This document shows positions 1-64,000 of a DNA stretch of 64,000 bases, one piece after another; position 1 is the stretch's first letter; every line of letters begins with the position of its first letter. Below the pieces are notes generated by a model. That model was given only the letters and a program-made list of their open reading frames with translations. It did not search any database and was not told where the DNA came from. Made by a program: the position numbers and the translations under genes. The stretch is from the NCBI RefSeq assembly GCF_026151205.1, contig NC_087078.1:7952675-8016674 (forward strand), in the 5' to 3' direction. The stretch is from Bolinopsis microptera. Its lineage: Eukaryota; Ctenophora; Tentaculata; Lobata; Bolinopsidae.

Positions 1-393
1 AAATTATAAAATATCGCCGCATTACATTAAAACATCGATAACAACCGCGCTGTTTTATGTTTTAAAGCGGTTAGCCCGATTGTTGTTATTGAAACTGCAC
101 CCTTGTCCGACATGTCCGATTTCGACATCAAAAGTCTTCAGATTAAAAATAAAATATTCTGCCTAAGATTGCATCACGTTGCTTACAGCATCCCTAGAAT
201 GCCACGCCCAATGAAAAAGCTTTTACCAGCCATTACCTTAGCCATTCAGATACATAACTGATTAAATATCTCTTTAAAGTAAACAATATTAATTTAATGG
301 ATACATTTGCATGCAACAGTTACTAACAGCGAGAAATACAGATTCCAGGGTAATAGCAAATGCCATGCCAAAATAACATAATTAATTACTTAA

Positions 394-3300
394 TTACTTA
401 GACGCTCTGGTTGATCTTTGCTTCGCGTAGATGCGCAGGAATATAGCAATGAAGACGATAAGAGCGCCCAGGAATGACTGGGCTGTCAGAGGGTGTCCGA
501 ACATGAAGCAGCTGACAATAATGCTGAGGACTTGTCGACACGCCATGATAATGGTGAATACAACAGGTCCAAATGTCTCGATACAGTAGAATATGAAGAA
601 TTGACCTGGGAAATTTGGGGGTGTTAAGGGTAAGAGACATCTCTCTAGCTATTGGAATAGGTGCATCTCACGATTGCCAAAGACATGAAGAGAAACGGAA
701 GTCTGTTCAAGCGTTAAATTTATATGTTTTAACTTTAATTATTAAATGTTATTGAGTCTGCAATACCAATTTCGAAGTTTGAATGATCTTAAATAGATTA
801 ACCTTATTATTTATTTATCAAGTTTTGGGTGCACCATAAAGTCTGCTCTCAGTGGTAAGTTTTTTGGATCATGTTGAAATAGTCAGCCCGACTGAAATGA
901 TAAAATAACTAAACTGACCGGTCATAGAGAAGATGCTCATTCCGATTACATCATAGGCAAGATTGGTGTGTTGGAGACAGAGGAGGAGATTAGAGAACAA
1001 CATTCCTTCCATCAGAAGGGAAACTCCGGTGAAAAGAGAGGAGAAGATGTTCGTACCCAACATGCACTGAAATTAGTAGGGTTATAATATAACACACTCA
1101 CATCACATGTGTGTAATTATGTAATCTATCAACTTTGTAGTACTAGACTTTGTAATTATTATAAAGGAGTGGATAGAAAAGGAGCTTTTCTTCATTCTGA
1201 TTGTGTTTGTTAGGAGATATTATAATTTAATCAGATGTATTTCAAGCGGATTTACATTCCGTTGCAATTAACTCGGAATGTAAGTTGCACGCTGCTTTTT
1301 AAAACGTGTGAAATTAGGCTGTAAGACTAACAAAGTTTATACTAAATACAGGGAAACCACAGTTGATTAATGATCAGGGTGGACCTTCGCAAACTGCAAA
1401 CATCTTCACAAGCAGGTAATCCAGACAGCAGTCAAACCTTAATTCAAACTTCTAAACGTTATAACCGTATGCTTATTAAGCAAAAAAGTTTAGATAAAGG
1501 CGGTGACTCACAATGTGAGATGAATTTAATAAGAAAAAGCATATTTAATAATTAGTTACTTGGTAAGATGACATCTTGTAAGAAGAGTAGAGTTCTCCCT
1601 GCCAGTTTGAAGTGAAACTGTCAAACACTATGTACCCCAGCAAGATGAATAACCCTGAGAGCTGAAAATTGTATTGTTAATTAATCTACTTCATTAAAAT
1701 AGTTAGTAGTAGGGTTACTATAATACATGGAATACGCACCCAAATTTATATACCAAGAACTTTCCTTGCTATATATAGTATATATATACACTATACAGGG
1801 ATCAAATCTATGTGATACATTTTACATATTAACATCTCCAAAATAAATAAACCTAACCAAAAGTTGTTGATAAAAACTAACCGTAGTTTCCTTGGTATAA
1901 TTCTTTGAAGTCTCCTGAGGGTTCCACAATAGGAAGACACTGACACCGACGAATATGAGCGCCGCGCACACGTACTCGTAAGCGGGGTACTTCTTGCGCG
2001 AAACTACCTTACCCATCAGAATAACTGCGAGCGTTTTGCTGGCTTTACATATCACCTGTGGAGTTATATTCTAATAATTTATAAATAAAATAGTTTTAAC
2101 ACTGCTAATAATGGTGTAAAGGGGATAAAATTTATAAATTAAAAAGTTAAGTTAAGATGTGTGTTAACCACTGCTGTATAAATATAAACATGGCTTATAA
2201 CTGCAGATACACAGACTATTTACACTCATTCATGACATCTTCGTCACAATGGTTTGCTATTTCAGTTACTGTAAAGTCCGTGTGGTCGTGTGTTAAACTA
2301 ATAACCTCACAAACAGTTTAAACTTATTGGCACATTCAGGGCACAATGTTAAGTTTGTTATTTAATTCAGTTACCAAGTTCTAACACAATGATTCAGCCG
2401 ATATAACGGTAACATTACTCAGCTTACGTGTTAACAACTTTTTAAATTTTCGTGACGAATTGTACACTTCCAACAATATAACAGCTGCATAGTGTGGACT
2501 AAAGAGTACGATAGGTTTACTTTATAAAAGTAAAAACGTCATATCATAGTTTAAACAATAGTAGATAATATACTATTCACTATATATACATATATTATAT
2601 ATTGTATACTATAATACTATAGTTATTATTCACTATGTACCTGTGTAGGAAAAGAGACATATTTAAGAGCTTCATACTGACACCAACTACTCATAATATT
2701 AGAGAAGGAGGAGAAGGAATACCTGAAAAGAAAGAGTGGTAAGTGGAATGTAGTGATAAAATAGTGATAACATGTATAAAAATGTACAGAATACAGACAT
2801 TTTAAAACTTACTTTACTTTCTTTTAACGTTATAACTTGACTGTTAAACTAAGGTAGAGTAGTAAATGCGTATAATTATTTAGCACTGCTCTCTGTAAAG
2901 TGTAATAATATAAGAACTAAGGATGTGTCACGTGATACTGCCACTAAATCATATTATCCAGGTCACGTGGTCAAGTGGTCACGTGGTGTAAGATGACACG
3001 TGAGAAGAGTGACTGTGTGAGCCTCATCAAACTACTACTACCTTGTACACGATATAACGTGTAACTACAACACACACAAACACACACGGTTATAATATAG
3101 CTAAATTAATAGAGACCTATGTGGAAACTACAAATATTCTATAACTCGTTTCCACGACCAAGTTTATATATGCTGCATTGATATCGGGGACAAACATCGA
3201 GAAATTGGTTTAGTTTTGAGATCTGCCATATTATATGATTTCATTACATACATGGACTGTATCTTACAAACATTGAATCAGACCAAAACAGCTTCCTATC

Positions 3301-5384
3301 TCTATAATCATACATTATACCTTACGAGGCATAATTCCGGTGACCTAAATGATTTGGGAACGAAAATATGAGGTTTTTTTTCCGAAAACCGCCAAATTTC
3401 GTACTCCAAATTAAATCATGGTATTTGGGCATTTTTCCATCTCCTTATTTTACAAAAATGAAACTCAATATTTGAGAAAATTAAATACAAAGATCTTCTC
3501 TGATCAGCTGTTTCATCTTGTAAACAGTTTCTCCGGAGCCTTTGAGAGTTAGCCTAAACTTAACTTCTAATCCTCTAGACTGTATAGAAGACCGACGGTG
3601 TCTGTTATCATCCACTACTCCCGAAATTTCACCGCCGTGGCCAAAATAGTAGTGACAGAGCTTGCTTTCTTTTAACGGAACGTGTCCAAAATCATTTTTA
3701 AATTCATGGTCAAATACTATAACTAGTGTTCATTTGTTTGATGGATCATATTTATAACTTACTATCTTGATAGTAAATCAACGAAGTGATAACTTAGTCC
3801 GAAAATATGGTGTTTTTTTCGAAAAAACACCGACTTTCGTAAGGTTCGTACATTTAAGGCTCTATTTACTAACTAGCGATGTAATAATATTTCTTAGCCA
3901 GCCAATTTAAATAAACTCTCATAATTACTACAGACATATGATTTTACTTTTAAAATTGTGTCATCTGCAAATAAGATAAATGTGACAATATCTAAACAAT
4001 TAGATTTGTTTGAATTACAAGTACAAACTAATTACAAACTAATTACAAACTAATTACAAACTAATTACAAACTAATTACAAACTAATTACAAACTAATTA
4101 CAAACTAATTACAAACTAATTACAAACTAATTACAAACTAATTACAAACTAACTTGTAGAGTGGTGTCTTGTGGGTAGGTTGTTTAACCAAGCTGATATA
4201 CCCAAACACCATGGACAGAGCCAGGATTCTGTTCATAAAAACGAGGAACTGAGAGTCCTGAAACTTGAGATCTCCGTAGGTTGATGTCATTATCTTCTCT
4301 TGTAGATATCCCCACATTAGATAAGAGCACTGCAATCCTGAAGAATTAAGAACAGTTAGTAATAGTATTTATTTCAGTAGGCTCTAGGATTCAAAGCTTA
4401 GTTGTAGTGAACGGTGGATTTTGACGTATTGAACGCACGTTCCAGTCATTTTGTAGTGACGTTAGTGAACGTCAGTGATTATCAAAACAAAAATTCATTT
4501 CCCCGACGATAATTATTAATTTTCCCAGACTGATACAAAATGAAGAAATCCTATTTCTGTGCACCGATTTCTGGCTTTGTCGCCATGAGCCCATGATTAC
4601 ACACAGTATTTATGCTACTGAACACTACTAGTAATTTATCCATAACATTCAGAACGTGAGATGAGTTTTAGTGTGTATAGAAAATTTACACATCATGTAC
4701 AGATAATTGTTAGTGAACTTTCCGTTAGTACACTACAACTGATTCAAAGTATCCTATCTCCTTCACAACGAACAACTTGTATTCAGTAGCTCTTTGTATT
4801 ATGTTCCAAATGTATAATGTATATTGTGAGGCAGTGAAATGGGGACTTTCCACCCCATGGCAACATTAAAATATAGAATTTACCAATAACACAAATGAGA
4901 AGTTTTCTTGGTCCTCCACTCGATTTCTCTTTAGGCTGACCATCCGGTCCTTTCTCTCCCAGATCATCTGCATCCACTAAGTCCTGCTTTCCATGAACAC
5001 AAGTCAGAATCAGTTTATATTGCCACCCACCTGGATCTATAGAATGGGAGTTCTGTTAAGATAAATTATGGTGTAATATCAGAAGACTGATAAATTAAAT
5101 TGAAACAATCTTTTGAGTACATTATAATTAAATATGATCTGTTACATTTTTGGTTGAAGAAATAACTTACTGATTTTCTCGATGTAATTGGTCTGTTTTA
5201 TCCAGCGAATGGCAAGTGCTCCCGGCACGATAACCAGGCTGTATGTGAACAGGTTCTGAATAAGGGAGAGAAACCACTCTGGAAGGAACTTATGAGCCTC
5301 GATCTCAGTGTTGAGCGCTTCATTTCCACTGAGATCACAACTTACTAAGGTCAGCAGTGTCCAGTAACACAACCATGATAACAT
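394..5384 (-). CDS. SLC35B2: PAPS transporter 1 (SLC35B2 type), 8 coding exons
   Basis: Golgi antiporter that imports the sulfate donor PAPS for sulfotransferases. Exons in coding order: 5171-5384, 4884-5030, 4154-4337, 2641-2722, 1882-2055, 1560-1661, 919-1066, 394-605. They have GT/AG borders, matching phases and sum to 1263 nt (420 residues plus stop), close to the family's usual length. Diagnostic stretches, matched from memory of vertebrate SLC35B2: [14 protein letters not shown] (exon 3), [17 protein letters not shown] (exon 4), [13 protein letters not shown] (exon 5), [13 protein letters not shown] (exon 6), [14 protein letters not shown] (exon 8). The many hydrophobic segments fit a ten-helix drug/metabolite transporter. 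The start ATG at 5384 opens a hydrophobic N-terminus ([11 protein letters not shown]) and matches the family's layout. Intron 3 begins inside an 11-bp minisatellite. No break is visible, so it is probably functional. Confidence 0.95.
4018..4152. repeat. 11-bp minisatellite at an SLC35B2 splice donor
   Basis: About twelve head-to-tail copies of ATTACAAACTA. The array abuts the exon 3 donor of SLC35B2: on the minus strand the donor GTTAGTTTGT is itself nearly a repeat unit. Every copy contains GTTTGT or TAGTTTG on the minus strand, so donor-like hexamers recur every 11 bases. Confidence 0.95.
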
Positions 5385-6307
5385 AGCTGATGGAATCTAT
5401 GATAAATGAGTTTGCTGCAGTGTTATAGATATATATAGAATAGGTCTCAGAAATATATGACTAAAAGAAAGGAGAGACATACAGATATAATATATAAAAT
5501 GTTTTGAAAAAGTCCTCTCTGGTTTGCCAATTCACCTTAGTACAGTCAAATCCGTCCTAATTTAAGCCTTTGTCGGACAAAATTCGCAACAAAGCGATTT
5601 TAACGGGATATGGTCGAAACAGGTCCCAGGAATCATTCCAGAGAGTTCCCAAAATCCTCGACTTCAGGAAAATCCACAATTACCACTTTTTTACCACCTT
5701 TTTACCACTTTGGTTTTCTGTAAATAAGTCACGTTCTGAATATCCTAGAAGACTCTAGTTTAAAGCATTGTGTTAAGAAAACAAAGAAGAACAACTTTTT
5801 CTTAAACAACTTTTTCAAAAATAAATTATTTAATTAATTAATTAAATAATTAATAAATTTTCAAATATTTCAAAAACATATTTTCATAAAAAATGTTCAC
5901 GATTCCATTCCACGTATAATGAACTAATTTTTATAAAAATTTTCACTTTCAATATTTTGGACTTGTAAAATTTTCGAAATTTGTAAAGAAAAACCACTAT
6001 TTACCACTTTTTACCACATCGAATCTCCGCTAATAAAACGACTTCTGAATTTCGTAGAAGGTTCTAGATTGAACCAATGTGTTCAAAATATAAAAGATAA
6101 CAACTTTTTATATGACAACCTTTGGATTAGATAATTAATTGATTTACTAATTAAATAATAATTAAATTTTTAAAAATTTCAAAATATAATTTTTATCAAA
6201 AATATTTGCCGTGACGTAAAACGTAAAATGAATTTACTTGAATAACAGAACATACACCGTCACATAGATTAGATAACAGATTAAAAAAATCCAGATAAAT
6301 GGAATAA

Positions 6308-7060
6308 ATGGTAAAATATCCAAATTTGTACGATACTATTATAGCTTATAACTATTTACACATCATATCTCTCGACTTAGTGTTGTGCTTAACTAGATTG
6401 TTAAACTGGTTTGTTTGGAAGCTTCAGCTTTACTTTATGTTGACTTCTCTTCGTAAAAAAGTTGAATCTGCTAAAAATCGAGGACTAAAATCACACGAAA
6501 TAGTTAATATTTTGACAAAAGAAGAACACATCGTGTGCCTGATACTGTACGCGTGCAGATTCTATGTGAGTAGCTGTCAACTAATATACAATAATAGTAA
6601 TATGTTTTTACCGTTTTACCTTTAAGTTTTATGTCAGTGGAGAGCGCAACTAGAGGCATTCTTAACCAATACAATGTTTTAATTTACCAGGCAAATGAGG
6701 AGTTAGTTTCGGTGAATAGCTTTAAGAGGGCGAATGATCGACAATGTAAATTTGTATGGAATGAAATATGGAAAGGGTTGCTGTTCCCAGGTACTATTTA
6801 AACTATTTATCTTTTAAGTAAGTACACTAACTTTTAAACTATGCCCAGCAAATTTTAAACGGATACGTACAGTCCTATTCTTTATCCTGACGCCTCTCAT
6901 ACCTTGTATAAATAAACAAATCAATGCACCACAGGTTGGATCAACAACCCCTGGTCACTGAACGAAATTAAACGGCAGTACAACGGCATGACTGATTCAG
7001 CTCAGAGTGACGTCTTGTGTTTATTATTGCAGACAGTGACCATAGACCAGTTCCAAAGAT
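6308..7060 (+). CDS. Unrecognised spliced gene inside the foldback element
   Basis: Three exons with compatible phases: 6308-6565 (donor TAT/GTGAGT, phase 0), 6691-6790 (acceptor TTTACCAG, donor phase 1) and 6935 to about 7060. The product is about 160 residues, with FVWNEIWKGLLFPGW and NNPWSLNEIKRQYNGM as its most distinctive stretches. I do not recognise the family. The true start may lie upstream of ATG 6308, and the third exon runs straight into the SINE-like sequence at 7058, which brings a stop at 7136-7138. A later short ORF (7275-7463, with CPYC and YCAG) may be a further piece. Because it sits between transposon arms, it is either an element gene or a captured host gene. Confidence refers to it being coding, not to function. 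Confidence 0.55.
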
Positions 7061-7265
7061 TCATATCTAGCCTAGCGGTTAGAGCATCAGCCTTCTGCGC
7101 AGAAGGTTCAGGGTTCGAATCCCAGTGTCACCTAGTCTAGGGAGTAGCTAAGGATCCATTAGATCTATGCGATCTCAACGGTCGACTCAACCGAATGATA
7201 GAAAACTTAATTGAGGGTTAAATGAGGAGGGGTACCTGTTAGAAGTTCAAGAAACTTCCTAGGAT
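7058..7265 (+). mobile_element. tRNA-derived SINE-like insertion
   Basis: The head contains a pol III A box (TAGCCTAGCGG, about 7067) and a perfect B box (GGTTCGAATCC, about 7113). An anticodon-arm-like palindrome CCTTCTGCGCAGAAGG lies between them. The 3' acceptor strand (AGTGTCACC) has no matching 5' strand: the sequence before the A box is TTCATATC. It is therefore tRNA-derived rather than an intact tRNA gene. The tail extends to about 7265 without a clear A-run, and the right border is approximate. Confidence 0.6.
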
Positions 7266-7274
7266 ACCCCTTCA

Positions 7275-7463
7275 GTGCATACTGTAAACATAGTGCTATT
7301 AACTATTATATCGGCCAATGAAGAGGAGTCCGTTGTAACAGAGTCAGGACCATCTTTAGTCCACGAACACAGTTTAAACAAATGTCCATACTGTAACGTA
7401 GAGATCGCAAATGATAAATCCTCAAACCGGATTACAGACATGCTAAGTTATTGTGCGGGGTAG
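7275..7463 (+). other. Short ORF with paired cysteines, possible exon
   Basis: This open frame ends in TAG after a segment with CPYC and a final YCAG. It begins just after the SINE-like sequence and may be the downstream remainder of the gene at 6308-7060. No splice signal clearly joins them, so its coding status is unproven. Confidence 0.3.
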
Positions 7464-7580
7464 GGGGGAGGTGGTATAGTACACATACGTTAGGCTCTTA
7501 TTAAGTTACTAATTCGCTCGCCCAAAAATTTCACGTGACTTTCTCCGTAGCTTAGTGCACTAGATTCCCACTATCGGAAT

Positions 7581-8573
7581 CGTTCTGAATAGCCGATCCA
7601 TACCTACTCCGTGGATCCGACTGGTGGTGTCTGATCCAGTGAAAGCGTGGCACAGAAATCGTGCAGAAAGCCCAATTACGGTATCCTAGCACCCTGTCAC
7701 GTGATAAGCGATTAGGTAATCATTGATAACCCAATCAATTTCGCTAACGAGATAAACAAATTGCTTGATAACTTCGTCATTTTCAATCCGTTTCGCACAT
7801 CGTTTTGCAGATGTTTTGATTTGCAGAGAGGCAGTTGAGTGGTCTAATCAAGTTGATGTTTCTGTAATTTGTGATGATACTGATTTGCTCGTCATTTTAC
7901 TGCACATGACAAAACACTTTGCATTTGGCCACCAACTGTTTCTCACCACCAAAAGCTACATCTATGACATTGAGAAAATTCGAAGTGCGACTGGTAGGAG
8001 GTACGTAAACATGATACTGCTGCATGCCACGCTTTCACTGGATCAGACACCACCAGTCGGATCCACGGAGTTGGTAAGGATCGGCTCTTCAGAACGATCG
8101 CATCCATCGATGAAAGTGTAATAGATGCTTTTTATTCGGCAAATTCTACACCAGCTACCATAAAGCATGTCGAAGAACTTTTGATGCTGCAGCCGATCGC
8201 GATTTCATCAAAATCGAGATCACTAGATGAAGCTAGACTTTCAGTTCTTGAACAGAAGTCGCAATCTTTAACAGCTCCCGCCAACATCTGGGGCAGCTGA
8301 ACAACATTCTTATCGTGTTTACCATCAGCTGCAGGTGTGGGATAAGAATGACCTAGATCCGATAAGTTGGGGATGGAAGATGAACAATGGGACACATGTA
8401 CCAGTGACCACTCTTATGAGTACAGCTCTGAAAAAGCTCATTCAAAAAATCAGTTGCAACTGTTTAAAGTCAGGTTGTGGCAATGCTTGTTCATGCAGAA
8501 AAGCAGGAATACATTGTGGATCAACCTCAAATGTCAGGACAATTGCACCTATGTGCCAGCTGAGGACTCATAA
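7581..8573 (+). pseudogene. Broken CXC (tesmin/TSO1-like) transposon-associated gene
   Basis: Plus-strand coding remnants from about 7765. A segment with VSVICDDTDLLVILL (a PIN-like acidic motif) is followed in another frame by CHAFTGSDTTSRIHGVGK (8024-8080), and in a third by a Cys-rich stretch CNCLKSGCGNACSCRKAG (about 8455-8510). At least two frameshifts (near 8020 and 8298) separate them. This order (acidic DTD motif, SDTTS, then CXC cysteines) resembles a widespread uncharacterised invertebrate protein often linked to mobile elements. That is recalled similarity, not a search result. A 71-bp inverted copy of the SDTTS segment lies upstream at 7581-7651 (partner 8026-8096). Confidence 0.6.
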
Positions 8574-9384
8574 GTTAGACTCTTATCTAGTATATATGGT
8601 TATATAAAGTACTACTTCGATTTCCCGATTAATTTAATGAAAGTTTGTTAATTATTCGTGATATGTAATTTTAAAATATTTTGATCAAAAATAATTTTTA
8701 TAATTTTTGAATATTTGTTTAATAATCGAATTAACTAATTAATTAATTATCTAATCCAAAGGTTGTCAGATATAAAGTTGTTCTCTTTTATATTTTGAAC
8801 ACATTGGTTCAATCTAGAACCTTCTACGAAATTCAGAAGTCGTTTTATTAGCGGAGATTCGATGTGGTAAAAAGTGGTAAATAGTGGTTTTTCTTTACAA
8901 ATTACGAAAATTTTACAAGTCCAAAATATTGAAAGTGAAAATTTTTATAAAAATTAGTTCATTATACGTGGAATGTAATCGTGAACATTTTTTATGAAAA
9001 TATATTTTTGAAATATTTGAAAATTTATTAATTATTTAATTAATTAATTAAATAATTTATTTTTGAAAAAGTTGTTAAAGAAAAAGTTGTTCTTCTTTGT
9101 TTTCTTAACACAATGCTTTAAACTAGAGTCTTCTAGGATATTCAGAACGTGACTTATTTGCAGAAAACCAAAGTGGTAAAAAGGTGGTAAAAAAGTGGTA
9201 ATTGTGGATTTTCCTGAAGTCGAGGATTTTGGGAACTCTCTGGAATGATTCCTGGGACCTGTCCCGACCATATCCCGTTAAAATCGCTTTGTTGCGAATT
9301 TTGTCCGACAAAAAGACGGATTTGACTGTACTACCTTGCATTTGTGAAGGGCCCTGCTGACCCGCCATGGGAGGGAGGGGGGCC

Positions 9385-9411
9385 GGGGGGGGGGGGGGGG
9401 GGGGGGGGGGG
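9385..9411. repeat. G27 homopolymer
   Basis: An uninterrupted run of about 27 G preceded by GGGAGGGAGGGGGGCC. It is followed by TGACGTCTGAGG, which resembles the TGACATGTCTCC that follows the G run at 28932. It is one of several G/C-run-bordered repeats in the window. Confidence 0.9.
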
Positions 9412-9412
9412 T

Positions 9413-11146
9413 GACGTCTGAGGGGGGCGCAAAATGTTCGTTTGAATCTGGAACAATTTTGAAAAACTTAACTGATGTACAAGAAAAAACTGTGCGTTTT
9501 GCTCTGGAAACACACTTTTTTAGAGATTTTGCCGGCGTATCCTCTAAAATCACCTAATTTGTTCAATTTTAGGGTGGAGCGCCAAAATGGGAGATGCACC
9601 AACAGGGGGGCGCTCTTTCAGCAGGGGGCACCAACAGGCAATGTTATGCCACTGACAATAACCATATGAAATTTGGATTCTTCAAGTTTTTACTATGTAA
9701 ACCAGAATAAAAAAGAGATTTTGGAAGATTTTTGAAGAGAAGCTTTTGTACCATCTCCTTGACCAAATTTTCCCGGTTTTGACTAAATCTTTGACCAATG
9801 ACCCATCAGCGAGGTCAGTGAGAGTGACACAAGTAGCCATCAAGGTTCTGGAAGCAGTTTATCCGGAGAAATCTTTGATAGACTAAAAATTTTGAAAATG
9901 TCCTATTCCTAAAGAAAGCTTTGATAGACGGAAAATCATCAGAATATCAGAAGAGATTTTGGAATATTTTTGAAGAGAAGTTTTTCTGCTGTCACCTTGA
10001 CAGAAATTTCGGCTGCATTTTTGACCAGTGACCAACCAATGAGGTCGGTGTGAGTGACACAAATCGTCATCAAGGTACTGGAGGTAGTATATCCGGAGAA
10101 ATCATTGATGGAATGAACATTTTGAAAATGTCCACCAGTAGGACATTTTCAAATTTAAGTTTTCTGCGACCCAAATTTCACTGTTCTAATAATAATAATA
10201 ATAATAAATACAACATTTATAAACCGCCTTATAGCTAAATCATATAACTAAATCATTAAACTAATTTCACAACTACAATTAAATATATTTAGTGAGATAT
10301 GTGTAATGTTACCTACAACCTAATGACCTCAGGCTATCATGTTCATTAACATGAATAGAGATTAGGCGGAATGACAGGCTGAGCGTGGCCCAGTAAGTGT
10401 AATGTTAACCGATAACTTCGATGTTAAGTGACACAGACAGACCCGAGAAGTCCTGGTTCTCCTTCCACTCTTCACAAATCTATGAAGAGTCAGACCCAAA
10501 AGTCTGATCATTTCCGGTTGGTGATTAAGTTCGATTTTTTGGTAGATACAAACTACTTTTTTCTGTTTGTGAATGTCTGGTAAACCGAGAAGCCAGACAT
10601 AACATAACAATAGTCTCCAGACAATGGTCTCCAGACATAGTAATAATATAATGGTCTTAACAATGTGTTTTTGCAAAATAAAGTGCGTGCCTTAGTATAG
10701 CCAAATGATTGGCTGTGATTATTATTATTATTATTAAATCTAAAATAGCTAATAATTTAATAAATTATTAACAGGCCCTTAATATACGCAATAATATACG
10801 CTTTATAAATTATATAAACAAATTGAAGTCTATTTTCCAATGTTTTTAAGTGTCTCTTTAGATCTGTTTTGGTCTTTCGTGGGACAGGCACCGGGGGCAG
10901 ACATCCCAACACCAGTGCGTGGGACATAGTGTTGGTCTGCTTCAGGACGTGTTAGATCCTAGAGAAGCCGCCATCCCCTCTACTGCTTTAGCTCAGCGGC
11001 AGCATGAGCCCTGGTTTCCTGCCACATTGGTACCTCTGAAAGTACAGAAAAGTGGTGGATTTCGGGGTCCAGGATACTCCCTCTTTGTTCTTTATGGTGG
11101 TAATATTTCTCTGAGATATTTGCAGAGTCTTTATTTCATGATCTTT
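9413..11146. other. Intergenic repeat debris, no gene seen
   Basis: This stretch contains GGGGGCGC-rich repeat sequence (9421-9650). Two related ~200-bp segments follow (about 9700-9900 and 9940-10140), sharing gaagagattttggaa and tatccggagaaatc. There are also ATT microsatellites (about 10185-10205, 10718-10735). The end (10870-11146) reads like the 3' region of the LINE fragment that follows. No host exon was found. Confidence 0.5.
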
Positions 11147-11837
11147 CTAGTCGGATAAATCCTGGAGAGCATCATTTTGTCCCCAAAGAAGTTCGACTCT
11201 CCTAATGAATGCTTTTGGTGTGCTGCTTTTTGTTAACATTTCATCTAGATAGGAATGTGCGTCTGCCCCACCCAGCTCTTCTTTCAGTTGCAGGTAACTG
11301 GTGTCTTGCACCTCCAGACACAATAGGAGCTGGTGTACGGGAGAATCAATGAAGCTGTTACAGAAACGACAGGCCTCACCACTGCCACCACCCATGATCT
11401 TTTGGATATTCGCAAAGAGTGGTGAGCTGCCGTGAATGTAGTCCATTATTCGGCTGTCCAGATTTTTACTCGTGTTGTGCCCGAATAAAAAGTTGTTTTT
11501 GTCTAGGAGCAGCCCACTGTTTTTGATCTTTGTGATCACACCGAGTATCTTGGTCTCCTTGTTGTTACTTACAGTTCTGCATTGCAGATTTGTTTCGATG
11601 CTGTCAATCCAGATCTTATTTTTGTAGCTCATTATGTCTGCCTGAGTGTAATAGGCCAGATCCTTGAAATGTTGCTGCGTCAGCCGTCAGGTCTATCATT
11701 CTTGTTCCGTGTGACTTATTTTCTTTCCAAAGGAAGTACTTTTTCAGTGACATTGTTAAGACATGAAAGCTTGGTATTCTGCTTTCATCAACTTGGTAGA
11801 GAGTGAGCATTGGAAAAATCCGACAGGTTGTTTGCAT
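11147..11837 (-). pseudogene. LINE ORF2 C-terminal fragment
   Basis: A minus-strand ORF of 161 codons (11147-11632) with a Cys/His cluster CRFCNSFIDSPVHQLLLC, typical of the region after the reverse transcriptase in non-LTR retrotransposons. An overlapping upstream piece in another frame (11616-11837) indicates a frameshift near 11625. No RT domain remains on this strand, so this is a truncated, inactive copy unrelated to the intact LINE at 22088-28144. Confidence 0.65.
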
Positions 11838-12102
11838 TGATGCTAATGCAACCTGTCAGATTTTTTCCAGCTTGCGCAAGGCGATAATAATTCCAAATTT
11901 ACCAGCAACCTGCAAATAGTTCTTTTTCCGCACTACCAAAGCCTTTTAAAAATTTATTTATTATTAAGACACGCCGTTTTTAAAAACATGTTGGCCATTT
12001 TGCTAATTGTATAAAACTTCCTTTTTATAATTTGTAAATGCTAAACCAGTTGCTAAACCAGCTGTCAACCCCAAAAGAAGCAGGAGATACCCAGCAGTTA
12101 AG

Positions 12103-12335
12103 GTGACAGATGTCGACTTTGCTGACGATCTTGCAATGACAACAGACACCGCAGAGCAAGCGCAAGATCTTCTCCTCAGTGTGGAGCTGGCTGCTAACTC
12201 CGTTGGCCTTCACCTCAACGAGAGTAAGACGAAGTACATCAGAGTCAATCTCTCTGAGTCTGACTCTACCGTCATTAAAGCAGCAAGTGGGCAGGAGATA
12301 GATCAAGTAGATGACTTTGTCTACCTTAATTCTGG
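12103..12335 (+). pseudogene. Reverse transcriptase fragment (non-LTR)
   Basis: The reading frame contains DVDFADDLAMTTDTAEQAQ, the catalytic [FY]ADD box of a non-LTR reverse transcriptase. It continues with the ESKTKYI thumb-like segment and a VDDFVYL motif. Only about 75 codons of RT remain, in an orientation opposite to the neighbouring LINE fragment. Its 3' half is repeated at 14248-14295 and 20042-20199 in the second tandem unit. Confidence 0.75.
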
Positions 12336-14229
12336 ACATGCTAAAGAAGGGCACCAGCCTTCCTGTGTTGAAGAGATAAGATCTGTTATGCTTGACCGCG
12401 ACGTGTGGCGAGGAATTGTATAATAGCTGCTCCGACCAAGAATGAAGAAGCCGACTTAAGTCAGTCAGTAAGTCAAACCAGTTGTAGCGCGATGCACTAC
12501 TTGATTCACGATGTCAATCCTTCGCAGCTCGGTGAGGCACAGTGGTGCATTTCGCCGATCTACCGAAGTTGCGAGAAGCATTATTTGATGCGCGCGCGAC
12601 CCAGTATGCAGTAGTGCATCGCGCTACAATGCACTACTGGTGACTGGGTCGCGCGCGCATCAAATAATGCTTCTCGCAACGGCAGTAGAACGGCGAAATG
12701 CACCATTGTGCCTCACCGAGCTGCGAAGGATTGACATCGTGAATCAAAATGCACGCCGAATTGCTTGCAATGATGACTGATGAGGTACACTATTTCAAAT
12801 TTCACTCTATCCAGAGCGCGATAGCACATGGTTAAATGTTAAATGAACTACATGAAGCCCGAGGGCTCAGGTTATATATTAGAGCTTACTTACTTATTAT
12901 TTAATTGACGATCATGTCACCCTTTTACTTCCAAAGCAACGATCTCGATGAGAAGCAAAAAATGATCGTTTGCGCGGCGCGTTGAAGCGACAAAATCCTC
13001 CAATAAAATTTCATAATTAAGCTTTTATTTATTAACTGTTTTTATAAATATGAGCTTCAGATTGCTTAAGTTTTTAAAAAGCAAGGTAACATATTGCTTT
13101 GTTTCTAATTTTAGATTCATTTTAAAGTTCTAAACACAAATCAATTAATAGTTGAATTCAAAGCTTTAAAATTGAATCATATGTAATAAAAACCGAGTTG
13201 AGCCTTGATTGTAATGACAACATAAAATCGTGGTCTGAGGTCAAGATTTATAACAAAGGCTGTATTTCAAATTTCCAAAATACTGATCGTTTCTAATTAA
13301 TTTGTAGTTTCCTCATTAAAAGAATCATTCTGCACATAATTTGTTCCTATCACTGTTTGATCAATGGCATTGGTCGAGAAACAAGATTCAGTGCTGCCAT
13401 TTACATTATATGTGTCTAGTTATCCAGAAATAATTTGTTATTAAATAATCGTGTACTTTGGTGTTGTCCAGATTCTGCATAGTGGTGATAAAAGAAGCAG
13501 CGGTTCAAATTGCAGCTTTATCATGTCTGCATCTGTTTTATTAGCCTCTAGCGTGGAGAAAAAGTTCGTTTCAAGTTGTTACGAACCTACATCTCTTGTA
13601 GACCTTCCGAACATAACGTCAATTACAAATAGACGTATTTAGTCTTAGATTTAGTTCTTGTATTTAGTCCCTAGACCAGACCAAGGGTCTGAACTGTTTC
13701 TTGCAGTCTAGTAGACACCTACATAGCGTAGTTTCCTCTAATAGGTTCTTGTTTCATTGAATAGTTTCATGAAAAATGTCTTGTTTCATTGATTTTTTCA
13801 CGATTTTTACTCAATTTCCACCATTTTAAGTTGAACTTCAGAAAACAAAAATATTGTGCAGGAATAGTATACCTGTTGTCTTCAGGGGGTTCGGCATTGG
13901 CGAAGTAGAATGTTAGAGTAGGTGCAAAGCCAAAAGCTTTATCTTCTTTTGAGTGATGGTTTGGGTCACAAGGTATAATTGGATTCATTCTTTTGATTTT
14001 CTTTGAGTAGAAGTTATTGTTGATGAAAATGATTGATTAAGTCTGATAAAATTGATTGTTTATATGTTGAATGATGTGACCTGATCTCGTAAGGTAGGTT
14101 AATTGTCACCTAGCCTAATAAGGGTGACACCATTCAAGTTTGCATGGGATGATGTAAGCCCTGCTTGGGCTGGTTCATAGTAGTCCGCAGACTGGTGCAC
14201 GGACTGGGTCTGAATTTTTTTCTTTTTTC
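12151..14229. repeat. Tandem unit A (~2.08 kb)
   Basis: First copy of a unit repeated at 14248-22058. It begins in the RT fragment (gcagagcaagcgcaagatc) and ends at the T-rich tract cttttttc. It contains a 245-bp palindrome and a conserved minus-strand ORF whose first 39 codons (from 13988) end at a plausible donor (GACAACAG/GTATAC). By eye, the copies differ by scattered substitutions and a few small indels. Confidence 0.9.
12502..12746. repeat. 245-bp hairpin palindrome, copy A
   Basis: Inverted arms of about 115 bp start TGATTCACGATGTCAATCC and meet around a short loop near 12620. The inner stem contains GCGCGCGACCCAGT and its complement. The arms have a few mismatches. GCACTAC-type sequence recurs at the left flank and around the loop, suggesting a small foldback MITE. 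An equal-length copy lies at 20339-20583. Confidence 0.9.
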
Positions 14230-14295
14230 CCTTGGTAATTCTCATCAGCAGAGCAAGCGCAAGATCTTCTCCTCAGTGTGGAGCTGGCTGCTAAC

Positions 14296-15128
14296 TGTTA
14301 GAATCTTAATTCTATTTGTAGCTTGTTTTTGTACTTCATATTACTAACCCTGTATCTCACTTTAGCAAAGGTTTAGTTCCAGTGATTGTATATACAGTGT
14401 TGGGGTAAAGGGACTCCAGAAGGCAGACAAGGCTCGACTCCAGACTCTAGTTGAAGTAACAGAAGAGAGAGGAGTGTCCAGTGTTTAGTTGACTCCAGAC
14501 TCTAGCGTAGCAGAAGGGAGAGGAGTGACGTTGTCGACTCCAGACTCTAGCGTAGCAGAAGGGAGAGGAGTGACGTTGTTTTAGTGATCCCACAGATTCC
14601 AGTCGACAGATACTATCTGTGTTCTGTGACGTGGAAAGAGTGGTAAGTAGTTTATAGTTATAGTTTAGTAGTTTAGTCTAGGAGTTCCCGCTTCCTCTTT
14701 CACTTTCATTTATAGTTTCACGTGGATTACCTTTCACTTTACTCACGGTAGTTTTCCCCCAGGGTTTTGTTTTATAGTTATCAGTTCCAGTTTTACTTGA
14801 AGTCCTCATCATTCAGAAGTCCCTCATATAGTAAGAAGAACATCATCATCAGGAGTAGTAGTTTTAATTTAATAGTAGTTTAATCTAATAGTAAAAAAGA
14901 CATTGTTTAGTTTAGTATTGAATTGTGTTTTAACTATTAGTCAGAGCAGAGTAGTGTGAGTTACTGAGTCACACCATATCAATCATTCACTATTTAAGAG
15001 AGTACATTGTAGAGTAACAAGGTTACTTTTGACACAAGATTTGTATAACCTCTTTATTCATCTAATTTGTATTTATAATAATTGAGTATTATTTGTTATT
15101 TAATTAACCCAAGAACAGGGTTCCAACA
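14296..15128 (+). repeat. 5' LTR
   Basis: 833 bp, TG...CA termini. It contains internal direct repeats of a ~50-bp segment with gactccagactctagcgtag (about 14485-14580). Confidence 0.95.
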
Positions 15129-15240
15129 GTGGTAGCAGGAAGAACTACGTTACACCGGACCGTATTTATTTTTTGTATATTTTAACTAACACTTAACACC
15201 TAACACCCGATTTCAGCTTTCAGATTCTTCTACATCCATC

Positions 15241-17344
15241 ATGGGAAGTGACAAAGTACCTGTTCTCGATGAGAAGTCCAACTATTCAGATTGGAAACGG
15301 AGAGTTCAGTGGTGGAAGAAGGTAACCACGGTCAAGCCTGAAGCAGGAGCAGCTGCATTAATCATGAATATGTCTGGAAAACCAGAAGCTGTTGCTATAC
15401 AGCTGGACGTGGAAGAATTGTCCAAAGCAGGAGGAATAGATGTTCTCATTGCTGAGCTGGACAAGTTATATGAAAAAGACCAGACTCAGTCAGTCTTTAC
15501 GTCCATTGACAGCTTCATGAACTACAGAAGACCCAAGGAAGTGCCCATGGAAGCAGGAAGAGTATGTGAGAGAATTTAGCCATCGTTACAAGAGCCTTGT
15601 GCAGAAGCGTGGTGCTACTGTGGTATTTGAAGATGGAGTACTAGCGTACTTCTTATTACATCATGCTAATCTCTCGGACCATCAAAAGACGTTAATCAGG
15701 GCAACGGTCTCTAAGTTAAGCTACGAGAATATGGAATCCCAGCTTAAGAGAGCATACGGAGAAGATTATACTAATACATCTTCTTCTTCATCAAGCGCAA
15801 GCGGTGAAACATATTCCATCGGAAAACCAAAGATTAAAGAAGAGCCTGTAAATACTTATTTTCAACAGTACGACATCAACAATTCAGAACATTTTGGTGA
15901 TGACCAGAACAACCAGGAGGAAGACCCTCAGAAAGTTTTTTATCAACAAAGACACCACCAACACAGGGATTTTTATCCATCTAAGAGACCCTTCGGACAA
16001 AGACCCTTCGGACAAAGACCTGCGTTTCAAGGACAGAGTTCAGGAAACGTGTATCAACAAGCTCCATTTAGATCCAGACAAGGAGCACAAGAGCAACGAT
16101 CAGGACCCTTACGTTGTCATATTTGTAAGGAAACAGACCATTTGATGAGAGACTGTAAGTACAACACATTTGGAGAGAAGAAGCTTACATTCTTTGAGTC
16201 TGACTTTAAACTAAAAGACGAAGACAAGTGTCTTATGGGAGAATCGACAAATAGAGCACTTTTAGATACAGGTGCTAGTTCCACAGTGTGTGGGAAGAAA
16301 TGGCTGACAGCCTTCGAGGAATCTCTGACATCAGCTGAACAAGAAGAGGTCAACGTGACTCCTTGTGAGAAGAATTTTTGTTTCGGGGATGGAGATGCAG
16401 TTACAGCCAGGATACAAAAAGCACTCCCAGTAACAATATGTGGTCAGAAAGTAACTTTAAACGTGTTTATTGTGGAAAATGATATTCCTTTGTTACTGTC
16501 TAGAGAGTCCATGAAAAAGATGAAGATGAAGATCGATACTGAAACTGACAAAGTTTATGCTTTCGGAGGAGAAGAGAATCTAGTGATCACTAAGTCAGGA
16601 CACATGATGATACCCATAGGACGATGTGAAAGTTCTATCAGCCAAACAGATTCTGGAAGAACTAATCATGCAACAGAAATTAAGGTCCGTCCTGTTTTAG
16701 AGGAGAAGATTACATCGCCATGGTCACTAAGTGACGATGAAAGTGATCAAGAGGAGGAGTTAGAAACATTCAGTGGAGGTGACCTTGAGATTGTGCAAGA
16801 CAGGGAGTCAGAAAGTGATCTAGAAGGAGAGCCAGAGGATCATGGAACTGTGAGTTCAGTTTCAGGGAACGTGAATCAAGACAGTGATCTAGCAAGTGAG
16901 CTAGAGGACCATGGAGTTGTGAGCTCAGTTTCAGGTAATGTGGATCAAGACAGTGAGCCAGAAAGTAAGCCAGAAATTGAGACAGAAATTGAGCCAGATG
17001 ACCATGGAACTGTAAGTTCAGTTTCAGGGAGTGTGAATCTGTCAGATCTGTCAGTGAATCAGTCGGATTGGGAAAGTGTGTGTCAAACCAGAACAGGCGT
17101 GGGTGTAAAGAAGAATGACATTATCAGGTTCAGATCCTCGGAGAGTGATGATTGGAATAATGCCTTGGTGATAGGTAGAGCCGGGAAACCTACAGGGAAG
17201 AACAAAAATCTTTACAATGTACGACTGGACGAGTCAAACGGTGAACCCGTATCAGTTGAGTTGGATAACTGTACAAGTGCAGAGGTTAAAGATTGTTCAG
17301 GATGTCTCACGAAGAGAGGTGCAGTTTTCAGCAAGCTCGCTTAA
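15241..17344 (+). pseudogene. Copia-type Gag-protease, frame interrupted
   Basis: Frame 1 (15241-15579) is a copia-type Gag N-terminus. The second frame (15566-17344) carries the rest of Gag. It has a CCHC zinc knuckle (CHICKETDHLMRDC, residues 184-197), then an aspartic protease with catalytic LDTGAS (D234), acidic spacer repeats and a C-terminal module near IRFRSSESDDW and AGKPTGKNKNLYNV. The switch at 15550-15579 coincides with an apparent 7-base duplication-like insertion (GCAGGAA), so a mutation is more likely than programmed frameshifting. From 17345 to 19208 there is no coding sequence. In family terms, Gag packages the RNA and the protease matures it. Confidence 0.85.
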
Positions 17345-19208
17345 GTCATAGATCAAGGATACTGTGAATATGTCAGAGAGAGTATAACTGTTTTGGACTT
17401 TATGTTGTGGAAAAGAGAAGGAATATTTTTGCTCAAATTATTTGTTGTTTGAAATGTCAATTTGGTTAAACAATAACTTTTTAACGTCATTTGTAATAAA
17501 CTTTTAACTTTAAATGTGTGTGTATATATTAGTATTGTTAGAATTACCAACTTTGTAACGAGTCATTTTTACATTTTTAACCTTTCAGAGACTTTTAACA
17601 TGCACGAGGTGTTTGTATTTAACAATCTTTTAAACATTTGTAACTCTTTACACGTATATTAATTTTGTGTTTTTATGTTCTAGAGAAGTTTCTCGAACAG
17701 AAGTTTTGGGAAGGATATTTTGACAATTTTTTGTCGTTAGTTCATATTTTTTACTGAAGAATGTAGTAAGTTGGGAATGTTTGATGAAAAGTTAGTGAAT
17801 CCCATTTTTAGGAACCAGTCTATCCTTTCTTTTCTTTTCTCTTAGTCTGGTAACTGAACTTTGGTTGTATTTGCTAAATTTTCAACAATTTTGGGAGAAA
17901 GATAGATTAGTTAGCGAATTTAGACGTGTGTACCAGCTTTAGCGCTCCTTTTCTTTGTGTTGTAGCGCACGGTCACATTTGTCAGTTGATTTGCTAAATT
18001 TTCTATTACATGGTGTAGAGATAATAAGGATTAATAGATACAATTTAAAGTACATTTTGTACGTGACATGTGTAATAAAATTACCGCTAACAGAATATTT
18101 CAGATTCCTACTTCTAAAAGTCTAACATTTCAGTTTCAAACTTACTTTTCAGAAAGACGATCCTTTTCTTCTCAAAGACATGAAAGTGTTTACCTGATAT
18201 TACTTTATTAACTTGCATCTTCTGTAGGAAGTGTTAACAGGGGATGTTTGGTATTTTCTGTTGGGATGAGCTTGGAGCAGCTTGCTCAGCGTGAGTTTTT
18301 TGGTTTTATAAGAATGCTGTCGTTTCGATCAACATGCTATTACATGTTCTTCACTGATCCCGAGCCTTTAGGGACTCAGTTTGAACCTGTTTTTAAACGA
18401 CAGAATTCATGTATTTTACGTTTTAGAACTGTTTAGTACAGTGGTGTGTGTCAATGATTGGTTAGTGACTCATTATTGACTCTCAAGAGGTTGTGTTTAA
18501 AGCTTGAATAGCTCCTAATATTTAGTTGTAGTACGCAGTTTTTCTGTCATTACGATAACTCGATACAGAAATCTCTCAAGATCACACGTGATTACTGTGT
18601 TGGACGGGTATTTTTTGTGCTCCTGTCAGTCTTAGAACGATGTTTCAATTCCGTTCATAGAAAAGAGATTTTCGTATTAAGAACTTTGATAGTTAATTAG
18701 CTAATAGTTAGACTGTATTAATTCTATCGGACGTTTTGTACAAGTATTATATCTCTCAGATCTCACGCTCAGCGTGGAAGGCAGTCATTTTAGCCACTAG
18801 CCTGTTTTACAGCGGATGTTTTTCCCGCGTTAACAGAGATTTAATCCACTTGTACCACGTGACTCGCCGAATATGGAATAATCGTTAACTGCTTTTTTAG
18901 TTATCTGCTTTTATGACAGTGGACATGACACGTATTAGATTTGCCTTTGTTTGAGCCGCGCATTTGTAGCTCAAACTCATAGAAAGTATCTTTTTCGTTT
19001 AGCGCGCACGACACGTTTTTGTGTTGCGTGTGGGGATTAGAATATTCTTAACTCTACGGTTTTTGCTAGAGTTTATTTCCTAATTTTAACTCGGATAGTC
19101 GGATAGTATTTTTTAACAAAGAAAGTATAGGGAGTTATGACTTTAAGATTGTAAAAGTCATGAGTTAAATTATTAGTAAGTATTTTTTCTTTTTTAAAGT
19201 AGGGGGAA
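17345..19208. other. Non-coding interior of the LTR element
   Basis: 1.86 kb between the protease ORF and the 3' LTR, where a complete copia element would carry integrase, reverse transcriptase and RNase H. I see only short ORFs and T-rich sequence, ending in the polypurine tract. Confidence 0.7.
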
Positions 19209-20041
19209 TGTTAGAATCTTAATTCTATTTGTAGCTTGTTTTTGTACTTCATATTACTAACCCTGTATCTCACTTTAGCAAAGGTTTAGTTCCAGTGATT
19301 GTATATACAGTGTTGGGGTAAAGGGACTCCAGAAGGCAGACAAGGCTCGACTCCAGACTCTAGTTGAAGTAACAGAAGAGAGAGGAGTGTCCAGTGTTTA
19401 GTTGACTCCAGACTCTAGCGTAGCAGAAGGGAGAGGAGTGACGTTGTCGACTCCAGACTCTAGCGTAGCAGAAGGGAGAGGAGTGACGTTGTTTTAGTGA
19501 TCCCACAGATTCCAGTCGACAGATACTATCTGTGTTCTGTGACGTGGAAAGAGTGGTAAGTAGTTTATAGTTATAGTTTAGTAGTTTAGTCTAGGAGTTC
19601 CCGCTTCCTCTTTCACTTTCATTTATAGTTTCACGTGGATTACCTTTCACTTTACTCACGGTAGTTTTCCCCCAGGGTTTTGTTTTATAGTTATCAGTTC
19701 CAGTTTTACTTGAAGTCCTCATCATTCAGAAGTCCCTCATATAGTAAGAAGAACATCATCATCAGGAGTAGTAGTTTTAATTTAATAGTAGTTTAATCTA
19801 ATAGTAAAAAAGACATTGTTTAGTTTAGTATTGAATTGTGTTTTAACTATTAGTCAGAGCAGAGTAGTGTGAGTTACTGAGTCACACCATATCAATCATT
19901 CACTATTTAAGAGAGTACATTGTAGAGTAACAAGGTTACTTTTGACACAAGATTTGTATAACCTCTTTATTCATCTAATTTGTATTTATAATAATTGAGT
20001 ATTATTTGTTATTTAATTAACCCAAGAACAGGGTTCCAACA
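19209..20041 (+). repeat. 3' LTR
   Basis: 833 bp. It appears identical to the 5' LTR in the parts compared by eye. Confidence 0.95.
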
Positions 20042-20199
20042 CTAACTCCGTTGGCCTTCACCTCAACGAGAGTAAGACGAAGTACATCAGAGTCAATTTC
20101 TCTGAGTCTGACTCTACCGTCATTAAAGCAGCAAGTGGGCAGGAGATAAATCAAGTAGATGACTTTGTCTACCTTAATTCTGGACATGCTAAAGAAGGG
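20042..20199 (+). pseudogene. Second copy of the RT fragment (3' part)
   Basis: Continuation of the RT fragment after the LTR insertion. It matches 12191-12340 with few substitutions and then a 1-base difference near 20209. Confidence 0.7.
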
Positions 20200-20338
20200 C
20201 ACCAGCCTTTCCTGTGTTGAAGAGATAAGATCTGTTATGCTTGACCGCGACGTGTGGCGAGAAATTGTAGCTGCTCCGACCAAGAAGCCGACTTAAGTCA
20301 GTCAGTAAGTCAAACCAGTTGTAGCGCGATGCACTACT

Positions 20339-20583
20339 TGATTCACGATGTCAATCCTTCGCAGCTCGGTGAGGCACAGTGGTGCATTTCGCCGATCTAC
20401 CGAAGTTGCGAGAAGCATTATTTGATGCGCGCGCGACCCAGTATGCAGTAGTGCATCGCGCTACAATGCACTACTGGTGACTGGGTCGCGCGCGCATCAA
20501 ATAATGCTTCTCGCAACGGCAGTAGAACGGCGAAATGCACCATTGTGCCTCACCGAGCTGCGAAGGATTGACATCGTGAATCA
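20339..20583. repeat. 245-bp hairpin palindrome, copy B
   Basis: Same length and, by eye, the same sequence as 12502-12746. Confidence 0.9.
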
Positions 20584-22739
20584 AAATGCACGCCGAATTG
20601 CTTGCAATGATGACTGATGAGGTACACTATTTCAAATTTCACTCTATCCAGAGCGCGATAGCACATGGTTAAATGTTAAATGAACTACATGAAGCCCGAG
20701 GGCTCAGGTTATATATTAGAGCTTACTTACTTATTATTTAATTGACGATCATGTCACCCTTTTACTTCCAAAGCAACGATCTCGATGAGAAGCAAAAAAT
20801 GATCGTTTGCGCGGCGCGTCGAAGCGACAAAATCCTCCAATAAAATTTCATAATTAAGCTTTTATTTATTAACTGTTTTTATAAATATGAGCTTCAGATT
20901 GCTTAAGTTTTTAAAAAGCAAGGTAACATATTGCTTTGTTTCTAATTTTAGATTCATTTTAAAGTTCTAAACACAAATCAATTAATAGTTGAATTCAAAG
21001 CTTTAAAATTGAATCATATGTAATAAAAACCGAGTTGAGCCTTGATTGTAATGACAACATAAAATCGTGGTCTGAGGTCAAGATTTATAACAAAGGATGT
21101 ATTTCAAATTTCCAAAATACTGATCGTTTCTAATTAATTTGTAGTTTCCTCATTAAAAGAATCATTCTGCACATAATTTGTTCCTATCACTGTTTGATCA
21201 ATGGCATTGGTCGAGAAACAAGATTCAGTGCTGCCATTTACATTATATGTGTCTAGTTATCCAGAAATAATTTGTTATTAAATAATCGTGTACTTTGGTG
21301 TTGTCCAGATTCTGCATAGTGGTGATAAAAGAAGCAGCGGTTCAAATTGCAGCTTTATCATGTCTGCATCTGTTTTATTAGCCTCTAGCGTGGAGAAAGA
21401 GTTCGTTTCAAGTTGTTACGAACCTACATCTCTTGTAGACCTTCCGAACATAACGTCAATTACAAATAGACGTATTTAGTCTTAGATTTAGTTCTTGTAT
21501 TTAGTCCCTAGACCAGACCAAGGGTCTGAACTGTTTCTTGCAGTCTAGTAGACACCTACATAGCGTAGTTTCCTCTAATAGGTTCTTGTTTCATTGAATA
21601 GTTTCATGAAAAATGTCTTGTTTCATTGATTTTTTCACGATTTTTACTCAATTTCCACCATTTTAAGTTGAACTTCAGGAAACAAAAATATTGTGCAGGA
21701 ATAGTATACCTGTTGTCTTCAGGGGGTTCGGCATTGGCGAAGTAGAATGTTAGAGTAGGTGCAAAGCCAAAAGCTTTATCTTCTTTTGAGTGATGGTTTG
21801 GGTCACAAGGTATAATTGGATTCATTCTTTTGATTTTCTTTGAGTAGAAGTTATTGTTGATGAAAATTATTGATTAAGTCTGATAAAATTGATTGTTTAT
21901 ATGTTGAATGATGTGACCTGAGGTAGGTTAATTGTCACCTAGCCTAATAAGGGTGACACCATTCAAGTTTGCATGGGATGATGTAAGCCCTGCTTGGGCT
22001 GGTTCATAGTAGTCCGCAGACTGGTGCACGGACTGGGTCTGAATTTTTTTCTTTTTTCATATTGACAGATTTTTCTAAAGTTTCAATAGGAATTTAAATA
22101 AATAAATAAATAAATAAAGTCAATTTTTACAGCACAGCAATATATATCTAAATATCAGATCCTCTGTAATCATAATGTATAAAAAAAGGAGCTTTTCTCT
22201 GTGCTGAAGGATGAATCAAGGCAGATCATGGTTCTGTTAGCAGGCCACCCTAGTTATGGACAATACATATATATAAAATAATTAAATTATAATTTTAAAA
22301 TTGTGTCAAGAATGAACTAAAACATAACTCAGGGTAAAATAGACGTATTCCCTTCGTCAAATTAACTATTTACAATACTAAACTTAAACGAACTCCGGGT
22401 AAAATAAACGTAATCCCTTTGTCGTTCTAGATACAAAACTTATAAGGATTGTCAAACTTGCTATTTACAATAAGTTAATAAATTAATACGGTTGAAAATT
22501 ATTTCATATTCAATAACAATGTAGCATCAATATAATTGATACAAATGAGGAGCATACAGTGAGAATTGCACATAACAGGAGGACTGGAGGTATGGAGCAA
22601 TAATGATTGACAGTGCACCTTTCCACTGATGTTCCTAATTTCCTGTAATAGCTTAATAGGCATGGAAATACTTTGATTGCAGGGGATAGATTGGATTCAC
22701 TTATGTACTGAGATAACTTAACCGAAATAACATAACTGC

Positions 22740-25700
22740 CTAGATACATTGGCTAGTGTTGGGTGGGATCATGAATTTATCGTAAGAGTTATCCCCTTGG
22801 TAATTCTCATCAGTTAGCAACATATTCATAAGAGTTTCTTTGTATAACTTAGAAAATTTCTTAACGTCGTCACACTCTCTAAGGGACTTTGGTAATATGT
22901 TCCAGGCCTTAGTTCCTAGATAGTTAAACTCCTTGTGAGATCTTGATTTAGGAGTATAAAGATTGCAGTTTTCTGCCTCACGTGATCCACCAGAAATATA
23001 CGAGAATTTCCCGATAAAATGCTTTGGACATGTTTCATTGATTATACGGTACATATATGAGCTAAGATGAACCTGTCGTCTCAAATGGAGAGGAAGCCAT
23101 CCCATATTTTTGTATACATTAACCGACCTCTCTCTGATGTTTACATCTAGGGCTATTTTAGCAACCTTTTTGTACATGATATCTAACTCTCCTAGTCGTT
23201 TTTTATATGTTCTTGACCAGATGGTGTCTAAGTAGTCAAAATGTGGCAACATAAGTGCATTAGCAAACATCTTCCTGAACTTAAGAGGGAGAAGTTTTTT
23301 TGATCTATACATAGCACCAATTCTTTTGGATATCTTTTTCTTAATGTTATCAATATGTTCATTAAATGTCAATCTGCTGTCAACTATAAGTCCAAGGTAC
23401 TTATGGGATTTAGTTTCACAGATTACCAAAGTAAGGTCATCACAAATTTCAACAAGGATGGCATCAAGGTTAGGCTTAGAGTCAAGGATCATTAGTTTTG
23501 TTTTTTCATTATTCAGGGATAGTTTATTAGCCTGAAGCCATCTGATAACTAATTTCAACTCTTGTTTGATGTTACCATAGTTTCCTCTAGATATATTGTC
23601 AAAATATAATGCACCGTCATCAGCAAATAGATAAGGTTTAGAAAATAGGCATGCATTAGGCAGGTCATTGATAAAAATGCTGAATAGAATTGGTCCTAAT
23701 ATACTTCCTTGAGGCACTCCAGAGTTCAATGAATGTAAACTGCTTATCCTACTCCCAACTCTAGTTTGCTGTAATCTATCTGTGAGGAAGCTCCTAAACC
23801 AGCTCAATGCAGTATCTTTTATTCCATAATGCTTCAGCTTTTGAATGAGAATATCATGGTTAACAGTATCAAATGCCTTTCTGATGTCCAGGAAGATAAT
23901 TGCAGGATGCTTGGCACTGTTCTTAGCAGTAAATATACGATCAAACAGATCTAACATGAGATAAGTTGTAGAGTGATCTTTACGGAAACCATATTGATGC
24001 TCTGAAAGTATTCCCTTTTCATCAAGATATTGAGTCAGTTGGGAGTTCACACAAAATTCGATGCACTTTCCAAGAATCGGTAAAATTGAGATTGGTCGAT
24101 AATTACTAGGATTTTCAGTATCACCATCCTTATGGATTGGGGTGACTTTTGCAACCTTGCAGCTGTTTGGCATGATGCCACTGGATAAACTCAAATTTAC
24201 AAGATGTGTTAATGGAGCAATAAATGCAGGTAAAATTTGTCTAAACACTCTCAATGGTATATGATCATTAGTGGATTTGCTACAAGGGATACTTGCCACA
24301 TAGTCTAAGATATTGGACTCAGTTATTTCAGTAAAGCTATTCAAGCTGGTCTCGTTGTCAATCTGCTCATTTTGTAGATAAGATAGAAATTCATTTTCAT
24401 TTTCCAGCTGCACTTCTGCTTGGATCTTTGGACCTATTTCAGCAAAATATTTATTGGTGGTTTCAGCATCAAGATTGTTATTGATATTGTTAGCTTTAAC
24501 AGGCAGATTTGATGCTGTCTTTATCGTTTTCCATACACCCTTTAGATCATTCATGGCACACTTGGCTTTCAGTTCTGTTGCTAAGTTAGTCTTCCTATTA
24601 ATTCTAGACAAATAGGTTGAATAGTTTCTCTGCCGTTTATATGCCATCCATAATGAGTCACATTTATTACAGTGTATAAGACCATTTGGATGTATACGTC
24701 TGTTCTTGTTGTGTGTTAAAAATTTACGGTAAAGTTTCCCTTTCAATTTCTTACTTTCTAAAAATTCTGGAGATGGCTTATGGATGTAATCACTATGGCA
24801 CTTAATTTGTTTAATTGGACAGAAGTGATCATAGTAGTGATCAATATGTTCGTTTAAACCATCAACTGCATCATTCAGACTAGTTGAATCTATTATTGGT
24901 CTATAATCACAGGTTTCCAAAAATTCTTTAAGAGCAGTAACATTCATTTTGCTGTGATCTCTTATTAGTAACTTCTTGAATTTTGAGGCCTTATGCACAT
25001 TGAAATCGACAATGAACTTTACGACCTGATGATCTCCTATACAATCATCAAGGACTTTGCAGTCAAGAAACTTGGAGTAAGTGTTTGTTATGACAACATC
25101 GATTGTGGTCTTTGTGATTCTGTTTCCTAGTTTAGCAATGCGGGTAATATCCTGAACTACCTGTACCATTCCAAACATTTTCATTGTAATGTCTAATTTC
25201 TTATAGTTCATACTGCTGATGTTGTTTTGGTCTACATTTACATCACCCAGCCAAATAACATTCTTACTTCCTATACTCATCATGCAGTCTGTCATATAAT
25301 CTAAAAATTTGTCAAGAGGACTAAACAACTCAGATCTGTAGAAACAGCAGATGAAAATATTGCAATCTGTAAGATGGATCCAAATAGCCTCGATTTGGTC
25401 ATATTGCAAAACTAAGTTTAGTTGAATCATTTTAAACTTTATGTGCTCACTGATGAGAATGCCACATCCCCCATGACCATTGTCGTTAGGACGGTCTTTG
25501 CGGATAAAAGTAAAATTCTTGGGTAGGTTTAGACTGGCTGAGTCAATATCCGACTTAAGATTTGTTTCATTCAGGCATAAAACATCTAATTTCTCTTTCC
25601 AGATTAGATCTTGGATTTCAAGACATTTTGGCATACCTGTTAGTCCTCCCTGCATGTTGCAATGTCCCACTGCAAGCTTTTTGGCATGGTATGAAACTGT

Positions 25701-25760
25701 GATTTTACTAATGCACGGGTTAATGCAAGAACTGCTGTGAGAGCATGAAAATTTTTCCAA
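22740..25760 (-). CDS. LINE ORF2: APE endonuclease-reverse transcriptase
   Basis: A 1006-residue polyprotein that nicks target DNA and reverse-transcribes the element. The APE-like endonuclease spans residues ~30-250 with candidate catalytic positions N34 (CNMQGG), E65 (LNET), D173/N175 (LGDVN), D221 (TTIDVV) and D243/H244 (IGDHQ). The RT spans ~530-800 with YRPISIL (554-560), FLDIRKAFD (first catalytic Asp, D625), SGVPQGSILGP, and FADD (712-715) replacing the commoner YADD. No RNase H is seen. The C-terminal ~200 residues are basic. The frame is fully open, with no missing catalytic residue apparent. It follows ORF1 on the same strand. Confidence 0.95.
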   Translation of the reverse strand: MEKFSCSHSSSCINPCISKITVSYHAKKLAVGHCNMQGGLTGMPKCLEIQDLIWKEKLDVLCLNETNLKSDIDSASLNLPKNFTFIRKDRPNDNGHGGCGILISEHIKFKMIQLNLVLQYDQIEAIWIHLTDCNIFICCFYRSELFSPLDKFLDYMTDCMMSIGSKNVIWLGDVNVDQNNISSMNYKKLDITMKMFGMVQVVQDITRIAKLGNRITKTTIDVVITNTYSKFLDCKVLDDCIGDHQVVKFIVDFNVHKASKFKKLLIRDHSKMNVTALKEFLETCDYRPIIDSTSLNDAVDGLNEHIDHYYDHFCPIKQIKCHSDYIHKPSPEFLESKKLKGKLYRKFLTHNKNRRIHPNGLIHCNKCDSLWMAYKRQRNYSTYLSRINRKTNLATELKAKCAMNDLKGVWKTIKTASNLPVKANNINNNLDAETTNKYFAEIGPKIQAEVQLENENEFLSYLQNEQIDNETSLNSFTEITESNILDYVASIPCSKSTNDHIPLRVFRQILPAFIAPLTHLVNLSLSSGIMPNSCKVAKVTPIHKDGDTENPSNYRPISILPILGKCIEFCVNSQLTQYLDEKGILSEHQYGFRKDHSTTYLMLDLFDRIFTAKNSAKHPAIIFLDIRKAFDTVNHDILIQKLKHYGIKDTALSWFRSFLTDRLQQTRVGSRISSLHSLNSGVPQGSILGPILFSIFINDLPNACLFSKPYLFADDGALYFDNISRGNYGNIKQELKLVIRWLQANKLSLNNEKTKLMILDSKPNLDAILVEICDDLTLVICETKSHKYLGLIVDSRLTFNEHIDNIKKKISKRIGAMYRSKKLLPLKFRKMFANALMLPHFDYLDTIWSRTYKKRLGELDIMYKKVAKIALDVNIRERSVNVYKNMGWLPLHLRRQVHLSSYMYRIINETCPKHFIGKFSYISGGSREAENCNLYTPKSRSHKEFNYLGTKAWNILPKSLRECDDVKKFSKLYKETLMNMLLTDENYQGDNSYDKFMIPPNTSQCI

Positions 25761-25926
25761 TTTATGCTGCTATAAACTTGTCAGAATAAGATAAATTGCA
25801 GAACTGGCAAATTTGTATGAGATAATAACAAAACTTTCTAAAACTTCAATAAACATGAGGAACAATGTGTAATTATCCCTTATCTAGAATCTAGATGAAA
25901 TAAATGTTAACAATCTTTCTGAAAAT

Positions 25927-27801
25927 TCATACTTGCTTATGGGCCCAATACTTCAGAAATTTAGCAAGTCGAATAACACCGCTTGTATTGAGGTGACAGT
26001 TATCAGATATTTTTGCAGATGGTCTGGCAAAATAAAATTCTTTCCTGAATCCACTTCTATTATAGTTAAATAAATTATGGGTGCTAATGTAATTAAAACA
26101 AGAATCTTTGCTACACATATCCTTAATAACCTTATTCAGCTCTGCCACAACATCATTGCGGCCTTTTGTACTCCTGGGAAGAATATTGAGAACATTAATT
26201 GTTGCATTCGGATACACTGACTTGAGATAATTTAAGAGATTACTAATGTCACCCGCTGCATCCTTCAGTGACTTTGAGCCAAAATAGACTGTGTTCACAT
26301 TATTAGTTCCTGTCATAATATAAATAATAGATGGGGATGGAACGGAGTGTAGGTCAGTTTTTAGTTTATTTAACATTACTTTGGCATCAGCCCCAGGATA
26401 AAACAGTTTACTAGCACTAACAGTGGACGATGATAACTTGTCCGCATCAAGAAACCTGAACATAGAGCTGCTTATGAATAGGACAGACTTTTGTGAAGCT
26501 TTGGCTGGCTGTTTGCAAACTGAGAGTGCAGGTGAAGAAGAGTCTGTCTGTTTGTGTCCTGAATGAGGGATGGGTGGGGGCCGTGAACGCAGACCAAACT
26601 CAGTTGACTGAGTGATCCTAGGGGGCTTCATCAGTCTTAGGGTGATGCTGATCCGGGGTTCATCACACATTTCGTCTGGCAGTATCTCATGTTGAAAGTC
26701 AGCCTGAGACAATTTGGACATGATGAAGACATCTCCATGCTGAAGCTGCACAGAGCCCACAACTTCATTGCTGCCGTTTGATCTAATTTGCAGTGTTCTC
26801 GTCGCACCAAGTGAAATGGTTACAATATCAGAGTGTTCTACAATACATGATTCAGAATCGCTATGAGCTGGCATGAACTCTGCTCCAGTTTCATATAGAT
26901 TGACGAGAATACTATTGTGTCTGAAATTGGGTAATATCACATTAATGTAGGAGCTGAGTTTAGCAAGGTAGGAATCATTGTGTACACTTTTTGGGTCATG
27001 TGTTGCACCTGAATACTCATAGGGAAAGTCACCAAAATAAACCGATTTCCTGTTTTTAAAACCGTGACTGAACTCAAGTTCTTCCATTAATAGATCAAGT
27101 GAAAATTTAGAGAATGGACCATCATCTAGTAGGGTAACTGGTTTCACTGGTGATGGGGAACAAGTTACAGATATATTCATTGGCCCCGGTGTTATAGGAT
27201 CGTAGACAGGGGCAGGGACCAAGTTTGGATATTTGTCTCTGGGCTTAGGGGTGTTGATCCGTGATTCACCAGTAGCAGTAGATACAGGGAGATCAGACAC
27301 ATCATCCTCGTCTGCCATAACCTCGTTAACAACAATCTCACTGATAACAATCTCGTTTCCAACAACCTCCTGTGGAACAACCTTGTCCACGACATCGTTG
27401 TCAACAAACAAACTGTCCGATACAACATCTTCCACAACAATGTCATCTACATCAAACGCTTCTACTTGATTGATAACAACGTGTGACTGAGGGGTAATGG
27501 TTATGATCTCACATTCAATCTCCTCTGATAAGTTCGGCAGCAAATTTTCACACTTAAAACTCTGTTCTTGTATTTGAGTTTGATCTGATATGAGACTATC
27601 ATTGTACTGAGCAATGAGATCACTAGTTCTGATAATTTCATTCAATAAAGACAACTTTTTTTCTAAAAAGTCAATCTTGATGTCTTTTGACAGACAATTG
27701 TTACAGTTCTCTGATTTTTCAGACTGGAATGAAAAGTTCAAATGTTCTAAAGGGCGCTCACAAAAGTGGAGACTAATGTCTGAGCTCTGATTATTTGACA
27801 T
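25927..27801 (-). CDS. LINE ORF1: AlkB-like dioxygenase fused to SGNH esterase
   Basis: 624 residues in three parts. The N-terminus (1-230) has a Leu-rich coiled-coil-like segment (45-65) and an acidic, Val-rich stretch (115-170). Residues ~235-392 match the AlkB family of Fe(II)/2-oxoglutarate dioxygenases: NLYETGAEFMPAHSD gives the iron ligands H313 and D315, ISLGATRTLQIR is the conserved strand, H371 is the third ligand and R383 (EPRIS) the 2OG-binding arginine. Residues ~437-624 are an SGNH/GDSL hydrolase: nucleophile candidate S446 (ISSSMF), oxyanion block TGTNN (497-501), and D600-x-x-H603. Esterase domains are known in CR1-type ORF1 proteins. The AlkB part would oxidatively remove alkyl lesions from nucleic acid. 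All key residues of both enzymes are present. Confidence 0.9.
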   Translation of the reverse strand: MSNNQSSDISLHFCERPLEHLNFSFQSEKSENCNNCLSKDIKIDFLEKKLSLLNEIIRTSDLIAQYNDSLISDQTQIQEQSFKCENLLPNLSEEIECEIITITPQSHVVINQVEAFDVDDIVVEDVVSDSLFVDNDVVDKVVPQEVVGNEIVISEIVVNEVMADEDDVSDLPVSTATGESRINTPKPRDKYPNLVPAPVYDPITPGPMNISVTCSPSPVKPVTLLDDGPFSKFSLDLLMEELEFSHGFKNRKSVYFGDFPYEYSGATHDPKSVHNDSYLAKLSSYINVILPNFRHNSILVNLYETGAEFMPAHSDSESCIVEHSDIVTISLGATRTLQIRSNGSNEVVGSVQLQHGDVFIMSKLSQADFQHEILPDEMCDEPRISITLRLMKPPRITQSTEFGLRSRPPPIPHSGHKQTDSSSPALSVCKQPAKASQKSVLFISSSMFRFLDADKLSSSTVSASKLFYPGADAKVMLNKLKTDLHSVPSPSIIYIMTGTNNVNTVYFGSKSLKDAAGDISNLLNYLKSVYPNATINVLNILPRSTKGRNDVVAELNKVIKDMCSKDSCFNYISTHNLFNYNRSGFRKEFYFARPSAKISDNCHLNTSGVIRLAKFLKYWAHKQV

Positions 27802-28276
27802 AGTTATATTATCAAGAGTTCAATGTTCAGAAGCACAATAAACACTGTAAACGCAATACCTTCAGTCCAGATAGTAGTTTTGATGAGAATAGTTTTGATG
27901 AGAAGGAGGAGGATGAGTAATCTTCAAGTACACTCACAGCAGTCCTTTGCACGTCAACACTTACGCTCGTCTATCATATCTCATACCTCAGATTATTTGT
28001 TATATAGTAGTGTTGAAAGGAACATTTTGACAAGTGGAAAATCACTGCTACTAGCACACTCATTTACGTGGGAGTTGTGAAAATTGTTTAACATTTTTGT
28101 GATCATGAACAGTCAATATCTAATAGAGGTTCAGGTCTTAAATACTAAAGTTTGAATCCCAATCTAATTTCTTATAGAAAATCTGTTCACAAATAAAGTA
28201 TCAAATCTCCGTTTTAAGAATTGTATCACTTTTCAACCAATAAAAACTAACTTGTACATATCAGTGTAGCCGCAAG

Positions 28277-45705
<17,429 letters not shown>

Positions 45706-46212
45706 AGAAGAACTTGAATTCGACTTTGTTATTACTTGACTTTTTAGGTATCCAAGTTGAACACGGCTTTAACTTCGGACTATATATTACTTTAGGTAAT
45801 TTATGTATGTTTATGTATGTACATTGCATGTACAACGTATGTTTAGCGTATGTTAAAACTGTCCAGGAAAACTGAAACTGGCTTAAATGTTAATAGGAAT
45901 TTAGCTTCAAAATCCAGGTGACCACAATGTTTTTATTTGATTATTTTTTAGGATGAACTGCCAACTGGAATTTGTTGCTGTTTATGTTTCGTAATCGATG
46001 AAGACTCAAGCTTAAGAAGTTCTAATTCTCACTGATGGTGATCCAATATGCCATGTGACTTGCATCGGACAGATAGATCTTTTTAAAATATCATTGTCTT
46101 TATTATGAGCTTACATTTTTTATTTTCAAGATATCAAATTCCTCTTCAACTTGAAAAACCTTTTATTGTTAATCAAATTTATAAATTATTAATAATTTTC
46201 TTCCGTTTCCTC

Positions 46213-46218
46213 AATAAA
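46213..46218 (+). promoter_or_regulatory. Candidate poly(A) signal for PRPS exon 8b
   Basis: AATAAA about 510 bases after the 8b stop codon, followed by a T-rich stretch. Confidence 0.6.
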
Positions 46219-46404
46219 ATCATTTTATTTGTTATTGTATCCGAAATGTCAAAAATTGAACAGCACTAATAATCTTTTAGTTCACACCTCTTCATAAAAT
46301 TAGGTAGATACAATGAGTAAATTGGCGAACTTAGCTAAAACTATAGTTATCAAAACATACTATCGATATTAAATCTGCCATCTGGGTACTTTTGAGGAGA
46401 TTAA

Positions 46405-47780
46405 GGGGGGGGGCCAATGGATATTTTTTTGTGAAACTTGATTTCGAGATAGCAGTTGACCAACAAACTAAGACCAGTGACCGAACTTTTGAGGGGGTCC
46501 CGGACCCCAACCGCCAAACGGTGCCCGCAGGGCAGCCACGCCCATATTTGGTCCAAATTAGGCCCAATTTAGCCAAATACTCTGAACATGCCCAAAACCC
46601 AAATTTTAGGTGCTCTACTTGTAGCTAGTGGTCTCTTGAAGTCGTATATGAAATTTCATCAAGATTGGACAAAAAATGACTGAGTTATGAGCCAAAAACC
46701 ATATGCCCATATTTGGGCATACGCACCAAATTTGGTAGATTTCGTCCCATAAATTGGTCAAATATCAATATTTTTCACTGAAACTTACTTTATATGAAAG
46801 GTAAGCCTAAACTACATATTCTCTGTAAGTTATAGCTTTATATCTGTTTAAATGTGGATACTAAGGCGAAAAGACCACAAAAAATGAACTAAATTGCCCA
46901 TATCTTGGTTCGCGATATTCGCGGAATTGATCTCATTAAAATTGTAACAACTCAATCAGTTTTCAAAATTTTTCCATGAAATTTTCGGAATCGACTCGAA
47001 ATCGCATTTCCACCTTAGTTTGAGAACAGATTTTTGATTAAGGCCTCAAAAAAAATTTGGCGGCCAAATTCTGAATTTCTCCGGGAAAATTTTGGAATTT
47101 GGCCGCCAAATTTTTTTGGAGGCCTAAATCAAAAATCTGTTCTCAAACTAAGGTGGAAATGCGATTTCGAGTCGATTCCGAAAATTTCATGGAAAAATTT
47201 TGAAAACTGATCGAGTTGTTACAATTTTAATGAGATCAATTCCGCGAATATCGCGAACCAAGATATGGGCAATTTAGTTCATTTTTTGTGGTCTTTTCGC
47301 CTTAGTATCCACATTTAAACAGATATAAAGCTATAACTTACAGAGAATATGTAGTTTAGGCTTACCTTTCATATAAAGTAAGTTTCAGTGAAAAATATTG
47401 ATATTTGACCAATTTATGGGACGAAATCTACCAAATTTGGTGCGTATGCCCAAATATGGGCATATGGTTTTTGGCTCATAACTCAGTCATTTTTTGTCCA
47501 ATCTTGATGAAATTTCATATACGAGTTCAGGAGACCACTAGCTACAAGTAGAGCACCTAAAATTTGGGTTTTGGGCATGTTCAGGGTATTTGGCTAAATT
47601 GGGCCTAATTTGGACCAAATATGGGCGTGGCTGCCCCGCAGGCACCGTTTGGCGGTTAGGGTCCGGGACCCCCTCAAAAGTTCGGTCACTGGTCCTAGTT
47701 TGTTGGTCAACTGCTATCTCGAAATCAAGTTTCACAAAAAAATATCCATTGGCCCCCCCCCCCCCCCCCCCCCCCCCCCC
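46405..47780. mobile_element. 1.38 kb near-perfect palindromic element, G9/C28 ends
   Basis: Two arms of ~670 bp meet at about 47080-47095 (GAATTTCTCCGGGAAAATTT). The left end is TTAA then G9; the right end is C28 then TTAA. TTAA on both sides could be a 4-bp duplication, as for piggyBac or Kolobok insertions, or part of the inverted repeat. The arms differ by only a few bases. A diverged single-arm relative lies at 56150-56540. ORFs in both arms are mirror images and not genes. Confidence 0.9.
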
Positions 47781-48543
47781 TTAACCATATTTTTCTGACT
47801 GGGTTGTAACAGTAAACAACCAACGGTATTGCAGAATTGGCCAATCAAAACCCAGTATCACTGTCTTGTGTCCAAACAAATATGGTTCACCTCCTCGTCA
47901 GTATCCAAATCTATGTAGTATGATCGTTCATCAAGTCAAATGTGTATAAAACAAATACGAATTGTAGTACATTTACATATTATATCTGTTTTTCACAATC
48001 AACGTTTAACTACAATATCCTCTGACGGGGAAACATCAGCAAACCTTTCCACCAGTTTCATGGTGGTCTAATGATCTTGGACTTGAATAATTATGAAAAT
48101 CCTAAGAGCAGAAAAAGCATAGAATTTTAAATCTGATGATGAAAACATTGATGGCATGCTTAGATTCAGTCTAGATAAACACAGTAGAGTTGGAGATGGA
48201 TGTTAACATTAGCAAGTTTCAGACTCGCTTCCTCCCAGGTATCTCTATCCTGGTCCGACAGTAGTCTGCTAGCCTGGTAAGCGCTGGTTCCCTCTCGACT
48301 TATAACTGTTGATAGGCACACAAACCGGTACCTGGCAAAAACTTGGTTAAGAATTTACATTTTGAGTTACGCTTCCCCGAAACCCTTAATAATGCTCCTT
48401 GGCCTGATTTATCACTCTACACACGACTGTCACGTGACTTTTTAGACACGTTTTCTTGGTGGCCCTGAATGACTATTCGAAATCCTAGCCCTCTAATCTG
48501 ATCCCAACCCTAACCCAATCTCTAACAAAAGCATATGCTGAAA

Positions 48544-48556
48544 CCCTAACCCTAAC
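48544..48556. repeat. Short interstitial telomere-like repeat
   Basis: CCCTAACCCTAAC, with further CCCTAACCC at 48508-48516. It matches the metazoan telomere unit TTAGGG on the other strand. Confidence 0.7.
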
Positions 48557-48832
48557 GAGAAATTGGACCAACTTCCTTAAATGGTTATATCACGTGATCG
48601 AGCCAGTTTTTCGCCAATATCTCGCCAGGGGAGCATTTTAACCCGATGTCATGGGGGGTGATTCGGAATCAGTGTCCGAAAATACATCAATTCAAGTTGG
48701 TCTCACTCTCAACTGTCATGTCGGGGGCTCTTCTAGAAAAATATCGAAGATCGACTGTAGAGTGATTTAGCACGGTCGTTGGCCTTGTAATTGTAGTTGT
48801 ATATTGTACTGTATAATACAATCGGTTAAATT

Positions 48833-48910
48833 CAGAGTCCAGTCCCTGGTCCCACTAAATCACTCGCCAAGCTGGGCGAGTGATTTAGTGGGACCAGAGA
48901 CCGGACTCTG
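48833..48910. repeat. 78-bp hairpin
   Basis: 36-bp arms (48833-48868 and 48875-48910) with about three mismatches and a 6-base loop. The inner stem contains CACTAAATCACTCGCC. Confidence 0.9.
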
Positions 48911-49287
48911 CAAGGATTTTCGATTTTTTTATTAATAAGGGTATTGAGCTCATGAAAGTAGCAAAGTGTGAATGTGCAATACATTTTTCGAAACTGATTC
49001 ATTGGTTAAAACGCTTCCCTGATCCTGAGGAGTTATAAGCAAAAACTGTGTTGGTCACGTGACAGGCTAGTAAAACATGAATTTAATTTGATAGTTCTTT
49101 CATTCAAATTTCTGATTGTTTCTGAATACAACCAGTGAAGACAGATTCTAATGGAAATAAATAGCTGAATAAAGTATCGACATTTCTACGTCATACTCAT
49201 ATTCTGAAATAGTATTAATTCAATTATAACGATCAATATTTACATTAAAAATTTGACGACGAAATATATTTCAAACATAATATATAA

Positions 49288-51497
49288 GGACACGTTCATT
49301 TGAGTTTGAGGATATTGGTAAAAATAAGTGACCCTATTAAAAGGCACAGTGTAGTTGACTTTGTCACACTATGAAATTACATAAACCCTTGATGGTTAGG
49401 ATAATCGTCTCATCCTCTAGGCTAACTTTGTCACATAACGATATCAGGTGATAAGATATCGCTTAAATACGGCCGGCACGGAAATGGTTACATTGTCAGT
49501 TGTTACACTATAAACATGTGACGGAGTAAATATGGACCCCTTGCTGCCGTTTTTGACCAAATTTTTGAGTGTCCAGTTGATCGGATGGATACATATGACC
49601 ATTACCTACATATTTGACGACTTTTTTCGTTAGATGGTGCACTCAGGTTTACTATGTCACACATTAAAGAAAATATGTGATGAATGTTTAGGGCACCCTG
49701 ATAAGCAATGCTGAGTAGTGTTGGTTTATTTGATGGCCTGGAAGTGCTGCGAATTGTTATCATATCATATAGTCGTGAGGAATTAAAACACAGAAGGTAC
49801 AACCAAGTTTACTTTGTCACATAATCTTGATGATATCTGAACATGTGTGGAATTGAACAAATAATGATATGCCAGCTTAATTAAACCCCTTATATTACGT
49901 ACTATGGATCAAACAACACTGCTAGTACTATGCACCAGTCACATAAATCATTATCAGGTGGTATGTTAACAGTGTCACAATTTAACTACCGCAACATGGT
50001 CAAAAATAGGGTAATTTCGTCACAAAAAAATTATCATAATTATGCTGGCAAAATAACTAGTTTATCGAAATTTTTTTGATGATAAAGTTACATAGTATTC
50101 TAATAGAGGTATATTTCTTCAAAATAGGTGCAAGACATGTTTACTTTGTCACATCAGTTATTATAAAGTTTTAAGAGTTAGGAAATCGTCATCAGATTAA
50201 AAGATATTTTTCGTAGTTTGGATCGATTAATATACCTGTAATAAAGCATCCTATGCCAATTTTAACACACTATCTTGATATTGTTGGGGCATGGAAAGTT
50301 AATTTTGTCACATTTTCAGTGTCTTTGACAAATTTATCTAAAATTGTTAAAATTGAGCTCTGATGTTCTGGACAATATTCTTTCAATCGTTTCTGAAAGA
50401 ATGTTGAATTCTAATAGAGTTATAGATCTTCAAAATAGGGGCAAGACATGTTTACTTTGTCACATCAGTTATTATAAGAATTAGGTAATCGTCATCACAT
50501 TAACATATAATTTTTTGTAGTTTGGATTGATTTATATAGGTAATAAAGCAGCCTATGCTAATTTTTAAACACTATCTTAAAATTGTTGGGGCATGAAAAG
50601 TTAATTTTGTCACATTTTTAGTGACTTTGACAAATTTAACCTAAAATTGTTAAACTCAAGCTCTGATGTTCTGGACAATATTCTACCAATTTTTTCTGAA
50701 AGAATGTTGAATTCTGATAGAGTTATAGATCTTCAAAATAGAGGCAAGACATGTTTACTTTGTCACATCAGTTATTATAAGAGTTATTATAAGAAACTAT
50801 TTCATTCTATAATCATTGTTTTTAATCTATTTACGATTTCGCATAATTTTTTGTGACAATGTAAACATGAACTGAGCTTAACTTGCATCAACTATATTGT
50901 CATCATATAAAGTTTTCCCACCTTTCAAACCAAAATTAGATATAAATAATTCGCCCAAAATTTAAAATTTCATATATATTGTGACAGAATTAACCTCATT
51001 TCCCAATAACCAAGTGCCTGTATTAGCTAACTATTCAAAACAACATATTTTAGGGCTATGATTGGTAGAGAAACCATCAAATAATAAGTTGAAAAGGTCT
51101 TTAGGACACCTCACAGTTGAATAGAGGTATGGTATCATGAGTGTGACAAAGTTACCCAAATATTGCCTTGTAACCGTTCGATCCGTGCCCATTAACCAAT
51201 GTTGTATCATAATTGTTAGATTGACCTAATTTACTATATTTCAGACCAAGGAATGATAAATAGACAACTGCAGTGCAGCAGTTAACTAAGTCACACAGAA
51301 TGTGACATTTAAAACATTATAGTGCCTAACAACAATAGATTTTCTTTCTGAGCAGTGCATATGGGAGTATGGGTTACATGGCTAATGTTCAGAACTTCTG
51401 AACGTGCTAAGTTAATAATTGTCAAAACTAAGCCACTATCGTCGAAAACGCTATTATTTTTGTTTACCAATTTCCTCAAACTCAAATGAACGTGTCC
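49288..51497. mobile_element. 2.2 kb DNA element rich in TTTGTCACA motifs
   Basis: Terminal inverted repeats of ~36 bp start GGACACGTTCATTTGAGTTT, flanked by ATAA on both sides (49284-49287 and 51498-51501). The left two-thirds carry many copies of ACTTTGTCACA; the right third carries the inverse, TGTGACAAAGT. A ~305-bp internal tandem repeat spans 50080-50790. No transposase ORF. Confidence 0.8.
50080..50790. repeat. ~305-bp internal tandem repeat, about 2.3 copies
   Basis: Phase mark GCAAGACATG occurs at 50130, 50441 and 50744 (spacings 311 and 303). Each unit holds one tttactttgtcacatcag and one ttaattttgtcacattt. Confidence 0.9.
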
Positions 51498-51973
51498 ATA
51501 ACTGTAAAATAGTTATCCACTGTAAAATAGTTTTTAACGAAATCGGAGCAAATATGAACATACAATTTATCAAATAGGGCTGAAAATTAACGAATGGCTT
51601 GACGTGTACAGGAGATAATAGATTAAAAGAGATAAAAGAAATTAATGGACAGCTGCAGAGGAGTGAAATTTAAACGAAAATATTACTATTTACACGTCAC
51701 TCAACTAAAAACTGTGTTAGATTGTGGATTGTTCAACTCTGTTTTGTCGTTGAGTGTTGGTTTCTTTTCAACTAAAAATCGGCCTTTTTTAATCTTTCTG
51801 TTGATCAGAACATCAGTCATCACTCTGAGTGAATTAGTAAAAGACTTCAGAGTCTTAGGCGCGCAGAGTTTCTGTCATGGTGAGGGACAGCACTTTGTCT
51901 TTTCATAACAAAATACAAATTTGGTGCGCTTACTTACCTGCGCGTTACGTACAAAGATAAATTCGAATCCTAC

Positions 51974-53019
51974 CTCTCCACTTCTAAGTTGTGACATTCA
52001 GCTATAACTTCGTCCGCCAAATCCTGTCCTAACTGAAAATAAATTAACTTGCTTATAAATCCTGCTGTCGAATTAAGAGTGAAATGAGACGATTCTATTA
52101 TCAGTCATGAGATTTGTGGCTTGGCCTTGATCATGGCCTAAATCATGACCTTAATCATGGCCTTAATCATGGCTAATCAGTGCTTATCAGTGTGAAATTG
52201 ATGTTAAAATTGTATGTGACAATATAACATGATAAAACGTGATAAGATTTGGGACTTATTAGTGCTTACTAGTATATGACGAAGCCAAATGATTAAGGAT
52301 TTTTCAATCGGCCGGTGGTTTAATTGATCATTTTGTGACCCAAATGTGATATTAAAGTGTCTCACGTACTCTTCCCCTCTCCCACTCTCGCCCCCTCTCC
52401 CCTCCCAACAGATTTGCTATATAATTAGGTAATTTGGCAGGAGGGCCTCAAGATTGCTTATCAAGTATCACTATTAGATACGTAAGGGGCACTCAGAATT
52501 AAATTGCGGACTGTTTCTACTGTTTCTACTGAGCAAAATGTAATGAGTGTTTTCGAATATAATAGGTGGGCTTATACTTTTGTATTTCATCTGCGATAGT
52601 GAAGTCCCAACCGTAGGCACGGGTTACACTAGTATGGCTACAAGACATTATAACTAATTTGAGATATCACACAAGAAATTCGCCCAAACGGTCACAGATT
52701 ATACGTCTTATGACTATATAACTATCTGAAAAGTTTCGAGAAAATCGTATATTCGAATCTGGAAAAAATTTAAAATTATTCTTAGTTATTTGCTGAAACT
52801 TTTGATTTTCGACTTTTTGATTTGGTACAGTTTTGACGAAAGTCCTTCTGAAATTACCTTGACCCCGGTATGAAAGTCTGGACTGTTGGCCTTTTCAGAT
52901 GGAATATCACTTAATACTTTCTCAAAAAGGTTGGTAAGTTCTTTTCGTGTAGGTTTTCTAGTTGGTTCCATACGGTAGGTATTCTCATATTGCGGCACAG
53001 ACTTTTTCCGCCTTGCATT
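51974..53019 (-). CDS. Tctex-type dynein light chain, two internal exons
   Basis: Exon 52858-53019 (54 codons; acceptor TCTGTTGCAG, donor AAG/GTAATT) contains YENTYRMEPTRK and ELTNLFEKVLSD, the start of a Tctex1/DYNLT domain. Exon 51974-52032 (phase 0 in, donor AG/GTAGG) continues with LGQDLADEVIAECHNLEVER, the next helix of that fold. The final exon (expected to start near the YK.V strand and end with the WD...S..LFA..YG block) was not found below 51974. The 5' end is also incomplete. Tctex light chains bind dynein intermediate chains and cargo, or act in cilia. The 5' extension and ENTY start suggest the TCTEX1D (DYNLT4/5-like) group, tentatively. Confidence 0.7.
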
Positions 53020-53700
53020 CTGCAACAGAAAGATGGGATTAGCGAATCATACTATTTCCGATCTCTATTCCTTTCTCAGATCTTCTTTCACTTTCGGAGA
53101 AAGTATGAAAAACACCATTACAATATAATATAACAAGTGCGATAGATAAGTTTGTGATAGATAAATTTGTGAGTTTTGACTTTTGATAAATAACAATTGT
53201 ATCATATATATATATTTCATGGCTGGACTTCTACACAATAAAAGAAAGCGGTTGTGATTAGATCTTCGAAAGTCTTTGCATCGTTTATTTACATCAATTC
53301 TGAGAAATTATATCATTAAAGTAACTACAACAAATACGAATCATATACAATTGAGAATAAATACAAACTAAAAGCAGTGGGAAAATCTGATGAACTGAAA
53401 TTTAAAAAAGAAACTGAAAGCCGTTAAAAATGTACTCTTATCTTATCTCTTATCTAAATACTGATAACTGATTCTCGGAAAATCACTTAAAATCACAACA
53501 AAAACCTGTAAAATTTATACTTAAGTAAAAAATGTTATATGCACGTCTCTGGAATAATGGTATAACTAAATAAAATCTACAAAATATACTAAAACTAAAA
53601 CTAAGCTCCGGCAGATTTAAAAAGTAGATGGTTACTATCAAGGGTGTTCATACCCCCAAACCGTTCAAGGGTTTTCAATTGGGTCTGGTAGAACCCCTCT

Positions 53701-54273
53701 CTAGCTTATAGCCTTTTCTTTGTCTGCTTTACTAATATTAGGCTCAAATACTAAAGCGTCTACTATAATGACAGAAAGGTGCTTACTGAGTGAGGAATTA
53801 TAGGAGGCTATGGTACTAAAATCTAAATCATGATCAATATCTAAAAAATGGTTAACTAATTTACAACTTCTTATACCTTTCTTTATGTGACTCTTATGGT
53901 TAGAGAATCTCTTAGGGAGATTTGAGGTAGTATAACCGACATACGACTGTTTACAAGTCTTACACTCCATTAAATAAATGAGGTTATAACTCTGACAAGA
54001 TATATACTTAGTTATAGGGAAAACTTGTTTAGAATGGTGACTACTAAAATTGGAACAGGGGGACAGGAAATTTTGCTTACAAACATAACATTTACCACAA
54101 GCATGGCACCCTGGGTCGACAGCCCCGGGAACCGCCCTTAGACTTTCGGAGTCTGGTTCCTGGATCTGGCTTGCAGTTGTTTCTCTCTCATTATCACAGT
54201 TTAAAGTTCCACTGGCACGGTACTTATTGTGTACAAGCATGCCACCGATAGTTTGATTCTTTCGATGACTCAC
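53701..54273 (-). pseudogene. Penelope-like element, GIY-YIG endonuclease fragment
   Basis: 190 codons. Residues ~100-150 hold LIYLMECKTCKQSYVGYTTS followed by LPKRF and NHKSHI, the GIY-YIG endonuclease pattern (here LIYLMEC...YVGYT) with its Arg/His segment. This is preceded by a Cys-rich CHACGKCYVC motif, as in Penelope-like retroelements. The reverse transcriptase that should precede it (above 54273) is missing, and TA-repeats follow there. It is a 5'-truncated copy lying between Tctex exons. Confidence 0.8.
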
Positions 54274-54950
54274 GAATACACTGTCCGCACGTACCAGCTA
54301 TATATATATATGTGAATTTCGTGTTTTACTGTTTCACTGAATGTCTCAAATATATATATATATTTGAGATAAGCAGGTTTCTATAATAGTGTCATATATA
54401 TTTTGAGTGACTATTGGCTGGCACTTCGGGCCAGTCCCCAACAACCAACATATTAATTATCAAAGCTATATTAGATTTTATACGAACACAGCGAATAAAT
54501 TAGCCGAAAATATTTCAACTTACATTCGAATCCATTGAATCTTTTGACTCAGTCTGTCTTACCAATTCTGAAATTTAGTTTCATATCTTCTCTACTAATA
54601 ATATCGATAAAACCCTGAATTCGATAAATGAAATATTTCCATCATTCTATAAACCAACGAAAATGAAATGTGTAACTTTGATTCATGCTAAAAACTGGAG
54701 AGAGTTTAGTCAACTACGGAGTGGCCTATAATTGACGCAACCACGTATTTTTCTTCCAAAAGTTGGTCTACGATACTGTTTTACGCTTGCACACTATAAA
54801 AAAATCCTAGACAAGAGCTATTGTTCTCATATATATCGCATGGAATCAACTTCTAATGGGCCCTCCTAATTCCTATACTATGTATGTATTATCTATTCGT
54901 GTAATTTATTATTAGAAAAGATAAAATTCATTCGTGCTTCTTCAGATTAC

Positions 54951-55049
54951 CTTTAGGTATGTCAGATACATCGGACAGTCTTTCAATGTCTCCAGAACTT
55001 GCAACGAGCCCTACAGCTGGATCAACATGCCCTTTTAGTGAAAATGAAC
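54951..55049 (-). other. Candidate coding exon (unassigned phase)
   Basis: Acceptor TTTCTGTTTCAG, donor AAAG/GTAATC. The open frame contains SFSLKGHVDPAVGLVASSGD and ERLSDVSDIPK. It may belong to the Tctex-type gene, but its entry phase (1) does not match the first-exon candidates (phase 0). Its exit phase does not match the exon at 53019 either. At least one more exon would be needed on each side. Confidence 0.4.
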
Positions 55050-55886
55050 CTGAAACAGAAATAGCAGTCGAGTCAGACCCAGATAGTTACATTCTACAAA
55101 CCTTTTCTTTGATTATGATTAAAATGACTGATTATGATTAAAATGATTAAATTGCTATTGTAATAATTGTTATTTTTTGCTATTATATTAATTGTTATCA
55201 TAAATACAGGTTTTAAACTTTTTTTCTAATTGGGTATTCTAAATAATCAGCCTCTGACTGTAATTTATCGAAAAATGAAATGTCAACAAAGTCAATAATA
55301 TCTACCTCTAGAATGTATTTCTGATACTCCGTGTTTGACTTTCGGATGGGCAGCAAACATACTACTTCGTCTTTCAAACCCCTGTAGTTCTTTGAAATGG
55401 AACATCAGAACAATATTCCTCCCGAATAATATAAAAACGTCAGGAATCAAAATCGAGAGATCTTATCTAAGGGTGCTGGTGGCCAACAAGTCACCGTGCA
55501 AACGTTTGGGCGTATTTCTCAGTCACTAAGTGCTGGTGCCCGATCGAGATAATTTTGTCTCGTATGATTTACTATGATCACCATTCATACGAGGAATATT
55601 TAAAATCAAATAATAATTGTGTTCATTTTCTTCAAACGAAGGTTCATTCTTTAAGTCATTTAAAAATTACTGGATCGAGTCAAATTGGCCATTAAAATTG
55701 CACTTGTCCTGAAGAGCTCTAGCTTCTCAGATGACCAAGGAATCTAGCATATTAGCATAACGAGTTTATTCATTACGCTTGATAACTCTGTCATTTTAAC
55801 TCCGTTGCGCATAATTTCTTTCAGATCATATTTATTAATAATTCCACATCTGATGAGTTATTGCGATATGTAAAAATATTATTTAC

Positions 55887-55985
55887 CTGCTTGCTCATGG
55901 TGTTAAGTGCGATACCAGACATCTGCATCGAGGGCATTTCCATCTGCATAGCTGTAACCGACATCTTTGCCAAATGTTTATTCAT
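55887..55985 (-). other. Candidate alternative first exon (MNKHLAKM...)
   Basis: 33 codons from ATG 55985 to donor CAG/GTAAAT. KMSVTAMQMEMPSMQMSG and ALNTMSKQ closely parallel the exon at 56694-56831, with the same donor phase. Confidence 0.55.
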
Positions 55986-56096
55986 TACGTGGGATCAGGC
56001 GATTGGGTTGACATTAAATCCACACTATGGGAATCGGTGGGGGCCGGGGGAGGCTGACCATATTGAATTTGATCAAAATGTAGGTATTTTGCCGAT

Positions 56097-56645
56097 TTAA
56101 TCCCGGCGGACCCGGCCGTGCCCGGATACCTTAATAAACTTTAATATACCTATTTCCCGATTTTTTTGGAGGCCTAAATAAAAACTTCGCCCAAAATAAG
56201 GTTGAAATGCGATTCTTAATCGATTCTGAAAAATCCAAAAAAAAATATTTAAAATTAATGGAGTTATTTCAATTTTAATGAAATCACTTTCACTACCGTT
56301 GAGCTGTAAATCACAGAGAATATTTAGTTTAGGCTTACCATATGAAGTTGGTCTCATTCAAATATATTGAAATTTGATCAATTTATGGGCCAAAAGCTTT
56401 CAAATTTGGGCCGTATGCCCAAATATGGGTATATGGTTTTTTGGCTCATAGCTCGGCCATTTTTTGTCCAAACTGGATGAAAATCATATACGAGTACAGG
56501 AGACCAGAAAACAAGCTGATCTTGCCAATCTGAACCAAGAATATGGCTAGCCTAATTTAGGGTATATCAAGGTATATTAAAGTATAGGCATTTTGGCGAT
56601 TTGACCCCGGGGATATATACTTGAATATACTTTACATATGGCTAG
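56097..56645. repeat. Diverged relatives of the palindrome and of the 121-bp MITE
   Basis: 56155-56235 and 56395-56500 resemble an arm of the 46405-47780 palindrome (tttttttggaggcctaaat; atgcccaaatatgggtatat). 56045-56150 and 56560-56645 resemble the MITE at 34281 (tatattaaagtat, ccccggg). Confidence 0.7.
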
Positions 56646-56693
56646 TGAATGAAATGGAGTTAGTTAATAGTTAGTGATCAGTTTAGTATTTAC

Positions 56694-56831
56694 CTTGTTT
56701 GACATGACGTTAAGTGAGACACCAGACATCGAGGGCATTTCCATACTATTCTGCATAGCTGCAACCGACATCTTTTCCATAATTTTCTCCTTCGGGCTAA
56801 GCTCTAATGCTAAAGTTTCTGGTTGGGCCAT
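56694..56831 (-). other. Candidate first exon (MAQPETLALEL...)
   Basis: 46 codons from ATG 56831 to donor AAG/GTAAAT, phase 0. It contains LSPKEKIMEKMSVAAMQNSM and EMPSMSGVSLNVMSNK. Paired with 55887-55985 it looks like a duplicated first exon. It probably begins the Tctex-type gene downstream, but the link is not proven. Confidence 0.55.
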
Positions 56832-57051
56832 TTCAAATATCTTTCTAAATAGACACCGTGTGAGATTAAATATTTAAAGTACTCTTATACTCTCATAGAT
56901 TGGAAGCAAGATTTAACTCTGTATGCGAAGACACCTCCACAATCACCGATAAACGCTAAACAGGCAAGAAGCATTTAAATTGGCAGTCTAATTCGACGTT
57001 AATTTAGATGATTAATTCTTTAAAAGGTCAACCTTGTCGATTTAATAATTA

Positions 57052-57174
57052 TTTATTAGATCTCATTAAAATATGAGTTTATATTAACGTAAACACTAAA
57101 CACTAAAAAGTTGTTTCAACACACAAAATTCAAATTAAACATTATGAATATTAACAATGAAAATAATATTAAAA
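57052..57174 (-). promoter_or_regulatory. SYCP3 3' end: CPE-like sites and poly(A) hexamer
   Basis: On the minus strand, TTTTAAT occurs at 57174-57168 and again at 57071-57065. AATAAA follows at 57057-57052, 7 nt after the second. TTTTAAT fits the cytoplasmic polyadenylation element (UUUUA1-2U) bound by CPEB1. The hexamer is about 330 nt after the SYCP3 stop. Confidence 0.6.
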
Positions 57175-57388
57175 TAGCTGAAAATATGTCTCTCTAGACT
57201 AAATGTCACTGACAGAATATATGTATATATATATATATGGTGTATACAAAGTATTGTACAAAATGATAATTAATCTTTTAATCTTGTCTTAACATTGCTA
57301 TGGTTCCCAAAAATAAAGAAACGTTCGTCAAAATTGAGATATTCATTTCGTCTATCAATATAAGTCGGCCAGTCAGTTTATGGTTCTA

Positions 57389-58739
57389 TCAAAAGGACGC
57401 AGAAATGATTTGTTGCATGTTTTTCTTCATTTTGGCAACTTCAGCGTTGTGACTCTCCATCAAAAATTTCTTGTGTAGCATAGAAACTTCACGTTTCAAC
57501 TCGCCCTGTAACAAAAAATCTTTAGAAATAAAGAAAAATGTGAGTTTCTTTTAATACGAGCTTGTGAATCAATTTGGGTCCGAGTTAGTCTTAAAAGATG
57601 TATACTGTATCTCTGTATAGGGATTGACGTCACATTGCAGACCTAAACTTGAATACCAATAAAAAAATGGGTAATTACAAGATAATTGGAACTTGTCAAC
57701 ATATTTTTACAACATGATAACAAAATAAAATATTATTACATACAGGTAAATCGCCTTGTTGGTTTGTGTGAAGTTTATCTAACTCTTCTGATGCAGTGTT
57801 GTACTGCTTGGCAAGATTCTTTAAGTCGTTTAGTATCTTTACCTGTGATATGTCAAAATAAACAGGGAGAAACTGGATCAATGAAGATTCCTATCGCAAT
57901 ATATAAAATATATATATGACTAAAAAATTGTCTTATTTTGATAGCAATCATACTGAGCCCAGCTAGATGGTCATTATAGACTGACTTGATTGACTCGGAG
58001 AGTAGTGTAGAATTTCTGTTGCGTCCGAAAGGTATTGGCCAGTTTTTCTTCCATCTCCTTAGATTTCTCTATTTCACCCTCCCAAGTGTGAATCAAAGTG
58101 TCGACCTGCACTTGATATTGCTCTTGAAGTTTCCTTCGTTCTGTCCCTGGATTTTCACGTTTAAACAATCAAACTCTTTCTAAATTGTAATTTGAACAAG
58201 GTTGTATACGAGATTGAAATATTATACGTGAGTAATGTCAACGAGACTCTATAGTCTATATGTATATAACATAGAGAGTATATCTATTATCTACCTTGCC
58301 GATGGACAATATCCTCCATTTTCTTAGAACTAACTTTCACCGAAGCGTGTAGAAACTGTTCTGAGCGCTTGCGCTTTGCACCAGTTTTCTGAGCTAAGTT
58401 CGTCTGCATCATGTTGAGAAATGCGCTCATATCATCAGGCGAATCAAGGTTCTGATACGATTTTTAATTAGCCAACTTCTTATTTAATATGTCTTGTTTT
58501 ATAGTCCTGACACATGTCACATATATTACAGAACCTCTTGTAACCGAACTTAAGGCAAAAACTAATCAATCCAAAGATTTAAAAACTCTGTGTCACGTTA
58601 ATCTACAATTTACCTGTGATTCGAGGTTCAGATCATCGTTTTCATCGTTGTCAGTATGGTGATCTATCGTCTCCTCTTCCTCTTTAGCTCGTTTCTCTTC
58701 TGCTTCAGGTTTTTTTACCCTCTTGTTCGTTGGCGCCAT
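57389..58739 (-). CDS. SYCP3: Synaptonemal complex protein 3
   Basis: Axial/lateral element protein of meiotic chromosomes. Exons in coding order: 58614-58739, 58295-58451, 57986-58146, 57744-57842, 57389-57505. They total 660 nt (219 residues plus stop) and every junction is in phase; vertebrate SYCP3 is about 236 residues. The N-terminus is basic then acidic (EEKRAKEEEETIDHHTDNDE). From exon 2 on it is the Cor1 coiled-coil domain, with AKRKRSEQFLHASVKVSSKK, MEEKLANTFRTQQKFY and a C-terminal REVSMLHKKFLMES. The last residues, MQQIISASF, resemble the tail that drives SYCP3 fibre assembly. The start ATG 58739 follows an A-rich leader. Recognition is by recalled family pattern and is strong. 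Confidence 0.92.
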
Positions 58740-61026
58740 ATCTTTGTTGTACAAAGCTATAAAAATTTAGTTAATAAAATATGAATAATAAATAAATGAT
58801 ATCAAGTTTATTTTTCAGTTGGAATTATACTATTATAGGCTTTTCAATTTCAATATAATATCAATATTTCTGCTGTATAATGTCTGTACGACCGCCCACG
58901 TGCAAATTGGGTAAACAAATAGAAGTTGCATAGTAACCATAGTAACGAGGGTTGTTACACGCACGTGCACGTGCAAAGATTGGCGAACGGCATTTTTATC
59001 GGTTTTGTTGATATTACGTTTTGTTTAGTGCGAGCAACATTTTAATCGGCTGTATCTTAACAAAAACTACTATTAGCTTCCTCCCTGTGACCACGGGTTT
59101 TCTAGTAATATATAATATCATTTTAATTTTCCTTTGTTCCATCAATACTGAGTCCAGTTGTGTTATGTGTATCCAGTTGTGTCCAGTCGTGTATCATAAT
59201 TCAATAATGAAACAAAAAGTATTGGGTAAACTTTTACAATAGCGGTATTATTACTAATTTTAAGATGTTGGAATGAATATTAAATATGTTGCAAACAGTC
59301 TTCATAATCACAAGATACAATATGATAATTGATAAGTTTATGTATAAACACATAAATAAATAAGCTAAAATATTAAATATTTGACATTCGTTCAGCTCCA
59401 AGACAAACACAATAATTAAGTGCGAGAAGGGGGCCGCGCGTCCTGAAAATCGAGTCTAAAAATCTATCTTCTATATTTTTAGAGCAATCACCCAGAATTT
59501 GAGATAGGCCTTAGAGAATTTTTTATTCGTTTTTTATTCGATTTTGAAAATCTTGGGCCACGTTTTTTGACGATCTTTTATTGCAGGTGAGCTTAAAGAG
59601 TAACTGAGCACGCACCTTAATTAAAATTTCGGCTTCAAATTAAGGGATAATAATCACAACTGGATCATTTTCAGCTTTAAAATATGGTTTTTACGAAAGA
59701 GTCGAGTGTGATATGACTCATATCATATGAGTATCTAAATGTCATTGTCAAATATATTTAAAGATAAATGTTGTTTCATATACATGTATAATAATTACAT
59801 TTCCTGTTTCAGAAACGGTGAAATAAAAAACTTTTCAATACTTGACTTTGTGTAAACACCAAAACCTGTAATCTGAATTGAATGGCCAAAGCCAATTTAT
59901 GACACTTCTTTAAGATGATATGCATTAATAAGCTAAAAACAGTACGAGAATTATTACGTTTGAAAGAATAAAAAGCAATAAAAGAAGCTTATTTAATTGT
60001 AACAGCATACGGTAAAATTTTTCAACTACAACTAATACTACGACAATTACTACTACTACTACTATGCTATATTAGTAGAATTACTACTCGAGTAGAATTA
60101 TCTGAACACAAAAATTAAAACTTGGAAGAAAACACAGGGGTCAAAAAACCTATAACAGGGTAACAGTGTAAACCTCTTAAAACATCGATAAAATATGAGA
60201 ATATTTAAGCTACGTAAAATTTGATTGCATGTGAGCTCATAGCTTCATAAGTACGGTTTTATCAGAACATTTCTGCATTGCTTTTGATTCTTCATACTAT
60301 GTTTTGTTATAATTGAAAGTTGGAACGTGAAGATCGTTTCAAGGGCTCCCTTGTCTCTGCCCAGCAACCCCCTACTACTTGGCACTTTGCACTCCTTAAA
60401 TCCGTGCTTAACCCTTATCCAACCAGAGCATAAACTTCACATCGTTACGATGGTAACCATGGTTACAATGGCCCCTTTTCCTTAGCAATTCAGTCATTTA
60501 GAAACTGTACTTTGAGATACGCGCAATGTAACAAGAACAACAATCTGCTTACAATTAACAAAACAAGCTATGTTTACGTTTGTTCACTCATGCAGTTTCT
60601 TCGAATAGAAAATTAAATAATAATGAAAACAACTATACATTTGACTCATCGCCTTATAGTAATACCTAGAATTAGAGTAAAAAATCTATATATTATTCAT
60701 CTTAAGCGATATAATACTACTTAGTAACAAAAAGATAAGATCATCTAAACGAATTAAACGAGTTGTCAAACGAACACTAAAAGGCTAAAAATGTTGCATT
60801 AAACTAATGTTTACTTATTTAAAAAATGCCCAATATGATATAGTAAATATATATTCGCAATACTGTGCACTAAACTGTCAAGGGAAAAAAGCTATTTCTA
60901 TGATAATAATAATTATAATATTTACTCAATACTCATTCAGGTTTTTTAAAAGGTACTACTTTAATGGCGATGAATTCCATTTACGCACTAAGAATTAAGA
61001 TTTTAGGTTACAGATATATCGCTAAG
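58740..61026. other. Intergenic region between SYCP3 and CPEB1
   Basis: 2.3 kb with SYCP3 upstream sequence (a CACGTGCACGTGC cluster near 58963-58975 could be promoter E-boxes) and otherwise AT-rich sequence. No exon recognised. Confidence 0.5.
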
Positions 61027-61704
61027 TGTACTGCAGTGCAGTGAATGCTGAGAAATACTTGAATTGCTTAGTACATAATATGCAGTGCAGTGCAGTGCAG
61101 TACAGTGCAGTCGGTGCAGTGCAGTGCAGTGAAGTGCAGTGCAGTGCAGTGCAATGCAGTGCAGTGCAGTGCAGTGCAGTGCAGTGCAGTGCAGTCGGTG
61201 CAGTGCATTGCAGTGCAGTGCAGTGCAGTCGGTACAGTGCAGTGCAGTTGGTGCAGAGCAGTTGGTGCAGTGCATTGCAGTGCAGTGCAGTGCAGTCGGT
61301 ACAGTGCAGTGCAGTTGGTGCAGAGCAGTTGGTGCAGTGCAGTGCAGTCGGTGCAGTGCAGTGCAGTGAAGTGCAGTGCAGTGCAGTGCAGTGCAGTGCA
61401 GTACAGTGCAGTACAGTGCAGTGCAGTGCAGTACAGTACAGTGCAGTACAGTACAGTGCAGTACAGTTGGTGCAGGTGCAGTGCAGTTGGTGCAGTGCAG
61501 TTGGTGCAGTGCAGTTGGTGCAGTGCAGTTGGTGCAGTGCAGTTGGTGCAGTGCAGTTGGTGCAGTGCAGTTGGTGCAGTGCAGTTGGTGCAGTGCAGTT
61601 GGTGCAGTGCAGTTGGTGCAGTGCAGTTGGTGCAGTGCAGTTGGTGCAGTGCAGTTGGTGCAGTGCAGTTGGTGCAGTGCAGTGCAGTGCAGTGCAGTGC
61701 AGTG
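61027..61704. repeat. (GCAGT)n satellite with 10-bp higher-order unit
   Basis: About 680 bp of GCAGT pentamers. From about 61494 the unit becomes the 15-mer GTGCAGTGCAGTTGG, repeated about fourteen times. TCGGTGCAGT variants occur earlier. Because 5 is not a multiple of 3 and no unit frame makes a stop, several frames stay open on both strands; none is a gene. Confidence 0.95.
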
Positions 61705-61920
61705 GATGATAAAATGGAGGGACAAATTTGGGGGTCCGATTTTGTAAGGTACACTTAAAGACTTAAAATAAGGTAATTTTTACAACAAACAATGCCATTT
61801 TTCAATTCAGAACGGATTAATTCTTAATTGACATAAATTAGCTTAGATTTAATTACATTTTTGCCAAACATCGCGAAAATTCGAATGAGATTAATATATT
61901 AGATAGTTTTAGTCACAGAG

Positions 61921-63582
61921 TTACACAATTTTTCCGTTTCGAGTACGACACACCCTTTCGTGCTTTGTAGAGGAGTTTCGCATGTGCCAATCCCAACAGT
62001 CTTCGCAAAAGTAGTCAAGGCACTTACGGCAGTAAATCGGACCAGGATATTGGCACTTGGAGCAATTTTCGTTCTCTCGAATATAAGGGTCTATTTGAAT
62101 CCTTTTATCGACCTTAGGGGAGATACACTGAACTTGGACATACTTTTCTTGGATGGCTCTCTGATAGCTCTCCAAGCTCGAGAAATTCACCCTGCCAGAA
62201 CCCAGAGGATATTTATACTTGTCGGTGTCTATTTCAACATAGGCTACATTGCCAAACAAGTCGTTCATGACCTTGGAAAGGCCGGTCGCTGTAAGCATCC
62301 CATGAAGTCCTCCGACAAACACTTGATGGTGCATGTTGACCTTGTCTTTAGTACCAATGACTTTGGTATCATCATTCAAATTCCATGGTATGACTTGTAT
62401 TTCCTTGCTATGCATTTTCTCTGATCGCACATGGTATTTGTACATGGTACCGTCTGAGACATCACGGAATACTCTTGCTGAGTAAGATCGACAAAACTCT
62501 AGCAGGTTGGTAACGGAGGTGGCATCATCAAAGACTATGTAAACATATCCTTTAGGTTTTTGGCCATTTTTGTTGGGTGGCCACTCTACCGCCAGACTTC
62601 CAAATACCTCGAAAGTTTCTTTAAGGTTCTCATCTTTGATATCCCAGGGGACGCCACCCAAGAAAACCTTTCTTGAGTATTTGTTATCATTGGCATCCTT
62701 GGGAGGGAGCTCCCCGGTCCACTTAAGAGGGGGACGAGGAGGGGCGCAAAATGGCTTCAGCTTCTCTTTTGGCTGTCCGTAGCTAACATCAGTTCCCTCA
62801 GGAGGATTATATACGTCATGATGGTCACGAGAGTTTCCCAACTGCATTGGGTTCAGTTTTGCTTTAATCGGGGTAAGAGAGAATGATGCCATTTGTTTCT
62901 TCACAGGCGAATGGTGACGAGACAGCGATGCATTAGACAAACTAGGCATGAATGCCCGGCGACTACCAGGGGTCCGGCTGAAGTCGACTGCTGGTGACTT
63001 TTGGAAACCCATTACTGGTGATTGTATCAGGTTTTTTAAGTTCTCCATGATATCGGTCATCGGACTATTCTGCTTTTTATCTCTGAAGTTGGGAATTTCA
63101 AGAAGAGATTTCTTTTTAGGGGATTGATATTTAGGAAAGCTATGTATGTTGGTCCATCTTGGAGAGTATGATTTCCATGTCTTTCTTTCTGGAGTGGTTG
63201 GTTTGTAGCTTCTGCTGCTGTAAAAGCTTTCTGGAGAAGTCTTGCCCCATCCAAATTCTCCAATACTGTTCATGTTATCAGTCGGTCTGTTTGTCTCCCA
63301 CTGGAAAACATCATTTTAGTAAATGATGGATCCGGATATAAGATCTTAAATCCAGAAGAAACAAATCAAATATTGACTGTGGCAAACTGAAAATAAGCTA
63401 TATACCGATATAGCTTTATAATTTAATGCAATATTATGCAAGTTAACATCTGTATATCATTGCAAGTGACTTTTAATAATGAGGAAAAAAACGAAATAAA
63501 AATATTACCTTTTTAATCTCATCAAAGTCGGTATTTACAATTATGACCGTATCACTTTCAACTATTCTGACTTTATAACTTC
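61921..63582 (-). CDS. CPEB1: CPEB1 (Orb) RNA-binding protein, 3' part
   Basis: Binds UUUUAU-type elements in 3' UTRs and controls cytoplasmic polyadenylation and translation in oocytes and neurons. The large last exon (61921-63300) holds residues 1-450 if counted from the in-frame Met at 63273. An upstream exon, 63509-63582, joins it in phase 0, so the protein starts further upstream, outside what I can identify. RRM1 ~200-290 (RKVFLGGVPWDI; KGYVYIVF), RRM2 ~316-396 (HQVFVGGLHGML; GSGRVNF), then a ZZ-type zinc domain with C404, C407, C415, C418, C423, C426, H430 and H438. GSLAVEWP and KEIQVIPWNL place it with CPEB1 rather than CPEB2-4. The N-terminal part is disordered with many SP/TP sites, as expected for kinase regulation. 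Confidence 0.95.
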
Positions 63583-63730
63583 CTGAAGAAAGGTTTAGTA
63601 ACAAGAAACAATATTAATATGTAATCTGTTTTTTTGTCAAAGTTTCTGAAAATCTGTTTTTGTTTTGCGCCAAATTTCTCTCTCTTCGTTTTAACACTAA
63701 CAGTACTGCACCCCTTGTATTTGTAACTTG

Positions 63731-63973
63731 ATGCCCGACCATATAGCCAAGGCGAAGACGGCCTACAATGAAATTGTCGATATATTGGATAGTTTCCCGA
63801 CTATAAATAAAAGCAACAGATCGAAGGAAGACAGTCAAAAGGCGTTTGATAATTCCAAGCTGAAGATTTTCAACCTCATGAAGACAAGCATTCTGCCTGT
63901 TATCACTGATAAGGGTGCTACATCATACACTTACATTGTAAAGGAGAATGTGCGAGTATCGGCTGACTATTGA
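63731..63973 (+). CDS. Unassigned small ORF, possibly a real gene
   Basis: 80 codons from ATG 63731 (a second ATG lies 3 bases upstream) to TGA. Hydrophilic with amphipathic helices (MPDHIAKAKTAYNEIVDILD; SKLKIFNLMKTSILPVI). It starts 150 bp from the CPEB1 exon at 63582 on the opposite strand, so the two would be divergent or overlapping. I do not recognise the family. The window ends shortly after. Confidence 0.4.
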   Translation: MPDHIAKAKTAYNEIVDILDSFPTINKSNRSKEDSQKAFDNSKLKIFNLMKTSILPVITDKGATSYTYIVKENVRVSADY

Positions 63974-64000
63974 AGAGCACTGGAATCTGATTCAGGCCAA

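Follow-up and report, generated by a model that had tools for sequence, protein, structure and literature searches.

An AlkB dioxygenase and an SGNH esterase fused in ORF1 of LINEs from the ctenophore Bolinopsis microptera

The element in the window and its copies

The window, that is, the whole 64,000-nucleotide stretch of Bolinopsis microptera (ctenophore) DNA that was analyzed, contains a single LINE of approximately 5.9 kb on its minus strand (Table 1). The initial annotation had placed an ORF1 of 624 residues at 25927..27801; the coordinates and the length stood, while the strand had to be corrected, given that the frame lies on the minus strand. The open frame runs from 25927 to 27819 and encodes 630 residues stop to stop, or 624 residues from the ATG at 27801. 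An intact ORF2 with an endonuclease and a reverse transcriptase had been expected directly downstream, and such a frame was found there, with one strong Pfam match to the reverse transcriptase (RVT_1, 5.8e-37; this profile test covered the window family only) and two matches to the APE endonuclease (1.9e-4 and 4.7e-4), both below the curated cut-off.

Table 1. Positions of the LINE and its parts within the window.
Feature	Position	Strand	Basis
Complete LINE	22090..28018	-	5' end shared among copies; 3' flanks diverging in the TTTA tail
5' untranslated region	27802..28018	-	From the shared 5' end to the ORF1 ATG
ORF1, 624 aa (N-terminal region, AlkB, linker, SGNH; stop codon included in the coordinates)	25927..27801	-	Reading frame and Pfam
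CxxC, then a leucine-rich, coiled-coil-like stretch	27595..27705	-	By eye
AlkB domain (residues 236-399 of the 630-aa frame)	26623..27114	-	PF13532, 3.6e-18; leave-one-out profile, 2.9e-54; ALKBH3, 8.9e-15 (phmmer)
SGNH esterase domain (residues 443-630 of the 630-aa frame)	25930..26493	-	PF13472, 8.7e-5; leave-one-out profile, 1.1e-38; 14-row profile against 4c1b, 2.8e-15
ORF2, 1009 aa stop to stop (APE and RT)	22740..25769	-	RVT_1, 5.8e-37; Exo_endo_phos, 1.9e-4; Exo_endo_phos_2, 4.7e-4
APE endonuclease domain of ORF2	25020..25616	-	Pfam
Reverse transcriptase domain of ORF2, FADD motif	23385..24137	-	Sequence and Pfam
3' tail, (TTTA)n	22090..22119	-	Window sequence and three other copies

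The 5' end of the element is sharp, given that 24 of the 29 other copies compared (L012-L040) start at window base 28018-28019, within one base. Approximately ten extra 5' bases, absent from the window copy, are common to two of the three copies examined closely, and the third differs near its end. The 3' flanks of three copies (L050-L052) cease to match inside the TTTA tail. As is typical of LINEs, the element has no LTRs and carries short tandem repeats at its 3' end. No clear target-site duplication was found for the window copy or for three others; the best candidate in the window has 13 bases with one mismatch and lies approximately 126 bases from the shared 5' end. Approximately 260 bases beyond the 5' end of the element is an ORF on the opposite strand, which by eye corresponds to exon 1 of a gene for phosphoribosyl-pyrophosphate synthetase. 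A ctenophore origin of the genome agrees with a joint PDB search of six receptor fragments, one of which matched the iGluR entry ML032222a (the ML prefix denotes Mnemiopsis) at 3.4e-54 over 115 residues, well ahead of other receptors; a search with a single receptor had shown no ctenophore entry among the best 60 of 246 matches.

A comparison of ORF1 with its own genome (80 rows) returned at least 20 full-length frames, the window copy among them, at 98-100% identity in 20 places on 12 contigs, which is a lower bound given that 70 of 962 candidates were scored. At least 23 of the 46 rows obtained with ORF2 span residues 1-1009, and 21 of these are free of stops (45 of 6570 candidates scored). 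Judged by these copies, the window family has been active recently, and we classify the window element as a recently active APE-type LINE whose ORF1 is a predicted fusion of two enzymes. Both domains are kept in the at least 20 full-length copies and across 17 families, so the pair is not confined to the single copy that the initial annotation had seen.

Selection on the AlkB part, another point raised in the initial annotation, was evident when changes from the majority codon were counted over the 20 full-length ORF1 copies (61 changes in total, thus small numbers, from copies that share history). The AlkB part had 2 nonsynonymous and 8 synonymous changes, a ratio of 0.07 (binomial P = 1.3e-4 versus the neutral expectation), and these 10 changes show that AlkB is under purifying selection among young copies. 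The corresponding counts were 8 and 9 for SGNH (P = 0.005 versus the neutral expectation), 4 and 2 for the linker, and 18 and 10 for the N-terminal part, whose ratio of 0.49 was not significant (P = 0.10). The contrast of nonsynonymous and synonymous changes between AlkB and the N-terminal part plus linker gave a P value of 0.027.

Two enzyme domains across LINE families

The fusion of AlkB and SGNH in one LINE ORF1, as originally proposed for this locus, was borne out by Pfam for the first domain and by profiles of relatives for the second. Within the 630-residue frame, residues 267-395 match 2OG-FeII_Oxy_2 at 3.6e-18; the AlkB part passes the curated cut-off (66.9 bits versus 31.2) and keeps the HxD...H metal site and the RxxxxxR motif of the AlkB family. 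The Pfam search was less clear for the esterase, where the match to Lipase_GDSL_2 (8.7e-5, residues 495-613) reached 23.5 bits and stayed under the cut-off of 32.9. This weak call was settled by its relatives, given that a profile built from the other 13 rows recovered the window domain at 1.1e-38 and that a 14-row profile (13 LINE rows and one Helitron) matched the solved structures 2hsj, a putative platelet-activating-factor enzyme, at 1.1e-15 and 4c1b, the esterase of zebrafish ZfL2-1 ORF1, at 2.8e-15. An AlphaFold model of the window AlkB domain alone, made from the single sequence, had a pLDDT of 46 and was too poor for use; a fold search with this model gave no AlkB among the best 50 of 237 matches (E <= 10), with small heat-shock domains on top at a probability below 0.1.

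We examined 17 ORF1 families, chosen by frame length with no formal identity cut, and found both AlkB and SGNH in all of them, with AlkB followed by SGNH in one frame in F1-F12. Over ORF1, three family pairs share 55% identity or more (F2-F3, 56%; F4-F5, 60%; F14-F16, 80%). The AlkB profile had at least 151 matches in its own genome, with 150 of 587 candidates scored. In F1-F12 (the window, L009, L041-L048, L053, and L056), Pfam AlkB was above its cut-off in 12 of 12 families, and a Pfam SGNH-type model matched at E <= 0.1 in 10, every one under its cut-off; it was absent at this threshold in F11 and F12, where the calls rest on profiles of relatives. With each family dropped from the profiles in turn, and the near twin also dropped for F4, F5, and F10, AlkB was recovered at 5e-33 or better and SGNH at 4.8e-7 (F10) or better in all 12. 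By eye, L054, L055, L057, L059, and L060 are further family members. Families F13-F17 (L062-L066) were taken from SGNH matches without a listed AlkB match, and a profile of the other families nevertheless detected AlkB in all five (5e-22 to 2e-29). PF13532 was above its cut-off in two of these five and misses F13, F15, and F17, in which AlkB rests on profiles of relatives. SGNH frames of approximately 430-530 residues were considered as AlkB-free LINEs, and this was ruled out by the presence of AlkB in 5 of 5 examined. Upstream of AlkB, PHD-like fingers under the Pfam cut-off occur in F8, F9, F11, and F12, and a CxxC occurs at a similar position in F1-F5.

The active-site residues named in the initial annotation fall on conserved alignment columns. 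Window residues H313-x-D315, H371, and R383 correspond to columns H86, D88, H144, and R156 of AlkB alignment A1. All 22 AlkB rows, three of which are host-type genes, share these four residues and R162. This count is partly circular, given that 17 rows were cut with a pattern requiring HxD and RxxxxxR; the circularity affects neither the distal His nor the five families added later. In SGNH alignment A2, window residues S446, GTN, and D600-x-x-H603 correspond to columns S10, G62, N64, D164, and H167; S10, G62, N64, and H167 are identical in 19 of 19 rows (the first 14 having been cut with a pattern requiring the Ser), and the column of the catalytic Asp holds Asp in 13 rows and another residue in 6. 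Of the 30 loci found through ORF1, 29 fit the AlkB pattern, and L034, which has an in-frame stop, does not; of the 24 loci chosen for an AlkB match, 23 fit, and L058 deviates by having N for T between the two Arg residues. L058 is a broken copy of the F10 kind in which the SGNH part is truncated.

We considered that AlkB, located between the N-terminal region and the esterase, could mainly supply the nucleic-acid binding for which esterase-type ORF1s have no other module, with catalysis being secondary. We judge this to be rather improbable, given that the five catalytic residues are kept in every AlkB row, the blindly picked families included, and would not be needed for pure binding. With S, G, N, and H present in 19 of 19 SGNH rows, these ORF1s have the esterase of the type IV class; that class, as listed in Table 1 of PMC4120745, has no other catalytic domain, whereas AlkB is present here in 17 of 17 families. 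Because AlkB stands beside SGNH, we classify the predicted two-enzyme ORF1 as a variant of the esterase-type LINE ORF1.

Shared history with the endonuclease and occurrence in Helitrons

Downstream of ORF1, 16 of 17 families have an APE-type Pfam match (E < 0.01) at the locus itself, and that of F2 was obtained via a sister copy, L008. The match is above the curated cut-off in nine families, namely F2 (by L008), F3, F4, F10, F11, F13, F14, F16, and F17. The ORF2 of F15 is broken, with weak endonuclease matches in two pieces. These Pfam tests of ORF2 strengthen the assignment of F13-F17 to LINEs. As a control, five loci were chosen by their endonuclease frame alone (L084-L088), and neither AlkB nor SGNH was found in any of them (both profiles, E <= 0.1) within a 2-kb stretch ending approximately 0.6 kb or more ahead of the endonuclease match. 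The pair thus distinguishes certain LINE lineages and is not common to all. By eye, L085, L087, and L088 have other ORF1-like frames, and L084 and L086 have no clear ORF1.

The trees of AlkB, SGNH, and APE agree on the close groups F1+F3, F4+F5, F6+F7, and F11+F12, and F8+F9 are paired in the AlkB and APE trees, though not in the SGNH tree. Across 11 families, the correlation of distances was 0.91 between AlkB and APE (0 of 5000 shuffles as high), 0.67 between SGNH and APE (1 of 5000), and 0.63 between AlkB and SGNH (0 of 5000). Given the agreement of AlkB and APE in both distances and trees, AlkB has probably descended together with ORF2 over a long time. The exception is the AlkB of F10 (L048 and L054), which groups with host-type genes at a support of 0.98-0.99 and may reflect either a separate capture or long-branch attraction. 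Transposable elements often take up host sequence, and AlkB could on that account be a chance gene capture, a passenger, or an artifact of assembly. We find this hardly credible, given that 20 full-length copies occupy 20 places on 12 contigs, that the domain recurs in 17 families, that both ORFs are open, and that AlkB is under purifying selection and codiverges with APE. The esterase-type ORF1s described here bear a predicted nucleic-acid-modifying enzyme that is kept by selection.

AlkB is also present in some Helitrons. Six listed AlkB matches lie in frames of more than 2000 residues, and each of these has a counterpart among the Helitron Rep matches on the same contig and strand and with an equal frame length. 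AlkB is therefore carried by at least 6 of 41 Helitron Rep rows, and for the other 35, no listed AlkB match lies in the frame. In at least three of the six AlkB Helitrons, an SGNH match precedes AlkB in frame, and a fourth has one with an in-frame stop (150 of 424 SGNH candidates scored); this order, SGNH-AlkB, is the reverse of that in the LINEs. The frame of L049, the one Helitron in which the helicase was checked, contains Rep (Helitron_like_N, 3.6e-22) and a PIF1 helicase (6.2e-22), and L007, another AlkB Helitron, keeps the catalytic residues of both domains. In the larger tree, the Helitron AlkB joins F13-F17 (support 0.85), and in the smaller tree it has another position (0.38). Given that the five endonuclease families were without the pair and that 35 of 41 Rep rows had no listed AlkB match in the frame, neither LINEs nor Helitrons appear to need it in general.

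Beyond what the initial annotation had described, then, the predicted pair is spread over many LINE families and occurs in some Helitrons as well. That one genome holds the same two enzymes in its retrotransposons and, in opposite order, in its rolling-circle DNA transposons raises the matter of domain exchange or convergence between unrelated classes. A tentative scenario, which we think somewhat less probable than its opposite, is that AlkB-SGNH is a portable module of mobile elements that originated or expanded early in ctenophores, was exchanged between LINEs and Helitrons, and lets these elements repair their single-stranded RNA or DNA intermediates themselves, with the AlkB of F10 perhaps derived separately from an ALKBH2/3-like host gene.

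Predicted role and comparison with known systems

A search of solved structures with the window AlkB sequence alone matched ALKBH3 (8.9e-15), ALKBH2 (1.9e-6), and E. coli AlkB (0.003). A profile of 11 LINE AlkB domains gave ALKBH3 (2.7e-26), ALKBH2 (3.2e-24), ALKBH8 (4.8e-12), and E. coli AlkB (4e-10), together with DNA N6-methyl adenine demethylase entries at 1e-5. There was no entry named ALKBH5 or FTO among its 39 matches (E <= 0.01); structures of both proteins are present in the PDB. By closeness, we assign the LINE AlkB domain to the ALKBH2/3 type and not to the ALKBH5-type m6A erasers.

The bases 1-methyladenine and 3-methylcytosine stall reverse transcriptase. The best explanation that we can offer, to which we give roughly an even chance, is that the AlkB of ORF1 de-alkylates the single-stranded RNA or cDNA of the element itself and that SGNH provides lipid or membrane contact. 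The ORF1 protein would bind the RNA of the element within a ribonucleoprotein, where AlkB, with Fe(II), O2, and 2-oxoglutarate, would strip base methyls (such as those of 1-methyladenine and 3-methylcytosine) from the RNA template and/or the single-stranded cDNA, such that target-primed reverse transcription could be completed. The role of SGNH would be contact with lipids or membranes, in line with the proposal made for zebrafish ZfL2-1 ORF1. Helitrons also go through single-stranded DNA, and a repair role on single strands would fit the presence of the same pair in some of them. The suggestion in the initial annotation that the element protects or demethylates its own RNA or cDNA would likewise fit the ranking of ALKBH3 and ALKBH2 and the purifying selection. 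Methylated RNA phage is reactivated by E. coli AlkB and by human ABH3, and the AlkB domains of viruses have been interpreted as serving repair (PMC544882). Sequence by itself does not separate repair of 1-methyladenine and 3-methylcytosine from other demethylation, nor RNA from single-stranded DNA.

We also considered that AlkB could erase m6A or another regulatory mark from the mRNA of the element, allowing escape from host surveillance. A precedent is the AlkB of orchid Gypsy elements, which demethylates in vitro and for which m6A RNA has been proposed as the substrate (PMC9289625). However, the orchid protein was called ALKBH5-like in that report, whereas the LINE AlkB ranks with ALKBH3 and ALKBH2 and its 39 matches include no ALKBH5 or FTO entry; furthermore, in human cells, ALKBH5 lowers and m6A raises L1 movement (PMC7873242). 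We consider this explanation unlikely; the affinity to ALKBH2/3 and the presence in Helitrons speak for single-strand repair rather than for m6A control on mRNA. Another target could be methyl marks such as N6-methyladenine on the target DNA or on the new copy, removal of which would evade silencing. The DNA N6-methyl adenine demethylase entries among the profile matches and the PHD-like fingers added in some families point in this direction, but those matches are approximately 20 orders of magnitude weaker than that to ALKBH3, and we regard this target as quite improbable. This retrotransposon family offers a clean test of whether the template of an element is repaired, or unmasked, by its own ORF1.

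The way in which ORF1 proteins of the esterase type deal with RNA has been named in print as an open question (PMC3905857). Among the papers listed in our literature search, which was made at the level of titles and the beginnings of abstracts and with most subscription papers, bioRxiv, and RepBase outside its scope, none describes AlkB in a LINE ORF1 or AlkB-SGNH in a Helitron. No true relative was found in collections of viral and prokaryotic contigs, a result that bears on those collections and says nothing about other animals. One viral match, L001, came through a short peptide and was rejected, its frame being by eye a ribonucleotide reductase; another viral match, L002, likewise came through a short peptide.

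The closest relatives in architecture are zebrafish ZfL2-1 and the type IV (esterase) ORF1s of L2/CR1 LINEs, which share with our elements an SGNH domain in an ORF1 ahead of an APE-RT ORF2 (PMC3905857, PMC4120745). The CxxC and leucine-rich N terminus of F1-F5 resembles the zf/lz region of CR1 subgroup 7 (PMC3905857, PMC4120745). In the ORF1 survey, esterase ORF1s are reported only in two vertebrate groups, and AlkB is not among the ORF1 domains of 448 elements in its Table 1 (PMC4120745); in the LINEs found here, an AlkB dioxygenase precedes the esterase.

AlkB has been described in a retroelement before, in Gypsy of Phalaenopsis orchids, where it is an ALKBH5-like protein encoded by an additional ORF of an LTR element in one orchid genus (PMC9289625). 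Unlike the orchid domain, the LINE AlkB is ALKBH2/3-like, fused to an esterase within ORF1, and present in many diverged families. Plant RNA viruses of the Flexiviridae likewise carry an AlkB repair domain on an RNA-based genetic element, and there the domain was reported not to track the replication domains and to look recently acquired (PMC544882), whereas the LINE AlkB tracks the endonuclease (r = 0.91). The fish Helitron texim genes show that an SGNH hydrolase, related to the CR1 esterases, can travel with Helitrons in other genomes; texim is an SGNH gene captured by a Helitron, and the paper makes no mention of AlkB (PMC4021074), whereas in the present Helitrons a single frame encodes Rep together with SGNH and AlkB. 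Lastly, human ALKBH3 and ALKBH2, whose best matches within this genome are L004 and L003, respectively, are the closest solved sequences to the LINE AlkB and have identical active-site residues, but they are stand-alone host repair enzymes, unlike the LINE AlkB fused into ORF1.

Other features of the window

The window holds several further features besides the LINE, and their positions are collected in the table below.

Features of the window beyond the LINE
Feature	Window position	Details
Element bounded at each end by a long direct terminal repeat	14296-20041	repeats identical over 300 nt
Duplicated ~2 kb on either side of that element	12194-14229 and 20042-22058	
CCT-rich array, long	29013-31274	flanked by inverted arms of a 9-base repeat
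Near-perfect palindrome, 1.36 kb	46405-47761	arms 678 nt, 98%; spacer 1 nt
GIY-YIG frame	53704-54297	Pfam 7.4e-8
Exon of a CPEB-like RNA-binding protein	61924-63315	RRM_7 6.9e-25; CEBP_ZZ 3.8e-14

The element with direct terminal repeats codes for a gag-like frame in which a zinc knuckle and also a protease-like motif can be made out by eye, and no reverse transcriptase frame was seen in the element. The palindrome is terminated by runs of G and C and looks like a foldback element. The CCT-rich array lies within an apparent intron of a host gene. Outside the window, frames that appear Penelope-like by eye adjoin two of the fetched LINE copies (L042 and L060).

AlkB and SGNH as neighboring frames

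At one site in the genome searched for relatives (loci L005 and L061; G000 contig C5, 22265392-22275700), an AlkB ORF is followed ~700 bases downstream by an SGNH ORF, and no long frame resembling a reverse transcriptase or Rep was seen near the two. This arrangement could possibly represent a domesticated gene, a source gene, or a chance adjacency.

AlkB in Helitrons

AlkB also occurs together with Rep, the Helitron_like_N domain, in single Helitron frames of ~2200-3400 aa (contigs C3, C9, C10, and C12 of the same genome; loci L007 and L049). SGNH precedes AlkB within the Helitron Rep frame in three cases among the matches listed, whereas in the LINEs this order is reversed, with AlkB preceding SGNH.
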